This document shows positions 1-64,000 of a DNA stretch of 64,000 nt, piece after piece. Each line of letters opens with the position of its first letter. The stretch's first letter is position 1. The stretch is from the NCBI RefSeq assembly GCF_031851795.1, contig NZ_CP134696.1, positions 744,001-808,000 on the forward strand, written 5' to 3'. This stretch comes from Pontibacter sp. G13. GTDB lineage: Bacteria > Bacteroidota > Bacteroidia > J057. Under the pieces are notes generated by a model. That model was given only the letters and a program-made list of their open reading frames with translations. It was not told where the DNA came from and made no database searches. The position numbers were made by a program, and so were the translations under genes.

Positions 1-485
1 GCTGGTCGGTATTGGCCATCGGGAAACTCTGATAAATACGTCTGGAACAATTCGACTTGAGGAGAATCGGCAATCTGAATCCAAAGCTCATCTTCCCGCG
101 CCCGATACGCCTTTGCTTCATATTGTCGGCACAAATCACAATCAAGTGCACGACACCATCTCTGGAAATCTTTGACTCTTTGGTCCCCAACCCAAACCAA
201 CCCAATTTCCATTCCTCTACGACTAGACCCAATCCCAGTGCGTTTTACTAATTGATTAGCCAGACAGTGATATCCATAGTACTCTATCCAGTCTCCTCGC
301 AAGATTCGCTCGATCTTCTGACAATCGCTCAAGTTATCGTCAAGGGCAAATCGATAAGATTTGAGATATTCTCCTACAATGAAACCATCCTCACATTGGG
401 CACGGACAGCATTCACCTGACCTCCCAACACCATGAGTAAAACTAGGCCTTGGAGGAATCCTCTGAGTTGATCGATAAATCGCAT
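1..485 (-). CDS. Secreted protein, 3' end beyond window edge
   Basis: An open frame runs leftward from an ATG at 485 to the window edge without a stop (161 codons seen). The start has a hydrophobic stretch (GFLQGLVLLMVLGG) ending near a VRAQ signal-peptidase-I-like site at about residue 30, so the product is probably exported. The mature part is rich in Cys and Trp and ends with a segment (FQTYLSEFPDGQY) that resembles the YLxxFPxG helical repeats found in some caspase-like and TPR-like bacterial proteins. That resemblance is by eye only. The next gene to the right points toward it. Function unknown. The frame is convincing because of the leader, the lack of stops and the AT-rich upstream region. 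Confidence 0.7.
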   Translation of the reverse strand, partial: MRFIDQLRGFLQGLVLLMVLGGQVNAVRAQCEDGFIVGEYLKSYRFALDDNLSDCQKIERILRGDWIEYYGYHCLANQLVKRTGIGSSRRGMEIGLVWVGDQRVKDFQRWCRALDCDLCRQYEAKAYRAREDELWIQIADSPQVELFQTYLSEFPDGQYRP

Positions 486-696
486 TCTATAAAGATTATT
501 TGGCACGCACTCTTGCGTCCATTCAGCTAAATCAAGGAATATATTTTAACTAATCGTAAAATACATTTTACAATTATACACATTCTCATTTCACAAAAAA
601 AGGGATAAAATGGATCCTACGAATACTCAGGGGGAGCATCGACCTGTTGGGTAGAACAGTATGCTAGGCGGGAAAATTTGGTCATGTACCTCTCCC
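486..696. other. AT-rich intergenic region, likely promoter of the gene at 1-485
   Basis: This 211-base gap lies between the start of the leftmost minus-strand gene and the stop of the desaturase gene. The stretch 530-600 is strongly AT-rich and probably carries the promoter for the leftward gene. I see no hairpin terminator and no RNA gene. Confidence 0.4.
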
Positions 697-1716
697 CTAC
701 TCCTCCTTTTCGGGGACGATTCCATGAAGGTTTTGCCCAACAAAATCATGGGGATATTCCTCCACGCCGGGAAAGCCAAGCTTGATATCGCGACCGTCAT
801 GGGGCAGGTAGTCGGTTTTCCAGAGGTAGTCCCAGATGGCCAACGTGATTGCGAAATTCACGCCGCGCTGTCGATCAGCTGGCAGCTCATAGGCATGGTG
901 CCAGATATGCAAATCCGGACTATTGAAGATTCGTTTCATGTACGGCCCGATCAACCATGCACCTACTCCTGCGCCTCCAAGGGTCAAGATCACTGTCAGC
1001 CACCAAGCGTATCCAGAAGACACTCCTACAAACAAGAGCGCCCCTCCGAACACGATCCCGCCCGTGATTCGGCCATGGACATGGAAGTTCGCATGGTTGT
1101 AATGTCCCCAGGCAAGGGTGAAAATGTGAATGAGGAAGAAATCATGCAATCCGATGCCCAGCAATGCAAGGGGGACGTATTCGAGCGTCCGGTAGACTAC
1201 ATTCTCCATCCAGTGATACCGCATGTGGGCGGCAAATCCCATCTGCTGGACGCTATGGTGAACTTTGTGAAATTCCCACAGCCAAGCAGAAGCATGCAGA
1301 AGTCGATGCACCCACCACTGGATGAAATCCCGGACCACAAACCCCGTGAGCAATATCGCCCAAATCGGCCATTTCCGCATCGGATTGGAAGCCTGCAGGT
1401 CGAAGCCTGTCAGGGATTTGATACCATCATTGAAGAGATTGACCACTACCTCAGAGGAGGCTTGGTAGATCAGCAAGGAGAACAGGAAGAAGTTGAAAAA
1501 CAGGTAGAAGAAATCCAGCCAAAAATCCTGACGAAATTTGGGCTGCGCTTTTCGCCAAGGTCTGATCCATTCTAGTGCGAGGAAAAAGCCTGATACCAGC
1601 ACCAACATCCAGAAATAGTTGTGCCAGAGCGGCCTCGTCTGAAAGGTGATTTCCTGCCAGAGATACCTCCCGTAGTTTTGGTAGGCCTGAACAAAAATAT
1701 CCAAGTATTTCTCCAT
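697..1716 (-). CDS. Sterol desaturase/fatty acid hydroxylase family membrane protein
   Basis: A 339-residue integral membrane di-iron oxygenase-like protein. The histidine clusters that bind the two irons are visible: HRLLH at 137-141, HKVHH at 150-154, the HYNH group at 205-208 with H212, and HIWHH at 270-274. Hydrophobic segments lie at about 34-50, 66-85, 117-135, 180-202 and 220-258. The family inserts hydroxyl groups or double bonds into lipids such as sterols, fatty acids and carotenoids. The substrate cannot be read from the sequence. It is the last gene of a co-directional minus-strand set (trhO, unknown, HupE-like, this gene), 116 bases behind its neighbour, so co-transcription is possible but not certain. 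Confidence 0.9.
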   Translation of the reverse strand: MEKYLDIFVQAYQNYGRYLWQEITFQTRPLWHNYFWMLVLVSGFFLALEWIRPWRKAQPKFRQDFWLDFFYLFFNFFLFSLLIYQASSEVVVNLFNDGIKSLTGFDLQASNPMRKWPIWAILLTGFVVRDFIQWWVHRLLHASAWLWEFHKVHHSVQQMGFAAHMRYHWMENVVYRTLEYVPLALLGIGLHDFFLIHIFTLAWGHYNHANFHVHGRITGGIVFGGALLFVGVSSGYAWWLTVILTLGGAGVGAWLIGPYMKRIFNSPDLHIWHHAYELPADRQRGVNFAITLAIWDYLWKTDYLPHDGRDIKLGFPGVEEYPHDFVGQNLHGIVPEKEE

Positions 1717-1832
1717 CTACCTGTTTGCAGTGTTTGGTACAATCCTTTAAGATCGGCCATAAATTGCAGATTTCTCCCAAGAAGCTCGGTCACTTAGGTT
1801 ACAGAACGCCTGAAGCGGGAAATCTGGCTCCT

Positions 1833-2423
1833 TTAAACCAGCTTCATCACCAGCAAATAGATGGACAGGAAGGTCACCAGCCCAGAGACGGCGAAGTTCC
1901 ACATTTTCCGAGGGACCCCCCGGACGGTCAATACCACCCATGAAAGGAGAAGCACTGCGGCCACGATGATCAGTTGCCCCAACTCTAGTCCGATATTGAA
2001 CATGAGTAGCGGCCCAGTGATACACGCTTCCTTGCCAAGCAACGCAATGAGGTAATTGGAAAAGCCCAATCCGTGGATCAAGCCGAAAAAGAGGGCGAGA
2101 AAATAACGAATGCGCTGGTGCGCCGGATCTGGCAATTCACCACGCAGGCGCAAGTTGGAGAGCGCTGTGATCAAGATCGTGACCGGGATGAGGGTTTCGA
2201 TGAGATCGGGGTTCATCCGGAATATATCCATCGTAGACAAGGCCAGCGTCAACGAATGCCCAATGGTAAAGGCTGTCACCAAAATGATCACCTGACGCCA
2301 TTGAGCGAGTTTGTAGATGGCACAAAGCGCGACTACGAAGAGGATGTGGTCGTAGCCACCCAGATCTAGGATGTGCTCGAACCCGAGCTTGAGGTAGATG
2401 GAAGCACCATCGAAACAATTCAT
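1833..2423 (-). CDS. HupE/UreJ-like membrane protein
   Basis: A 196-residue protein with about six hydrophobic segments. It shows the family's early HILDLGGYDHILFV motif, the central FTIGHSLTLALS helix with its histidine, and the later FGLIHGLGFSNYL helix. HupE/UreJ proteins are membrane proteins linked in some bacteria to nickel or cobalt uptake for hydrogenase or urease. No such enzyme is encoded here. Many Bacteroidota carry this short form (the HupE/UreJ_2 group) away from metalloenzyme clusters, so metal transport is only a suggestion. It lies 60 bases after the unknown gene at 2484-2948 and may be in one transcript with it. Confidence 0.85.
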   Translation of the reverse strand: MNCFDGASIYLKLGFEHILDLGGYDHILFVVALCAIYKLAQWRQVIILVTAFTIGHSLTLALSTMDIFRMNPDLIETLIPVTILITALSNLRLRGELPDPAHQRIRYFLALFFGLIHGLGFSNYLIALLGKEACITGPLLMFNIGLELGQLIIVAAVLLLSWVVLTVRGVPRKMWNFAVSGLVTFLSIYLLVMKLV

Positions 2424-2483
2424 GCAGTATTCGTCAAAAGGCTATTGTACAGAAGCTTACGGGATTGATTACCCGCGAACAAG

Positions 2484-2948
2484 TCATGTCCGCTGAACGA
2501 GCAGACCTTCGTCTTGAACGGCGAGATCCACCATTGAGTCCTCAAACTCAAACTGGATCATCTTGTTTGGGTGCTGGTTCCGGTCGTGTGCCATGAGCCC
2601 GATGGCCACGAGTTGTTGACCTGCGAGACCCGCCCAAGTAGGGCTGTCGGTCATGTCGATCATTTCGAGCTCGACTTGACCTCTGAACTGTTGCAGGACC
2701 TTGGTCTGCTCCAACCCAAAATTCAGGTCTTCCAGTTCCAATCCGAGACTTTCCTCTCCAGCGGTAATCGAGAGGCGGCCTCCCTCGGCAAATTGGAGAT
2801 CTATCCATTCCAAAACCTCCATGATATCATGGGGCTTGGCGATATTGCGCCAGATCACATAGTTGACCCGGAGCAGTGTACTTCCCTGAAAGGACCTCAG
2901 CGTACTGAGGTCCTCTGGAGAGAAGTAATTGGTGAACATATCGAGCAT
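2484..2948 (-). CDS. Hypothetical protein, coupled to trhO
   Basis: A 154-residue soluble acidic protein that I do not recognise. There is no signal peptide, membrane segment or obvious catalytic motif. The sequence alternates beta-strand-like stretches, for example GRLSITAGEESLGLELEDL and KMIQFEFEDSMVDLAVQD, so a mostly beta fold is possible. Its ATG sits six bases after the trhO stop, and the purine-rich sequence spanning the stop (AGGAAGAT) is a good ribosome-binding site, so translation is probably coupled to trhO. A functional tie to tRNA modification is not shown. Confidence 0.75.
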   Translation of the reverse strand: MLDMFTNYFSPEDLSTLRSFQGSTLLRVNYVIWRNIAKPHDIMEVLEWIDLQFAEGGRLSITAGEESLGLELEDLNFGLEQTKVLQQFRGQVELEMIDMTDSPTWAGLAGQQLVAIGLMAHDRNQHPNKMIQFEFEDSMVDLAVQDEGLLVQRT

Positions 2949-2954
2949 ATCTTC

Positions 2955-4031
2955 CTAAGATTCAGGATGGATCTCTTCGTAGGTGATGGATTCTTCCACT
3001 TTGGGGGCTTTCTTGAATCGGCCCTTGGAGAAGATCCGCACGCCACTGTCCTTGCCCTTGCGCATGGCCATCTGCTCTTCCTCCGGCAATTGGACAATCT
3101 CGTGGCACTCATTGGAGCAGCACCCTGCATGCTTTTCTGCGCATTCATCGCATTGGATGAATAGCAGATTGCACATCACATTCTTGCAGTTGGTGTGCGT
3201 ATCGCAAGGCTTTCCACATTGATGGCAATGGGCGATCACATCGTCTGAGATTCGTTCTCCCATCCGCTCATCAAACACGAAATTCTTCCCGATGAACTTG
3301 TTTTCAAGCCCCTGAGCCTTCGCATCCTGCGCGTATTTGATGATTCCACCTTCGAGCTGATAGACCTTTTCAAAGCCTTGGTGCTTGAACCATGCACTGG
3401 CCTTTTCGCAGCGAATCCCTCCGGTACAATACATCATGATATGCTTGTCGGCGTGTTCCTTGAGCATATCCTCAATGATCGGCAGTGATTCCCGGAAGGT
3501 ATCCACATCTGGGGTGATCGCACCTTTGAAATGCCCCACTTCGGTTTCGTAGTGGTTGCGCATATCGATCAAGATGGAATCGTCGCGATCCATGAGCGCA
3601 TTGAACTCCTCGGCTTTGAGGTGCTGGCCGCACTCGGAAGGGTTGAACGTATCGTCGTCTAGGCCGTCAGCCAAAATCTTGGGACGGACCTTGATAATAA
3701 GCTTGTAGAAGGATTTCCCGTCATCCTCGTAGGCGACATTGAGTCTCATGCCATCGAAAAACGGGTACCTGTAGAGTTGATCCCGGAGTGCTTCGAAATT
3801 GGAAGATGGGACACTGATTTGGGCATTGATGCCCTCTTTGGCGACATAGGTACGGCCAAAAACGCCTAATTCGGACCACTTTTGGAACAATTCATTCCTA
3901 AAAGCTTGCGGATCTTCGAACTGGTGATAGCAGTAAAAAGAGATCGTTGTACGGGCTTCTTCACTGCTAAGCATCTGCTGCTTAAGCTCTTCGCTGTTTA
4001 CTTTGTTGTGCAATGCCATAGTCAAACTCAC
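2955..4031 (-). CDS. trhO: tRNA uridine(34) hydroxylase TrhO (YceA-type rhodanese)
   Basis: A 358-residue member of the TrhO/YceA family, which hydroxylates U34 of tRNAs on the way to 5-(carboxy)methoxyuridine. The N-terminal part is the family's acylphosphatase-like domain (to about residue 110). A rhodanese domain follows with the active-site loop [13 protein letters not shown] near residue 200. The C-terminal domain is cysteine-rich ([14 protein letters not shown] and later [12 protein letters not shown]), typical of the family and probably metal-binding. It heads a minus-strand gene set and diverges from the M23 lipoprotein gene across a 106-base promoter region. Confidence 0.93.
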
Positions 4032-4137
4032 TACTGGTTTTTGCTTTCACGAATAAGTATACCGGCTGAGTGTTGAAATTCAACCTTCAACTTACGAAGT
4101 TTGTGTTCCACGATCACCATCCAATAGGGATTCCATC

Positions 4138-5427
4138 ATGAACAAGCGGATAATCTTTCTGCTGGCCTTGATACCTACCGCACTAGGCCTCGGAAATCTG
4201 TTGACATCTTGCTCAACGCAACCGGAAACACAAATTTCGGACGACAAAGGTACAGAAGCTCCCGAACAAAGCCCAACTGTGCTGTTCGGTTTTGAGGTGG
4301 ATTCTCTTGAAGTAGTTCGAGAAGTCGTTCAGAAAAACGAAAATCTATCGGAAATCCTGACCCGATACAACGTCTCTCCTCAGACCATCCACAAAATCGG
4401 AACCCTTCCTGAGGAGGTTTTCGATGTAAGAAAAATTCAACGAAATAAACCATACACCATCATCCACGAGCCGGATTCCAACAAAACCTGCTTGGGATTT
4501 GTCTACCACCCCAACGTCATCGACTATGTAGTCGTGGATCTTCGCGACTCGGTAGCAGTAATCGCGGGACAACATCCCGTGGATACGCTTGAACACACAC
4601 TGGAGGGCGTTATCGAAAGTTCTCTCTACGTCTCCATCACGGAAGCGGGGGGTTCCCCGTTGTTGGTGAATGCCCTTTCAGAGGTTTACGCTTGGGAAAT
4701 TGACTTCTTCGGATTGCAAAAAGGAGATGCCTTCAAGATCCTCTACACCACGCTGGAAGTTCAGGGAGAATCCGCAGGGCTCGGAGAGATCAAGGCAGCC
4801 AGCTTCACGCACATGGATGAAGAATTGCTGGCCTTCCAATTTGATCAGGGAGATGGGATCGAATATTTTGATGAAGAAGGAAACAGCCTCCGCAAAACCT
4901 TCCTGAAAGCACCATTGAGCTATACCCGTATTAGTTCCAAGTTTTCCTACAACCGTCTTCACCCTGTCCTGAAAATTCGCCGTCCTCACTTGGGCGTGGA
5001 TTATGCTGCCCCAACTGGAACCCCTGTTTTGTCTGTGGGTGATGGAACGGTCGTGAAGCGTGGCTATGCAGGTGGTGCCGGAAAAATGGTCAAGATCAAG
5101 CACAACGGTACGTACACCACTGCCTATCTACACTTGTCCCGCTATGGAAAAGGTCTGAAGGTGGGAGATCGCGTCAAGCAAGGGCAGGTCATCGGTTATG
5201 TTGGAAGTACGGGATTGTCCACAGGGCCTCACTTGGATTTCCGCTTCTACCAAAATGGCAAGGCCATCGACCCATTGAAGGTGGATCCACCATCCGCGAA
5301 CCCGATCAAGGAGGAGGTCAAAACTGCCTACACCGAAACCATGATGAAATTGAAAGCACGACTTCAAGAAGCTCAGCAAGCAGAAAGCATTGTTGACACG
5401 GTGCAAGATATTCCGGTAAAAGGTTAA
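4138..5427 (+). CDS. M23 family metallopeptidase lipoprotein
   Basis: A 429-residue exported lipoprotein: a hydrophobic leader ends in LLTSC, a good lipobox with Cys at about residue 25. Residues ~70-110 (ENLSEILTRYNVSPQTI) resemble the LysM/OapA-type segment that precedes many M23 domains. The peptidase domain spans ~270-380 with HLGVD (H284, D288), HLS (H332) and GPHLDFRF (H365, D367). The usual HxH of this family is HxD here, so the third zinc ligand is Asp. The family cuts peptidoglycan cross-links, often supporting cell separation or elongation. The C-terminal tail (~385-429) is charged and likely helical. A strong terminator follows. Confidence 0.9.
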   Translation: MNKRIIFLLALIPTALGLGNLLTSCSTQPETQISDDKGTEAPEQSPTVLFGFEVDSLEVVREVVQKNENLSEILTRYNVSPQTIHKIGTLPEEVFDVRKIQRNKPYTIIHEPDSNKTCLGFVYHPNVIDYVVVDLRDSVAVIAGQHPVDTLEHTLEGVIESSLYVSITEAGGSPLLVNALSEVYAWEIDFFGLQKGDAFKILYTTLEVQGESAGLGEIKAASFTHMDEELLAFQFDQGDGIEYFDEEGNSLRKTFLKAPLSYTRISSKFSYNRLHPVLKIRRPHLGVDYAAPTGTPVLSVGDGTVVKRGYAGGAGKMVKIKHNGTYTTAYLHLSRYGKGLKVGDRVKQGQVIGYVGSTGLSTGPHLDFRFYQNGKAIDPLKVDPPSANPIKEEVKTAYTETMMKLKARLQEAQQAESIVDTVQDIPVKG

Positions 5428-5448
5428 GGAAGGATATAACATCTGAAG

Positions 5449-5480
5449 CGCCCGACAGTTTAACAGCTGTCGGGCGTTTT
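5449..5480 (+). terminator. Rho-independent terminator after the M23 gene
   Basis: A perfect 10-bp stem (CGCCCGACAG / CTGTCGGGCG) with an 8-base loop, followed by TTTT, 21 bases after the M23 stop codon. Confidence 0.9.
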
Positions 5481-5544
5481 GCGTCTCGGCCAAAACACAA
5501 TGACCGACCTCTTTTCTCCATTAATCTCTTAATCATTACCCAAC

Positions 5545-5928
5545 ATGAGCCTTCACGACAAATACAATCCCGTCCTCAAACTGGGCGAAGACTTCAATGT
5601 GAAAGACGGATATGTAGAAGAAGCGGAGGGAGTCCTCAAGATTGGCGGAACTGCTGCCACACAATTTGAGAAGGACCGGATGTGGGACAAAATCAAGGAA
5701 ATCGGCGGTGAAGCTCCTTCCGACATCGAGGCTGACATCAAAGTTGCCAACACGGGCTATTATCACCGCCACATGGTGGTCAGTGGCGACTCTTTGAGCA
5801 AAATTGCCAAGATGTACTACGGAGATCCCATGAAGTACATGGACATCTTCAACGCCAATACCAATATCCTCAAGGACCCAAATCTCATCCATCCCGGACA
5901 GGAATTGGTGATCCCATTTCCATCCTAA
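5545..5928 (+). CDS. LysM domain protein, Kbp/YgaU-like
   Basis: A 127-residue cytoplasmic-looking protein with no signal peptide. The C-terminal half (about 75-127) is a clear LysM domain: HMVVSGDSLSKIAKMYYGD, then a central asparagine-rich turn and HPGQELVIP at the end. The N-terminal part, with a VLKIGGTAATQFEKDRMWD segment, is reminiscent of the BON domain that precedes LysM in the potassium-binding protein Kbp (YgaU), but it is shorter and this match is weak. Its role could be in osmotic or ion response rather than wall binding, given the absence of an export signal. It stands alone, bounded by terminators on both sides. Confidence 0.85.
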   Translation: MSLHDKYNPVLKLGEDFNVKDGYVEEAEGVLKIGGTAATQFEKDRMWDKIKEIGGEAPSDIEADIKVANTGYYHRHMVVSGDSLSKIAKMYYGDPMKYMDIFNANTNILKDPNLIHPGQELVIPFPS

Positions 5929-5950
5929 TTGGACTTGACCAAGATTTTAG

Positions 5951-5980
5951 AAGCGGCCTCATCGGGCCGCTTTTCTTTTT
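5951..5980 (+). terminator. Rho-independent terminator after the LysM gene
   Basis: Stem AAGCGGCC / GGCCGCTT with a short TCATCG loop, followed by a T-rich run (TTCTTTTT), 22 bases after the LysM stop. Confidence 0.9.
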
Positions 5981-6307
5981 GGGTGCGGCTGGCTGGTGCG
6001 GCGTAAGTTGCCTGTCGTGTTCAGTCGGCAAACGCAGGCTCCATGATCGATGATGGGGAATAGGGCACGTGAATACTGATCCTGTGGGGAATCATGCAGA
6101 TGGCCGACCGAGCGATCAGCGAGCACAGAAGGGAACGACCCAGCGATTCGCTAGCCCAAGCGCTTCCTGAAAAATCTAAGCACGCTGGGATACGCCCAAC
6201 TCCAAATGCATGCGCTCACCACCAGTCTGAGAGGAGCCTTACGCAATCTCAACCGAAGTTAATGGCAGAGAATTGCTATCTTGCTTGTACATCCAAATTT
6301 CAGCCCT
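5981..6307. other. Gene-free GC-rich stretch, possible repeat relic
   Basis: I see no convincing gene here. A 79-codon plus-strand frame (6094-6333) lacks any protein-like pattern. Short pieces recall repeats elsewhere in the window: GTGCGGCGTAAG at about 5997 resembles the left end of the dispersed element at 37104-37280, and CTTCCTGAAAAATCT at about 6170 resembles the palindrome arm in the tandem block at 57710-59076. Both are short and could be chance. Confidence 0.3.
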
Positions 6308-6565
6308 ATGCTCAAATGGTTCAAGCGAAATAGCAATGGCAACGGAACTGCCAAATCCTCTGTTCAATTTGCCGATCTAGATGGCATTCCACTGGCCGCT
6401 GGAGATACGGTCGAATGTCTCCGATATGATCTGGGAATCTGCAAAATCCACCAGACAGAGAATGGCTACGAATATGAGTCTGTTTCCTCGGGGGATCGAG
6501 TATCCTACCTGCGAATGATCGATGCTGCGACCTCCTTCCAAAAGGTGCGGAAATTGGATGCCTAA
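6308..6565 (+). CDS. Small hypothetical protein (85 aa)
   Basis: An 85-residue soluble protein starting MLKWFKRNSNGNG. The upstream in-frame ATG at 6281 would add nine residues of poor quality. The rest (DLDGIPLAAGDTVECLRYDLG, then beta-like stretches ending LRMIDAATSFQKVRKLDA) looks like a small beta domain of the kind used to bind nucleic acids or partners, but I do not recognise the family. It converges on the reductase gene and its stop overlaps that gene's stop by a few bases (6562-6565). Confidence 0.55.
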   Translation: MLKWFKRNSNGNGTAKSSVQFADLDGIPLAAGDTVECLRYDLGICKIHQTENGYEYESVSSGDRVSYLRMIDAATSFQKVRKLDA

Positions 6566-7323
6566 AGAATAAAGGGGATAACGGCTTTGCGGTTTTTGGG
6601 GTACTCGGCAAACTTGTCTTGATACCACCGATGATGGTCCAATGCACGAGGGATGAGGTTGGCGGCGGTCCACACAGCAAATGACAATCCTGCCCAACTC
6701 CATGTCAACATGGCAAACCCCACCCATTCGATGATTTCTCCAAAGTGATTGGGGCAGGACACCCATCGAAACCATCCTCCATAGGGAATCGAATATCCTG
6801 TCTCTCCAGGCTTGCGCAAATGAATGAGCCGATCGTCGCTCTTCCAATTGATCCAGAATCCAGCCAGAAATAGCCCAACCCCCATCCAACACCTTGGGTC
6901 CGAAAGCCATTCTAAGCCATATCCGGGCTCGGCAAATCCAATTTGCAGTCCCAAAAAACCACCATTGACGAGATTAAAGACGATCGCCATAGCCACCACA
7001 GCAATTGGAATCTGTTTTCCCCGTGTCCGTGTCCTTAGCGGAAAAATCAAGGTCCTGTGCCCGTAGTGCAACAGCCAAAGCGCTAAGATCAGATACCCCA
7101 CTATGTTGCGATTTTGCTCACCCAGCAGGAAGCATATTGGAACCACCAGCAAGGCGGGAAGTTCCATGACCACCCATCCGAGCCGATTGTCCATGAGTGG
7201 GCCCCAGGCACGGGATTGGTGGCGACCATAAGGGGCCTTGATTCGGACCAAGAATGGCAAGAGCAGGATCGCCAAGAGCATCCACGCCCAGATATATGGA
7301 TTAAGGGTCGTCATATCAATCAT
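6562..7323 (-). CDS. Steroid 5-alpha-reductase-like (DUF1295-type) membrane protein
   Basis: About 253 residues with six or seven hydrophobic segments. The C-terminal half carries the family's signature: GYSIPYGGWFRWVSCPNHFGE, then EIIEWVGFA, then NLIPRALDHHRWYQDKF and EYPKNRKAVIPFIL at the end. This family contains NADPH-dependent 3-oxo-5-alpha-steroid 4-dehydrogenases and related enzymes that reduce C=C bonds in membrane lipids. The bacterial substrate is unknown. I take the ATG at 7323 (MIDMTTLNPY). A longer frame to 7374 exists but would overlap the upstream part of the divergent CHAD frame. Confidence 0.88.
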   Translation of the reverse strand: MIDMTTLNPYIWAWMLLAILLLPFLVRIKAPYGRHQSRAWGPLMDNRLGWVVMELPALLVVPICFLLGEQNRNIVGYLILALWLLHYGHRTLIFPLRTRTRGKQIPIAVVAMAIVFNLVNGGFLGLQIGFAEPGYGLEWLSDPRCWMGVGLFLAGFWINWKSDDRLIHLRKPGETGYSIPYGGWFRWVSCPNHFGEIIEWVGFAMLTWSWAGLSFAVWTAANLIPRALDHHRWYQDKFAEYPKNRKAVIPFIL

Positions 7324-7448
7324 CGCTTCGAATATCCGAAAAATATAGCTACTCCGAAACGTTGCATTCAGCACTCAGGGAACATTTTGAGGAGGACAAG
7401 TCTTTATCCTATCGCAGGTCAAACTCACCAACGCAGAAAAGAACTAGC

Positions 7449-8270
7449 ATGCAGAAGCACTGGCAGACCTTACACAAAAAGCGCCTCAAACAGACAGAAC
7501 AGCATCTACATGAGGCCAATCAGACACAGGATCCAGAGGCCATCCATGCGTTCAGGGTATCTGTCAAAAAGCTTCGTGCCTTGTATCAAATGTGGGGACA
7601 TGTCCTAGAAGGGCCTCCCATAGATGAAGCCCTCCTGCTGCCCATAGATTCGCTATACCGACTATCGGGCAAGGTCCGGGATGTGCAGATCCTACAGGGA
7701 TTGAATCGCCAAGTCGCCCAGTTTCACCTGAGTCCTATCCCCGAATGGGATGTGTACCTTCAGCACCGTGAAAAAGTCGCCCAAAAGCGCCTCACCAAGG
7801 CACTCAAGGCTGAAATCTGGTTTCCCCGTAAAGACATTTCCAGCGCATTCAACCAGCAGGTATCTCAGATCAGCAAGCGCCAGCTCAAAGGACAACTACG
7901 AAGGTACCTATCTCAAAGGGTTAATGCCTTGGCCGATGAGATCATTTCTGCGCCCAAGCATAGGCGAATGCACGATCTGCGCAAACGGGTGAAGTCATTG
8001 ATGTATGGGCTGAACATGGCGGATAAAACCTTGCCAGAAATCCGCCAAACCTATCACCATAAGGCACTTGCGTATTCGGCACAAACTTTGGGAATCTGGC
8101 ATGATTGGTACGTATGGAAAGACCGTTTCGTAAAATTTTCTGCCAAACAAACGAATATTTCTTCGTCTAGGCTTCAAGAATGGCACGTATTTGGCCTTAA
8201 TCAAACACATAGTCTGGCGGAGGTTTCGAACCTTCAGTTGGTAGAATGGCAGCGGGCTCTGGGAATTTGA
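7449..8270 (+). CDS. CHAD domain protein
   Basis: A 273-residue, very basic, all-helical protein. Two His/Arg/Lys-rich helices mark the two halves of a CHAD domain: AIHAFRVSVKKLRALYQMW near residues 35-53 and RMHDLRKRVKSLMYG near 174-188. CHAD domains bind polyphosphate through conserved histidines and basic residues, and often sit beside CYTH triphosphatases or on polyphosphate granules. No CYTH gene is in this window. I prefer the ATG at 7449 because the in-frame upstream 29 codons from 7362 lack family character. It diverges from the reductase gene. Confidence 0.88.
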   Translation: MQKHWQTLHKKRLKQTEQHLHEANQTQDPEAIHAFRVSVKKLRALYQMWGHVLEGPPIDEALLLPIDSLYRLSGKVRDVQILQGLNRQVAQFHLSPIPEWDVYLQHREKVAQKRLTKALKAEIWFPRKDISSAFNQQVSQISKRQLKGQLRRYLSQRVNALADEIISAPKHRRMHDLRKRVKSLMYGLNMADKTLPEIRQTYHHKALAYSAQTLGIWHDWYVWKDRFVKFSAKQTNISSSRLQEWHVFGLNQTHSLAEVSNLQLVEWQRALGI

Positions 8271-8569
8271 ATTCGTGCGAATGCAGAATGATCTGGGCTT
8301 CTCGAATAGCGATTGGAAGGCGTGACGATATTCTCAGTCTTTTTATTGAACAGTTTGAGAAGCTAAAAAAATCTAGTTTCAGCTCCATGCACACCATCGC
8401 AAAATAGGATTCGTCAGGGGCTTCGCAAACATACAAATAACCAATATGTCGTCATTTCAGACAAGGGCCCTTCTTCCGACACCAGATATGTTCCTGAATT
8501 TTTGATAGATTATTCCCCAATTATTTGTCCTTGCTCGCCATTGTGGTTTTTTCCTAACGACCCCAAGGT
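8271..8569. other. Intergenic region without recognised genes
   Basis: A 299-base gap. A minus-strand frame of 79 codons overlaps the end of the CHAD gene and has no protein-like features. The AT-rich end (8490-8550) probably holds the promoter of the gene at 8570. No hairpin terminator or tRNA is seen. Confidence 0.35.
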
Positions 8570-8992
8570 ATGCGACTCACCATCCTTCTACTTCCGGCAG
8601 TCCTCTGGATGTCTGCCAAAAACCTGAACTCTTTCCCTGCTTCTGTCTCTCAAGAAACCATCGGTCAAAGTGCCAATCCTCCGATTACGGAACTCTTGAT
8701 CTTGGAAGATGTCGAAGACCACCTCGAATTCATGTCTATGACTTTTCAAGATTTGGAGGGAAATCATGTCGCTTTCCAAAAATTCGCCTTTGAGATTGAT
8801 CCCGAAAACAACGTTTGGTTTTCCCTGGAACCAGTTCCCAATTCGTCACTTAGCCAATGTATCATTCGCCCAGAAATTAAGGGCTCCATCTGGGAAGTGA
8901 CCTATCAATCTCAATGGGCACAACGACCGGCCTCACATCGCTGGGATTCATTACAAGTAGTCCTTTCGATCAAGCGACCCAACGAACAATAG
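8570..8992 (+). CDS. Small secreted hypothetical protein (140 aa)
   Basis: A 140-residue protein that begins MRLTILLLPAVLWMSA, a short signal-peptide-like leader, followed by about 115 residues of alternating strands (FMSMTFQDLEGNHVAFQKF, IWEVTYQSQWAQR). No family recognised. A small exported beta domain is likely. It precedes the C1 peptidase gene by about 120 bases in the same direction, so the two may share a transcript. Confidence 0.6.
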   Translation: MRLTILLLPAVLWMSAKNLNSFPASVSQETIGQSANPPITELLILEDVEDHLEFMSMTFQDLEGNHVAFQKFAFEIDPENNVWFSLEPVPNSSLSQCIIRPEIKGSIWEVTYQSQWAQRPASHRWDSLQVVLSIKRPNEQ

Positions 8993-9111
8993 AACCCAAC
9001 CGGCTAGTCTCCTCATTATCAGGCGACATGCGCATTCTCAAGAATATAGTATCTTTGAGGTACGTTCGCCATGACGAACGCGAATACTCAATCAATACCA
9101 TGTCCTTGTCA

Positions 9112-10266
9112 ATGAAACGCATTATCCTGAATGTAGGGCTTTGCCTATTGTTCCCAGCGCTGGTAACTGCCCAAGAAGTCCGGAAAAATCGTCCCGATGG
9201 AGGTTACTTGTTCACCATCGATCACGACATTGCCGCCACAGAAGTCAAAAGTCAGGATCGCTCCGGCACCTGCTGGAGTTACTCCACCGTTTCCTTTCTG
9301 GAATCCGAACTGATTCGGACTGGCAAGGGAAGTCATGACCTCTCGGAAATGTTTGTCGTGAGAAATACCTATCCCAAGAAGGTTGAACTCTATCTCCGCA
9401 TGCAAGGCAATAGCCGATTGAGTGCAGGTGGTACGTTCCACGATGTGTTGAATGTGCTCCGGACGGATGGAATCGTTCCCCAGGAAGCCTTCTCTGGCTT
9501 GGCAGATGGCGAACAATCGCACAACCACGCTGAGTTGGATGCGCTGATGGAAACCATGGCGAAGACTTGGGTAGACAATCCCGCCGGGAAACTTTCCACC
9601 AAATGGAAGCCAGCATTGGAAGGGGTTTTGGATGCATACCTCGGTCAGGACATCACGGAGTTCGAATACCAAGGGAAGTCCTACTCTCCTCAATCCTTCG
9701 CGGAGGAATTGGAACTGGATGCAGATGAATTCATTGAATTTACGAGCTTCATCCACCAGCCATTTTATGAAAAGAATCTACTGGAAATTCCCGACAACTG
9801 GGATTACCATCAGATGTACAACCTGCCGTTGGAGGAATTGGTCGAGGTGATGGATTACGCGCTGAGCAATGGATTCACGGTCGCTTGGGATGCAGATGTG
9901 AGCGAGAAGACCTTTTCGCACAAAAATGGGGTCGCGGTCATGCCTGCCACCCCCTATCGAAAACTGAGCGCCGATGAGCGTAAAGCTTTGTTCAATGAAC
10001 CTCAACCAGAATTGGAAGTCACTCCCGAAAATCGTCAAGCGGCATTCGATGACTATACCACCACCGATGACCACCTGATGCACATCACTGGAATGGCTCA
10101 TGATCAAAACGGGACTCCGTATTATCTGGTCAAGAATTCTTGGGGAGACAGCAATGCATGTGGCGGGTATTTGTATGTTTCTTTGCCATATGTACAGGCC
10201 AAAACGATTCACATCCTGATTCACAAGGATGCAGTACCAAAGGAAATCATGAAGAAATTGAAGTAG
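9112..10266 (+). CDS. Secreted C1-family cysteine peptidase (bleomycin hydrolase-like)
   Basis: About 384 residues. The leader MKRIILNVGLCLLFPALVTAQ is a signal peptide; an in-frame ATG at 9100 is an equally possible start, and the long upstream extension to 8914 overlaps the previous gene and is not credible. The papain-like catalytic elements are present in order: the Gln and Cys in SQDRSGTCWSYSTVSFLE near residue 50, the His in DHLMHITGMAHDQNG near 330, and the Asn in LVKNSWGD near 350. The insertions between them fit the bleomycin hydrolase/PepC branch rather than plain papain. Most members of that branch are cytoplasmic aminopeptidases. This one, with a leader, acts in the periplasm or outside. 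Confidence 0.9.
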   Translation: MKRIILNVGLCLLFPALVTAQEVRKNRPDGGYLFTIDHDIAATEVKSQDRSGTCWSYSTVSFLESELIRTGKGSHDLSEMFVVRNTYPKKVELYLRMQGNSRLSAGGTFHDVLNVLRTDGIVPQEAFSGLADGEQSHNHAELDALMETMAKTWVDNPAGKLSTKWKPALEGVLDAYLGQDITEFEYQGKSYSPQSFAEELELDADEFIEFTSFIHQPFYEKNLLEIPDNWDYHQMYNLPLEELVEVMDYALSNGFTVAWDADVSEKTFSHKNGVAVMPATPYRKLSADERKALFNEPQPELEVTPENRQAAFDDYTTTDDHLMHITGMAHDQNGTPYYLVKNSWGDSNACGGYLYVSLPYVQAKTIHILIHKDAVPKEIMKKLK

Positions 10267-10286
10267 AGCTGTAGCTGGTTTACTTC

Positions 10287-10330
10287 AACAGGAGAAGCTG
10301 CCCCGAATATGAGGCAGCTTCTCCTGTTTT
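10287..10330 (+). terminator. Long-stem terminator between convergent genes
   Basis: A perfect 16-bp stem (AACAGGAGAAGCTGCC and its complement) with a 10-base loop, ending in a T run. It follows the C1 peptidase stop and faces the stop of the convergent hydrolase gene, so it may serve both strands. Confidence 0.9.
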
Positions 10331-10336
10331 ATTTCG

Positions 10337-11635
10337 CTAAATCCGGAAGGTAATTTTGGCCACGTAAAGTTGCTTCCGATCGTGGATCAATTCCCAGCTT
10401 TCCAGAAGCGTTTCAAGCTTGGGCTCTACCATTTTGCGGAATCGTTCCTTTCCATTGATGTTGACAATGAGCGGTTGAGCTAGATCTACCATATCTGGAG
10501 AAATCCAAAGGGAGAGGAACTTCACATTGTCTGTCGAAATGTCGAATACATTCGCCCGAAAAGTAGCGGATACAGCTCCTGAAAGGCTATCTCGCTTGAA
10601 GGTAGGATCGAAATTCGGCCCAAATTTCCATTCATTGATATCCGGCAAATCGACATCCCCCCCGATTTTTCCTACCCGATCAATCTCCAGCCAAAAGCAT
10701 CTCCCATTGTCCTCTGGGGCTTCCGTTTCCCAAAACAAGGTATCAGGGGTCGGATCTCTGGGATGACTGCGAAAAAATGCCTGAATGGTATCCCGCATCT
10801 GAGGGTACCAAGAAAGATCATGCCCCGCATCCTGAATCTGCCGGTACTCGATAAAAGCGCGTGCATCTCGGAGCAAAGGCAGATAGGGGAGCGAAGATCG
10901 CTGCGGAGGAAATAAATGATCTTGCACCGTCTGCACCATGAAAAAATGCATGCCGCCATAGTTGGCAAGATAGGTCTGCCGGTCGGAGAGCGATGATAGA
11001 CCTGGCAAATTGCCGATAGAAACGCCATACGCAGCCCAAAGGTCAGGGAGCATTTGCGCTTGATACCAAGTACCCGTAGCACCATCAGAAACTCCCTTGA
11101 GGTAAATTCGGTCTTCGTCCATATTCACTCGATATTTGAGCCAAGTGATCAGCCGGGACAGATGATCCGATTGCCGTTCATTCCACCAAGGAGCCCCTAC
11201 CCACCCCGATGGATACACCCCTATGTAATCCAATGAATCATAGGCGGTGGAAGCAGTGTCTACAAATCGGAAAACCCCTTTGGGGTTGGGTTGAGAAACG
11301 CCGCCATGGAGCATCACTTGCACTGGCCAGGCGATTGCGGGATCGTAGGCCGATGGAATGTGAACGAGCGCATGAAAATCTTGCTCCTTGCCAGCACCGG
11401 GGAGTTGAACCTCCCAAAAGCCTGTGGAGTCCAATCGATGATAGGCCGGTCCTTGCTGAAGAACTCCATAGGCTTCCATAACCGGGATATCAGATCTAAT
11501 CAGAGATTTTTTGGCCTGCCTGTAAGACTTAGCGCTTTCTGCTGAGAACCAGCTCTCCCATTGAGTAGGCTGGGACCAGACAAGTGCCATCATCCCCCAT
11601 GACAGGACCAATACCAGTCCCGAACGCCGGATCAT
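10337..11635 (-). CDS. Secreted alpha/beta hydrolase (esterase/PHB-depolymerase-like)
   Basis: 432 residues from the ATG at 11635, which gives a clean signal peptide (MIRRSGLVLVLSWGMMALVWSQ). The frame extends 38 codons upstream without protein-like content. The hydrolase core spans ~85-300: VQVMLHGG for the oxyanion region, GVSDGATGTW with the nucleophile Ser, and DAGHDLSW with the catalytic His. About 110 residues follow (NDEW-type beta segments such as DINEWKFGPNFDPTFK) that may be a separate beta domain for substrate binding. The arrangement resembles secreted esterases of the PHB depolymerase/feruloyl esterase type. Substrate unknown. Confidence 0.8.
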   Translation of the reverse strand: MIRRSGLVLVLSWGMMALVWSQPTQWESWFSAESAKSYRQAKKSLIRSDIPVMEAYGVLQQGPAYHRLDSTGFWEVQLPGAGKEQDFHALVHIPSAYDPAIAWPVQVMLHGGVSQPNPKGVFRFVDTASTAYDSLDYIGVYPSGWVGAPWWNERQSDHLSRLITWLKYRVNMDEDRIYLKGVSDGATGTWYQAQMLPDLWAAYGVSIGNLPGLSSLSDRQTYLANYGGMHFFMVQTVQDHLFPPQRSSLPYLPLLRDARAFIEYRQIQDAGHDLSWYPQMRDTIQAFFRSHPRDPTPDTLFWETEAPEDNGRCFWLEIDRVGKIGGDVDLPDINEWKFGPNFDPTFKRDSLSGAVSATFRANVFDISTDNVKFLSLWISPDMVDLAQPLIVNINGKERFRKMVEPKLETLLESWELIHDRKQLYVAKITFRI

Positions 11636-11816
11636 CTCCGTTGACCAAAGGTTGCCAGATGGGTGATTTTGCATCAGATTACTTTTGGGAAAACCATTTG
11701 AATTCCGAGTTTTGGTTGTATTTTGCTGGATAATTCGTTGACACGTCATGGAATTTCCATTCTTCGTGCAAACCTTCGAATCGGACTACCTGCAAGAAAC
11801 ATAGCTCTCCAAGACC

Positions 11817-12830
11817 ATGCTGAAAATCGACACCCATTCCCATATCATCCCTGAGCATCTCCCAAGATTTGCCGACAAATTCGGGTATGGAGACTTTATT
11901 CATCTGGACCACCACCGCCCTGGATTTGCCAACATGATGAAGGGGGATGTCTTCTTCCGCGAAATCGAGGCAAACTGTTGGGACCCACAGGTTCGGATCG
12001 ACGAATACGCGCAGTTCAACACCCAAGTCCAAGTTGTCTGCACCATTCCGGTCATGTTTTCCTATTGGGCCAAACCCAAGGATACGCTGGAGCTTTCCAG
12101 ATTTTTGAATGACCAGCTCGCAGAAACCGTAGCCAATCACCCCAAGCACTATGTGGGGCTAGGCACTTTGCCGATGCAGGACGCCAATTTGGCCGTACAG
12201 GAATTGCAACGCATCAAGGAGGAGCTAGGGTTGCCGGGTGTGCAGATTGGTTCCAATATTAACAATATCAACCTATCCGACTCTCAATTTGATCCCATCT
12301 GGGAGGCCTGCGAGGAGTTGGATATGTGCCTATTGATCCACCCTTGGGATATGATGGGCAAGCGCCATATGGAAAAATACTGGTTGCCCTGGTTGGTGGG
12401 GATGCCTGCGGAAACGTCCAGAGCGATTTGTTCCATGATTTTCGGGGGAATCTTCGACCGTTTCCCCAAGATGCGAGTCAATTTCGCTCATGCATCTGGT
12501 TCTTTCCTCGCGACCATCGGACGGGTTGAGCATGGGTTCAATTGCCGACCAGACCTTGTGGCGATCGACAATCCAAACAACCCCACCAATTACCTCGGGC
12601 ATTTCTGGGTAGATTCCATCACGCATGATCCGGTCATGCTCCGCTATGTGATGAACAAAGTCGGCGCAAACCGTGTCACAATCGGTTCTGACTATCCATT
12701 CCCACTGGGAGATTTGACTATCGGAGAATTGGTGGACGAAATGGCACTTCCTCCCATGGAGCACGAATTCCTGTATAGCAAGGCCGCGCTCGAATGGCTG
12801 GGCTTGGAAGCCTCTCAGTTCTTGGACTAA
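11817..12830 (+). CDS. ACMSD-like amidohydrolase-family decarboxylase
   Basis: A 337-residue metal-dependent TIM-barrel protein of the amidohydrolase_2 family. Zinc-binding residues are visible: the DTHSHI motif at residues 5-10, LLIHPWDM with His near 175, NFAHASG with His near 225, and GSDYPFPLG with Asp near 291. HPWDM and the ending with SDYPFPLG match 2-amino-3-carboxymuconate-6-semialdehyde decarboxylase (ACMSD), an enzyme of tryptophan/kynurenine and 2-nitrobenzoate degradation. No other kynurenine-pathway gene is nearby, so the pathway assignment rests on family resemblance. It diverges from the hydrolase gene. Confidence 0.88.
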   Translation: MLKIDTHSHIIPEHLPRFADKFGYGDFIHLDHHRPGFANMMKGDVFFREIEANCWDPQVRIDEYAQFNTQVQVVCTIPVMFSYWAKPKDTLELSRFLNDQLAETVANHPKHYVGLGTLPMQDANLAVQELQRIKEELGLPGVQIGSNINNINLSDSQFDPIWEACEELDMCLLIHPWDMMGKRHMEKYWLPWLVGMPAETSRAICSMIFGGIFDRFPKMRVNFAHASGSFLATIGRVEHGFNCRPDLVAIDNPNNPTNYLGHFWVDSITHDPVMLRYVMNKVGANRVTIGSDYPFPLGDLTIGELVDEMALPPMEHEFLYSKAALEWLGLEASQFLD

Positions 12831-12848
12831 TTTTCCCATTAGATACCA

Positions 12849-12887
12849 AAAACAGGTCAATCTCCCACTCGGAGATTGACCTGTTTT
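12849..12887 (+). terminator. Perfect 17-bp bidirectional terminator
   Basis: AAAACAGGTCAATCTCC, loop CACTC, then the exact complement ending in TTTT. It lies 18 bases after the ACMSD stop and can act on both strands. Confidence 0.92.
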
Positions 12888-12938
12888 GCTTTGGGGCCCT
12901 GAATGGTCAAGAGGTTTTCCCCATTCAGGACTGCCACG

Positions 12939-12971
12939 AAAAAAGGTGCCTGTCTCATAGACAAGCACCTT
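12939..12971 (-). terminator. Terminator for the gene at 13002-13421
   Basis: Stem AAGGTGC / GCACCTT with inner pairing (TGTC/GACA) and, on the minus strand, a T run (complement of 12939-12944). It sits 31 bases past the minus-strand stop at 13002. Confidence 0.8.
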
Positions 12972-13001
12972 GGATATTATACTCGGATGAGATTCCCTAT
13001 T

Positions 13002-13421
13002 CTATGCAATCGGATTCAAAGTGACGGAGAAAATGGTATAATCGTCCTTGGTACGGCCGTGGTAAAACTTCTCCAGTACCTCATGCATATCCATCGCGCG
13101 GAAGTAAGAAGTATGAAGATCTCCTTCACCCTTTTGAGACCACTGGACCGTGTAGGATTGCTTGACCTGTGACTTCTTGGTCACGTAATCTGCCATCAGA
13201 CTCAACGCATTGACCTTGCTATCAGCAGTGATTGTATGAAACAGGAATGACTGATTGTGCTTGGGGTTGATTGTGATCAACTCCAAGGAGTGTTGCCCAT
13301 CGATCTCCTGATGATTGAAGATCAATTGATCAAGGGAGAGATTCAGCTTGCGGCTAATCTCGTTTTGAAGCCGGGCCACTTCTATATGTACATCCGAGGA
13401 ACTCATGGGAATTGTCGTCAT
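13002..13421 (-). CDS. Hypothetical protein (139 aa)
   Basis: A 139-residue soluble protein with no leader. It starts with a helical stretch (DVHIEVARLQNEISRKLNLS) and continues with beta-like strands. The end (FYHGRTKDDYTIFSVTLNPIA) has a pattern often seen in small conserved Bacteroidota proteins of unknown role. I do not recognise a family. It is flanked by its own terminator and a divergent-looking AT-rich upstream region, so it is a single-gene unit. Confidence 0.7.
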   Translation of the reverse strand: MTTIPMSSSDVHIEVARLQNEISRKLNLSLDQLIFNHQEIDGQHSLELITINPKHNQSFLFHTITADSKVNALSLMADYVTKKSQVKQSYTVQWSQKGEGDLHTSYFRAMDMHEVLEKFYHGRTKDDYTIFSVTLNPIA

Positions 13422-13526
13422 TGCTCACCTGTTAGGTAAATTTGGACAAATTTCTGAAAATTACTAGCCATTGCCAAACAGAACCTGACAAACAGATTGA
13501 TTTGACCCGCAAAAAATATCAAATTA

Positions 13527-14849
13527 TCACCTTCCTGCCTGGTTGATCAAATTTTGATGAGTGATCGGGGCAGTCCAGACACTGGTTTGCCGGTTGTCCA
13601 TACGCGTCCAAATCGGGCAAATGAGTCCTCCATGTGCCGAAATATTGTTGTAATCGCCAAAGAAGACCTTCCCATTTGGCACAAAAGCGCGCTCCGAAAT
13701 CTTGACATTGGTAAAGGAATCTCCGCCGTCAGTGGAATAGGCCAAGTAGACATCTGTGCTCAAATCTTCGTGGTTTCTACGATCATAGAAGACCACATAG
13801 AGATAGCCAGTCGTCTGGTCAATGGCCATCCACGTGAGGAATTGTTGACTACCTGCGGCATCATCGTTCACCCGGAAAGGATCGGACCAAGTTTGGCCGT
13901 GGTCGGTAGATTTGGCGATCCAAATATCCGTATCGTCGGTCCCGTTGCGCTGGTCGGCCCAATTGACATAGACGGTCCCACGATTGGGGCCTTGGGAGAC
14001 ATCGCACATAGTGACCGGCATCCCATTGCAACGAGAGATTCCCGGAATATCGATCGTCCAGCCTCCCGGTTGATCCGCTACCACCAAGTCTTTGTCCAGC
14101 CAAGTGCCCCCCCCATCTAGTGAGCGATCAAAGTAGATTTTTTCGTTTACAGACCAAGCTACATATACTTCCCCATTCGGGCCAGCAGCAGGCACTGCGC
14201 CTTCTACCGTTTCATCTCCATCGAGGCAATCGCCTGATATTTCATTGATTCTGACGGGTTCTGAAAACGATTTTCCGCGATTCGTGGACTGGGAAAACAA
14301 GATATTGGTTCGGTCATTGGGGTCGGGGCTATCGTATTTGTCAAACTGTGTCCAAGTGACTAATACCCGATGGTCGACCGGGCTGATGGAGGCCCACTCC
14401 TTGTCCTGATCTTTGGGGTGATTCAGGCCAATAGCGGTTCCCTTGGTCCATTTCTTGGCATTCTTCTTGGAACGCTGGCATACAATCCGGTCCAGAATCG
14501 TCGGATCGGCCCATCCCAAACCGCTCGGATTGGAAAGATGCAAATAATAGATGTTCCCCCGATTGTCAGCTACGAGGCATGGGTCCCCAAATACTCCCAT
14601 GGATGATTTGAGTTGATCCGTTTGCCAAGTATTCCCGCCGTCTTCGGATACATAGACTTTATCCAAAATGGCTCCGGCAACCACTTGATTGGGATTCTTG
14701 GGATTGATGACGATACTGGGCTCGCAAGGCGGGTAATTCTCCCGGGTGTCATCGATGAGCACATTAGGGAATTGCGCCCAGGCCGAACTCATGGCAAAAC
14801 ATCCAGCTATCAGGAACAGAGATTTCAGGGAAACAGAATATTGAAGCAT
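13527..14849 (-). CDS. Secreted Asp-box (BNR) beta-propeller, sialidase-like
   Basis: 440 residues with signal peptide (SLFLIAGCFAMSSAWAQ). At least five Asp-box motifs are visible: SEDGGNTW, STNRGKSF, SLDGGGTW, STDHGQTW and STDGGDSF. These mark a six-bladed propeller as in sialidases and photosystem-assembly-like proteins. The Arg triad and Tyr/Glu of real sialidases cannot be assigned with confidence by eye, and many Bacteroidota proteins of this form are annotated as exo-alpha-sialidases without proof. Its role is probably glycan or protein binding or hydrolysis outside the cell. It has no T9SS sorting domain at the C terminus. Divergent from yidD. Confidence 0.8.
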   Translation of the reverse strand: MLQYSVSLKSLFLIAGCFAMSSAWAQFPNVLIDDTRENYPPCEPSIVINPKNPNQVVAGAILDKVYVSEDGGNTWQTDQLKSSMGVFGDPCLVADNRGNIYYLHLSNPSGLGWADPTILDRIVCQRSKKNAKKWTKGTAIGLNHPKDQDKEWASISPVDHRVLVTWTQFDKYDSPDPNDRTNILFSQSTNRGKSFSEPVRINEISGDCLDGDETVEGAVPAAGPNGEVYVAWSVNEKIYFDRSLDGGGTWLDKDLVVADQPGGWTIDIPGISRCNGMPVTMCDVSQGPNRGTVYVNWADQRNGTDDTDIWIAKSTDHGQTWSDPFRVNDDAAGSQQFLTWMAIDQTTGYLYVVFYDRRNHEDLSTDVYLAYSTDGGDSFTNVKISERAFVPNGKVFFGDYNNISAHGGLICPIWTRMDNRQTSVWTAPITHQNLINQAGR

Positions 14850-14943
14850 GCAGTTGAGGTTAATGGGTATATTGTGGCCAGAAATGGGTATACCTCAGGC
14901 CTATTTATCCAACCAGAAAGATTGGACCTCGTAGTCGTTCCAC

Positions 14944-15222
14944 ATGGGCATTATCAAACGAATCATATCGCTTTTATTCCTAGGCATCATCCGATTTTAT
15001 CAGTATGCCATTTCACCGCTTTTTCCACCGACTTGCCGGTATACGCCGACTTGCTCACATTATGCGGCAGAAGCGATCAGGAAACATGGTCCCTTTAGAG
15101 GTGGTTGGTTGGCGATCAAGCGCATTTCCAGCTGCCATCCATGGGGAGGAAGTGGCTACGATCCGGTCCCAGATCCTCATCACGTCCATAAAGGTCAAGA
15201 TTCGCAGGAATCAGCATCCTAG
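14944..15222 (+). CDS. yidD: Membrane protein insertion efficiency factor YidD
   Basis: A 92-residue protein with the full YidD pattern: a helix with [10 protein letters not shown], the cysteine-containing [11 protein letters not shown] motif, [18 protein letters not shown] and [13 protein letters not shown]. YidD assists YidC-mediated insertion of proteins at the inner face of the cytoplasmic membrane. In many bacteria yidD sits with rpmH, rnpA and yidC; here it is alone, divergent from the propeller gene and converging on the lipoprotein gene with only two bases between the stops. Confidence 0.95.
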
Positions 15223-15224
15223 CA

Positions 15225-15761
15225 CTATTTATTCGCAGCAAGGACTAACTGGATCAAACTGTTGAGTTCCTTGGTTTCTGCCATGCCTTGTTTGGCAATC
15301 CCAGTCACAGCTTCGAATTGCGCTTTCTGAATGTCGAGCACTTCATTCGCAGGAAGACCTTCCAGAGAATTTCCACCATGATGATGATGCTCGTGTCCGT
15401 GGTCATGATCATGATGGTGTTCATGCTCAAATCCCGGAACCTCCGCAATATTGCCTTCTACTTCCTCCAAATCCGCTTGCAGGGATTCCAATTGAGTTCG
15501 AGCGGAGGTCAATACCTGTTGAATAGAATCCACAGGGCCAGAAATCCCGGACAAAGCCAACAAGGAATCCAATCTACTGGCAGTAGTATTGGCCATCCCC
15601 AACGCCCGTTCAGCGGTTTCTAGGGATTCTAGGGTCTCCTCATGGAATCCAAAAGCTTCCTTGAGCAGTTTTTCATCTTCAGGGGAACGAGTCTCGCCGC
15701 ACCCGGAAATACCCGCGATCAACATCACGGCAAGGCCCATCAGGGGAATGAATCGTTTCAT
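15225..15761 (-). CDS. His-rich coiled-coil lipoprotein
   Basis: A 178-residue protein. The leader ends in AGISGC, a lipobox with Cys at about 21. The body is helical with heptad-like Leu spacing (ETLESLETAERALGMANT, SLQADLEEVEGNIAEV) and probably forms a coiled coil. At about 111-128 it has a striking run of His with Glu/Asp (HEHHHDHDHGHEHHHH), a likely binding site for zinc or another metal. After it, a helix-rich end. No family recognised. A periplasmic metal buffer or a delivery factor for a metal transporter would fit, but no transporter is next to it. Confidence 0.8.
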   Translation of the reverse strand: MKRFIPLMGLAVMLIAGISGCGETRSPEDEKLLKEAFGFHEETLESLETAERALGMANTTASRLDSLLALSGISGPVDSIQQVLTSARTQLESLQADLEEVEGNIAEVPGFEHEHHHDHDHGHEHHHHGGNSLEGLPANEVLDIQKAQFEAVTGIAKQGMAETKELNSLIQLVLAANK

Positions 15762-15908
15762 GCGATGTCAGATTGTTAAGTTGGTTAAGGTTCTGATAGT
15801 CAATCGGTCCTTTTTCAGCAAAGGCCATGAGGATTTCGAAGGAATGACTTATGGAAGGTTTATTCAAAGGTGATTGCCCTCAAGAAATTCCGCAATAATC
15901 AGCATAAA

Positions 15909-15942
15909 CGAAAGAAGGGAGGCGATTCGCTCCCTTCTTTCT
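15909..15942 (-). terminator. Terminator after the M1 peptidase gene
   Basis: Stem GAAAGAAGGGAG / CTCCCTTCTTTC with an 8-base loop, 8 bases past the minus-strand stop at 15949. The arm itself is purine/pyrimidine biased and no longer T run follows, so it may be weak. Confidence 0.7.
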
Positions 15943-15948
15943 GATGAT

Positions 15949-17847
15949 TTATTGTACAGATTCGGCCGCCTCGGCGCCGTATGATTTATACCCTTTGAAC
16001 TTCGGGTAATAGTTGTCTTTTCGCTCTACATCTGTCAATCGATAGCTCGGATCGAGGGTAATCTGCTTGATTTGGTCCTTGGGAACGTCCAATTCGATCA
16101 GATACTCAGATTCCGTCCATCTCCAATCTGGGTGTTCGATGATCGGAATATCGTACATATCCTTCCCCTTTTGGCCGAACATCATGCGGATCGGAATGTA
16201 GTGAAGCTCACGATGACCATCGGTGTATTCGACCAAGACATCCAATGGCATGGGAATATTTCCAACACGGCTCAACTGGATTTGGGTGCCTGATTTATCG
16301 GGGGTAGCATCGACAGATTCAATCGAGAAGTCAATCACATCCACCGTTCCAATCCAGTATTCCAGAAACCAGTCCAGCTCGATTCCGGATTCGATCTCCA
16401 TACAGAGCAGGAAATCATGCGGCGTCGGGTGATGATAGCGCCAAGTGGTGTAGTAGCGCTTCATGCCCCGCTCAAAGGCTTCCTTGCCAACGATATATTG
16501 AATTCCCACAAGGAACAAAGCGCCTTTGGTGTAGGCAGATCGTCCATACGCTGCATTGGTATGAAAATGGTCTGAATGACGGATACTCGGTTCCTCTTTG
16601 CCTGTTTTGATGAAATTCAGGTAGGACAGGGCATTGTTTGCATAAGGGTTGAACATTGGCTCGGTGACAAATTGATTCATCACATAGTCCTCATAGAAGG
16701 AGGTGAATCCCTCGTCCATCCATGCGTATTTGGATTCATTGGTACCGAGGAGATGCTGGAACCAGGAATGAATCCCTTCATGCACCGTAACGCCCAAGAG
16801 ACTTCCAATGGATCGATTACCACGGATCAAGGTGGCCATCGGGTATTCCATTCCTCCATCTCCGCCTTGAATCACGGTGTATTGCAAATATGGATAGGCG
16901 CCCACGACATTTTTCATGATCTGGAACGTCTCAACCACGAGCGGCTGATACTGCTTCCACGTTTCGCTATAATTCTTGCCGGGGAAATAAATAAAGTGCA
17001 ACATCGGGCCATCTGGCACCTGCAATTTGTCATGGGTAAATTCGGGATCAGCAGCCCATGCGAAATCATGTACCATAGGCGCAATAAAATGCCAGGTCAA
17101 TTTGGCACCTGCTTCATGAGCCACTGCGACCCCATCTTCCTCATATCCGTGGCCAATCTCGTTGGGGTTCTGTAGGTATCCAGTGCCCCCAATCAGGTAT
17201 TCGGCGGGCAAGGTGATTTTCACATCAAAATCACTCCATACCCCATAAAATTCACGTCCTACATAGGGAGTGGGATGCCACCCTTCGGTGTCGTATTCAG
17301 CCAATTTGGGATACCATTGAGTCATGGAATAATCCACTCCTTCGCGATTGTCCCGACCAGATCGGCGAATTTGAACAGGCACCTGACTTTCGAATGCCAT
17401 GTCAAAGACGGTGCTGTCACCGGGCAACAATGGTTTGTCCAGCATCACCTTGAGGATGGTTCCTTTGATCTCAGGAGTCAGGACCACCCCATCTTGCGTC
17501 AAGGAGAGAATCTTCTGGTAGCCGATCTCATCAGGGGACAGCTTGGAAATTCGGTCTCCGACTCGAGGATCTGGATCTTCGATAGTCCGAGACCGAACAT
17601 CCATCATACTTCCAGGCTGAAAAGCATTGAAATAGAGATGGTAGTATACCTTGTCAAGGGTATCGGGGGAGTTGTTGACGTAAGTGACGCTCTGCTGGCC
17701 TGTCACATGATGGGTGCCGGGATCGAGCTCTACCTCCATTTGGTAGGAAGCTTTCTGCTGCCAAATCAATGGCTGCGCGGACAATCCCTGCCCTCCGAGG
17801 ACCAACATGAAGGCCAAAATTGCGGCAAAAAACGAAGTTTGATACAT
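15949..17847 (-). CDS. Secreted M1-family metallopeptidase
   Basis: 632 residues from the ATG at 17847, which gives a signal peptide ending GGQGLSAQ. An upstream ATG (17961) would add a second hydrophobic stretch and seems less likely. The N-terminal domain (~20-240) is the beta saddle of M1 enzymes. The GGMEYP exopeptidase motif is near residue 325. The zinc site is HEGIH (H356, E357, H360) with the third ligand E379 eighteen residues later in WMDEG. The family removes N-terminal residues from peptides. A C-terminal beta domain (~530-615) has VEYTDGHRELHYIPI. It may serve in peptide scavenging outside the cell. It is a single gene. Confidence 0.9.
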   Translation of the reverse strand: MYQTSFFAAILAFMLVLGGQGLSAQPLIWQQKASYQMEVELDPGTHHVTGQQSVTYVNNSPDTLDKVYYHLYFNAFQPGSMMDVRSRTIEDPDPRVGDRISKLSPDEIGYQKILSLTQDGVVLTPEIKGTILKVMLDKPLLPGDSTVFDMAFESQVPVQIRRSGRDNREGVDYSMTQWYPKLAEYDTEGWHPTPYVGREFYGVWSDFDVKITLPAEYLIGGTGYLQNPNEIGHGYEEDGVAVAHEAGAKLTWHFIAPMVHDFAWAADPEFTHDKLQVPDGPMLHFIYFPGKNYSETWKQYQPLVVETFQIMKNVVGAYPYLQYTVIQGGDGGMEYPMATLIRGNRSIGSLLGVTVHEGIHSWFQHLLGTNESKYAWMDEGFTSFYEDYVMNQFVTEPMFNPYANNALSYLNFIKTGKEEPSIRHSDHFHTNAAYGRSAYTKGALFLVGIQYIVGKEAFERGMKRYYTTWRYHHPTPHDFLLCMEIESGIELDWFLEYWIGTVDVIDFSIESVDATPDKSGTQIQLSRVGNIPMPLDVLVEYTDGHRELHYIPIRMMFGQKGKDMYDIPIIEHPDWRWTESEYLIELDVPKDQIKQITLDPSYRLTDVERKDNYYPKFKGYKSYGAEAAESVQ

Positions 17848-17961
17848 GTAGGGTTTGGTTAGATAAGCGCTTCGGTTGAGCCCACAATATACCACGAGGA
17901 ATCCAAGTAGGCCATAAATCGCAAAGGAGAATTGCCACGCATCAAGAATGAAAGGGCCCAT

Positions 17962-18441
17962 CCAGAGATCTCCAAAAACAAAAAGATGGACCTTGAACGT
18001 CCATCTTTTGATCGGTTTGACCCATGACCTTTTCAGAAAAGTCGGTCGTTAGTTGACTTCAAAATTGAGCTACGTATTCGATTTCCATAGTTCATAGTTA
18101 AAACGCAACAAAGATTAAGCTAATAAGAGGGAAAAGAGAAACTTTAGGCTTAGGTGGGGACAGGTAATCAGACCCTTACGTAATGATTGCAAGGAGATGC
18201 CTTTCTTATTCTGATCCACCTATTCATATATTATCATACCACATGGTAAGCACAATGATCGCCACTTTTTAAATTATTGATAATTGCAAGAATTACCAAA
18301 TCTCACAACAAAGGACCATGAAAGGACCTAAACGTTTCGGGCATTTGGTTTGCATAATGGCTTTAAATGCCAAATGCGCAACTTTAGGGCACAAACATTA
18401 CGCAATTGTGGTCGTTCTATACACTTTCAACCAGACCTCAG
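17962..18441. other. 480-base intergenic region upstream of the M1 gene
   Basis: Contains the hairpin at 17981-18009 and otherwise AT-rich DNA (18090-18300). Plus-strand frames starting near 18318 have no protein-like pattern. The stretch probably holds promoters for the leftward M1 gene and for the small membrane protein at 18442. No RNA gene recognised. Confidence 0.35.
17981..18009. terminator. Hairpin upstream of the M1 peptidase gene
   Basis: An 11-bp perfect stem (AAAAGATGGAC / GTCCATCTTTT) with a 7-base loop. It lies about 135 bases before the M1 start, in its likely leader, with T runs on both strands. It could be a terminator for transcription entering the region or an attenuator for the M1 gene. 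Confidence 0.6.
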
Positions 18442-18681
18442 ATGAATTCCCACAGACCTTCCCCACTATCCGAGCTCGGCAAGACCGATACATTCATCTT
18501 TCGACCCAAACGCCATTTTGGCTTGTGGAAATCGCTCCTGATCATTTTGGGATTCGTCGGGATAGGTCTTGCCATGTACTATGCACTTCCTTGGGATGAG
18601 ACCATTCAGCAGGAAACCTCCCTTCCCGGCGAAACCGACTTTGACTGGCGTCCCATTCCAGGAGAACGTTATCCTTCCTGA
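18442..18681 (+). CDS. Small single-span membrane protein (79 aa)
   Basis: A 79-residue protein with one transmembrane segment (WKSLLIILGFVGIGLAMYYAL, split here by its basic left flank RPKRHFG) and an acidic tail. The positive residues before the helix suggest N-in, C-out topology. No family recognised. Its 3' end overlaps the convergent hydrolase-OsmC gene by 13 bases. The upstream ATG at 18406 is possible but adds unlikely sequence. Confidence 0.55.
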   Translation: MNSHRPSPLSELGKTDTFIFRPKRHFGLWKSLLIILGFVGIGLAMYYALPWDETIQQETSLPGETDFDWRPIPGERYPS

Positions 18682-19925
18682 TCCCCACCGAGTTCACTAT
18701 CGATGACCACGGGTTGATTAAGGGTCCGATTGACAGGGCATCTTTCAGCAATTTCCTTCAATCTAGCCCGCTGCTCGTCAGACAAATCCCCCAAAAATTC
18801 CAGCCGCTTGAATATATGGTCCAACTTCTGCGGTCGCTCTTCCGAAAGGGCCATATCCTCTGGGTAGCGTTTTTCATGATTCAGGTGGACTACCACTTCC
18901 TCCAAGGGCCATTTCTTTCGATCCGCATACATCCTCAGGGTCATCCCCGTACAAGCTCCCAAAGCAGCCAGCAATAGATCATACGGAGATGGCCCCAAAT
19001 CATCTCCTCCTACAGACTTGGGTTCGTCTGCCCACAACGTATGGCTTCCCATCCTGATTTCGGTCGTGTACCCCGTCTTTCCTATTCTGGCAACTGCCTG
19101 TTGATCTGTGAGCACAGGGTCCGAGTCCGCCAATTCGAGGTACCTCGATGACCAAGCAGCAACTACAGATCCCACGTATTCTGCATCTGCTTTCCTGCCC
19201 ATCAAGTGATCGCCTCCATCCAAAGACAGAAAACTTTTGGGATGCCGAGCCATTTCGTAAATCTTTCGGGCATTGTCGATTCCTACAATCTGATCTTGCG
19301 GTGAATGGACAATCAGCAGCGATTTTTTCAACTTGGTAAGGGTAGCAGCTACGTCATGTGATTCGAGGTCCCGAAGGAAATGTCGTTGAATGACAAAAGG
19401 CCGTCCAGCAATCAATACCTGAGCTTCCCCTTCTTGCTCGATGAGGGCCTGCATACTTCCAAATAAATGCTTGACATGCTCCGGATTGGAAGGTGCACCG
19501 ATCGTTGCCACTGCCCTGACTGACGGCAATTGTTCAGAGGCCAATAGTACGCCAGCTCCTCCGAGCGAATGCCCTACAAGAAGTTGAGGTGCTTCATAAT
19601 GCGTGGACAGAAAGTTTGCCACATCCAAAATGTCGGCAATCTGGGTGGAAAAGTTGGTTTCATAGAATTCTCCTTCACTTTCCCCTACCCCAGCAAAATC
19701 GAACCGAATCACAGCAAATCCCGACTGAGTGAGAGACAAACTGATGGTTTTTTCGGCTCGAAGGTTTTTGCCACAAGTAAAGCAGTGGGCAAAGATGGCA
19801 TAAGCTCTCGGCCGTTCTTTGAGGGGTAAATCCATCTGGGCAGAAAGGTTCAGCCCGTTTCGATTGGGAATTTGAAGAGTTTGAGTGCGCATCCTTTTAA
19901 GATCGTTGAGGGAAATATTGACCAT
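18669..19925 (-). CDS. Bifunctional alpha/beta hydrolase-OsmC fusion protein
   Basis: 418 residues in two domains. Residues ~15-260 form an alpha/beta hydrolase with the nucleophile in VGHSLGGAG (S120) and a likely catalytic His in DGGDHLMG. Residues ~285-410 are OsmC: a Cys in LGACTGMTLRMY and a second in ERCPVNRT form the peroxide-reducing pair. OsmC domains reduce organic hydroperoxides. The fused hydrolase could release or prepare substrates. This fusion is known in several bacterial groups. Start uncertain: MRTQTLQIP at 19892 is an alternative. It overlaps the small membrane protein gene at its 3' end. Confidence 0.92.
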   Translation of the reverse strand: MVNISLNDLKRMRTQTLQIPNRNGLNLSAQMDLPLKERPRAYAIFAHCFTCGKNLRAEKTISLSLTQSGFAVIRFDFAGVGESEGEFYETNFSTQIADILDVANFLSTHYEAPQLLVGHSLGGAGVLLASEQLPSVRAVATIGAPSNPEHVKHLFGSMQALIEQEGEAQVLIAGRPFVIQRHFLRDLESHDVAATLTKLKKSLLIVHSPQDQIVGIDNARKIYEMARHPKSFLSLDGGDHLMGRKADAEYVGSVVAAWSSRYLELADSDPVLTDQQAVARIGKTGYTTEIRMGSHTLWADEPKSVGGDDLGPSPYDLLLAALGACTGMTLRMYADRKKWPLEEVVVHLNHEKRYPEDMALSEERPQKLDHIFKRLEFLGDLSDEQRARLKEIAERCPVNRTLNQPVVIDSELGGDQEG

Positions 19926-19954
19926 TCTTGGTGCTGAAAACCAGCAGGCATGAT

Positions 19955-19982
19955 CAAACCTAACCCAAACAAACCATTCAAA
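19955..19982 (-). promoter_or_regulatory. Candidate Bacteroidota promoter for the hydrolase-OsmC gene
   Basis: On the minus strand TAGGTTTG (19962-19955) matches the TAnnTTTG -7 consensus, and TTTG (19982-19979) is a possible -33 box 16 bases away, slightly shorter than usual. The predicted start point is about 25 bases before the ATG at 19925. Confidence 0.5.
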
Positions 19983-20327
19983 TGCACATTTTATGTCAGC
20001 AACCCTACAAGAAGGCGATTATTCCCAAACTTGAGGACTTTGGATATTCCCGCGAAAGACTTCCACAGATAGATGCTGTAGTTTTGTGGATTCATTCATC
20101 TTCATTTGCCCTATGAATCACATTTGTACCCTCGAAGCTGGATATATACCTGAAAGATTCTATTGGGGGTTTGGGCAAGGATCTCCTCCTTTTGCAGTAG
20201 ATCTTGCAAAGGTTTGCATTCATTAATTTACCGAAAAGAATCCCTGTAATAATTTACGCTTTTGCAGAATATAGGAAAATGATAGCGGCTACTAATTTCA
20301 AATCCGAGTAATCAGTAGCCCCGCAAC
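19983..20327. other. Divergent intergenic region before the giant surface genes
   Basis: No gene or terminator recognised. It must contain the promoter and leader of the 986-residue surface protein gene. Several AT-rich stretches (20220-20310) are candidates, but none matches the full TAnnTTTG consensus well. Confidence 0.35.
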
Positions 20328-23288
20328 ATGGATCGAAAAAGACCCTTCAACATTGGTAATCGTCTTGTTCTTGGAAACAGAATTTCAACTATCGCAAAAT
20401 TGGGTGCAATTGGAGGGGCAATAGCCGTTGCCTCCCTTTTGATGGTCACCCAGGTCAGCAATTCCACTCCTCTCGACAACCTCCTCTTTTCCTTCACGAC
20501 GCCCAACGAAATCGTGGCTTGCGGAGAGGATGCCACCTTTGAGGTAGGAATTGTCAACTCGATGGGATTTGCCCTGACAGGACAGGAGGTCACCATTGAC
20601 CTACCTCCTGGTGTGTATTACGTCCCAAGTTCCGCGGCAGGGATTACCGGCCCATCCGTATCGGAGTCTGACATTTCGGATCTAAACGAGCCGGTATTCA
20701 CCTTGGGCAATCTCGCCGATGAAGGCGAAATCGAATTTTCCATTGACTATCGAGCCGATGTCGATGGAATGAATTACATGCTGGGAGGAAATACTCCCCG
20801 GAACATCGTTACGCTGAACACCAATGAAGGGACCGCTTCCGAGAATTCGCAAGCATATAATATTTTATATGCGGCCCTGAACATTCTAAGCGTCAATCCC
20901 ACCTCCCAGACTATCACGAACGGAGATACTACCACTCGGTCGTTCAATGTGGTCAATGCGGGTAATGGATACATCGACCAACTCTACATCTCCGACATTC
21001 ACAACGAAGACCTCGAATGGATTTCGGCCAATGTAGGAACGTTGAATGCCACCAAGGACACCTTGATCCTCACGAGTACGGATTTCCAATCTATCGGCAA
21101 CGGGGATGGATATCTGAATACCAACGAATCGATATCCATCACCCAGACCTTGGTGGGCAATAGCTGCGAAGACCAGACGATCAGTTCGGTCATTCAGGCA
21201 CATTGGGGATGTGATGGACAAATGGTCTCTACCAGCAATACCAACGCCCACGTCACCGTCAACCGGAAACTGCCAAACATCTCCGTGTCCTCCACCCAGG
21301 ATTTAGATGCCTGTTTCGGGACCGGTGAATTGAGCGATCAATCCATCACGCTCAACAATAAAGGCGAAGGAACGGCTCTGAATGTATCCGTTTCCATCTA
21401 CAAAGCAAACACTGGAAGCTTGGACAACTCCATCTTCTCGGCGATCGATACGAGCAGCATCATGATTTCCATTGATGGAGGAACCCCTGTTCACAAAGTG
21501 CCGGCTTCCGTTACCAATACTACCTCTACAGGAGATTATGGCTGTCTGGGTGCCAATCCGATTGGGCTGGTGGAACTGACCTTCCCAAGCATTTCCCCCG
21601 GACAGAAAATTGTCATTTCCTTCAAAACTCAAAATTGCTGCATCAATGCCTGTCTCGGTCAAGTCAACTCTGGCTGGAAATACCGGGTGGGATATACCGA
21701 CCGGTGCGCCACGGTGAACTCCAACAATACCTACACGGGACAATCTCCCAAGTCCGCCAACATGTCGATGTTCACGGAGTCCCCCTCTGACATTTCCGAT
21801 GGGCAGACCGAGACCTTCACCTATACCATTTCCTCCTATTCCAACAATTTCCCGGAAGGAGATGGAGGGCACTACAAGCTGGTATTTGATATACCGGATG
21901 GTTTGAGTTGGAGCGGCAATAGTGAAGACTTGACATGGGATTCCGGTCCCAACGAATGGGATTCTCACGGATTGAATTTCAATTCTTCCACGAAACAATT
22001 GACCGCCAAATTCGCGAAGTCCAACCCCTTCAATCTCCCCAAAACAGAGATTCACCTGAATTTGACAGGAGATTGTAGTGCGCCAGGGGCTTCAGATGGG
22101 GTCAAGACCGTCAATCTCAACGTGTACTATATCCCAGATTCGACCTGTGCAGGAGGAACCTGTGAGATTCCCATGATGTGCGGCCTTTCCTTGGAGGTGT
22201 ATCTGCACTGCCCGGGGCCATGCGATCAGGGATTATCCTTCAGATCCTACGATATCCAGCGGATTAGCTTTGGCGAACCTGACAACAACTACGATGGCAA
22301 GCCGGATGACTCAGGTTCCCTCAACATGTCTGATGTGAGAACCAATCGCGCCATGGTCAGTGATACGATTCGAGGTACCTTCTACGGACTTATCAAGACC
22401 TCTGGAAGTTATCCAAGCTGGGAATACGGATATGCCTCCACGACCATTGAGGAAGGCAAATATCTGACTGGAATCGGTGCTACGCTCAGAGTCTGGGATG
22501 CTTCCACCAGCCAGTATCTTTCCTGCGATGATGTCCCATTTACCTACACCACAGATGGGAATGACCGGACGTGGAACTACGACTTCAGTTTCTCGACGCT
22601 CAAAGATAGCTGCGGTCCATTCGATGGATTCCAATTTGGCGATGGGGACTCCGTCTGGCTGTATGCCGATTATCACATCACCGGAAATCCCGGAGGATAT
22701 GCCGCAGAAGTACTGGCCACTAACGAATTCTATGTAAGTGACATCGCCAATCCTACCCAATCTGCCAATAAGTTCCAGTGTGGAACTTGGCGAGGCAAAT
22801 ACACCTTGATCGGATATTACTTGGCCACAGGGTTCCGGGAGAACTTCACGATGAAGGCCTGTTCCAAAAACGTTCACCAGAAATTCTTCCTGAGTATCGG
22901 GGATTGCTGCTCCAACTTCAATGGTGGCAACATGTTCCCATCGGAATATCGCTACTGGGCTCACATCAAACGAGCGATGGTGGTCCTTCCGCCCAATTAC
23001 CGGGTGGCGGATATGTACGTCAAGCAATGGCGGACCAAGTACACCAACTCAACGGCGACAGAAACTGCCAACAATATCCAGCCAGTCTTCAATCGAAACG
23101 ACACCCTAATCTTCGATTTGGAGACCTATTATCTCCCATACGGCGGCAATATCAGGCTCAGCGACGATGGATTCTCCGGACAGCTGACCTTGACATTAGA
23201 GCCTACTTGCGATGTCCCGATAGATACCTATGAGAAGATTGATTGGCGATTCACCTTCATCAAGGCCCCTCGCCTCAGAGATCTCTAG
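20328..23288 (+). CDS. Large secreted Ig-like/DUF11-type surface protein without sorting domain
   Basis: 986 residues. A hydrophobic signal segment lies at ~24-43 after a basic N terminus. The remainder is a string of beta-rich domains typical of DUF11-like surface proteins: VNSMGFALTGQEVTIDLPPG, NVVNAGNGYIDQLYISDI, then a Cys-containing region. The late segment SDVRTNRAMVSDTIRGTF is, from memory, conserved in giant Saprospiria surface proteins. The protein stops soon after KIDWRFTFIKA with no T9SS C-terminal domain and no gliding-motility-type tail, so it may be truncated or depend on its neighbour for surface fixation. The next gene starts 71 bases later on the same strand, so the pair is probably an operon. 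Confidence 0.8.
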   Translation: MDRKRPFNIGNRLVLGNRISTIAKLGAIGGAIAVASLLMVTQVSNSTPLDNLLFSFTTPNEIVACGEDATFEVGIVNSMGFALTGQEVTIDLPPGVYYVPSSAAGITGPSVSESDISDLNEPVFTLGNLADEGEIEFSIDYRADVDGMNYMLGGNTPRNIVTLNTNEGTASENSQAYNILYAALNILSVNPTSQTITNGDTTTRSFNVVNAGNGYIDQLYISDIHNEDLEWISANVGTLNATKDTLILTSTDFQSIGNGDGYLNTNESISITQTLVGNSCEDQTISSVIQAHWGCDGQMVSTSNTNAHVTVNRKLPNISVSSTQDLDACFGTGELSDQSITLNNKGEGTALNVSVSIYKANTGSLDNSIFSAIDTSSIMISIDGGTPVHKVPASVTNTTSTGDYGCLGANPIGLVELTFPSISPGQKIVISFKTQNCCINACLGQVNSGWKYRVGYTDRCATVNSNNTYTGQSPKSANMSMFTESPSDISDGQTETFTYTISSYSNNFPEGDGGHYKLVFDIPDGLSWSGNSEDLTWDSGPNEWDSHGLNFNSSTKQLTAKFAKSNPFNLPKTEIHLNLTGDCSAPGASDGVKTVNLNVYYIPDSTCAGGTCEIPMMCGLSLEVYLHCPGPCDQGLSFRSYDIQRISFGEPDNNYDGKPDDSGSLNMSDVRTNRAMVSDTIRGTFYGLIKTSGSYPSWEYGYASTTIEEGKYLTGIGATLRVWDASTSQYLSCDDVPFTYTTDGNDRTWNYDFSFSTLKDSCGPFDGFQFGDGDSVWLYADYHITGNPGGYAAEVLATNEFYVSDIANPTQSANKFQCGTWRGKYTLIGYYLATGFRENFTMKACSKNVHQKFFLSIGDCCSNFNGGNMFPSEYRYWAHIKRAMVVLPPNYRVADMYVKQWRTKYTNSTATETANNIQPVFNRNDTLIFDLETYYLPYGGNIRLSDDGFSGQLTLTLEPTCDVPIDTYEKIDWRFTFIKAPRLRDL

Positions 23289-23359
23289 CCAACGGCTCTT
23301 CACCTGCACCTGAATCAACTACCTATTTTGCCCAACCTTCAAGGAACTATCGTTGGCAC

Positions 23360-26300
23360 ATGAGACCGACTATCAATAGCAAATACATATCAGCCTGCCT
23401 GCTCTTGGCGATTTTGGGGACCTTCTCCCCGCTCAATGGAACTTTGGTATCCACCGAACACGCTCCACTTGTCCCGGAAATTTGCGGCAATGGAATCGAC
23501 GACGATGGCAATGGTCTGACCGATGAGTTGGACCCTGCTTGCGGAAACCTCGCTATCTGGCTGAAAGCCGATGAAGGAGTCGAAACCTCTGGAGGCTCCA
23601 CTCCAGCCAATGGAGGTTCTGTTGCGATCTGGCGGGACCAATCCGGAAATGGCCATGATGCCGCCATTTCCAGCGCTGGAGATGAACCGACCTACCGGAG
23701 CACTGGAAATCATGGTCAGCCGACCCTAGATTTCGACGGGACGGATCGGCTTTCCATTTCCAATGAGGTCGTCTTGGACAGTGGCTATACCATCTTCGCC
23801 ATTGTCAATGTCGCAAGCGAGTCCATCAGCAAGCCTTTCTTCTCCAATCGTAACTCAAGGTCCCAGTTTCTCTATCTCGGGGTCACCAACAACAAGTCCT
23901 TTGCACTCCATGCTGGCCCCAACAACCTACTGGTGGGCAGTCAATATTGGGGAGCCAATCAAGATGTATTGGTGGTGTACACGGTAGATGATGCCTCTCG
24001 GGCATTCTTCACGATGGATGAAGCAGATGGCAGCTTAAACGGCAACAACTGGGAGAATGCCGGGAAAGAGCCTCCACATATCGGATTTGATAGCCCATCC
24101 GGCCAAAAATGGGAGGGGGACATCTCCGAAATCTTGGTCTATGACCGGAATCTCTCCTGCGATGAGCGAAAGGAAGTTTCCTATTACCTAGCGCAGAAAT
24201 ATGGGTTGACCTTCGATGGCTACGACGAATCTACCAACGGTTCCAATGGAATCGCCAATGACATTCAGGGTATCCAAAACAAGGGAACTGCCTACGACAA
24301 CATAGATTCCATCTATTCAGGTGGGGTCATCATCGAAGATGCAGGGTTTCTGTTTCAAGCAGGTGACCAAATCTTCATTGCACACAATGCCGAATCAGAC
24401 GGCAATGCCGATGTTCCTACAGGGCTTGAGCGCCGATTGATCAGGACTTGGTGGGCTGACTATGAATCCTGCAACAACTCCAGCGGGAATATCGACCTCA
24501 CATTTGACCTCAATTTCCTAGCCGGAGTGAACGAAACCATCAGTCCAAATGGATACCGGATAATCCTCTCCAATAGCCTGAATTTCGCCGGCGGAACGCT
24601 CCTGTCCACAGTTCCTTCTGTCTCGGGCAATACGGTTACCTTCAACATTCCGGCGCAGACCTTGGATGAAAAATACTTCACCATTGGTACCTCCAATGAT
24701 TCTGCCAGCCCCTTGACCAGTAGCGTGGCCATTGTGGAGATTTGCGGGAATGGCTCCGATGATGACAACAACAACTTGGCCGACGCCATCGACCCTCAGT
24801 GCGCCACCGTTTCTGCCTGGTTCAAAGCAGATCATGGGGTAGAGAAATCTGGAGGCCTCACAGCCGGAATTGGTGAATCTGTAGTGAAATGGCGCGACTA
24901 CAGCGGTAACGAAAACCACGCCCTGATCGAATCGGCAGGACAAGAACCCGTCTTCACAAATGTGGAAGGCAACCAAGCTTTGACCTTTGACAATAGTGAT
25001 CGATTGAAGCTGACCTTTGATCCCAATCTGACCGCGGGATACACCATTTTTGCAGTGGTTTCCCGGACAGCGGGCGCGGGATTGAAGCCTTGGTTCTCCA
25101 ACCGTAACAACCTCGGACAGAACCTCTACGCAGGGAACGTCAATGAAAAAACCTATGTCTATCAAGCGGGCGACAATGCCGGATTGGCAGGAGAAACCGT
25201 CTGGGGAGATGATGAGAATGTCATCATTTCCTTTACAGGTACGGCTTCGGGAAGAACCCTCCACTTCAACGGAAGCTCGGACAATAGCATCACAGGCAAT
25301 CAATGGTTGAATGCAGGAAACACGGATGCCTATCTAGGGTTTGACCCATACACCTCCGAATCTTGGGAAGGCTCCATCTCGGAGATCATTATTTACGAAC
25401 AGGTGCTTGACTGCGAACAACGCAAAGAGGTTGAATTTTACCTGACCAACAAGTACAGCAAGACTACCGATCACTTTGATGAGACCTCGACTGGGTCCAA
25501 TGGCCTCACGGAGGATCTTGGAGGAATCCTAGATCGCGGGAAGGTCGAAAGCGATGTAACCACTACTGCCATTGGCTCACTGACATTGACAGATGTCAGC
25601 TTTCTCACCAATGCAGGAGATGCCCTGTACATGGCACACAATAATCAGACAGGGAAATCTGCCCTGCACATGCCCGAGGCCCTGCAATACCGAATCATGA
25701 CTGCTTGGTATGCGGACTATTCCAGCTGTGCCGGATCAGGTGGCGAGATCACGTTGGTGTTTGATTTGGATGAATTGATCCCAGGAGAGAATTCAGACAC
25801 CATGCCCGGATTCAAGCTATTGCTCGCTTCAGAATCAGATTTTTCCGATGTCACCTTGGTGGAGACTCCATACACCCTCAATGCAGGCCAATTGACCTAC
25901 ACGCTCAATGTCTTGGCGTTGCAGGACAAATTCATATCCGTAGGCGTCACCACAGAAGATGTCGGCTCTGCTCCTATTCCAGAGATCTGCAACAATGGCA
26001 TTGATGATGACAACGATGGGCTCATAGACTGCTACGATCCAGACTGTATCGGAAACGCCAATTGCCCAGATCGTGATGGAGATGGCATCCCTGATCCATT
26101 GGACTTGGATATGGATGGCGATGGAGTAGCCAATGAAGCCGAGGGTACGGACGATCCAGATGGGGACGGATTCACCAATCAGGAGGATATCGACTCGGAT
26201 GGGGATGGAATTCCTGATTTTGTAGAAGCACAATCTTCAGGGAACTTCAAGGCCCTATCCGGCAAAGATGTCAACAACAATGGGTGGGATGATGCCTTCG

Positions 26301-29300
26301 ACATTTACGTAGGTGGGGTACCTCCCCTGTGTGTGGACACCGATCTGGATGGAACCCCAGACATGTATGACACCAATTCGGATCAGGATACCGAGACTGA
26401 CTTCATTGAGGCTTGGGACTCCAACAACGATGGCAGTGCCAACACCAGCCCCTCCTTGGCTGACGTCGATCAGGACGGCTTGGATGATGCATTTGATCAG
26501 GATTTGGCCAGTTGGGACGCTACCAACGGTCAAACCCCCAATTCTTTCCCGGCACATGATGGGGGAACGGATCGCGACTGGCGGATTCAGCCATCATCCT
26601 ACAACGCATTGCCGGGAGGACATCTGAGCAATTTTGTAGATGGTGAGACCAACTGGTACACATTTACCCAAGACAAAGTCCGCTATCGTCCAGCGACGAT
26701 TCAGCTTTCTTCACCGAATCCCACAGTAGACGGAATCGCCAAGACCGTCACGTGGACCTTGAACGTCAAAAACGCTAGCGGATCTTCGACCATGGATAAT
26801 GCTTGGTTCCATATCAAGACTCCCTCTGGTGCAGTGGAAATCCTCTCGGTAACGGAGACGGATGGAACGCCTGTAGATTTGGCGGGAGACATCTATCCCG
26901 TTGGATTCGTAGGAAAAAGCAAGACCAAGCAATACTACGTTACAGCCAGTTACGGCAACTGCTCTCCTGACTATATCGAGGTCTATAGCGGCTTCGAATG
27001 TTCTGGATATCCCGTGTCATTTGAAAGCTTCACTTGCCCATACACGCAATCGGAACTTCATGTAGAGCCTAAGCCTGCCGAGCTGCAAGTGCGAATTTCA
27101 GGAGCCACAATAGGAGGGGCTTGTTCCAATACCGTGGAAGTAACGGTAGAACTGGCCAGTGTCAAACAGACCCATGTGGACAATATCGAGCTGACGGTCA
27201 GCTTGCCCGGATCAGGCTCTATCGATCTACAGGCCAATAGCACTCAACTAAAATATCCCCTGAGCGATTCGTACGAAATCCTCAGAGATCCACTCGTGCG
27301 CCAAAACACCTTCCAGATCAAATTGATGGAGTCCGACAGTACGCTCAAAGCGGATGGCCTCCCCGGTGTATTGGACCTCTCGAACAACCGAGCGATGGTC
27401 AAATTCACGATGGATCTGGGATCGGATTTCCAGCCGGGTGAATATGTCTTGGTTTCGACCGCCTCCACGGAGCCTTGTGGCAAGGATTTGCCTGAAATCA
27501 ACTTGATCTACGACCCTAGCGTCCAGTTCGACAAAAACACCATATCAGGCCTGAGTGATCAGGCGCTCAAAGCATGGAGTGTCATGTGGGCCGATGCAAA
27601 CGGAGATGGCTATGAAGACGCCTTCTTCCCCAATTTCGACCTATCAGGAGGGAGCTATCTCTTCCTAAACCAGCAAGATGGTACATTCACCCAAGCCACC
27701 ACGAATATCGATTTCAGCAATTCACGTGGTGCAGCTGCAGGGGCTTCTTGGGCAGATTTCGACAATGACGGTGACTTGGATGTGTACATTTCCAATGATG
27801 TCCAGGCGGTGAACGAGCTCTTCCTAAACCAAGGAAATGGCACATTTGTCAAAACCCAAGCAGGGGATGCGACTACCTACAGTGGCTATTGCCACAATGC
27901 CGTATGGGTCGATTATGACAAAGACGGTTTGCTGGACCTTTACTCCACCGATTACTTCCCGACGAGATTCAACCAGCTCTTCCACAATGAAGGGGACGGA
28001 ACCTTCAAGGCGGTTGGTGGAACTCCCGTTACGGATGAAGCAGCATTCTCTATGGGTGCAACCTGGAGCGATTACGATTGCGATGGTTTGCCAGACCTCT
28101 TCGTGCCAAATGGCGGAAACGCGGACAACTCCCTATATCACAATGAAGGAAATGGACAATTTGCCAAAATCACCCTCGGACATATTGTCTCAGACGGAGG
28201 AACCTCTACGGGATCAAGCTGGGGAGACTACGACAATGATGGAGATCCAGACTTGTATGTGACCAATGCCGCCAACCAGCGCAACTTCTTCTACCGCAAC
28301 AACGGCAATGGAAGCTTCACCAAGGATACCTCGCTCCAGATCACCAAAATTGCCGCCAACTCGCATGGTAGTGCTTGGGGCGATCTGAACAACGACGGAT
28401 GGTTGGATCTGTTTGTGGCCAATAACGCCAATCAGACAAATCAACTCTACATCAATGACGGTCAAGGAGATTTCAGTCTGATGGAAAACCCCATCACTGA
28501 AGATGAGGAGAACTCTATGGCGGGGGCATTCGCAGACTATGACAATGACGGCGACTTGGATCTCTTGGTAGCCAACCTAGACCAAGCTCCTTCCTTCTAC
28601 GTCAACAGCCGAGGCGGATGTAACAGCTATCTCTGTTTCAAATTGACGGGAACCGTATCCAACCGGTCTGCCATTGGTGCAAAAATTCGCGTGAAGGCCA
28701 ATTTAGGTGATACCACCGTTTGGCAAATGCGTGAGGTAAGCGCCCAGTCAGGAGGTACCTCTGCCCAAAGCCAGATCAACCCCCTATTTGGCCTTGGCAA
28801 TGCCACTCAGGCAGACTCTATCATCATCGAGTGGCCATCCGGATATACCCAATATCTCACCAATATCCCGGTAGACGATTGTGTCGAAGAAACCGAACCT
28901 GATGGGTTTAGGCTCTGTGGAACCATCTACCATGATGCCAACGGAAACTGTAGCCAAGACGGCAATGAACGAGGAATCCCGAACATCTTGGTAAAGATCA
29001 TGCCGGGCGAGAAATATGTGACGACCGATGAAAATGGTGATTTCTCGGTCTACAGAAACATCGGCACCTACACGATCGAGCCTGTGTTGGGTGAAGACTG
29101 GGCCATCACGACCAGCTGTGCATCATCGCATACAGCCACGATCAACGCCGGGGATGAAGACAATCCCGAGAATTGTTCCTACAACTTTGCGATCACGCCT
29201 GATTGCGATGGACCGAATCTTTCGCTAGGTCTGGCTTCTACAGCACGATCATTTGGCAACCGGAACATGGTTCAGGTATCGTACGGAAACCGAGGCACTC

Positions 29301-30283
29301 AAACCGCCTACAATGTGACGCTTGCAGTGGTATTTGACCAATTGCTCATCCCACTGTCTGCCAATATCCCGTGGTCGAGCACCATCGCCGGAGACACCAC
29401 GAGGACCTATTACTGGACGTTGGATTCCATCCCTGCAGGACAGACACGCACCATCTTGGTGACTGACTCCATTTCGACCGCTGCACAGGTGGGGGATGTT
29501 TCCAAGACCGAGGCCTACTACTCAGGAATTGAGGATGATTGCGATACCACGGACAATGCCCGGACCTTGTTTACCGAGATTACGGTACCATACGATCCAA
29601 ATGACAAGCTTGTATCTCCTGATGGTTCGGTGCTTGCCAAGGACGAACTCAACTACACCATTCGATTCCAGAATGTGGGAACCGAGGTGGCCAGACATGT
29701 GGTCATCCGCGATACCTTGTCGGAGTGGTTGGATCTCGAACACTTCCAAATCACCGGAAGTAGCCACCCATACTTGATGTCTTTGAGTGAAGATCGGGTG
29801 TTGAAACTCGAGTTCCTGAACATCATGCTTGTGGATTCTGTGGCCAATGAGCCGGAGAGTCATGGATATGTCCAATACACGGTCAAACCTCAGACGGGCA
29901 CTCCGACGGGCGTGGTCATCACCAACCGGGCGGCCATCCAATTTGACAATACGGAGCCGATCATCACCAATACCACCCGAAACGCAGTCGCCAACACCTT
30001 GGCACTTGGACGGGACAATCAATTGGAATTGACAGCGAATCCGAACCCGCTCACCTCCACGACCACCTTTCAGATCTTGGCCAAGGATCAAGGAGACATT
30101 CGGGTACCATTCCAATCGCTGACGATCATGATGCCTTCCGGCTCGGAAGTCCTTTCATTCAATCAACTGAATGTTTCGGAGATCACGATTGCCAAGCAAG
30201 ATCTCGCCCCCGGGGTCTACCTCGTGAGAGCGATCGACATCCACGGATTCAGCCACGCCATGAAACTTCTGGTAGGCGAATAA
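23360..30283 (+). CDS. Giant T9SS-exported surface protein with LamG-like, FG-GAP and ASPIC domains
   Basis: 2307 residues from the ATG at 23360, which gives a signal peptide (YISACLLLAILGTFSPLNG). In order: CGNGIDDDGNG motif near 40; a LamG-like domain to ~300; a second CGNG/LamG unit at ~460-860; a third CNNGIDDDNDG motif near 874; Asp-rich thrombospondin-3-type calcium repeats ~904-1060; a DUF11-like block ~1090-1400; seven or so FG-GAP/VCBS repeats ~1409-1753 (DYDNDGDPDLYV type); an ASPIC/UnbV domain ~1760-1840; an SdrD-B-like domain ~1850-1917; a DUF11-type repeat starting at YDPNDKLVSPDG ~2078; and a T9SS sorting domain from ~2222 (LTANPNPLTSTTTFQI to MKLLVGE). Probably an adhesin or matrix protein. 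Substrate unknown. Confidence 0.9.
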   Translation: MRPTINSKYISACLLLAILGTFSPLNGTLVSTEHAPLVPEICGNGIDDDGNGLTDELDPACGNLAIWLKADEGVETSGGSTPANGGSVAIWRDQSGNGHDAAISSAGDEPTYRSTGNHGQPTLDFDGTDRLSISNEVVLDSGYTIFAIVNVASESISKPFFSNRNSRSQFLYLGVTNNKSFALHAGPNNLLVGSQYWGANQDVLVVYTVDDASRAFFTMDEADGSLNGNNWENAGKEPPHIGFDSPSGQKWEGDISEILVYDRNLSCDERKEVSYYLAQKYGLTFDGYDESTNGSNGIANDIQGIQNKGTAYDNIDSIYSGGVIIEDAGFLFQAGDQIFIAHNAESDGNADVPTGLERRLIRTWWADYESCNNSSGNIDLTFDLNFLAGVNETISPNGYRIILSNSLNFAGGTLLSTVPSVSGNTVTFNIPAQTLDEKYFTIGTSNDSASPLTSSVAIVEICGNGSDDDNNNLADAIDPQCATVSAWFKADHGVEKSGGLTAGIGESVVKWRDYSGNENHALIESAGQEPVFTNVEGNQALTFDNSDRLKLTFDPNLTAGYTIFAVVSRTAGAGLKPWFSNRNNLGQNLYAGNVNEKTYVYQAGDNAGLAGETVWGDDENVIISFTGTASGRTLHFNGSSDNSITGNQWLNAGNTDAYLGFDPYTSESWEGSISEIIIYEQVLDCEQRKEVEFYLTNKYSKTTDHFDETSTGSNGLTEDLGGILDRGKVESDVTTTAIGSLTLTDVSFLTNAGDALYMAHNNQTGKSALHMPEALQYRIMTAWYADYSSCAGSGGEITLVFDLDELIPGENSDTMPGFKLLLASESDFSDVTLVETPYTLNAGQLTYTLNVLALQDKFISVGVTTEDVGSAPIPEICNNGIDDDNDGLIDCYDPDCIGNANCPDRDGDGIPDPLDLDMDGDGVANEAEGTDDPDGDGFTNQEDIDSDGDGIPDFVEAQSSGNFKALSGKDVNNNGWDDAFDIYVGGVPPLCVDTDLDGTPDMYDTNSDQDTETDFIEAWDSNNDGSANTSPSLADVDQDGLDDAFDQDLASWDATNGQTPNSFPAHDGGTDRDWRIQPSSYNALPGGHLSNFVDGETNWYTFTQDKVRYRPATIQLSSPNPTVDGIAKTVTWTLNVKNASGSSTMDNAWFHIKTPSGAVEILSVTETDGTPVDLAGDIYPVGFVGKSKTKQYYVTASYGNCSPDYIEVYSGFECSGYPVSFESFTCPYTQSELHVEPKPAELQVRISGATIGGACSNTVEVTVELASVKQTHVDNIELTVSLPGSGSIDLQANSTQLKYPLSDSYEILRDPLVRQNTFQIKLMESDSTLKADGLPGVLDLSNNRAMVKFTMDLGSDFQPGEYVLVSTASTEPCGKDLPEINLIYDPSVQFDKNTISGLSDQALKAWSVMWADANGDGYEDAFFPNFDLSGGSYLFLNQQDGTFTQATTNIDFSNSRGAAAGASWADFDNDGDLDVYISNDVQAVNELFLNQGNGTFVKTQAGDATTYSGYCHNAVWVDYDKDGLLDLYSTDYFPTRFNQLFHNEGDGTFKAVGGTPVTDEAAFSMGATWSDYDCDGLPDLFVPNGGNADNSLYHNEGNGQFAKITLGHIVSDGGTSTGSSWGDYDNDGDPDLYVTNAANQRNFFYRNNGNGSFTKDTSLQITKIAANSHGSAWGDLNNDGWLDLFVANNANQTNQLYINDGQGDFSLMENPITEDEENSMAGAFADYDNDGDLDLLVANLDQAPSFYVNSRGGCNSYLCFKLTGTVSNRSAIGAKIRVKANLGDTTVWQMREVSAQSGGTSAQSQINPLFGLGNATQADSIIIEWPSGYTQYLTNIPVDDCVEETEPDGFRLCGTIYHDANGNCSQDGNERGIPNILVKIMPGEKYVTTDENGDFSVYRNIGTYTIEPVLGEDWAITTSCASSHTATINAGDEDNPENCSYNFAITPDCDGPNLSLGLASTARSFGNRNMVQVSYGNRGTQTAYNVTLAVVFDQLLIPLSANIPWSSTIAGDTTRTYYWTLDSIPAGQTRTILVTDSISTAAQVGDVSKTEAYYSGIEDDCDTTDNARTLFTEITVPYDPNDKLVSPDGSVLAKDELNYTIRFQNVGTEVARHVVIRDTLSEWLDLEHFQITGSSHPYLMSLSEDRVLKLEFLNIMLVDSVANEPESHGYVQYTVKPQTGTPTGVVITNRAAIQFDNTEPIITNTTRNAVANTLALGRDNQLELTANPNPLTSTTTFQILAKDQGDIRVPFQSLTIMMPSGSEVLSFNQLNVSEITIAKQDLAPGVYLVRAIDIHGFSHAMKLLVGE

Positions 30284-30318
30284 CCACTGTTAAGTACAAC
30301 ACCACCATGTAAATACCC

Positions 30319-30350
30319 TCGTCCGGCGCCCTTTGGGTGCCGGACGTTTT
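30319..30350 (+). terminator. Terminator after the giant surface gene
   Basis: Stem CGTCCGGC / GCCGGACG with a GC-rich inner loop, followed by TTTT, 36 bases after the stop. Confidence 0.88.
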
Positions 30351-30524
30351 GGGTGATGGACCTGAAAGTCACAAGTCGATTCGATTGCCAAAACATTCGA
30401 AATACTAGAAAAAACAACTGCGGAGATGTTGACTTCAAATTTTTATTGCGTTATTCGTGCCCGTACGGAACCATTCGTCTGGCTCCGGTCGTCATTTCCA
30501 CTCTGATCCCTAGCTAAATTTTCT

Positions 30525-31235
30525 ATGCTCTCCGTTGTGATTCCCGCCTACAATGAAGCGGCCACCATTCACCTCATTCTCGATAAAGTCAGACAGGTGA
30601 ATCTAGACGGCCAACTTACCAAGGAAATCATCGTGGTGGATGACGCCTCGCAAGATGGCACACTCGAAGCACTCAATTCCTACCAGCAACAGCATCCGGA
30701 CTTTCCCATGACTGTCGTCGCCCATGAACACAATCAAGGCAAAGGCGCAGCCCTACGGACAGGATTTCAATCTGCCACCGGTGAGTATGTGATCGTCCAA
30801 GATGCGGATTTGGAGTACGATCCTCGGGAATACAACCTCCTACTTCAACCGCTGCTGGAGGGCCATGCTGATGTGGTGTATGGCTCCAGATTCATGGGAG
30901 GAAAGCCTCATCGAGTCTTGTTTTTTTGGCACTCCATCGGCAATTACATCTTGACTTTCCTCTCCAATATGTTCACGGGACTCAATCTCACGGACATGGA
31001 GACCTGTTACAAGCTCTTCAAGCGTGAGATTATCCAGAGCGTCCAACTTCGCGAAAACCGCTTTGGCTTCGAGCCGGAAGTCACTGCCAAAATTGCCCGA
31101 ATTCCTAAGGTTCGGATTTACGAGGTGGGCATTTCCTACTATGGCCGTACCTACGATGAAGGCAAAAAGATCGGCTGGAAAGATGGCTTCAGAGCCATTT
31201 ATTGCATTTTCAAGTACAAATTCTTTTCCCGCTGA
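30525..31235 (+). CDS. GT2 family glycosyltransferase (polyprenyl-phosphate hexose synthase-like)
   Basis: 236 residues of a GT-A fold. The nucleotide-binding start is [13 protein letters not shown], followed by [12 protein letters not shown], then [12 protein letters not shown] and the metal-binding QDADLEYDP. The later [14 protein letters not shown] and the ending with [15 protein letters not shown] match the dolichyl-phosphate mannose synthase branch. These enzymes transfer a sugar from a nucleotide to a polyprenyl phosphate on the inner membrane face. No C-terminal membrane helices are present. The next gene, five bases on, encodes a multispan protein that may use the lipid-linked sugar. 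Confidence 0.92.
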
Positions 31236-31240
31236 TTGCC

Positions 31241-33076
31241 ATGCCTAGATTCAAGTCTCCGTTCTCCCTATTCACCTGGGCAGTGCTGGCCTATATCCTG
31301 CTGAGGATCGCATTCATCCACCCGAGGTGGGATCGCCCGGCAACCAATGCCACCATCACTTGGGATACCTTTGGATATTATCTCTATCTACCGGCGATTT
31401 TCATCTATGACGATCTCGGCGAGATGAAATTCAGCGAGGACATCATGACCAAGTATCGCCCAGCGGAGGTATTTGATCAAGCACATGAAGGTCCTCAAGG
31501 CAAGTTGGTCACCAAATACGCCATCGGAATGTCCCTGATTTATGCGCCTTCCTTCACAATCGGACACCTTTGGGCAGGTTGGAGCGGCTACCCACAAGAT
31601 GGATTCTCTCGGCCTTACCAGATGGCCGTGCATATCGGATGTATTTTCTGGGGATTGCTGGGACTGTGGGTTGCGCGGAAAATATTGCTCCTCCTGTTCT
31701 CCGACACGGTGGTTTCCATCACCCTGATCGCCATGGTCATCGGAAGCAATTTCATCGAATACGCCACCTATGATGCACTCTATACACACGTGGCACTTTT
31801 CACCGTACTTACACTCCTCATCTGGCAGACCATCAAATGGCATGAGCATCCTGCTCTGTGGCGAGCGGCATTCATGGGAGCCCTGATCGGATTGGGAACC
31901 ATTATCCGTCCGGTGGAGCTCATGTACGTGTTGATCCCGCTGCTTTGGGGGGTTTCGGATAAAAAGAGTTTGCAGGGCAAGGTCCATCATCTCCTAAGCC
32001 ATTGGCAGCATGTCCTGCTCCTGGGGCTGGTGATGGTCGCTTTTGGGTTCATCCAGTTAGGGTATTGGAAATACGCATCAGGCCATTGGATCTACTATTC
32101 CTACGGCGAGGAGACCTTCCATTGGCTCAAGCCCCAGATCTTCAAGGGGATATTTGGCTTGCGGAAAGGGTGGCTCACGATGTCTCCCATCATGCTCGCT
32201 TCTTTGCTGGGATTTGTGATGCTATATCGTAGGAATCGAGATTATTTCTGGCCAATTCTCGTATTCAGTGTCCTCAATATCTATGTCGTATTCAGCTGGC
32301 ATAGCTGGTGGTATGGGGGAGGATTTGGAGCCCGAGCATTGATTCAATCCTATGCACTGTTGCTGATTCCGATGGCGGCATTTGTGGAATGGGTCCTGAA
32401 ACAGCGGCTACGGATGTTCGTGTTCGCATTTTTGGCACTTATCGCCATTGAAGTCAATTTGGTGTTCTTTTGGCACGCCAACGCCGGAAAAAATACTTGG
32501 AGGGCCTTGGGATTCTCAGACAAGTATTACACCAAGGTCGTGCTCAATTTCAACCCCAAATCTTCAGACTTGGTGTTTGTGGATTGCAAATATGAATGGA
32601 AGCCCGACCTGGACCAGATCGAAACCGCGACCCTTTTCGAAGAACGTTTCGAGGCGGATTCCCTTTTCCCCTCAGAGCCGTACGTTTCTGTCGACGGAAG
32701 TCGCGCATGGGCCGTTGATCCTCATTTGCCCCTCAAATATTTTGTGGACCAACCCATCTCTGAGCTTCCCATTCAGGAAGATGACTGGGTGCGGATCTCC
32801 ACCGATCTCATGATCAAGGACATGGTCTGGAATGAATATGTCATGGCGCGGCTCTGCATAGGGTTTGTGGATGAATCAGGCAATCCTTACAAACAGACCC
32901 AAGTACGCCTCAATTGGCTCACCGAACCTTGGAAATGGCACCGTGTGGAATATGAAGTACCCATTCCCGACAAGATCAAGCCCGATCATCGCATGAGGGT
33001 ATGGCTGGACAACACCCAAAATTCACGGCCAATATATCTGGACAACATGCAGGTGACTAGCATGTCCAACCGATAG
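31241..33076 (+). CDS. Multispan membrane protein, possible GT-C glycosyltransferase
   Basis: 611 residues. About ten to twelve hydrophobic segments fill residues 8-420, then a soluble C-terminal domain (~430-611) with a beta-sandwich look (FEERFEADSLFPSEPYVS, RMRVWLDNTQNSRPIYLDN). The first loop after helix 1 has TWDTFGYYLYLPA, with an Asp in the place expected for the catalytic acid of GT-C enzymes such as PMT or ArnT. Pairing with a polyprenyl-phosphate sugar synthase supports this, but I would not name a substrate. The C-terminal part may bind glycan or mediate partner contact. Start chosen at the ATG five bases after the previous stop. Confidence 0.75.
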   Translation: MPRFKSPFSLFTWAVLAYILLRIAFIHPRWDRPATNATITWDTFGYYLYLPAIFIYDDLGEMKFSEDIMTKYRPAEVFDQAHEGPQGKLVTKYAIGMSLIYAPSFTIGHLWAGWSGYPQDGFSRPYQMAVHIGCIFWGLLGLWVARKILLLLFSDTVVSITLIAMVIGSNFIEYATYDALYTHVALFTVLTLLIWQTIKWHEHPALWRAAFMGALIGLGTIIRPVELMYVLIPLLWGVSDKKSLQGKVHHLLSHWQHVLLLGLVMVAFGFIQLGYWKYASGHWIYYSYGEETFHWLKPQIFKGIFGLRKGWLTMSPIMLASLLGFVMLYRRNRDYFWPILVFSVLNIYVVFSWHSWWYGGGFGARALIQSYALLLIPMAAFVEWVLKQRLRMFVFAFLALIAIEVNLVFFWHANAGKNTWRALGFSDKYYTKVVLNFNPKSSDLVFVDCKYEWKPDLDQIETATLFEERFEADSLFPSEPYVSVDGSRAWAVDPHLPLKYFVDQPISELPIQEDDWVRISTDLMIKDMVWNEYVMARLCIGFVDESGNPYKQTQVRLNWLTEPWKWHRVEYEVPIPDKIKPDHRMRVWLDNTQNSRPIYLDNMQVTSMSNR

Positions 33077-33099
33077 CACAACGCCCTTCTTCACCCCAT

Positions 33100-33171
33100 A
33101 GGATTCCCGGAGATCTTAACAATCCTGAACTGTGTGTAGTTACATAGTCGATTAAGATCTCTGGGATTCTA
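33100..33171. repeat. Long imperfect inverted repeat before the DUF937-OmpA gene
   Basis: Arms at 33100-33119 and 33152-33171 (AGGATTCCCGGAGATCTTAA type) pair over about 19 bases with two differences and enclose 32 bases. No T run follows, so it is not a standard terminator. It lies 24 bases after the previous stop and ends 42 bases before the next start, so it could be a transcript-end hairpin, a structured leader or a relic of a small element. Confidence 0.7.
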
Positions 33172-33212
33172 GCTGCATATATCTACTCACCTTCGAAAAA
33201 GTGTGCAGCACT

Positions 33213-34622
33213 ATGGCAATCAACCTTTTGGATATCGCAAGTGGGTTGTTCAACCGGGATTCGGTCCGAATGATCAGTAACTTTCTCGGTGAAAGTGAAA
33301 CAAACACCCAATCCGCCCTCTCCGGCATCCTTCCGGCGGTTTTGGGAGGAATAACGTCTCAGGCTTCGAATAAGACAGGCCTGAACAATCTGTTCAATAT
33401 TCTCAGCAAACCGGAAAACAACGGGGATATGCTAGATTCCCTCAGTGGAGTCTTCAGCAATGGGAAAAATCTACAGCAAATGATCGCTGGCGGAGGCCCA
33501 GCCGTAAAATCAATTTTTGGTGACAATCTGGGGAATGTAGTAAACTTTCTCTCGAATGATTCCGGTGTATCCAAAAGCGGAATCACCAGCCTCGCCTCCA
33601 TTGCAACGCCCCTAATGACCAACATTCTGGGACGTGAGCAGAAGAAACATGGATTTGACGTTGCGGCATTGGGAAGTTTACTTTCCGGCCAAGGGAAATT
33701 CCTCAAATCAGCGCTCCCGGCCGGACTAGCTGGAGCGATGGGAATCTCCAACATGGACAATATGTTCGGTGGGCTTCAGGATAGTATCAGCGGATTCGCG
33801 CAATCAGCTTCGGATACAACCAGAGAAGCAGCCAATACTGTCGCGGATGCTGGGCGCCGGGCTGCGGATACAGGACGTAGAGCAGTGGATAGCACCAAAG
33901 AAGCCATTGAAAATACATCCAAGAACTCAGGCTCATGGACTCGGAGGGTGCTACCCGCATTGGCATTGTTGCTGGTGGGAACTGTGCTCTATACGATGTT
34001 CAAAGGTGATGCAGATAATGCCGCACAGCGTACAGAATCCGCAATCAAAGGAACTGCTCAAGACATTGGCAATGCAGCTTCCAAAGCTGCATCAGCTACA
34101 GGCGAAGCAATTGGAAATGCCGCAGATGCCACAGGTGAAGCGATCGCCAACACAGCAGAGGCAGCCAAGGACGCCATCACCTCCATCAAGCTGCCAGACG
34201 GTTCTGACTTTTCCTTTAAGCCGGGTTCATTCGAAGGAAATATGTACAATTTCCTCTCCGGCGAAGACAAGGAAATCAACCAAGTCTTCACGTTCGACAA
34301 TATTGAATTTGAGACAGGTTCAGCCAGTCTGACCGGAAACTCAGCCAGTCAGATCGAGCATTTGGCCAAACTGATGGACAACTATCCAGACGTCAACATT
34401 CGGGTCGAAGGGCACACCGACAACACCGGCGGAACAGATAGCAACCTCCAGCTCTCAGAATCCCGTGCCGAAAGCGTGAAGAATCAATTGGTTCAAGACG
34501 GTGTATCTGCCGATCGGATCAGCACCAAAGGCTACGGCGAATCCCAACCGATCGCTACGAACGACACCCCTGAAGGTCGCGACCAAAACCGCAGAATCAA
34601 CATCCGCGTGACACAATATTAG
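33213..34622 (+). CDS. DUF937-OmpA membrane protein with LEA-like linker
   Basis: 469 residues. Residues ~1-170 are a DUF937 domain, Gly/Ser/Leu-rich and mostly helical (ISNFLGESETNTQSALSGIL). Residues ~195-240 form an Ala-rich amphipathic repeat (EAANTVADAGRRAADTGRR). A single membrane segment (LPALALLLVGTVLYTMF) lies near 250. A second Ala-rich repeat (~275-325; NAASKAASATGEAIGNAAD) follows, recalling LEA or apolipoprotein 11-mers. Residues ~360-469 are an OmpA peptidoglycan-binding domain (EGHTDNTGG, LSESRAESVKNQL, NRRINIRV). It would tie the inner membrane to the wall. Role of the DUF937 part unknown. Confidence 0.9.
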   Translation: MAINLLDIASGLFNRDSVRMISNFLGESETNTQSALSGILPAVLGGITSQASNKTGLNNLFNILSKPENNGDMLDSLSGVFSNGKNLQQMIAGGGPAVKSIFGDNLGNVVNFLSNDSGVSKSGITSLASIATPLMTNILGREQKKHGFDVAALGSLLSGQGKFLKSALPAGLAGAMGISNMDNMFGGLQDSISGFAQSASDTTREAANTVADAGRRAADTGRRAVDSTKEAIENTSKNSGSWTRRVLPALALLLVGTVLYTMFKGDADNAAQRTESAIKGTAQDIGNAASKAASATGEAIGNAADATGEAIANTAEAAKDAITSIKLPDGSDFSFKPGSFEGNMYNFLSGEDKEINQVFTFDNIEFETGSASLTGNSASQIEHLAKLMDNYPDVNIRVEGHTDNTGGTDSNLQLSESRAESVKNQLVQDGVSADRISTKGYGESQPIATNDTPEGRDQNRRINIRVTQY

Positions 34623-34656
34623 GAGAAACCCTTTTCATCCTTCTCAACTCAAAAAT

Positions 34657-34688
34657 GGGAGCTGGCATATACCGGCTCCCTTTTACTT
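34657..34688 (+). terminator. Terminator after the DUF937-OmpA gene
   Basis: Stem GGGAGC(T)GG / CC(G)GCTCCC with a CATATA loop and a TTTTACTTTT tail, 34 bases after the stop. Confidence 0.85.
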
Positions 34689-34806
34689 TTGTGTTGGGTC
34701 AACGAGTGTGACTGCTGGGATTCACTTCCAGTGCGGAAAACTGGTTCGAGGCTTCGTGAAATTCAACTTTTTGGCAGAAAACGTCATCCATCCTGCCAAG
34801 AGTTAC

Positions 34807-34814
34807 TATTTTTG
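34807..34814 (+). promoter_or_regulatory. Candidate -7 box for the DUF389 gene
   Basis: TATTTTTG matches TAnnTTTG and lies 20 bases before the ATG at 34835, a short leader as is common in Bacteroidota. No clear TTTG at the right -33 distance. Confidence 0.4.
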
Positions 34815-34834
34815 CGCAAGACCTCAGACAATTT

Positions 34835-36181
34835 ATGAACAGATCTCTAGTCTCAGTCGTGCAGGAAATCCTGAACCTTCGCGACACGACCGATGTCAAC
34901 GGCACTATCAAGTCCATTCGAGCAGGAATTCCGCTTCAGGGCTACAATGTTTGGATTTTGGCTTGTGGGGCAGTATTGGCCTGTATCGGATTGGACACCC
35001 CTTCACCAGCAGTGATTATCGGGGCGATGTTGATTTCCCCATTGATGTCTCCCATTCTCGGGATTGGACTCTCCATTTCCATCAATGATCGGGACAACCT
35101 GATAGATGCCCTAGAGAGCTTTGGCATCATGGTCTCTGCCACCCTGATCGTCAGTACCCTGTATTTTATCCTCACGCCCTTGGGCAATATCACCGACGAA
35201 CTACTGGCCCGGACGCAGCCAACGACCTTGGATGTACTCGTGGCGTTTTTTGGAGGAGTTGCAGGGATCGTGGCAGGTTCAAGGAAAGACAAGACCAACG
35301 CCATTCCGGGTGTTGCCATTGCCACCGCCTTGATGCCTCCATTGTGTACCGCAGGGTATGGAATCGCCAATATGCAAGCCGATATCTTTTTGGGGGCGAT
35401 CTATCTGTTCTTCATGAACGCCGTCTTCATTGCCCTTTCCACCTACCTGATCACTCGGTTTTTGCGGTTCCCATACACCGATCACCCTTCCGATGCTGTC
35501 AAGCGCAAATCGGTCCGATGGATCACAATCTTCATCGTTTTGGTATTCATCCCCAGTGGGTATTTCATGTGGCGAGTGATCAGTCAGATTCGCTTTGAGC
35601 AGAATGTCGAGACGTTTGTGGAAGAGGAGATCAATTCGGGCAGCCATACTGCCATAGATTTTGAATATTTCCGCAAGGATACCCTGACCGAAATAACCCT
35701 TTATATGACGGGGGCGGGGATTTCAGAGGATTCAATCCTGTGGCTCCATGACCAATTGGCAAATTATGGATTGGAAGGATGTGAGCTTCGATTTGTCCAA
35801 AATATGCTCCCCCCAAATGAAGAGGAACTGATTTCGCGGGCAACGCTTCAAGCCCTTCAGCAGATCAAGCCCATCATCGACGACAAAGACCAGATCATCG
35901 ATACATTGAAAAGCCAAATTGCCCTTATCGAATCCGATTCTCTCCCGAATGGCCAAATAGGCAAGGAAATACACGCCCTATTTCCCGAAATTGACCGCAT
36001 CATCATGGCCAATCACGCCTATTCCTCCCAGTGGCAACCCAAGGCGGACACGCTCTGCATATTTGTCGTGGATTGGAAAGCGGGCATGGGAAGGACCACC
36101 CAGCGTCGTGCACAGGAAAGGCTGAGCAATTGGCTCCAACAACGATTGGTTGTGGATTCCGTTGAGGTGGTGGGAATCTAG
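34835..36181 (+). CDS. DUF389 family membrane protein
   Basis: 448 residues. The N-terminal ~250 residues have six or so membrane helices with the family pattern: SPAVIIGAMLISPLMSPILG, then LDVLVAFFGGVAGIVAGSR and IPGVAIATALMPPLCTAGYG, with conserved Pro and Gly in the helices. The C-terminal ~200 residues are soluble, with two similar alpha/beta halves. The function of DUF389 proteins is unknown; a transport or regulatory role has been suggested from the helix pattern alone. Single gene, followed closely by sufE. Confidence 0.92.
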   Translation: MNRSLVSVVQEILNLRDTTDVNGTIKSIRAGIPLQGYNVWILACGAVLACIGLDTPSPAVIIGAMLISPLMSPILGIGLSISINDRDNLIDALESFGIMVSATLIVSTLYFILTPLGNITDELLARTQPTTLDVLVAFFGGVAGIVAGSRKDKTNAIPGVAIATALMPPLCTAGYGIANMQADIFLGAIYLFFMNAVFIALSTYLITRFLRFPYTDHPSDAVKRKSVRWITIFIVLVFIPSGYFMWRVISQIRFEQNVETFVEEEINSGSHTAIDFEYFRKDTLTEITLYMTGAGISEDSILWLHDQLANYGLEGCELRFVQNMLPPNEEELISRATLQALQQIKPIIDDKDQIIDTLKSQIALIESDSLPNGQIGKEIHALFPEIDRIIMANHAYSSQWQPKADTLCIFVVDWKAGMGRTTQRRAQERLSNWLQQRLVVDSVEVVGI

Positions 36182-36198
36182 GATTGAAGATTCCTTCG

Positions 36199-36206
36199 TA
36201 CATTTG
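36199..36206 (+). promoter_or_regulatory. Candidate -7 box for sufE
   Basis: TACATTTG is a perfect TAnnTTTG match just after the DUF389 gene. It predicts transcription starting near 36212, which favours ATG 36230 over ATG 36215 as the sufE start. No good -33 box seen. Confidence 0.45.
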
Positions 36207-36229
36207 TAGCCCAAATGCAAAGGCAAGCA

Positions 36230-36661
36230 ATGAGCAACTTGATTCATACTAGAGAGGAAGAACTGATGGAGGAATTCAGCCTCTTCGATGATTGGATGGA
36301 CAAATACCAGTATATCATCGAACTGGGCCAGAATCTCCCCGAGATGTCTGAAACTGACAAGAACGAGGACAACCGCGTTCACGGCTGCCAATCACAAGTG
36401 TGGTTGACTGCAGATCTCGACGGCGACAAGGTGGTCTATGAAGCGGATTCCGATGCCATCATCACCAAGGGATTGGTCGGTATGCTGACCCGCGTACTCT
36501 CAGGCAATACCCCGCAGGAAATTTTGCAGGCTGAGTTGAAGTTCGTCGATCAGGCTGGTATCCGGGAGCACCTCTCCCCTACCCGCTCCAACGGCCTCAA
36601 CAGCATGATCAAGAAGATGAAAATGTACGCACTGGCCTTTCACCAAAAACTGAACGCGTAA
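36230..36661 (+). CDS. sufE: SufE-like cysteine desulfurase sulfur acceptor
   Basis: 143 residues (148 if the ATG at 36215 is used). The fold and order match SufE: FDDWMDKYQYIIELGQNLP, then NRVHGCQSQVWL with the sulfur-accepting Cys near residue 52, then an acidic beta region, GLVGMLTRVLSGNTPQEIL and the C-terminal helix with LSPTRSNGLNSMIKKM. SufE takes sulfane sulfur from SufS for Fe-S cluster assembly. It is followed nine bases later by a DUF59 SUF-associated gene. The core suf operon is not in this window. Confidence 0.93.
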   Translation: MSNLIHTREEELMEEFSLFDDWMDKYQYIIELGQNLPEMSETDKNEDNRVHGCQSQVWLTADLDGDKVVYEADSDAIITKGLVGMLTRVLSGNTPQEILQAELKFVDQAGIREHLSPTRSNGLNSMIKKMKMYALAFHQKLNA

Positions 36662-36670
36662 GCCCCCATC

Positions 36671-36985
36671 ATGGATATTACTGAACTCAAGGAAGCCATC
36701 GTCAAGCAGATCAAGCAGGTTTATGATCCCGAGATTCCGGTGGACATCTACGAATTGGGCCTCATCTACGAGATCAATGTGAATGAGGAAAACCACCATG
36801 TCCACGTGCTCATGACCCTGACCGCACCCGCTTGCCCTGCTGCAGAATTCATCCCGCAGGAGGTCAAGGACAAGGTTTCGGAGCTGGAAGAAGTGGAACA
36901 CGTCGAAGTGGAACTCACTTTCGAGCCCGCTTGGGACAAGGAGATGATGTCCGAGGAAGCACAACTCGAATTGGGCTTCATGTAG
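36671..36985 (+). CDS. SUF-associated DUF59 (MIP18-like) protein
   Basis: 104 residues of a single DUF59 domain: VYDPEIPVDIYELGLIYEI with the conserved DPE, then the Cys-containing TLTAPACPAAEFIP loop with the conserved Cys near residue 56, and VELTFEPAWDKEMMSE. Such proteins (SufT/PaaD/MIP18) act in Fe-S cluster maturation. Its position right behind sufE, nine bases apart, fits the SUF-associated group common in Bacteroidota. A long hairpin terminator ends the pair. Confidence 0.92.
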   Translation: MDITELKEAIVKQIKQVYDPEIPVDIYELGLIYEINVNEENHHVHVLMTLTAPACPAAEFIPQEVKDKVSELEEVEHVEVELTFEPAWDKEMMSEEAQLELGFM

Positions 36986-37007
36986 AATTTCGCTCGACGA
37001 AACATAC

Positions 37008-37044
37008 AAAAGGGACGATTTCCGAAGTGGAGATCGTCCCTTTT
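37008..37044 (+). terminator. Terminator after the sufE pair
   Basis: Stem AAAAGGGACGATTTCC pairs with GGAGATCGTCCCTTTT around a GAAGT loop, one wobble. It lies 22 bases after the DUF59 stop, and T runs occur on both strands. Confidence 0.9.
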
Positions 37045-37103
37045 GCTTGCTAGTTCCCTGAGGATGATTGGGGCGTATCCCGGCGAACTTGGGAGTACTT
37101 TTG

Positions 37104-37280
37104 CGCCTGACAGTCAAGTCGCCGGGCCGGGCTATGCATGGGTTCGCTGCGCTCCGTCCTCCGCTGTTTTCTCCCTAGTATCCATTCAAAGCGGGCCGTT
37201 TTTCACCACTTGGCATGGGCAGGACAGCTCCGGACTGCTCCCTAGGGGTCGCACCATTCCTATCCCTTACGCCGCACGAT
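37104..37280 (-). repeat. Dispersed element, copy 1
   Basis: Read on the minus strand this copy starts GCGGCGTAAGGGATAGGAA, has GCAGTCCGGAGC, a middle of about 60 bases, CAGCGGAGGACGGAGCGCAG, then CGAACCCATGCA and ends CCGGCGACTTGACTGTCAGG. The same blocks in the same order occur at 57521-57650 and 59166-59340. No open frame is conserved among copies. It fills the gap between the sufE terminator and yedK. Confidence 0.8.
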
Positions 37281-37306
37281 CCACCGCACACCAACTATCA
37301 CATTCC

Positions 37307-37984
37307 TTAAAATAAGCCCAGCAGTCCATCTTGACGCTTGATCAATTCGGGATAATCATTGCGGACATTTCCCACATCCGTAGATACAGGCCTGACATCT
37401 AGCATATCGGAAGGAATCGGCTCGCAAAGCGCCTGAATATCCTGCTGCGTCAATGAATTTCGCAACCAAGCCTTGGCTCTATCCTGTTCCAGGATCACAG
37501 GCATCCGATCGTGGATATTCGCCATCACCTCATTGGGACGGGTCGTCAAAATCGAGAAGGATTCCACATCCCAACCATGCGGATCACGCCATACCTCCGA
37601 TAGCCCCCCAAAATAAAAAGGTCGCTGATCCGATAGACTGATCCAGTGTGGTACTTTCCCTTGGCCCGTCTTTTTCCACTCGTAGAATCCATCCGCCAAT
37701 ACCAAGCACCTACGTTTCCAGATCCCCTCCCGAAAGGCAGGCTTCTCGAACACCGTCTCCGAGCGCGCATTGATCATCCGGAAACCGATCTTGGGATCTT
37801 TGGCCCAGCTTGGGATCAATCCCCACTTGAAATAATGAATCTTGCGCGCATCAGCCATCGGGATGACAGGATTGTACTGGCTCGGTGCGATATTGAACCG
37901 CGGGCCGGTATTGACCTCGATTCCATCCGGAAAGATCAGCAAGGAAGCATCTGGCGTCTGGGTGAAGGTATATCTACCACACAT
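37307..37984 (-). CDS. yedK: SOS response-associated peptidase (HMCES/YedK family)
   Basis: 225 residues. The catalytic Cys is residue 2 (MCGRYTFT), which needs removal of Met. Other family marks: NIAPSQYNPVI, WGLIPSWAKD, NARSETVFEKPAFRE with the conserved Asn and Glu, RCLVLADGFYEWKK, and the ILTTRPNEVMANIHDRMPV region with the key His. The protein forms covalent links with abasic sites in single-stranded DNA and protects them. It follows an OmpA-like gene by 45 bases on the same strand. No SOS box could be recognised. Confidence 0.95.
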   Translation of the reverse strand: MCGRYTFTQTPDASLLIFPDGIEVNTGPRFNIAPSQYNPVIPMADARKIHYFKWGLIPSWAKDPKIGFRMINARSETVFEKPAFREGIWKRRCLVLADGFYEWKKTGQGKVPHWISLSDQRPFYFGGLSEVWRDPHGWDVESFSILTTRPNEVMANIHDRMPVILEQDRAKAWLRNSLTQQDIQALCEPIPSDMLDVRPVSTDVGNVRNDYPELIKRQDGLLGLF

Positions 37985-38029
37985 GGAAATGGGATTTGAT
38001 GAAAACTAGTGAATTCACCCGAAATTCCC

Positions 38030-39262
38030 TCAAGGATTAAGTCCTGTCTCCATGACCGTCACCTCCACTCTTCTATTTTGGCGCATTTGCACTTCAGAAG
38101 TCGCATGAGGAAACACCATCTGATGATCGCCAAATCCTTTTGAGGTCAGGCGGTCTGGATCGATCCCATGGTCGATGAGGTATTGGCATACGGCTTTTGA
38201 GCGGGCCCATGAAAGGTCCATTTTCTCTTTTTCGGAACTCCGAGTCCCAGCTCCATTGACGTGACCATCCACGCGGATTTTGACGCCGGGATAGGTGCGC
38301 AAGAGACGAACCAAGATCCGTAGTTCCGGTCGAGAGGTTGGAAGCATTCTGGCGGTTCCTCCTTCGAAGTATACTTGCTTGAGAGGCAGTACAACCCCTT
38401 CCCGAATAGGGAATAGCGGTATCCGGACAGTATCCCCTACATGAGATTTCCAATACTGTGGTCCTAGGTCGACCTTTTTAGAAAAATACCCTTTCGCCTC
38501 GATAGCCAATTGATAGGGTTGGAAATACTCCAGATAGGCTGGGCCCTTGACCCGTCCATCTGATCCTACACGGGTCTGATCCAGAAGCCGTACACCCTCT
38601 AGCTCGGTGGAATCAGGTTCGTAAAGCAAGAGTTTGGCATTCACGGGGTCGCCATTGGTTTGGTCGATGACCTCAAACACGATTCTCGGTTGGAAGAAAT
38701 AGGAGAAGGTCAGAGCGTATCCATTCTGGGAACCATAGACATTGTCCACTACCAGCCGGAATTCATCGCCACGCTTGACCGACATTAGAGGTCCAAACGA
38801 GGGCCCCGGTCCAATCCCGATTCGGGAAGTACTTCCCCAAGGACTGAGTCCTGTCACGCCTTCAATGGCGAGGTCGTTCCGCGAAACCACCGCACGCTCA
38901 GGACAAGTCTGACCTGAACGTATCTGTTCGCAAATGTCTGAGTCTACAGCTCGGTACAACAAAAAATCATAATCATCCCGAGCCTCGACAGGCGTGAGCA
39001 ATATGCCCAAGTGGCCAGAGAATGGAACTCGGAAGGAAAACCATTGGGTGTGATGCTCTGCGCGGAATACTTGCTTGCAGTCCATGCGCTGAGCAATTTC
39101 AGACAACTGTCCCCCTTGATCAGTGGGAGCGGGAAAAGAGAAGGTAGGTGCTTCCCTCGGCAATTTCAGGAGGATGGCATTGGGGCAGTCAGCGGAGGAC
39201 TGACCGCTCAACTTAGTGCCGAGGCATAAAGCCAACATCGCAAGGAGAATTCTCATGATCAT
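38030..39262 (-). CDS. OmpA-family outer membrane protein with PPC-like N-terminal domain
   Basis: 410 residues. Signal peptide ILLAMLALCLGTKLSGQ. Residues ~22-190 resemble a bacterial pre-peptidase C-terminal (PPC) beta domain, including TQWFSFRVPFSGHLGILLTP and DDYDFLLYRA. A short carboxypeptidase-like beta domain follows (~192-270; VFEVIDQTNGDPVNAKLLLY). The OmpA domain (~295-400) has VYFEGGTARMLPTS, VDGHVNGAG and MRQNRRVEVTV. It probably sits in the periplasm or outer membrane and holds peptidoglycan. The combination is common in Bacteroidota but its role is not known. It precedes yedK by 45 bases. Confidence 0.88.
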   Translation of the reverse strand: MIMRILLAMLALCLGTKLSGQSSADCPNAILLKLPREAPTFSFPAPTDQGGQLSEIAQRMDCKQVFRAEHHTQWFSFRVPFSGHLGILLTPVEARDDYDFLLYRAVDSDICEQIRSGQTCPERAVVSRNDLAIEGVTGLSPWGSTSRIGIGPGPSFGPLMSVKRGDEFRLVVDNVYGSQNGYALTFSYFFQPRIVFEVIDQTNGDPVNAKLLLYEPDSTELEGVRLLDQTRVGSDGRVKGPAYLEYFQPYQLAIEAKGYFSKKVDLGPQYWKSHVGDTVRIPLFPIREGVVLPLKQVYFEGGTARMLPTSRPELRILVRLLRTYPGVKIRVDGHVNGAGTRSSEKEKMDLSWARSKAVCQYLIDHGIDPDRLTSKGFGDHQMVFPHATSEVQMRQNRRVEVTVMETGLNP

Positions 39263-39610
39263 GCGTTAATTACTGCGAAAAAAAATATTAATCAGGTGGC
39301 AATTTTCGAAACATATTCAAAATCGCATAATGCACTACAGGCGAAATGGCACAAATTTTTCCCTACATTTGCGGATCGTCTCTGGTAAACATTTCGTGAC
39401 TCTAGACGCTAGCATTCGGCAATACTCACTATATTGCAGCGCCTTGCTACGAATGATCGTCCTTTTGAATAGCTAAGTCTTCCTACTCCTTCGTGATACA
39501 AATCACTGATCCTTAGCATTTCGGCAATCTTTTCACCGGTTGATTCGGTTGCCTGACCTCCTCCCACCATTGGGTAGGATGGATTGATCGATTTCCCTGA
39601 TACTCCAAGG
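39263..39610. other. Divergent intergenic region with one promoter-like box
   Basis: A 348-base gap between the OmpA-like gene (minus) and the cyanophycinase-like gene (plus). TACATTTG at 39364-39371 matches the -7 consensus but lies about 240 bases before the plus-strand start. AT-rich 39270-39360 probably also holds the leftward promoter. No gene or hairpin seen. Confidence 0.35.
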
Positions 39611-41440
39611 ATGAATTTTTCCCTAGCTCCCTCACTGACCACCTTGTTCTGCTGCTTGATCTTACAGGTTCTCCAGCCTGTATTCGGTCAAGGCCACCTG
39701 TTGCTTTTGGGCGAAGATAGTCAGCCCGAACAGATCTGGACCCGAGCCGCATGGTCTTGGGCCACCCAAGATCTGACCGACCGAAAAGTTGCGGTACTTA
39801 CGATTGAGCGACCGGTATTTTGGTTGCCGGGCTGGTTCAAAGGACTCGGATTTGAGCAAGCGCGCAATTTTCAATTACAGCCTAACCAGCCTCTACCGCA
39901 GGCGATTATGGACTCACTGGAGACCTATGACATTTGGTTTTTCCAGTCCCAGACAGCTTCTGAGCTACAGGCCATGATGTCTATCCCCGGCCTGTCGGAT
40001 CTGGCCCAGGAGACCTATCACAGAGGCGGCCTCATTGCAGGACTCAATCGTACCCAATCTGCCTTGGCGCATCTGCTCCTTCCCCCTCGAAATACCCGGG
40101 GTGAGCGGAGAAGTAGCTGGGAGCGAATTACCCCGGGATGGTATCCTATGTTGGGAGGAAAGTTGGCAGTGCGCCTAGACTCCAAGGCTGCCTGCGCCAT
40201 TCTGCCGGATGGATCGCTTCGTGCATTTGGCCCCGGATTGACGGATCTATTTTTCCAGAGCAAATGGCAAGACCTGTACAATGCCGCTGCTCCTTCCGTG
40301 AAATCTGCGAGGTTGACGGATGGGGATCATGCCACCTTGCCCCTACTTCGGATGCCGACGATGGCAGCTACGGGTACCCCGCTTCTCCGAAATGAATCCC
40401 TTGCGGGGGAATTATTGCTGGCTGGAAGCGATGACATTAGCCAAAACGAGGCGATTTGGCAATATCTCGAAGCCAATATCCCAAAATCTGGGGCTATCAC
40501 CCTGATCTCGGGACAAGATCTATATCGAGCAGATGCTTTGAGAGCGGTCTTAGAATTGAGAGGATTCGATCACGTCCAGCTGATTACTCCCTCCTATTCA
40601 GCGACCAACCGGCGAGCGATTGACTATTGGATCAATCGCAGTCAAGGACTCATTTTCTTGGGAAATCGCGCCGACCAAATGCTTCCTTGGCTCTTGCAAG
40701 ATTCGATTGGTGCCAAAGTGTTTCAGAAGGTACAGTCCGGATCGTGTATTTCGGTCTTCATGGGCAAGGACGCTCAATGGGTCAATCGGACCTACCTTCC
40801 AGACCCTCAACAATCCAATCGATCTCTTCCCGGCTTAGGCCTGCTTCGCACCACGCTTGTTCAGGTAGAGGAAGCCGATCCGTCTCCGAAAACGTTGTCA
40901 GACTTGGGGGCAGCCATGTTGGCAGATTCCCTGGAACATGCAGTCTGGATTCCCCAAGGGAGTATCGCGCATTTTGAGGTCGGACAAGATGACATTATCC
41001 TGAAAGGAATTGGCCGAGAACCGCTGATATGGCTTTCGGGAAGAGAAGTACCTTTTGAGCATGCCCAATTGTCCGATCCGATCCGGTACACACGGATGCC
41101 GATTCACTTTGTGCAAAATCAGGGAATGCGCGTAGGATTTCCCAAGCCGATTGCCAGCCCCAGACTTGGCATTCCTGCGACTCGGAAGAATCTGACCGCC
41201 TATCCCAATCCCTTCAAGGAACGCATCAGCATTTTGGCGGAAGATTTACCTGCCGGCCTGTATCACCTTCATTTGATCGAGCGGAACGGGAAATTGGTGG
41301 ACCTCAATATCTTGGAAAAAGGACCGGGCCAATCCCTGCTTCATCTTCATGCGGGAGAAATTTCGCGGGGCGAGTACCTCCTGCTAGTGTTTCACGATAC
41401 CGGATATCTTGTCGGCCAAATTCCACTGCTCAAACTTTAG
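39611..41440 (+). CDS. T9SS cargo with two degenerate cyanophycinase-like domains
   Basis: 609 residues. Signal peptide from MNFSLAPSLTTLFCC to FGQ; an AAGG sits directly before the ATG at 39611. Residues ~27-250 resemble peptidase S51 (cyanophycinase): GHLLLLGEDSQP, then TYDIWFFQSQ and RGGLIAGLNRTQSAL, where the usual GTSAGA nucleophile is replaced. Residues ~265-420 look like a second, more divergent copy (GELLLAGSDDISQNEAIW, SGSCISVFMGKDAQ), also without the nucleophile. So it is probably not an active peptidase. The end (~530-609) is a T9SS sorting domain starting TAYPNPFKERISIL. Family call by fold pattern, not by full match. Confidence 0.75.
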   Translation: MNFSLAPSLTTLFCCLILQVLQPVFGQGHLLLLGEDSQPEQIWTRAAWSWATQDLTDRKVAVLTIERPVFWLPGWFKGLGFEQARNFQLQPNQPLPQAIMDSLETYDIWFFQSQTASELQAMMSIPGLSDLAQETYHRGGLIAGLNRTQSALAHLLLPPRNTRGERRSSWERITPGWYPMLGGKLAVRLDSKAACAILPDGSLRAFGPGLTDLFFQSKWQDLYNAAAPSVKSARLTDGDHATLPLLRMPTMAATGTPLLRNESLAGELLLAGSDDISQNEAIWQYLEANIPKSGAITLISGQDLYRADALRAVLELRGFDHVQLITPSYSATNRRAIDYWINRSQGLIFLGNRADQMLPWLLQDSIGAKVFQKVQSGSCISVFMGKDAQWVNRTYLPDPQQSNRSLPGLGLLRTTLVQVEEADPSPKTLSDLGAAMLADSLEHAVWIPQGSIAHFEVGQDDIILKGIGREPLIWLSGREVPFEHAQLSDPIRYTRMPIHFVQNQGMRVGFPKPIASPRLGIPATRKNLTAYPNPFKERISILAEDLPAGLYHLHLIERNGKLVDLNILEKGPGQSLLHLHAGEISRGEYLLLVFHDTGYLVGQIPLLKL

Positions 41441-41690
41441 CAACTTTCCAACATTTCATTTTCCCAATTGCTTCTGGAGGAACATCAACCTCCCGTCCAG
41501 ATTCCCGTATATCCCGCCTAAGAAAACGCAAATATGTCTTTGGAATGCTTTCTTTCCTGAAAAAATGACAGTAATTTGAGGAGGGAATGAATTTTGACAG
41601 GTAGCATTCCTGCGTGCGATTAAATAAGGAGCATGAACACTCGATTTCGGCAGCTTGATTTGCGGTGTGTCGAAATACTACCAAACGGAT

Positions 41691-43682
41691 ATGGCAGAGA
41701 ACAATCAAGACAAGAAAAATCCCAGACCAAATAGCATTTATTGGATCTATGCACTGGTGCTGATCTTCTTCATTCTAGCAGTTTTTGCCTTAGGAGATGG
41801 AAATGAGTCCGGTGCGATCGAAAGCCCTCAAACCCTCATCGAATATCTAGAAAAGAAGCAGGTTGAAGAGGTCACCTTATACCAAGATGCTAATGGTGAT
41901 ATCAATGAGGCCAAGATCAAGCTGAAAGCTTCCGCACAGTCTTCCGAGGGTTCTCAGTCTGAAGGATCAAACTTCGGTGAGAAAAAGGCGAAAGGTGAGA
42001 CCAAACTCTACAATTTTGTAGATGCCAATCGATTCGTTGCGCTACTAGATTCTCACCAAATCCCCCACAAACTCGAGAAAAAGCAGGAATGGGGTGGTAT
42101 GATCCAGTTCCTGATTCCTGTAGCCTTGATTATTGCCCTTTGGTTCTTCTTCATGCGTCGTGTCGGCGCGGGTGGACCTGGAGGCCAAATTTTCAACATT
42201 GGCAAAAGCCGTGCGAGCCTGTACGATAAAGAGAATAAGGTCAACGTAACCTTCAATGATGTAGCAGGTCTTCAAGAGGCCAAGGAGGAAGTACAAGAGG
42301 TGGTCGAATTCCTGCGGAATCCACAGAAATTCACCAAGCTGGGTGGTCACATTCCCAAAGGTGTTTTGCTTGTAGGCCCTCCCGGAACAGGTAAAACCCT
42401 CCTAGCCAAAGCAGTAGCAGGCGAAGCAAAGGTTCCCTTCTTCTCATTGAGTGGTTCAGATTTCGTCGAGATGTTTGTAGGGGTAGGTGCCGCACGTGTA
42501 CGCGACCTCTTTAAGCAAGCCAAAGAAAAAGCACCTTGTATCATCTTCATCGATGAGATTGACGCTGTTGGACGCTCACGTGGACGCATGAACATGACGG
42601 GTGGCAACGACGAGCGCGAGAACACACTGAACCAGTTGCTGGTGGAAATGGATGGATTCAACTCTGACACCGGAGTAATCATCATGGCTGCTACCAACCG
42701 TCCAGATGTTCTTGACCCAGCCTTGTTGCGTGCAGGTCGATTTGACCGTCAGATTGGGGTAGATCGCCCTGACATCGTTGGTCGTGAAATGATCTTCCGC
42801 GTTCACCTCAAGAAATTGACCCTCAGTGAAGAGGTAGATGTCAAGAAATTGGCCTCTCAGACGCCTGGGTTCGTGGGAGCAGACATTATGAACGTCTGTA
42901 ACGAATCAGCACTGATCGCAGCACGGAAAAACAAGAAAGCTGTAGATATGCAAGATTTCCAAGACGCGGTTGACCGTGTGATTGGAGGTCTTGAAAAGAA
43001 AAGCAAAATCATTTCTCCGGATGAGAAACGAATTGTCGCTTATCACGAAGCAGGACACGCTGTAACAGGTTGGTTCCTGGAGCATGCCTCCCCGCTCGTG
43101 AAAGTCTCTATCGTACCACGTGGATTGGCAGCTTTGGGATACGCTCAGTACTTGCCCAAGGAACAGTACTTGATCACCTACAATCAGCTGATCGACTCCA
43201 TGTGCACCACATTGGGTGGCCGTGCAGCTGAGGAATTGATCTTTGGAGAAGTTTCTACTGGTGCTCAAAACGACTTGGAGCGAATCACCGAGACTGCTTA
43301 TTCCATCGTAACTCGTTACGGGATGAATGGCCGTGTTGGACAGCTCTCTTTCAAAGCTGATGGCGAGTACCAATTCGCCAAGCCATACTCTGAGGAGACT
43401 GCACGCATCATCGATGAGGAAGTCAAAGAAATCATCGACAAGGCCTATGAGCGCACCAAAAACTTGCTTCACGAGCACAATGATGCACTGGAAGCTATCG
43501 CACAGGAGTTGTTGCGAAAGGAGGTGATCTTCAAGGAGGATGTTGAGCGATTGATTGGAAAACGTCCATTCAAGAATTCCCACGAAGAAGCGCATATCGC
43601 CGATTCCCCATCCGTTGAGGACACGCCGGTTGCACCAGCTTCCGAAAATGGAACCGACACTTCCGAGGAAGAGGCGGTATAA
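41691..43682 (+). CDS. ftsH: ATP-dependent zinc metalloprotease FtsH
   Basis: 663 residues from the ATG at 41691. Two membrane helices (~16-36 and ~135-155) enclose a periplasmic domain. AAA+ core: Walker A GPPGTGKT near 230, Walker [12 protein letters not shown] near 288, the SRH region with [19 protein letters not shown]. The protease site is HEAGH near 453. FtsH degrades membrane and short-lived cytosolic proteins. The C-terminal tail is acidic. Directly followed by a terminator and lpxH. FtsH in other bacteria controls the lipid A pathway; here the neighbour is a lipid A gene, but no regulatory link is shown by sequence. Confidence 0.98.
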
Positions 43683-43701
43683 GTTTTCCGGCAAAAAGTT
43701 G

Positions 43702-43747
43702 AAACAGGACTTCTTGGGCCATTGCCTGAGAAGTCCTGTTTGTTTTA
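43702..43747 (+). terminator. Terminator after ftsH
   Basis: A stem of about 18 bp (AAACAGGACTTCTTGGGC with its partner, two wobbles) and a CATT loop, followed by TGTTTT. Confidence 0.9.
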
Positions 43748-43781
43748 TTAACTTGCCTTAGAAGAAGATTTTGACAGGTCG

Positions 43782-44594
43782 ATGTTGACAACAGGAAAAA
43801 AGATTTACGCGGCTTCAGACATGCATTTGGGTGCTCCAGATGCAGAAATGAGTTTGGTTCGCGAACGCCACCTTGTAAAATGGCTACGGCACATAGCCCC
43901 GGACGCCGCTGAGATTTACCTAATCGGAGACATTTTCGATTTCTGGTTCGAATACAAGCATGTAGTTCCCAAAGGGTATGCACGCTTGATGGGCACATTG
44001 GCAGAGTTATCAGATGCAGGAATCAAGCTCCACATTTTTGCTGGCAACCACGACCTTTGGTACAAGGACTATTTTCCTGAGCAATTCGGTGCCGAGGTCC
44101 ACCACGGACCGATCATCCGGGAATTCTTTGGCAAGACCTACTATCTGGCCCACGGTGATGGACTTGGCCCTGGAGATCATGGCTACAAATTCATGAAGCG
44201 TGTGTTTACCAATCGCTTTTGCAAATGGCTCTTCAAATGGCTGCATCCAGATTTGGGCGTAGGCCTTGCAAGAATCGTCTCTGGAAAGGGAAGTCATGCA
44301 GCCTTCGAAAAGATGGCCACTACGGAGGTCAAACATCTCGGTGACCGCGAGTATCTGTACCAGCACGCCAAAGCGATGGTGAAAACCCATCCAGAGATCG
44401 ATCATTACGTGTTTGGGCACCGCCACATGTTGCTTCAGGAAGAGATTCACTCCCAGCGCTACATCACCATGCTCGGCGATTGGATCAGGTATTTTTCCTT
44501 TCTCGAAATCAATGAATTCGGATGCGAACTCTCTGTGTTTCCCATGCAAGAACATCCTATCGTCCAATCGGTAGCGTCGGAGCACTCGCACTGA
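43782..44594 (+). CDS. lpxH: UDP-2,3-diacylglucosamine diphosphatase
   Basis: 270 residues of the calcineurin-like phosphoesterase fold. Metal-binding motifs in order: SDMHLGAP (residues ~12-19), GDIFDFWFEY, the GNHDLWY motif near 88, then LAHGDGLGPGD and GHRHM. The insertion between the GDGLG and GHRH motifs fits LpxH rather than LpxG. The enzyme hydrolyses UDP-2,3-diacylglucosamine to lipid X during lipid A synthesis at the inner membrane. The next gene begins within its last 73 bases. Confidence 0.93.
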   Translation: MLTTGKKIYAASDMHLGAPDAEMSLVRERHLVKWLRHIAPDAAEIYLIGDIFDFWFEYKHVVPKGYARLMGTLAELSDAGIKLHIFAGNHDLWYKDYFPEQFGAEVHHGPIIREFFGKTYYLAHGDGLGPGDHGYKFMKRVFTNRFCKWLFKWLHPDLGVGLARIVSGKGSHAAFEKMATTEVKHLGDREYLYQHAKAMVKTHPEIDHYVFGHRHMLLQEEIHSQRYITMLGDWIRYFSFLEINEFGCELSVFPMQEHPIVQSVASEHSH

Positions 44595-45472
44595 TTTTCG
44601 GATGTTTGTTTGCCTTTCCATCTTTCGCTCAATCACCAGATTTGAGACTGGTAGTGGATTCACCCGAAATCATGTTGTTCCCAACCATATCTGCCAATGC
44701 GATCACAGTAGATTCAGAAGGGAATGTCATTTTGCTGGAATCCGAACAGGGAATTTTGGTCAAAATGCTTCAAGCATGGGGTTTTGATTCTACAGTAAGT
44801 ATTGGCGGACTAGGGAATCGTTCTGAGGCTTTTCTCCACCCCGTTGAAGCCCATCAAAAGAATCGACAGACATTATACATTCTCGATGATGTAGAGCGGC
44901 GGGTCGTCTTATTGGACAAACAGCTTCAGATCACCGGTCAAATTGACTTCCTCTCCCTGAACATTGCCCCAAATTCCACCAATGAGATCGCCTCGGACCT
45001 GATCCCTGTGAGTTGCGACGTGACTGTTACCGGGGAGATGATGATCCTCAATCAAGCCGACAATCGGGTTATATCCCTCAATACAGCTGGCGCCGTCAAC
45101 AATACGTTTGGTGGCCTAGATTATGGAGCAGGCTCCTTGTCTGAACCCGTGGAGTTGCGGATCGATGTGAGGAACAATGTGTATGTCAGTGACACGGTTG
45201 AGCAACTCATCCATGTGTTCGACATTTTTGGGGTTTATCAATTTGACCTCGAACCGCAAACCACTTTCCGGTGGAATCGGTTTCGGATATACGATCGATT
45301 GCTGATCTGCTTCACAGAAGATCAGCTCCATTTGGAAGATCTAGTCTCTGGAAGCACGAAAAACCTCAAAATCCCCGAAGGATTCACCTTGAGAGATGTA
45401 GCCCTAAACAGGGATTTTTTATATTTGCTGTTTGGAAACTCGGTACATTTGCACCGCCGGAATCGAAACTGA
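44522..45472 (+). CDS. Secreted NHL-like beta-propeller protein
   Basis: 316 residues. A signal peptide lies at ~15-37 (GALALIFGCLFAFPSFAQ) after a longer N-terminal part. The body has repeats of the NHL/six-bladed type: NAITVDSEGNVILLESEQG, LYILDDVERRVVLLDK, VELRIDVRNNVYVSDT. The start overlaps lpxH by 73 bases and no later in-frame ATG exists before the leader, so this long overlap is probably real and the two genes are likely co-translated. No enzyme motif. It may be a sensor or scaffold in the periplasm. The gene leads into prfA with a 66-base gap. Confidence 0.8.
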   Translation: MRTLCVSHARTSYRPIGSVGALALIFGCLFAFPSFAQSPDLRLVVDSPEIMLFPTISANAITVDSEGNVILLESEQGILVKMLQAWGFDSTVSIGGLGNRSEAFLHPVEAHQKNRQTLYILDDVERRVVLLDKQLQITGQIDFLSLNIAPNSTNEIASDLIPVSCDVTVTGEMMILNQADNRVISLNTAGAVNNTFGGLDYGAGSLSEPVELRIDVRNNVYVSDTVEQLIHVFDIFGVYQFDLEPQTTFRWNRFRIYDRLLICFTEDQLHLEDLVSGSTKNLKIPEGFTLRDVALNRDFLYLLFGNSVHLHRRNRN

Positions 45473-45538
45473 TCCCAAGGATAACGCGCTGCCCAACTGG
45501 AAAGGACCGGGGAGCCCCCAAAAAGAAATCGACCAGCT

Positions 45539-46609
45539 ATGCTCGACAAATTAGCCCAAATAGAAAACCGCTTCGAAGAAGTCAAACAGGAGATCCTCGA
45601 CCCTGAAGTCATGAAGGACATGAAGCGGTACAAGGAACTGAATATTGAGTACAAGCATTTGGAAGAAATTTCCAAGAAGGCTACTGAATACAAAGAAACC
45701 CTTTCCAATATCGAAGCCTCCAAGGAGATCCTCGAAACTGAGTCTGACGCAGAACTTCGTGAAATGGCCAAAGAGGAGCTCGCGGAACTCAACCCCCAAG
45801 TCCCAGTGCTTGAGGAAGAGCTCAAAATCCTGCTCATTCCCAAAGACCCCAACGACTCCAAAAACGTCGTACTTGAAATCAGTGCAGGTACGGGCGGAGA
45901 TGAAGCCTCTCTTTTTGCAGGGGACCTCTTCCGGATGTACCAACGCTACTGTGACCGCAAAGGCCTCAGATTTGAGGTAACTAGTATCTCGGAGGGCTCT
46001 CAAGGTGGATATAAGGAAGCTGTGGCTACCATTAGTGGAGCCGATGCGTACGGCATCTTCAAATTCGAAGCAGGCGTACATCGCGTACAGCGTGTCCCCA
46101 AGACAGAATCCCAAGGTCGTATCCACACATCTGCGGCTACCGTGGCCACCATGCCTGAGGTAGAGGAAATGGATTTCAAGATCGAGGAAAAAGATATTAT
46201 CAAGGAAATCACCAACGCATCTGGCCCAGGTGGACAGTCCGTAAACACCACATACTCTGCGGTCAAATTGACCCACAAACCTACTGGTGTCCGTGTGTCC
46301 ATGCAGGATGAGAAGTCCCAGCTCAAGAACCTTGAGAAGGCCATGAAGATTCTTCGGGCGCGAGTCTACCAAATCGAGCTAGACAAACGGAAGGCGGAAG
46401 AAGACACCCTCCGTCGTTCGATGGTAGGTTCTGGTGACCGTAGTGAAAAGATCCGTACTTACAACTTCCCACAAGGGCGAGTCACCGATCACCGGATCAA
46501 CCTCACGCTCTACAACTTGTCTGCCATCATGGACGGGGATATTGACGAGATCATCCAATCCCTCCGTGTAGCGGAAAATGCAGAAAAGCTCAAGGAAGGC
46601 GGTATGTAA
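45539..46609 (+). CDS. prfA: Peptide chain release factor 1
   Basis: 356 residues, the usual RF1 length. The stop-codon-reading tripeptide is in RVPKTESQGRIHTS (PxT near residue 187, here PKT), which identifies RF1 rather than RF2. The catalytic GGQ is in ASGPGGQSVNTTYSAV near residue 229. The N-terminal helical domain (~1-110) and the C-terminal basic helix are complete. Reads UAA and UAG. A frame shift or programmed element as in prfB is absent. Confidence 0.97.
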   Translation: MLDKLAQIENRFEEVKQEILDPEVMKDMKRYKELNIEYKHLEEISKKATEYKETLSNIEASKEILETESDAELREMAKEELAELNPQVPVLEEELKILLIPKDPNDSKNVVLEISAGTGGDEASLFAGDLFRMYQRYCDRKGLRFEVTSISEGSQGGYKEAVATISGADAYGIFKFEAGVHRVQRVPKTESQGRIHTSAATVATMPEVEEMDFKIEEKDIIKEITNASGPGGQSVNTTYSAVKLTHKPTGVRVSMQDEKSQLKNLEKAMKILRARVYQIELDKRKAEEDTLRRSMVGSGDRSEKIRTYNFPQGRVTDHRINLTLYNLSAIMDGDIDEIIQSLRVAENAEKLKEGGM

Positions 46610-46630
46610 TCGCTACTCCTATTGATAAAT

Positions 46631-46669
46631 GGAAAAACGGCTGATTCCTCAGGAGTCAGCCGTTTTTCC
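46631..46669. terminator. Bidirectional terminator after prfA
   Basis: Stem GGAAAAACGGCTGA(T)TCCT and its complement with almost no loop, giving T runs on both strands. It serves prfA and the convergent gene at 46710. Confidence 0.9.
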
Positions 46670-46709
46670 ATTTCCATGGGCCTCCAAGGAAAAGTCTGCA
46701 AAGCCCCAT

Positions 46710-47168
46710 TTATCCAGAATGAGTCTCCCAACACCTTTGCATGCGGGTTTTGCCGGATGGTTGCAGAACCTTGCGCTTGATATGTGCGTGCCGAATTTTC
46801 CAGCCATCTCCGGAGCGCATGAGCTTGAATTTGGCGGTCATACCCTCGTGATATTGAAACTTCACGTTGGCCTTTCCCGGTTTCAATTTGCATTGGGAGA
46901 ATGCAATTACATGAGTCGAATCTAACCCTGCTGGCATTAGCCATTGTCCATTCCACCAAATAGGCAGATTGGAAGGAAGCTTCGTAGTACTTGTCCAACC
47001 GTTTACCAAAGGACTTCCTGTAGAATCTCTGTCCCAAAAATCTTCTAGACAAGGATATTGAAGACATGCAGTCAAGATTTCGGAAAGATCCGATCGTCCT
47101 TGCCCCAAGACAGCAGAGCCCATCATACAGCAAATGCCCAAAATCAATAGTCGATAACAAAACGTCAT
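46710..47168 (-). CDS. Secreted hypothetical protein (152 aa), coupled to flippase
   Basis: 152 residues with signal peptide (YRLLILGICCMMGSAVLGQ). The mature part has two Cys in ACLQYPCLEDFW, Trp-rich stretches and a basic end. Looks like a small NTF2-like or lipocalin-type secreted domain (KANVKFQYHEGMTAKFKLM), but I could not assign a family. The ATG overlaps the flippase stop in the form ATGA, a sign of translational coupling. So it may act with the polysaccharide export step. Confidence 0.7.
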   Translation of the reverse strand: MTFCYRLLILGICCMMGSAVLGQGRSDLSEILTACLQYPCLEDFWDRDSTGSPLVNGWTSTTKLPSNLPIWWNGQWLMPAGLDSTHVIAFSQCKLKPGKANVKFQYHEGMTAKFKLMRSGDGWKIRHAHIKRKVLQPSGKTRMQRCWETHSG

Positions 47169-48526
47169 TGGGAAGGTCCTTGAAGTTTGGCTCGTCCCCT
47201 CCGAAACAGCGAGGAAATTTCGGCTCCTATCAGGGCCTTGCATTCCATCCAAAATACGGTCCGTGTCTTCGGAAAAATCGCCATCATGAGGAAGGAGGAA
47301 ACTACCTGGGAGATCAGGGTAGCTACTGCGGCCCCAGTGATTCCCCACAAGGGGATGAGCCATAGATTAAGGAAAATATTCACGCCGAGTCCAACCAATG
47401 CTCGATAGAAGCTGAAACGCTGATTTCCCTCCATCAGAAGATGCTTGTCCACCATACTCCCTAGCATGACGAACACTAGGGTCCAGATATGAATATTCAG
47501 GACGGGCACAGCTTCGGCATAGGAGGCACCAAATAGAAAGGGCAGTTGAATGGCCCAGCCTCCCAGAAATAAAGTGGGGACAATAATGGCCAAGGCGAGT
47601 AACACTGCGAGGGTGTACAACTGCTGGAGCTTTAGCCGATAAGTGGACTGATCGACTTGCTTGGCCTTGACAATAGCGGGAAACAGGGCTGAAGTTAAAA
47701 GCGGTGCAGTAAAATACCAGACTTCCGAAAAGCGAAGGGCGGCAGCGTAATACCCTACGGCCGAGTGATCCATGAGAAATCTCAACATCAGTTGATCCAT
47801 CCGCATGTAGAGTACTGCAATCAGGCTCGATAGCAACAATGGCCAAGTCTCCCTCAGCAATTCGCCAGCTGCTTTTTTCGAAATGGAAAGTCTCCTAAGC
47901 CCTCCAAAATGGCGGCGATACATCCACACTATACCGCCTTGTTCGATCACATGTCGAATCAGAAAAGCCACGCCAAACCAGATCAGGGGCGCCTGTCGGT
48001 AAATGAGCCAGATATTGAACAGGGATTGTCCCAGAACCGCCAGTAGCCTGACCTTGACACCGAATTGAGCCTGAACTTGACTCTGGAAGAAGAAATCAAG
48101 GTTTTCAAACACCCTAAAAATGCCTCCTGCGACCAGGATCAACATCAGCCAGCGCGTAATTTCGTCTGGTTCTCCTAGCCATGCAAAGGCTGCCACTGCC
48201 CCAAAGGACATCAGAGAAGCAAGGAATCTGATCCAAATGGAAGTCCCAAGGGTCTCTGCCGTCCGTTCTGGCGCATCCACAAATCGTCTGACCAGCACCG
48301 ATTCAAACCCCATGACTGAAACCATCAGGAAGAATCCCGCTACACTTCGGGCATAATTGAGCACCCCATAAGATTCCGGACCGAGATAGCGACCAACCAT
48401 GGCAGTCACCCAGAAGGTAATCATCAACTGGATCATACGTCCCCCCAACATCCAGAAGACGTTTTTGCCATATTGGGCAAATGGCAAGGACTGGAAATAT
48501 TTCACAACTGACTTTACCACCAACAC
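47165..48526 (-). CDS. Polysaccharide flippase (Wzx-type, MOP superfamily)
   Basis: 453 residues with about 12-14 membrane helices. The N-terminal part GKNVFWMLGGRMIQLMITFWV, then GRYLGPESYGVLNYA is the PST/Wzx signature. Wzx proteins move lipid-linked glycan units across the inner membrane. It lies downstream of the GDP-fucose genes, across a terminator, on the same strand, and shares an ATGA overlap with the small secreted gene. No Wzy polymerase or glycosyltransferase is in the immediate cluster. Confidence 0.92.
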   Translation of the reverse strand: MLVVKSVVKYFQSLPFAQYGKNVFWMLGGRMIQLMITFWVTAMVGRYLGPESYGVLNYARSVAGFFLMVSVMGFESVLVRRFVDAPERTAETLGTSIWIRFLASLMSFGAVAAFAWLGEPDEITRWLMLILVAGGIFRVFENLDFFFQSQVQAQFGVKVRLLAVLGQSLFNIWLIYRQAPLIWFGVAFLIRHVIEQGGIVWMYRRHFGGLRRLSISKKAAGELLRETWPLLLSSLIAVLYMRMDQLMLRFLMDHSAVGYYAAALRFSEVWYFTAPLLTSALFPAIVKAKQVDQSTYRLKLQQLYTLAVLLALAIIVPTLFLGGWAIQLPFLFGASYAEAVPVLNIHIWTLVFVMLGSMVDKHLLMEGNQRFSFYRALVGLGVNIFLNLWLIPLWGITGAAVATLISQVVSSFLMMAIFPKTRTVFWMECKALIGAEISSLFRRGRAKLQGPSQ

Positions 48527-48576
48527 TAAATCAGACGCTCCACTTTACCGCAATCATGGTAAGGATACAGACTGGC

Positions 48577-48607
48577 AAAAAAAAGTCTCCTTCCGAGGAA
48601 GGAGACT
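48577..48607 (-). terminator. Terminator after fcl
   Basis: Stem AGTCTCCTTC / GAAGGAGACT with a 4-base loop. On the minus strand a run of T (complement of 48577-48583) follows, 25 bases past the fcl stop. Confidence 0.92.
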
Positions 48608-48631
48608 CATATTATGAATGGATTCAACGCA

Positions 48632-49594
48632 TTAGGAAGCAACTACACGCTCGCCGGCGATATACTTGTCCATATTGTCGAGGAAATCCTGATAAACCAT
48701 CTCAATTCCCTGACGAAGGCCAATTTTGGCTTCGTATCCGAGATCTTTGAGGCGATCTACTTTCATCAATTTCCGCGGGGTACCATTGGGTTTGGATGTA
48801 TCAAAGGTCAATTCGCCTTCGAAGCCCACCACTTCCTTGACAGTTTCAGCCAATTCCTTGATGGTCACATCGACCCCAGTACCTACATTGACAAAGTCCT
48901 TGCCATCGTAGTTGTCGAGGAGGAAGACACATGCCTCAGCCAAATCATCCACATGCAGGAACTCGCGCATAGGAGAACCATCTCCCCAGATTTCAACGGA
49001 AGGAGTGCCATTGATTTTGGCCTCGTGGAATTTCCGGATCAATGCAGGAAGAACGTGAGATTTTTTGAGGTCGTAATTGTCATTCGGTCCATACAAGTTG
49101 GTCGGCATCGCTGAGATGAAATTAGATCCATATTGATCGCGATACGCTTCACACAACTTGATTCCAGCAATCTTGGCAATGGCGTACGGCTCATTCGTTG
49201 GCTCCAAGCTCCCAGTCAGCAAATGAGTTTCCTCCATAGGCTGAGGGGCAAACTTGGGGTAGATACAAGAACTACCCAAGAATAGAAGCTTTTTCACACC
49301 ATTGAGGTGAGATTGATGAATGACGTTCAGCTCGATCGCCAAGTTGTCGTGAATGAATTCAGCGCGGTAGGTATTGTTGGCTACGATGCCCCCTACCTTT
49401 GCTGCCGCCAAGACCACGTAGTCGGGCTTTTCCTCCTCAAAGAAAGCAGCAACAGCAGCTTGATTGCGGAGATCGAGCTCGGAGGATCTCCGAACTACGA
49501 TATTTTCATACCCTTGGGCCTTAAGTTGGCGGACGATGGCAGAACCCACCATACCACGGTGACCGGCAACGTATATCTTACTGGTTTTCAGCAT
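48632..49594 (-). CDS. fcl: GDP-L-fucose synthase
   Basis: 320 residues of the short-chain dehydrogenase/epimerase type. NADP-binding GHRGMVGSA lies at ~11-19, a Ser in LGSSCIYP near 106-113 and YAIAK (catalytic Tyr/Lys) near 136-140. The GDP-fucose synthase family also shows [14 protein letters not shown]. The enzyme converts GDP-4-keto-6-deoxymannose to GDP-L-fucose. The start overlaps the gmd stop by 17 bases, so the two are a translation-coupled pair. Confidence 0.97.
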
Positions 49595-50618
49595 GGAATA
49601 GAGCTTGTTTTGCTTCTTTGAGGTCGTTGGCCATCATGATGTCGATCATCTCGTCCAAGGAAACCTTAGCTTCCCAACCCAGCTCTTCTTTGGCTTTGGC
49701 AGGATCTCCGATCAACAATTCAACCTCTGCAGGACGGAAGTAACGAGGATCTACTTCTACGATCAATTTGCCAGTTTTGGCATCGTATCCTTTCTCGTCT
49801 ACTCCTTCGCCTTTCCAGACGATCTCGTATCCTACGTGTGCTGCAGCTTTTTCTACGAACTCACGTACGGTGTACATTTTACCTGTAGCCAATACGAAGT
49901 CCTGAGGCTTGTCTTGCTGAAGCATGCGCCACATTCCTTCTACATACTCCTTGGCATATCCCCAGTCACGCTGAGCATCCATGTTACCAAGTTTGAGTAC
50001 ATCTTGCAATCCCACAGCAATTCTTGCGAGTGCCACGGTGATTTTGCGAGTTACGAAAGTCTGACCACGGCGCTCGGACTCATGGTTGAAGAGGATTCCG
50101 TTACAAGCATAGATATCGTAAGACTCACGGAAGTTCTTGGTGATCCAGAATCCGTACAACTTCGCTACCCCGTATGGGCTTCGTGGGTAGAAAGGCGTAG
50201 TTTCTGTTTGAGGAATTTCCTGAACCTTACCGTAAAGCTCGGAAGTTGAAGCCTGATAAAAGCGCGCTTCTGGGCACTGGTTCATCATGGCGTCCAACAA
50301 TCTCAAAGTACCAACGGCATCCACCTGGGCAGTGTACTCAGGCACTTCGAAGGAAACCTTCACGTGGCTTTGAGCACCCAAGTTGTAGATTTCGTCTGGG
50401 TGAATCTGACGGAGCAATTTGTTCAAGTTGGCACTGTCAGAAAGGTCACCGTAGTGAAGGTGAAGATCTGGATTGTCACGCAAGTGCTCGATACGAGCGG
50501 TGTTGAAGACACTCGCACGGCGAACAATACCGTGAACTTCATACCCCTTCTCTAGCAACAATTCAGTGAGGAAGGATCCATCTTGGCCGGTGATACCTGT
50601 GATAAAAGCTTTTTTCAT
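49578..50618 (-). CDS. gmd: GDP-mannose 4,6-dehydratase
   Basis: 346 residues. The NADP-binding GITGQDGSF is at ~8-16, followed by VHGIVRRAS, the Thr/Ser region in [10 protein letters not shown] and the YGVAK active site. [16 protein letters not shown] is a typical Gmd segment. It makes GDP-4-keto-6-deoxy-D-mannose, the substrate of Fcl encoded next. The gene is separated from cysN by 118 bases with a hairpin between, so it may have its own promoter. Confidence 0.97.
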
Positions 50619-50670
50619 GCGTTGATCGAGTTAAACCGTTTTTGGGTTACAGAACGGCAAGGGATGTTTT

Positions 50671-50704
50671 GGAAAGGGGGGAAAGGCCATTTCCTTTCCC
50701 CTGT
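50671..50704 (-). terminator. Hairpin after cysN
   Basis: Stem GGGGAAAGG / CCTTTCCCC with a 6-base loop, 36 bases past the cysN stop on the minus strand. The following T tract is weak (CTTTCC). Confidence 0.55.
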
Positions 50705-50736
50705 TATACATTTGGAGAAGCGAAGCACCCCTGATC

Positions 50737-51978
50737 TTAAAGAATCATGCCTGCCGCTACCGTCTCATTGGTGAATTCGTCAATGAGAATCACACTGCCA
50801 GTGTAACGGTTGCGCGTATAAGAATCTTTCATCAATGGTACCGTAGTCCGAATCAAAACTCGGCCAATGTCATTGAGGCCAATGTTGTTGTCGCCTTCCA
50901 CACGGTGAAGCGTGTTAACGTCAACTTTATATCTCACATCCTTCACGATACAGCGAGCATCGCGAGAAGTATGCTTCAATTTGTATTTGCCACGTGGCTG
51001 AAGCGGCTTTTCGTTCATCCAGCAAAGCATCAATTCGATATCCTGAGATACTTCTGCTTTGTTTTCTGGCTTCACGATCATGTCGCCTCGGCTGATGTCA
51101 ATATCATCTTCCAGGGTGATCGTTACGGACATCGGCGCAAATGCTTCTTCAACTGGGCCGTCGTACGTATCAACAGATTTGACCTTGGAGGTGAATCCGG
51201 ATGGCAACACCATCACTTCATCTCCTGGCTTAAAGACGCCACCTGCAACACGACCAGCGTATCCGCGATAGTCAGGATATTTCTCTGACTGAGGACGAAT
51301 CACGTACTGTACTGGGAAACGGCTATCAACGTGGTTGTAGTCGTGGCCGATCTGTACAGTTTCCAGTGTGTACAACAATGGAGAACCTTCAAACCAAGGC
51401 ATTTTGTCTCCTCGCTCCACTACGTTGTCGCCTTTCAAAGCGGACATTGGGATGTAGCGGATATCAGGAATATTCAACTTGGAAGAGAACTCTTTGTATT
51501 CTTCCACCACTTTGTTGTACTGCTCTTCGCTGTAATCGACAAGGTCCATTTTGTTGATGGCCACGATCACGTGCTTGATCTGCAACAAAGATGCGATGAA
51601 AGAGTGACGTCTGGTCTGCTCCACTACTCCATGGCGAGCATCGATCAAGATGATGGCCAAGTTTACGGTAGAGGCACCAGTCACCATGTTACGGGTGTAC
51701 TGGATGTGTCCAGGAGTGTCAGCGAGGATAAATTTACGACGTGGCGTGGCAAAATAGCGATATGCTACGTCAATGGTAATTCCTTGCTCGCGTTCGGCCT
51801 TCAAACCGTCCGTCAGCAGCGCCAAGTCCAGGTAATCATCACCGCGAGCTTCAGAGGTGCGCTCGATAGATTCCAACTGATCCTGGAAAATGGATTTTGT
51901 ATCGTATAGCAACCGGCCGATCAACGTACTTTTTCCGTCATCAACGCTACCGGCTGTTGAAAATCTCAAAAGATCCAT
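50737..51978 (-). CDS. cysN: Sulfate adenylyltransferase subunit 1 (GTPase)
   Basis: 413 residues of an EF-Tu-like GTPase. G1 GSVDDGKST at ~10-18, G2/G3 DTPGHIQYTRNM, G4 NKMDLVDY. Beta-barrel domains follow. CysN uses GTP hydrolysis to drive ATP sulfurylase activity of CysD. No APS-kinase fusion (NodQ type) is present; the kinase is encoded separately by cysC at 53032. The gap to cysD is 112 bases. Confidence 0.96.
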   Translation of the reverse strand: MDLLRFSTAGSVDDGKSTLIGRLLYDTKSIFQDQLESIERTSEARGDDYLDLALLTDGLKAEREQGITIDVAYRYFATPRRKFILADTPGHIQYTRNMVTGASTVNLAIILIDARHGVVEQTRRHSFIASLLQIKHVIVAINKMDLVDYSEEQYNKVVEEYKEFSSKLNIPDIRYIPMSALKGDNVVERGDKMPWFEGSPLLYTLETVQIGHDYNHVDSRFPVQYVIRPQSEKYPDYRGYAGRVAGGVFKPGDEVMVLPSGFTSKVKSVDTYDGPVEEAFAPMSVTITLEDDIDISRGDMIVKPENKAEVSQDIELMLCWMNEKPLQPRGKYKLKHTSRDARCIVKDVRYKVDVNTLHRVEGDNNIGLNDIGRVLIRTTVPLMKDSYTRNRYTGSVILIDEFTNETVAAGMIL

Positions 51979-52090
51979 GAGAAATACTCAAATGTTCTGT
52001 GCAAAGAAATGATTCCGCGTAATTCGATTGGGACAGGATTGCTCCTGTCAATGTCTTCCCTCCTGTGAGGCAAATACGGGCCGGTTGGGC

Positions 52091-52993
52091 CTAGAAGTAT
52101 CCTTGCTTCTTACGGTCTTCCATAGCGCTCTCAGAACGCTTGTCATCGGCACGACCTCCACGCTCAGTGATGTGCGTAGTGGAAATTTCGTCGATGATCG
52201 CAGGAATCGTGTCCGCTTCAGACAAGAATGCTCCGGTACAAGTAGCATCTCCGATGGTACGGAAACGTACGGTACGCTCTTCGTACTGCTCACCGTCCAT
52301 GAGGGTGATGAATGGGCTTTCTGCCAACCATACACCATCGCGGTTCACAACTTTGCGCTTGTGGGCGAAGTACAGATTCGGCATAGGAACCTTCTCCTCC
52401 ATCAAGTACATCCAAACGTCCAACTCAGTCCAGTTGGAGATCGGGAATACACGGAAGTTCTCTCCTGGATGCTTGAATCCGTTGTAGAGATCCCACAGTT
52501 CTGGACGCTGGTTCTTGGGTTCCCATTGTCCGAACTCGTCACGGTGAGAGAAAAAGCGCTCTTTGGCGCGGGCTTTTTCTTCGTCACGACGAGCACCTCC
52601 CAAACATGCATCGAATTTGTATTCTTCGATGGAATCCAGCAGGGTAACGCTTTGAAGGCCGTTACGGCTAGGATTTGGGCCTTTCTCTTCTACCACGCGG
52701 CCTTTGTCGATGGATTCTTGTACAGAACCAACGATCAATCGGGCACCCATGTCGGAGACGAATTTGTCGCGAAATTCAATGGTTTCAGGAAAGTTGTGCC
52801 CAGTGTCCACATGCATCATGGGGAATGGCAACTTCCCTGGAGAAAAGGCCTTTTGAGCTAGCCAAGCAAGAGTGATGGAATCTTTTCCACCAGAAAACAG
52901 CAGAACTGGACGCTCGAATTGAGCGGCAGTTTCTCGAATTACATAAATCGCTTCCGATTCGAGCTGCTTCAGGTGACTCAGTCTATAATCCAT
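52091..52993 (-). CDS. cysD: Sulfate adenylyltransferase subunit 2
   Basis: 300 residues of the PP-loop ATPase family. The SGGKDS motif is at ~34-39. HVDTGHNFPETIEFRD and ERFFSHRDEFGQWEPKNQR fit CysD. The C-terminal RFRTIGDATCTGA and SERGGRADDK regions are typical. It forms the catalytic subunit with CysN that makes APS from sulfate and ATP. It lies between cysC and cysN, 37 bases after the cysC stop. Confidence 0.96.
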   Translation of the reverse strand: MDYRLSHLKQLESEAIYVIRETAAQFERPVLLFSGGKDSITLAWLAQKAFSPGKLPFPMMHVDTGHNFPETIEFRDKFVSDMGARLIVGSVQESIDKGRVVEEKGPNPSRNGLQSVTLLDSIEEYKFDACLGGARRDEEKARAKERFFSHRDEFGQWEPKNQRPELWDLYNGFKHPGENFRVFPISNWTELDVWMYLMEEKVPMPNLYFAHKRKVVNRDGVWLAESPFITLMDGEQYEERTVRFRTIGDATCTGAFLSEADTIPAIIDEISTTHITERGGRADDKRSESAMEDRKKQGYF

Positions 52994-53031
52994 GCTCGCG
53001 GTTTATTTGTGAAGTATGTTTGGGATAAAAA

Positions 53032-53643
53032 CTACTCAGTGGCCGATTTCCACTGAATATGCGGCAATAGCGCCTCCAATATTAAGGTTTTGCTCGTTTC
53101 CAAATCTTGTTGGTCGGTGCGGATCTCCAAGAAAGGATTTTCAGGTGCTTCATAAGGAGCATCGATACCTGTAAATTGCTTGATCTCTCCGGCTCTCGCC
53201 TTTTGGTACAAGCCCTTCACATCGCGGTCTTCGCATACTTCCAAAGGAGCGTTGACATATACTTCAAGGAAATCTTCCTCTCCGACGATTTCTGCAGCCA
53301 TCGCCCGGATTTCTCGGGTCGGACTGACAAATGAACACAGACAGATGACTCCTCCGTCCATGAACAATTTTGCGGCCTCGGCGATGCGGCGAATATTCTC
53401 CTTCCGATCTTCAGCCGAAAAAGTCAAATTGTTTGACAACCCAACGCGGATGTTGTCGCCGTCCAGCAACTTGGTAAAATACCCCTCGTTGTGTAAGGCG
53501 CGCTCAAGCGCTTGGGCAATGGTGCTCTTTCCTGAGCCAGACAAGCCTGTCAACCAGACTACACGCGCTCGCTGTTGGAGCTTTTCTTCTTTATCCGACC
53601 GTTGCAAGATCCGGTCGAATATGGGATGAATGTGATCAACCAT
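53032..53643 (-). CDS. cysC: Adenylyl-sulfate kinase
   Basis: 203 residues. P-loop GLSGSGKS at 33-40, then LDGDNIRVGLSNNLTFS, ICLCSFVSPTREIRA and VYVNAPLEVCEDRDVKGLYQKAR, all APS kinase marks. The enzyme phosphorylates APS to PAPS, the donor for sulfotransferases and for PAPS reductase. As first gene of the cysC-cysD-cysN set it fixes the set's end product as PAPS. There is no cysH here, so use in sulfation is possible. Confidence 0.96.
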   Translation of the reverse strand: MVDHIHPIFDRILQRSDKEEKLQQRARVVWLTGLSGSGKSTIAQALERALHNEGYFTKLLDGDNIRVGLSNNLTFSAEDRKENIRRIAEAAKLFMDGGVICLCSFVSPTREIRAMAAEIVGEEDFLEVYVNAPLEVCEDRDVKGLYQKARAGEIKQFTGIDAPYEAPENPFLEIRTDQQDLETSKTLILEALLPHIQWKSATE

Positions 53644-53943
53644 TCAATTGTATTGGTTTGGTCGTTCCCAAAAATAATTGAGCCCAGTGTTCTTTGACAG
53701 TTAATTGTCCGACGATTGTTGCAAATACAATATGCCGTGCAAGTAGTAAAGAACAGGGTGGGCTTATAAATCCTTCGCAAAGTAACCAAAATCCTGACAA
53801 TTCGACTGTATCAGCACCAAACGGTGAATTAAATCGAATGAACTGCCAAATGTAAGCTCCACCCGGAAGTTTTCACGACATCAGAGAATTTCGGTCATTT
53901 GGCAAGATCCCTGCCCGGGAAGCTACCCCAGCCCCTAATCACG
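53644..53943. other. 300-base intergenic region upstream of cysC
   Basis: AT-rich 53670-53820 is likely to hold the promoter for the leftward cys genes. I looked for a riboswitch-like fold and for TAnnTTTG on the minus strand and found neither with confidence. No gene. Confidence 0.35.
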
Positions 53944-56376
53944 TCATTTCAAGTCCAAAACGGTCCATCCGGCACCGCCCTGATCCTCCGGTGCATCTCT
54001 GGCGGTGCGTACAGCCGATAGGTCCAATAGGTGTTTTCGGATCGAATCACGCAAGATTCCGCCTCCCTTACCATGTAAGATTCTGACCTGTTTGAATCCC
54101 GCTAGCTGCACTTCATCTAGCCATTTGTCCACTTCGCGGAGCGCTTCTTCCACTCTTTTGCCCATCACATTGAGTTCCATCTTGGTTTCACTCGTGTTGA
54201 GCATTCCCACAACTCGCACCTTTTCCGCCTGTTTCGAAGGCTTCGGCATCCGAATTTTGACCAGTTCCTTGAGCTTTACCGTGAGGCGAATTCCGCCCGC
54301 TTCTACGATTCCCCGATTGCCCTGGGTCTCGATCAGCTGTCCGTGCGTAGCGCCGCTTTTCAGCTTTACATAATCGCCCGGCTGGATAGGCTCGTCTGGA
54401 AGTACTTGAATAGTTTCCTTGGGCTTGGTGGCTTGAGCCTTTTTCTTCTTGCCCTTCTTCCCTGCCCCATCAGAATCCGCCATAGGCACTTCGGGATCTA
54501 CCTCGGGTGCTGTTGCTGCCAATTGCTTCCGCAATCTCAGGGTTTCCTCCTTGGCTGCCGCAGCCTCCTTGATCTCCCGGATCGTCCGTTCGATGTCTTT
54601 ATTGGCCTTGCGGATCAAATCCCGTGCCTCGACTTGCGCATCACGCAAAATTTTCTTCCGATTTTGCTCCAACGACAATTCCTTGGCTTCATTGCGTTCG
54701 ACCAACTGCTGTAGCTTCTGCTCCCGAGATTTGTTCTCGGCAACCATCCGACTTAGACGCGTATTCTTGCGTTCAAGCTCTTTCAGCATCTCCTCGGAGT
54801 CCAATTCATTCTCGCCCATTTTCTTCCGGGCACGCTTGATGATGGTGTTGTGAACCCCTACCCGATCTGCCATTTCAAAGGCATAGCTCCGACCGGGCAT
54901 ACCCTCGATCAACCGATAGGTGGGCTTCAATGCCTTGGTGTCGAACTGCATGGCGGAGTTCCGGATACCCGGGGTCACCTCTGCGTATTCCTTCAGATTG
55001 CCGTAATGCGTCGTGATAATCCCAATCGCACGCTGGGTGACAAATCGCTCCAGAAAGGATTCTGCAATCGCTCCTCCTTGACGAGGATCAGTCCCACTGC
55101 CAAATTCATCAATCAGGAACAGAGAATTGCGATCCATCTTGTCGCCCATCTGCCGCCAAGCCGTCAATCGACTGGTGTAGGTACTCAGATCGCTCTCGAC
55201 CGATTGTTCGTCCCCAATGTCCAGAAAGAAGGACTCAAACAGCCTAAACTCCGAATCCTCATGGACAGGCACCAAGAATCCACTCTGCAACATGAGTTGG
55301 AGCAGCCCAACAGTCTTCATGGATACCGATTTACCTCCGGCATTCGGTCCTGAGATCAGCATGATCCGTTGCTTCGGATTCAGCTCCAGATCTACTGGCA
55401 CCACATCCATCTTTTCCTGCTTGGCCTTGAGCTGTAGGATGGGATAATATGCGTCACGCAGGAACAGTCGCTTACCTACCGGATTGACCAAAGGCAACAC
55501 CCCTTCGAATTCGAAGGCAAATTTCGCCTTGGCACGGATGATCTCTAGTTGGATCATCTTTGCACCGAATGCTTCCAACTCAGGAAGCTGAACCGCAATT
55601 TTCGCAGAAATCTCCTGAAGGAGACGCGTGACCTCATTGTGTTCCTTGACATGCAGTTCGCGCAGCTTGTTGTTCAGCGGCAATGCCTCGGCCGGCTCGA
55701 TGAATACCGTTCCGCCAGACTGCGAAACATCCTGCACGAAACCCGGCACACGACCCTTGGCATCGGATCGTACCGGGATCACGAATCGGTCGTTACGAAG
55801 CGTGATCTCCCGCTCGATACTCCAGTTCTGCTCATTGGCCTTGCGCAAAATCCGGTACATGGTGGACCGCAATTCCTCCGAAGAGCGTTTGATGCTCCGA
55901 CGGATTTGTTTCAAGGCAGGGGACGCATCATCACGGATTCCGCCCCGATCGTCCACGAGCTGCTCGATGGCCGTGATGATCTGGGTGCCGAAGGTCTCCC
56001 GGCAGATGAATGCATGTAGATGGGGAAATTCCTCCTCGCGCTTCGACAGCCATTTGCGGACATCGCGGACCGCGCACAACCATTTGTGGCAATCTGTAAG
56101 TTCGCGGACAGACAGCCAGTTCCCGGCGATCCGGAGCTTATTGAAGAGTTGAGAAGTGGAAACCCAGGCATGGGTGGGATAGCCTTCTCCCAGTTCGAAT
56201 ATCTGCCGAAACTCCTCTACCCGATTCAATTCCGCCATGAGCGTGGCAAAATCAGAGATGGGTTGAATCTGGGCAGCCATTTCACGGGCTTCCGTACTGG
56301 AGATGCGACGTTGAGTTTCCTGAAGGATATGATCAAAGCCCAGCTTTTCGAAGGTGTGGGCGTGGTATAATTTCAT
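53944..56376 (-). CDS. mutS2: Endonuclease MutS2
   Basis: 810 residues from the ATG at 56376 (MKLYHAHTFEKLGFDHIL); the 82 upstream codons in frame overlap the lipoprotein gene and are not credible. N-terminal clamp and helical domains are followed by the ATPase: Walker A ISGPNAGGKSVSMKTVG near 340, then SLFLIDEFGSGTDPRQG and TTHYGNLK. A long coiled coil with KOW-like beta domain (~500-720) follows, with PDEPIQPGDYVKLKSG. The Smr nuclease domain ends the protein (LNVMGKRVEEALREVD, ILHGKGGGILRDSIRKHL). MutS2 suppresses recombination or acts on collided ribosomes. The ATG sits 10 bases after the DUF4296 gene. Confidence 0.96.
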   Translation of the reverse strand: MKLYHAHTFEKLGFDHILQETQRRISSTEAREMAAQIQPISDFATLMAELNRVEEFRQIFELGEGYPTHAWVSTSQLFNKLRIAGNWLSVRELTDCHKWLCAVRDVRKWLSKREEEFPHLHAFICRETFGTQIITAIEQLVDDRGGIRDDASPALKQIRRSIKRSSEELRSTMYRILRKANEQNWSIEREITLRNDRFVIPVRSDAKGRVPGFVQDVSQSGGTVFIEPAEALPLNNKLRELHVKEHNEVTRLLQEISAKIAVQLPELEAFGAKMIQLEIIRAKAKFAFEFEGVLPLVNPVGKRLFLRDAYYPILQLKAKQEKMDVVPVDLELNPKQRIMLISGPNAGGKSVSMKTVGLLQLMLQSGFLVPVHEDSEFRLFESFFLDIGDEQSVESDLSTYTSRLTAWRQMGDKMDRNSLFLIDEFGSGTDPRQGGAIAESFLERFVTQRAIGIITTHYGNLKEYAEVTPGIRNSAMQFDTKALKPTYRLIEGMPGRSYAFEMADRVGVHNTIIKRARKKMGENELDSEEMLKELERKNTRLSRMVAENKSREQKLQQLVERNEAKELSLEQNRKKILRDAQVEARDLIRKANKDIERTIREIKEAAAAKEETLRLRKQLAATAPEVDPEVPMADSDGAGKKGKKKKAQATKPKETIQVLPDEPIQPGDYVKLKSGATHGQLIETQGNRGIVEAGGIRLTVKLKELVKIRMPKPSKQAEKVRVVGMLNTSETKMELNVMGKRVEEALREVDKWLDEVQLAGFKQVRILHGKGGGILRDSIRKHLLDLSAVRTARDAPEDQGGAGWTVLDLK

Positions 56377-56386
56377 AAGGTTATGA

Positions 56387-56797
56387 TCATTCAGCCTGCT
56401 TGCGGACGACGGAACGTACCGAATCCGGTTTGGGAGGGGATTTGCGGTTTCGGTGCATGAGGGTGTCCTGATGGAGTTCCATGCGTCTGTTAAGCGAATC
56501 GATGACAAATTGGTACAAGCTATCCATGACGGTTGGATGCTTGAGATAATATTGGTAGCTCTGTTCGAAGGTCTCCCGGTCCAATCCGCGGGATGCCAGC
56601 ACATCGTCGTAGAGTTCCGCACGCATACGCTTGCGCACGTTGATGGGTTGCTTGGAGACTTCCACCCACGCGTCTGTCAAGTGTACTTGAAGGAGCAAAT
56701 CCTGCATCTCCTTCTCCGAGAGGTGGTTTTCGACCACTTCCTCACAGCCTGCCAAGGCCATGCATGCGATGATGATGAAGGTCCAAGTCCGTTTCAT
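56387..56797 (-). CDS. DUF4296 family lipoprotein
   Basis: 136 residues. Leader FIIIACMALAGC with lipobox Cys at about 18. Helical domain with the Bacteroidota DUF4296 pattern: LSEKEMQDLLLQVHLTDAW, YDDVLASRGLDRETFEQSY and YYLKHPTVMDSLYQFVIDSL. Function unknown. It is ten bases upstream of mutS2 and divergent from folA, so likely co-transcribed with mutS2. Confidence 0.9.
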   Translation of the reverse strand: MKRTWTFIIIACMALAGCEEVVENHLSEKEMQDLLLQVHLTDAWVEVSKQPINVRKRMRAELYDDVLASRGLDRETFEQSYQYYLKHPTVMDSLYQFVIDSLNRRMELHQDTLMHRNRKSPPKPDSVRSVVRKQAE

Positions 56798-56950
56798 GTT
56801 GATGGAATCTGCGGCAAGTTACAAAGCTTTCTGAATATACTCCCCACTTCTCCTGCGCCCACTCGTGTCGTTCAAGGTGGAATTCCGCCCGGCGGGCGTT
56901 GTATCCCGTTTGGGCGATGCCCAGAATTTCCCCACATTTGCCCCAAAAAT

Positions 56951-57469
56951 ATGCCCGCCACCATCATCGCCATATTCGCTGCCGCCGAAAATCACGTCAT
57001 CGGAAGCGAAAACACCATCCCTTGGAGGCTCCCTGCCGATCTCAAGCATTTTAAGCGCATCACGATGGGCAACCCCATGATCATGGGCCGCAAGACCTTC
57101 GAATCCCTACCCGGTCTTCTGCCCGGCCGTCGCCATCTCGTCCTTTCCCGCAATCCCGAATTCGAAGCCCCGGGCGCCGAAGTCTTTCCCGATCTGGCAT
57201 CAGCCATTGGTGCATGTGGAGACGCCGAGCAAATTTCCATTGTAGGCGGCGCGACCATCTACGAAGCCGCATTTGAGGCCGGAATCATCGACAAAGTGTA
57301 CAAAACGCTGGTCCATGCCGAGGTGGAAGGAGATGCGACCTTTGACATCCCCCAACCCGAATTGTGGCAGATCTCGAACGTAGACGCCCACCAAGCCGAC
57401 AGCAAGAACGAATTTGCCTATACCTTCTTGGAACTCACTCCCCGGGAAGCTCCCGATTCCTTGGCATAG
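56951..57469 (+). CDS. folA: Dihydrofolate reductase
   Basis: 172 residues from the ATG at 56951. Markers: AAAENHVIGSENTIPWRLP with the conserved Asn-Trp/PWRLPAD region, DLKHFKRITMGNPMIMGR and the NADPH-binding GRKTFESLP, later ISIVGGATIYEAA. Acidic residue equivalent of E. coli Asp27 is D in PADLKHF. The frame extends upstream to 56453 antisense to the lipoprotein gene but is not protein-like there. Makes tetrahydrofolate. No thymidylate synthase gene nearby. Confidence 0.94.
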   Translation: MPATIIAIFAAAENHVIGSENTIPWRLPADLKHFKRITMGNPMIMGRKTFESLPGLLPGRRHLVLSRNPEFEAPGAEVFPDLASAIGACGDAEQISIVGGATIYEAAFEAGIIDKVYKTLVHAEVEGDATFDIPQPELWQISNVDAHQADSKNEFAYTFLELTPREAPDSLA

Positions 57470-57520
57470 GTATTTCTGCTGGACCATTTGGGCGTGCCCC
57501 CGCGAACTGATCAAACAGGA

Positions 57521-57650
57521 GACGCCTGGCATGATAGTCGCGGGGTCGCGTGCTGCATGGGTTCGCTGCGCTCCGTCCTCCGCTGAATGCTCCGGACCGC
57601 TCCTGAAGGAGCGCCATTCCGCCCGCTCACGCCTCCGCAAGCCATCCGCA
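57521..57650 (-). repeat. Dispersed element, copy 2
   Basis: Minus-strand reading: GCGGAGGCGTGAGCGGGCGG, GGAGCGGTCCGGAGC, CAGCGGAGGACGGAGCGCAG, GAACCCATGCA, CCGCGACTATCATGCC. Same block order as at 37104-37280 but without its ~60-base middle. It directly follows folA. No terminator is obvious, and this element may act as one. Confidence 0.8.
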
Positions 57651-57709
57651 CCTTCATTTTGATGGAAAAAGTCTAGCGAGCGCAGAGATAAAGACCTTTC
57701 CCAAGCCGA

Positions 57710-58249
57710 CACATCCTCCTCTGCAGCCATAGCCAAGACCCTGCGTCCGCGCCACTCGCGGATCTCCTGAGCGAATGCATGAATGCCGGGCCCTCCCCTC
57801 CAGTGTCATTCTGAAAAATCTGAAGCCCGGGCCTGTGCGCTGGAGATTTATTCAGAATCTTGAGAGGAATGAATGCCCAGCGCCCCTAGATCCTGAATCG
57901 GCCACCCTCGCCGGAAGCCTCGGCTATGGCCGTTCAGGATGACATGTTGGGAAGGAATGACATCCTGCCCTACGGCCGCCCAACCGCAAACCCCGTTGCA
58001 GGGACGCGAGATCCCTGATAAATCCCACGGCCCACAGATGCCAGCGCAGGGATTTTCAGGGATGAGGCAAAAGGTTTTGAAGGAAAAAACTGATTCTAAG
58101 CGAACAACAAATCTGCCTCATCCCGCAAAATTTCGACGCCGTGGCGCCGGTGGGCTGGGAAATTTATGCGGGATCCCAAGCTTCGTGCATGCCAAGGCTT
58201 GTCTTTTGCCAAGCGCCAGCATCCATCCACGCCACATCCCCAAACCCTA
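57710..58249. repeat. Tandem repeat, unit 1 (540 bp)
   Basis: First of two full copies. It contains four palindromes: 57804-57862 (TCATTCTGAAAAATCT with its near complement AGATTTATTCAGAAT), 57889-57941 (ATCCTGAATCGGCCA type), 58010-58067 (ATCCCTGATAAATCCC type) and 58119-58175 (ATCCCGCAAAATTTC type). The unit ends before the second copy's CACGTCATCC. Left edge approximate. Confidence 0.85.
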
Positions 58250-58792
58250 CACGTCATCCTCGACGGCCATAGCCAAGGCCCTTGCGTCGGCGCCGATCGG
58301 GGATCTCCTGAGCGCATGCATGAATGCCAAGCCCACTCCTCTTGTGTGTCATTCCGAAAAATCTGAAGCCCGGGCCTGTGCGCTGGAGATTTATTCAGAA
58401 TCTTGAGAGGAATGAATGCCCAGCGCCCCCAGATCCTGAATCGGCCACCCTCGCCGGAAGCCTCGGCTATGGCCGTTCAGGATGACATGTTGGGAAGGAA
58501 TGACATCCTGCCCTACGGGCGCCCAACCGCGATCCCCGTTGCAGGGACGCGAGATCCCTGATAAATCCCACGGCCCACAGATGCCAGCGCAGGGATTTTC
58601 AGGGATGAGGCAAAAGGCTTTGAAGGAAAAAACTGATTCTAAGCGAACAACAAATCTGCCTCATCCCGCAAAATTTCGACGCCGTGGCGCCGGTGGGCTG
58701 GGAAATTTATGTGGGATCCCAAGCTTCGTGCATGCCGGGGCTTGTCTTTTGCCAAGCGCCAGCATCCATCCACGCCACATCCCCAAACCCTA
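58250..58792. repeat. Tandem repeat, unit 2 (543 bp)
   Basis: Nearly identical to unit 1 over most of its length. Differences cluster in the 60 bases at the left end (around 58270-58345). All four palindromes are kept. Open frames such as 58482-58955 only reflect the repeat. Confidence 0.88.
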
Positions 58793-59076
58793 CACGTCAT
58801 CCCCCACGGCCATAGCCTCGGCTTGTGTGGCTGCGCCTATCGGGAATCTCCTGAGCCCGAAACTGAATTTCAAGCCCACTCCCCCTTTGTGTCATTCTGA
58901 AAAATCTGAAGAGCCGGCCTGTGCGCTGGAGATTTATTCAGAATCTCGGGATTGAATGACATCCTGCCCTGCGGGCGCCCAACCGCAAACCCCGTTGCAG
59001 GGACGCGAGATCCCTGATAAATCCCACGGCCCACAGATGCCAGCGCAGGGATTTTCAGGGATGAGGCAAAAGGTTT
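58793..59076. repeat. Tandem repeat, unit 3 (partial)
   Basis: Matches the first part of units 1 and 2, lacks about 89 bases containing the second palindrome (the join is at ~58950) and stops in GAGGCAAAAGGTTT at 59076, before the fourth palindrome. So it is both internally deleted and truncated. Confidence 0.85.
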
Positions 59077-59165
59077 GTTGAGCATATGTGGTAAGCGCTG
59101 TAGGCGCGACGTCTCACAAGCAAGGGGTTCCAACCCGATGCTTCCTTTCTGAAATGTGCGGCTGG

Positions 59166-59340
59166 CTTGCGGCGGCGATAGGGATGGGAAGGGCGAGCCG
59201 TCAGGCGAGGTCCGAGGCCACTGAGTCTGTGGGAAAGGGTTCCAAGATTAAGGCGACTAGAGCTTTTGGGAGGAAATATCCGAGGACGGGAGCGCTAGCG
59301 GACTCCTGGAACAGCCCGGCTCGGCGACTTTCATGCCTAG
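59166..59340 (+). repeat. Dispersed element, copy 3 (most divergent)
   Basis: Plus-strand reading: TTGCGGCGGCGATAGGGATG, GGGAAGGGCGAGCC, GCGAGGTCCGAGGC, a middle of about 60 bases, CCGAGGACGGGAGCGCTAGC, GGAACAGCCCGGCTCGGC and GACTTTCATGCC. Same block order as copies 1 and 2 but on the other strand. It lies 90 bases beyond the tandem repeat block. Confidence 0.7.
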
Positions 59341-59472
59341 ATAGGAATGGGGGCTCAGTACGCCGAGATCGCCCAAATGGCCATGCAAAAACTCAAACCC
59401 CAAAATTGAGTGAATCGGAAAACCATGATACAATCCTCTCTTGGCATGGCTTGAGAACCAACCTGTAGGACC

Positions 59473-59512
59473 AAAAACCATCAGCCCCGTCCGGTGATCG
59501 GGCGGGGCTGAT
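59473..59512 (-). terminator. Terminator after the DUF5606 gene
   Basis: Stem ATCAGCCCCGTCC / GGGCGGGGCTGAT (one wobble) with a 7-base loop. On the minus strand it is followed by GGTTTTTGG, 27 bases past the stop at 59539. Confidence 0.9.
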
Positions 59513-59538
59513 ATGGGGTGAGTCGGTTAGGGAACAAA

Positions 59539-59985
59539 TCAGGAGGCTTCCTCGGTGCTTTCGGCTGCTTCGGCTTCGCCTTCCTCTTCTGGGAGTTCGA
59601 ATTTCACGCCGTATGCGAGGAGGATTTTGTACCAGCTGATCAGTTTCTTGACATTGGAAGGATATACCCGCTCCCCGTCGAAGTCAGGCAATACATCACC
59701 CAAGAATCCCATGAGCTGATCCTTGTTACTCTTCTTGGTGACGGGCAATTCCTCGCCATACTTGTCCTGAATGGCCTTGAAGACATTCACAAGCGGCTCG
59801 GAATCCGTTTCCGTGTAGATACTGATATCCACGACTTTGGAAACCATCATGTTTCCTTTCACCAATTGACGACGCTTGGCCTCGTCCATTGATTCCACAA
59901 CGATCGCACGGTCGTCTGCCTTGACCACGCGATACAAACCCGGTGCACCCGTCAGGGCCACTACATCTTTTATTTCAATATCCAT
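59539..59985 (-). CDS. DUF5606 family protein
   Basis: 148 residues from ATG 59985, which gives the usual start MDIEIKDVVALTGAPGLYRVV; a longer frame to 60048 has no family character. The N-terminal beta domain (~1-60) is Tudor-like, with VKADDRAIVVESMDE. A helical part (LVNVFKAIQDKYGEELPV, MGFLGDVLPDFDGERVYPS) follows, then an acidic tail ending in EEAS. Common in Bacteroidota, function unknown. Divergent from lon. Confidence 0.9.
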   Translation of the reverse strand: MDIEIKDVVALTGAPGLYRVVKADDRAIVVESMDEAKRRQLVKGNMMVSKVVDISIYTETDSEPLVNVFKAIQDKYGEELPVTKKSNKDQLMGFLGDVLPDFDGERVYPSNVKKLISWYKILLAYGVKFELPEEEGEAEAAESTEEAS

Positions 59986-60305
59986 ATCCTTGATTTTGTC
60001 TCTCTCGAAACGAGTAACGTTTCCGATCTTGCCTTGTTCAAACGCCATACCAATGGTTGGACGAGGTGAATTTCCGTGAACGGCGGTGACCTTTTCAGTC
60101 TAGCGAAACTCGTGGATTGCGAAAAAACGAAAGTATAATCAATAATTCCACGTTTATGCCGCTTTTACTATTAAATCCTGCCAGAAATACAGAGATTTGT
60201 AATAAGGCATTAGGTTTGCACGTCGCCGATCAATAGACATTGGGTCTTTGTTCTGAGGGTTTTCGTGTGGGAACAAGGCCTTCCACTCTTGAAGGAGCAG
60301 ACAAC
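59986..60305. other. Divergent intergenic region between DUF5606 and lon
   Basis: A 320-base region, AT-rich between 60110 and 60210. It carries a -7-like box (see 60211-60218). No gene. Confidence 0.35.
60211..60218 (+). promoter_or_regulatory. Candidate -7 box for lon
   Basis: TAGGTTTG matches TAnnTTTG. It lies 88 bases before the lon ATG. No -33 box at the right distance; a TTTG only 11 bases upstream does not fit. Confidence 0.3.
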
Positions 60306-62801
60306 ATGACATTTTTTCATTTCGAGCATGACAGTTTTCTGGATGATGAATTTCCGGTAATCTCCAACGCTGAGGAGCAGAAGATGGCGGAGGAGGAAAT
60401 CCCCGAGGAGGTCGGAATTCTCACCTTGAAAAACACAGTCCTTTATCCGGGGGTCGTGATCCCCATCACCGTAGGTAGAGACAAATCCATCCAATTGGTC
60501 AAAGAGGCCTACCGTACGCCAGATCGCATGATCGGTGTGGTAGCCCAGAAAGACATGACCATTGAAGATCCAGTGGAAGACGATCTCTACACCACAGGGA
60601 CCTTGGCTCGAATCATGAAATTGATTCGGATGCCCGATGGTAGTGTCACCATCGTCATTCAGGGTAGATCCAGATTTCAAATTGAGGCATTTACCGCCTC
60701 CGAACCATACTTCAAGGCCCGGATTATCCGTGCCCATGAGGAGCATCCTGAGGAAGATCAGACCAAGGCGCTGATGCTCAACCTTCGGGAAGCGGCTGCC
60801 AGAATTGTGGAGCTTTCTCCAAGCATTCCTTCCGAGGCCCGCATTGCCCTCGAAAATATCGACAGCCTGAATTTCCTCGTCCACTTTATCGCCTCCAACC
60901 TCAGCATCGATGTCCGCTACAAGCAGGAAATCCTGATGTTGGATTCGCTTCAGGACAAGGGCGAGCTGGTCCTGCAATACTTGGACAACGAGCTCAAAGT
61001 CCTCGAACTCAGCGAGGAGATTCAGACCAAAGTCAAAATTGACCTCGACAAGCAACAGCGTGAATATATCCTTCGCCAGCAGATCCGGACCATCCAGGAC
61101 GAACTCGGCGAAGGTTCTGGAGACTCCGAAATCGAGAACCTCCGCGAACGCGCCAAAAACAAAACTTGGCCTGAGGAAGTGGAAAAGGCATTCTCCAAAG
61201 AGATGAATCGCCTCTCGCGCCTCACTCCCGCCATGCCCGACTACGCGATTGTCATCAATTACATCGAGTGGTTGCTGGACCTTCCTTGGGAAAACTATGC
61301 GCCAGATACCTTCGAGTTTCCGATTGTCAAACGCACCTTGGACGCCGATCACTTTGGATTGGAGAAAGTCAAAGATCGGATCTTGGAGCAACTGGCCGTC
61401 CTCAAGTTGAAGGCTGACAAAAAAGCTCCAATCCTGTGCTTCTATGGCCCTCCCGGAGTTGGTAAAACTTCCCTCGGCAAATCCATCGCCAATGCCATGG
61501 GCAAGGAGTTTGTCCGTATTTCCCTCGGCGGCGCCAAAGATGAAGCCGAAATTCGCGGGCATCGCCGGACCTACATCGGTGCCATGCCCGGCCGAATCAT
61601 TCAAGGCCTCAAAAAAGCCAAAACTTCCAATCCCGTCCTCATGCTGGACGAGATCGACAAAGTGGGCAATGATTTCCGAGGAGATCCATCTGCCGCGTTG
61701 CTGGAAGTACTTGACCCAGAGCAAAACAACACCTTCCGGGACAACTTCCTGGAAGTGGAATATGACCTCAGCCGCGTCATGTTCATCTGTACCGCCAACA
61801 ATCTCTCGACCATTCATCCTGCCCTTCGCGACCGGATGGAGATCATCGAGATCAACGGATATTCCCAAGAGGAAAAGATGGAGATTGCCCGTCGCCACCT
61901 CATTCCCAAGGCCCGCAAGGACCACGGGTTGAAAGCGGCTAATCTTACAATCTCCAAACGTGCCCTAGAACGGGTCATCCAGAATTACACCCGTGAATCT
62001 GGCGTGCGTGGACTGAGTCAACAGATCGCCTCCCTTTGCCGAGGTGCGGCCAAAGAAATTGTGTTGAATGATGAATCCATCGTTCGCATTTCTGAGAAAA
62101 ACCTCAAAGATTTTCTCGGAATCCACAAATTCGAAAATGAGCAGTACCAAGCGCAAGATGTGCCGGGCGTAGCGGTCGGACTGGCCTGGACCTCAGTGGG
62201 CGGTGAGATCTTGTTCATCGAATCCACGCTTACACCGGGAACGGGTCGATTGAGCATGACGGGACAACTGGGCGATGTCATGAAGGAGTCTGCCACATTG
62301 GCATACACCTATCTCAAGTCCAATTGCGACCAATTCGGCATTCCATTCGAGACCTTCAAGCGTTGGGATGTACATCTTCATATTCCTGCCGGCGCTATCC
62401 CAAAAGACGGCCCAAGTGCAGGTATCACCATGCTTTCATCCTTGGCATCGCTCTTTTCGCAGCGATTGATGAAGCCCTCCTTGGCCATGACTGGTGAGAT
62501 CACCCTGCGTGGAAAGGTACTCCCAGTTGGTGGAATTCAGGAGAAAGTCCTGGCCGCCAAGCGTGCAGGGATCAATACGCTCATCATGTGCCACGAAAAC
62601 AAAAAGGATGTATCCGAGATCAATCCCGAATACATCAAGGATGTCAAAATCCATTTCGTGAAAAAGATGAGCGAGGTGATCCGATTGGCACTGGAACCCA
62701 AACCGGTGTCCAATGCGCTCAATCTCATCCCTGACTTGTCAGAAGACCAAAAGGGCATGCGTGAATTGGAGCAAATCCGAAAAATCGTGGCGCGCGCATA
62801 G
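60306..62801 (+). CDS. lon: ATP-dependent protease Lon
   Basis: 831 residues from the ATG at 60306. N-terminal substrate-binding domain with LTLKNTVLYPGVVIPITVGR (~38-57), a coiled helical linker to about 270, the AAA+ core (Walker A GPPGVGKTS near 380, LGGAKDEAEIRGHRRTYIGAMPGR, MLDEIDKVG) and the protease domain with catalytic Ser in PKDGPSAGITM near 701 and Lys in AAKRAGI near 750. It removes misfolded and regulatory proteins. A long antisense frame runs over the first half and is an artefact of codon use. Confidence 0.98.
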   Translation: MTFFHFEHDSFLDDEFPVISNAEEQKMAEEEIPEEVGILTLKNTVLYPGVVIPITVGRDKSIQLVKEAYRTPDRMIGVVAQKDMTIEDPVEDDLYTTGTLARIMKLIRMPDGSVTIVIQGRSRFQIEAFTASEPYFKARIIRAHEEHPEEDQTKALMLNLREAAARIVELSPSIPSEARIALENIDSLNFLVHFIASNLSIDVRYKQEILMLDSLQDKGELVLQYLDNELKVLELSEEIQTKVKIDLDKQQREYILRQQIRTIQDELGEGSGDSEIENLRERAKNKTWPEEVEKAFSKEMNRLSRLTPAMPDYAIVINYIEWLLDLPWENYAPDTFEFPIVKRTLDADHFGLEKVKDRILEQLAVLKLKADKKAPILCFYGPPGVGKTSLGKSIANAMGKEFVRISLGGAKDEAEIRGHRRTYIGAMPGRIIQGLKKAKTSNPVLMLDEIDKVGNDFRGDPSAALLEVLDPEQNNTFRDNFLEVEYDLSRVMFICTANNLSTIHPALRDRMEIIEINGYSQEEKMEIARRHLIPKARKDHGLKAANLTISKRALERVIQNYTRESGVRGLSQQIASLCRGAAKEIVLNDESIVRISEKNLKDFLGIHKFENEQYQAQDVPGVAVGLAWTSVGGEILFIESTLTPGTGRLSMTGQLGDVMKESATLAYTYLKSNCDQFGIPFETFKRWDVHLHIPAGAIPKDGPSAGITMLSSLASLFSQRLMKPSLAMTGEITLRGKVLPVGGIQEKVLAAKRAGINTLIMCHENKKDVSEINPEYIKDVKIHFVKKMSEVIRLALEPKPVSNALNLIPDLSEDQKGMRELEQIRKIVARA

Positions 62802-62824
62802 CAAACCACCAAATTATACCCCAT

Positions 62825-62854
62825 AAGGCTGCCGTTTGGCAGCCTTATTTTTTT
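62825..62854 (+). terminator. Terminator after lon
   Basis: Perfect 9-bp stem AAGGCTGCC / GGCAGCCTT with a GTTT loop and a run of T, 23 bases past the stop. Confidence 0.95.
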
Positions 62855-62866
62855 GTCAAACTCATC

Positions 62867-64000
62867 TCAATAGCCCGCTTGGCGAGGATCATCCTCTGAA
62901 TTCGAGGACACCTCCACGGCATGGGGCGGTGGGGAATCAGCCTGCGCGCGATGGGCTTCTGCGAACGATTTGGATTCGACTTGAGCAATCAGCCAAGTCC
63001 GGGAATCGAAATACTCCAATGATTTGCGCTCGAAGGGATCGATCAGCAATTGATCCAGCTCCGCCAACACCTTTTGTAGCCATTCCTCTGTCTCCCGAGG
63101 GGACCACCCTTCCATTTTTCCCAATCGCTTGAACATCCGAAACAGCAATTTCTCTACTCGATATCCCGGGTACTTCTTGCTAAGAAATCGCATGGCCGAA
63201 TCGGCTGCATAGACCAACACCGAGTAGTTTTTGAGTTCGTAGTGAATGACCAGATTCAGCAATCGCGAATAAATCTGCATCACAGGACGGACTGTATTCG
63301 GGAAATCATTGAGCAGTTCATTGATGGGCGGTAACCCCGACCGAGGGTCTCCCAAGGCGATATAGTAGTAGGCATGGAGGTACAAATACGTCACAACCTG
63401 CGAGTGCGGCATAGCAGGACGATATTGTTCGAAAACCCGCTGAAACTCAGGAAAGATCGCTTTGGCTCGGCTCAGCTCGCCCCGGTAGAGCAATCGTGCC
63501 ATTTCGATGGCGCCGCTGTCTGTTTCCACCTGCTGCACAACCTGAGGCGGGGCATTTTTGAGTTTACCCGGAAATTCGCGAAACGCCTTGAGGGTTGCCT
63601 GAAAGGAATGATCGGACTCTTGGGCATGGAGCAGGAGTAAACGACTGAGCACCGCCAGCATTTCCTGGGGATTCTCTTGCCGATAGGTGGGATGACCTTC
63701 CATGACCTTGAGCAAAGCTCGATTCGCGGCTGCTTCATTGCCTGCATGGCTGACAATGTGATGATACATTGCCCATATTCGCCAGTAGTACAAACAGGCA
63801 TGAAATCCTTCTGGTGGTCGATGGCAGGCCAAACTGGGATGTTGCATGATGTCCTCCAGCTGGGCCAACTCCTTCTCCGTCCTGACTTTGGAAATGCTCC
63901 TGCGTATCTCCGCCACGGATTGGTACAAGGCCAAAAAAGACAGTGTCTGTCCCAGCAACCGGGTCTCGTTCTGCGCATGGGACAAGTTGGCCCGAATCGC
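62867..64000 (-). CDS. Helical-repeat hypothetical protein, 5' end beyond window edge
   Basis: The frame is open to the right edge: 377 codons seen, continuing upstream of a possible TTG at 63985 without a stop, so the start lies outside the window. The protein is all-helical with TPR-like spacing (ALYQSVAEIRRSISKV, NRALLKVMEGHP, EMARLLYRGELSRAKAIFPEF) and an acidic, Ser/Pro-rich tail (SPPPHAVEVSSNSEDD). No family recognised. It resembles large helical scaffold proteins of unknown role common in Bacteroidota. It converges on lon. Confidence 0.75.
   Translation of the reverse strand, partial: AIRANLSHAQNETRLLGQTLSFLALYQSVAEIRRSISKVRTEKELAQLEDIMQHPSLACHRPPEGFHACLYYWRIWAMYHHIVSHAGNEAAANRALLKVMEGHPTYRQENPQEMLAVLSRLLLLHAQESDHSFQATLKAFREFPGKLKNAPPQVVQQVETDSGAIEMARLLYRGELSRAKAIFPEFQRVFEQYRPAMPHSQVVTYLYLHAYYYIALGDPRSGLPPINELLNDFPNTVRPVMQIYSRLLNLVIHYELKNYSVLVYAADSAMRFLSKKYPGYRVEKLLFRMFKRLGKMEGWSPRETEEWLQKVLAELDQLLIDPFERKSLEYFDSRTWLIAQVESKSFAEAHRAQADSPPPHAVEVSSNSEDDPRQAGY

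Follow-up and report, generated by a model that had tools for sequence, protein, structure and literature searches.

The tandem block lying between the DHFR gene (56951-57469, plus strand) and the DUF6852 gene (59539-60048, minus strand) is probably one of many intergenic mosaic arrays of loop-expanded CGTC-type REPs that have been amplified in tandem. The window, that is, the whole 64,000-nucleotide stretch analysed here, covers positions 744001-808000 of a 7,538,910-base contig, the chromosome being this one 7.54-Mb contig. Judging by the relatives of its DHFR and by its RAYT signature, the genome belongs to the Bacteroidota. The original prediction of units of 540 and 543 bases plus a shortened third is confirmed by the repeat spacings: in a repeat search of the window, units start at 57700, 58240, and 58783 (start-to-start 540 and 543), the two full units are 97% identical across a 300-nt stretch, and unit 3 is short by 87 bases, its segment 58943-59076 being spaced 456 instead of 543. 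TRF, for which the longest stated period is 500, missed the tandem block in the window. The four hairpins claimed for each full unit are indeed related to one another, but the correct count is five, in the order F B C D E on strands + + - - +, the F module at 58252-58307 having been missed. F is the weakest-folding of the five, and 2 of its 3 copies in the window are degenerate. Similarly, the claimed extent of 57710-59076 stands for the repeat but not for the limits of the structure, since two inverted copies of another repeat, the FR frame element, were left outside (57486-57654 and 59153-59378). The FR-bracketed structure spans 57486 to 59378, with the architecture [FR>57486] (F) B>C<D<E> F>B>C<D<E> (F) B>D< P [FR<59378], and the open reading frames of 155 and 157 aa within the block are repeat sequence read through. 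The features are as follows.

57486..57654, plus strand: FR frame element, left copy, 5′ end ATTTGGGCG toward the DHFR gene (HMM E 3.3e-38, with an HMM seeded with this same copy)
57700..58239, plus strand: unit 1, 540 bases (repeat spacing)
57712..57767, plus strand: F module of unit 1, degenerate, in register with F (z -2.7 but through another hairpin, no module fold)
57804..57861, plus strand: module B of unit 1, TGTC-ATTCTGAA/AAATCT..AGATTT-A-TTCAGAAT-CTT (hairpin scan; DNA fold z -3.6)
57887..57944, minus strand: module C of unit 1, TGTC-ATCCTGAA/CGGCC..GGCCG-A-TTCAGGAT-CTA (hairpin scan; DNA fold z -4.1)
58008..58067, minus strand: module D of unit 1, CCTC-ATCCCTGA/AAATCCC..GGGATTT-A-TCAGGGAT-CTC (hairpin scan; DNA fold z -4.4)
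58116..58177, plus strand: module E of unit 1, CCTC-ATCCCGCA/AAATTTC..GAAATTT-A-TGCGGGAT-CCC (hairpin scan; DNA fold z -2.8)
58240..58782, plus strand: unit 2, 543 bases (repeat spacing)
58252..58307, plus strand: module F of unit 2, CGTC-ATCCTCGA/CGGC..GCCG-A-TCGGGGAT-CTC (hairpin scan; DNA fold z -1.4)
58347..58404, plus strand: module B of unit 2 (hairpin scan)
58430..58487, minus strand: module C of unit 2 (hairpin scan)
58551..58610, minus strand: module D of unit 2 (hairpin scan)
58659..58720, plus strand: module E of unit 2 (hairpin scan)
58783..59076, plus strand: unit 3, with 87 bases deleted (module C lost), ending after D (repeat spacing and module scan)
58795..58850, plus strand: module F of unit 3, degenerate (DNA fold z +0.3)
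58890..58947, plus strand: module B of unit 3 (hairpin scan)
59007..59066, minus strand: module D of unit 3 (hairpin scan)
59093..59137, plus strand: P element (AGCGCTGTAGGCGCGAC..GGGTTCCAACCC), like those on both sides of the genome's IS200-like tnpA gene (the single P match in the window; position by eye)
59153..59378, minus strand: FR frame element, right copy, inverted (HMM E 5.2e-31)

The modules share one plan: a tag (TGTC, CGTC, or CCTC), an 8-bp stem beginning A-T, T-A, an unpaired A on the 3′ arm, a second stem, a loop of about 22 nt, and the tail CT. A hairpin scan for the feet TCATYC and RGRATC with at least 12 of 15 positions paired was run on 621 kb (the first 40 stretches, 30 of them chosen for holding matches, plus the window and two transposase loci) and returned 394 hairpins, where a single mononucleotide-shuffled version of that DNA gave 11. 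In 368 of the 394, the fit is best with one bulged base on the 3′ arm, following base pair 8, and in every one of these 368 modules that base is A. The tags, summed over the 20 commonest feet and with TC demanded by the scan, are TGTC in 164, CGTC in 95, and CCTC in 91, thus at least 350 of 368; stem positions 1 and 2 are A-T and T-A in all 368, the feet TCAT and ATC being demanded by the scan, and the loop beyond the second stem is 20 to 26 nt long in 355. The scan was repeated with the 5′ foot only and no demand on the 3′ side, the module-bearing regions having themselves been chosen by modules. A full 8-bp partner (G-T allowed) was found within 36 to 86 nt for 374 of 505 such feet in module-bearing intergenic regions, compared to 0 of 29 in other intergenic DNA and 5 of 142 in genes. 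Among these 374 of the 5′-foot set, an A adjoins the partner in 367, the inner stem is best fitted with a one-base bulge in 360, and the tail after the 3′ arm is CT in 332 and CC in 32.

Covariation was read from 92 aligned modules with distinct arms, all of which had first been selected for pairing: both sides vary in 10 of 13 stem pairs and 97.3% of cells are paired, a figure that falls to 24-50% when one arm is slid. There are nine stem types (B, 86 modules; C, 85; E, 69; F, 45; H, 33; D, 30; d, 12; K, 6; N, 2). Because the apical loop is partly common across the types (consensus AGCC..GGCC..GCGATGG), they are taken as one family rather than as convergent hairpins. The modules are, then, a single family with at least nine co-varying stem types and two-sided changes, and the proposal that they are diverged relatives of one palindromic element amplified as a set is borne out by the alignment, the covariation, and the identities within arrays given below. 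Rfam covariance models gave no match to them. The combination of tag, hairpin, and fixed bulge suggests recognition in single-stranded form, as DNA or RNA, by a putative protein.

The DNA examined amounts to 0.75 Mb in all (the 40 stretches, of which 30 had matches and 10 were taken at round coordinates; 19 later ones, chosen for modules or FR except for one piece of contig C2; and the window) and holds 438 modules in 58 module-bearing intergenic regions. A BLAST search of the genome with a 541-base unit gave 252 matches, and a covariance model of the modules gave at least 150, all 150 of the candidates scored having matched. The 10 round-coordinate stretches (199 kb) include arrays in two, with 16 modules; extrapolating from these two array-bearing stretches, a rough guess would be some 600 modules genome-wide. 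The many solitary copies that had been expected are few: in the first 41 stretches there are 47 clusters of 1 to 25 modules, and only 4 of the 47 consist of one. The order within clusters is far from random. The commonest adjacency, B> C<, a heterodimer with its tags outside, accounts for 70 of 321, versus a mean of 8.9 and a maximum of 21 in 1000 shuffles, and there are 49 kinds of neighbour pair where shuffles give about 95 (minimum 87). For six types, module identity is 0.94-0.98 within arrays versus 0.79-0.85 between them, which is a signature of local tandem duplication and homogenisation. Moreover, BLAST finds multi-module blocks, spacers included, common to separate loci (for example, 378 nt at 84%); since such long blocks recur at distant sites, spread involved blocks and not just single hairpins. 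A strand-specific single-stranded DNA transposition model predicts a replichore bias, and the bias seen is weak: 20 of 31 clusters for B/C (p 0.15) and 26 of 38 for types E, F, H, D, and d (p 0.03).

The closest known relatives are the CGTC REPs (Di Nocera et al. 2013, PMC3733652), which, in the accessible part of that survey, carry the tag CGTC, often TGTC or CCTC, and a stem of 8-9 bp with A-T and T-A first, lie mostly between genes in five phyla including Bacteroidetes with no adjoining transposase gene, and have loops of 4-5 nt and mostly CCA tails, with clusters rare outside Neisseriae and Wolbachia; other loop lengths are given there for a few families (Bradyrhizobium, K. olearia, M. prima). 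The modules resemble these in tag, 8-bp stem, tags-outside (HH) dimers including heterodimers, intergenic location, and the lack of a transposase alongside, and the prediction of a REP-like nature was to this extent right. However, as set against that same portion of the survey, they differ in having a second stem with its unpaired A, a loop mostly of 20-26 nt in place of 4-5, and the tail CT instead of CCA, and in lying nearly all in arrays. Given the mismatch in loop and tail, they are filed as loop-expanded relatives, not as members, of the CGTC REPs. No prior description of such arrays or of the A-bulged form was found in the open-licence literature.

Other genomes suggest how the long form may have come about. 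Of 12 family genomes searched with the module model, 3 gave 5 matches between them (best E 3.6e-7 to 8.5e-6); by eye, all 5 keep the bulge A. A search of the phylum, under stricter filters and with 14 candidates scored per genome, gave matches in 21 of 395 genomes, the window's own included. Among 27 loci fetched from other Bacteroidota, 12 are 28-nt hairpins of the type TGTC-ATCCCGGA-CTTGA-TCCGGGAT-CTC, with the loop CTTGA in 11 and CTCGA in one, and others have intermediate or long loops; B and C stems are both found as short forms in other genomes (L199 and L197). The 28-nt hairpins have a tag and a stem like those of the modules, and the last base of the CTTGA loop falls exactly at the position of the long form's unpaired A. 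We infer that the long form arose through insertion into the loop of the short one, a direction given by parsimony and not by a tree. A probable history is that a short CGTC REP took up extra sequence inside its CTTGA loop, leaving the final A of that loop as the bulged base; that the element would then have diverged into stem types and spread; that intergenic sites would have gathered modules together with two further REP-like kinds, G (RAYT-like) and P (IS200-tnpA-like); and that tandem duplication of module blocks, whether by recombination or by slippage, would have been followed by local homogenisation. Array formation itself either occurred more than once or is old, since one genome of another family (G149) has its own tandem arrays of long forms. 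In that genome, one independent tandem array (L189; G149:608518-611586) consists of long-loop CGTC hairpins of 69-74 nt, has a repeat period of 388, and begins at the 3′ end of an IS110 gene.

A comparable organisation has been described for the NIMEs of Neisseria, intergenic mosaic arrays of 200-2700 bases made of dRS3, itself a CGTC REP and the target of a prophage integrase, plus RS repeats (PMC3898611, as far as the available portion goes). The arrays here are likewise intergenic mosaics of a CGTC-type REP with other repeat families, in that 47 of the 58 module regions contain FR and most G and P elements lie inside such regions. The likeness is one of analogy only: the NIMEs belong to another phylum and use a short-loop REP, and higher-order tandem units do not figure in that portion of the paper. 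Nevertheless, this suggests that NIME-like mosaic arrays are not peculiar to Neisseria, and the genome stands out as an extreme case, with hundreds of loop-expanded copies in arrays whose layout can be taken as a history of duplications. In our view, the arrays are for the most part DNA that propagates itself or is driven by recombination, and not a device serving the DHFR locus. In 7 relatives, the roughly 10 kb on the 3′ side of the DUF6852 gene contain no DHFR, and in 3 more the same holds for the 2-5 kb at hand; the 40 relatives returned included none of the same genus. With neighbours that differ in this way among relatives, the DHFR locus offers no empty site for comparison.

Y1 (HUH) transposases recognise a tag plus a bulged hairpin. 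The modules have that form, and they might be REPs of the usual sort that the genome's own Y1 enzymes, of the RAYT subclass 2.6 or IS200-like subclass 1.2 type, mobilise in trans, an alternative that we regard as unlikely. A Y1_Tnp family search of the genome found two genes, one of 153 aa with DHVH and YIRRQKEHH, the subclass 1.2 (IS200-like) signature, and one with NHIH and YIHQNP, the subclass 2.6 signature, which is NCBIfam REP_Tyr_transpos (RAYT); both signatures are defined in the accessible text of PMC6006769. Also in favour, the arrays are shared by G elements (GAGCCGGATTAC..GAAATCCGGCTC; 91 copies, 87 in module regions), which resemble the RAYT hairpins of relatives, and by P elements (105 copies: 89 in module regions, 11 around the genome's own IS200-like gene, and 2 near the RAYT gene). 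In comparisons of G with the RAYT hairpins of two relatives, 3 of 4 hairpins score above all 300 shuffles; against the two own RAYT hairpins, the scores are 41 and 40 and that of the best shuffle is 40. However, both own Y1 genes are flanked by hairpins other than modules, and the module model, built on this genome's modules, has no match in 24 Y1-transposase loci of 10 family genomes, some of these loci ending at contig ends. The expectation of a REP-associated transposase was thus correct as to the presence of the gene but not as to its hairpins. The RAYT gene lies about 6 kb from one array, which we judge uninformative because arrays are so numerous. The CGTC REPs, too, are without transposase association in the part of the 2013 survey (PMC3733652) at hand.

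BIMEs and REPINs are inverted REP dimers and clusters in intergenic DNA. The modules are like those that go with RAYTs (PMC3116915) in forming inverted dimers and clusters between genes; unlike the GTAG-type REPs, which occur beside RAYT genes according to the portion of PMC3733652 available, they are beside none of the 24 Y1 loci. As to the Y1 genes themselves, the IS200-like tnpA (L071 960-2380, chromosome about 1434986-1436406) has tandem P hairpins on both sides, with P copies also in arrays, and genes of relatives with a similar signature (L138, L139, L146, L147) are also near hairpins, while the available text of the 2018 transposase survey (PMC6006769) gives no REP for subclass 1.2. The RAYT gene (L072 1140-2060) is flanked by its own CGCGGACT..AGTCCGCG hairpins, and the RAYT loci of two relatives (L153; L154) have GGATTAC..GAAATCC hairpins that resemble the G elements of the arrays.

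About as unlikely as movement by the Y1 enzymes is the notion that the arrays have a function as transcribed RNA or as DNA elements (a terminator, an mRNA stabiliser, or a nucleoid or gyrase site) for which selection keeps them at gene ends. It would account for a structure that is strongly conserved over divergent stems and for the enrichment between convergent genes, which make up 20 of 61 module regions versus 38 of 307 others (p 0.0003), on gene calls from a crude codon-usage caller that scores 63% as coding on average; moreover, FR is inside predicted genes in 0 of 96 cases. Yet the copy number and composition of arrays vary from site to site, Rfam has nothing similar, and when 12 other family genomes were searched by BLAST with the composite sequence, scoring 7 candidates in each, 11 gave no match and the last one matched nothing but 40 nt of FR. 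The plasmid, phage, and viral collections gave no match either.

The inverted FR copies raise the question of whether the block is the interior of a composite or MITE-like transposon, with FR as its ends and the hairpin array as cargo; this is quite improbable. FR is a repeat in its own right, whose ends read ATTTGGGCG and CCGCAC, and the genome has at least 150 copies, three of them on a 93-kb contig; in 12 other family genomes, for each of which up to 150 candidates were scored, there are 13 partial matches, all in one genome and none in the other 11. The 64 rows returned by the FR HMM represent 63 copies (L059 19462 and L060 2462 are the same). What speaks for a transposon is that, of 43 FR copies with modules within 400 bases, 42 have them on the inner side, that intergenic regions with two FRs have them in the > < arrangement in 19 of 20 cases, and that FR pairs exist with zero, one, two, or three modules. 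FR is found in 47 of 58 module regions versus 26 of 310 other regions, in stretches partly chosen for both. Against this, 53 of 73 FR-bearing regions have a single FR and 11 of 58 module regions have none, and FR tends to sit behind gene 3′ ends (a gene 3′ end faces its 5′ side in 59 of 92 copies, and in 55 of 63 if the gene is within 150 bases), which by itself would make copies face inward between convergent genes. Furthermore, 18 FR pairs show no target-site duplication (mean 0.89 bases, versus 0.89 for shuffled mates), and paired FRs are about 0.58 alike compared to about 0.61 for random pairs, two figures that are normalised slightly differently. Since the mates are unlike and the target is not duplicated, FR is better seen as a separate repeat at the same intergenic sites than as transposon ends, and the MITE-like origin that had been proposed finds no support. 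Module-free FR pairs are about 15 bases or up to about 300 bases apart, and one (L248) holds two G elements. In the window itself there are two FR elements without nearby modules, at 5983-6201 and 37067-37290. FR may be a structured element of its own; in trimmed columns 13-60 of its alignment (A2), what looks like a covarying stem, CCCNGCG..CGCNGGG, surrounds some 30 variable bases. Finally, near-identical tandem units are points of assembler failure, but an assembly artefact is very improbable for dozens of arrays on one 7.54-Mb contig with units that differ within and between sites and, in the window, a third unit bearing its own deletion.

Returning to arrays of CGTC-type REPs as the preferred reading, these REPs span several phyla and, in the accessible part of the 2013 survey (PMC3733652), are assigned no enzyme, so that nine stem types with a nearly invariant unpaired base offer a ready set of substrates for finding the reader, protein or RNA. 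A concrete candidate is supplied by IS110 insertions. The only IS110-family gene found in the genome (PF01548 and PF02371, a 326-aa frame) belongs to an element of about 1251 bases at L038 6623-7880 (chromosome about 1706620-1707880) that splits an F module of an array at the base of the stem, next to the tag, and two intact copies of its target site are in the same array. In the noncoding part upstream, 11 of 12 target bases recur, a match also reached in 17 of 1000 shuffles and so no more than suggestive of a guide. Among 32 further genomes, 23 with module-model matches and 9 without, there are 47 IS110 copies in 6 genomes, and junctions were read for 35 of these, which with the genome's own makes 36. 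By strict reading 20 of the 36 junctions are in CGTC-type REPs (24 by the initial reading by eye): the own copy (1 of 1), 7 of 9 in G004 (L296-L304), the other two having the same junction sequence and a doubtful 3′ arm, 2 of 3 in one G149 group (L312-L314), and 7 of 8 and 3 of 4 in two G041 groups (L315-L322 and L327-L330). The other 16 junctions take in the whole of three further groups (11 copies). At many single copies, pairing alone does not exceed that of shuffled flanks; it is the fixed junction, rather than pairing, that carries the evidence for insertion into CGTC-type REPs. That IS110-family elements enter REPs is already known from IS621, ISPpu9/10, and ISRm19 (PMC1525189, PMC11208160, in the portions available), and the likeness to those cases is the fixed place inside CGTC-type REPs, here in the genome itself and three others; the difference is that such cases account for insertions into modules and not for the modules themselves. 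It is conceivable, although distinctly unlikely, that the nearly invariant bulged A, its fixed 8-bp distance from the tag, and the swapping of whole stem types make up the recognition code of a dedicated enzyme that has been overlooked for all CGTC REPs, with the RNA-guided IS110/Piv recombinases as one candidate class, several IS110 groups of Bacteroidota inserting beside the tag of CGTC-type REPs. If so, IS110/Piv-type recombination between modules would both break arrays and build them. The G041 targets are REPs with short stems, CGTCATTGC..GCAATCT and TGTCATCCT..AGGATCT, in a genome that gave no module-model match in the phylum search (14 candidates scored per genome).
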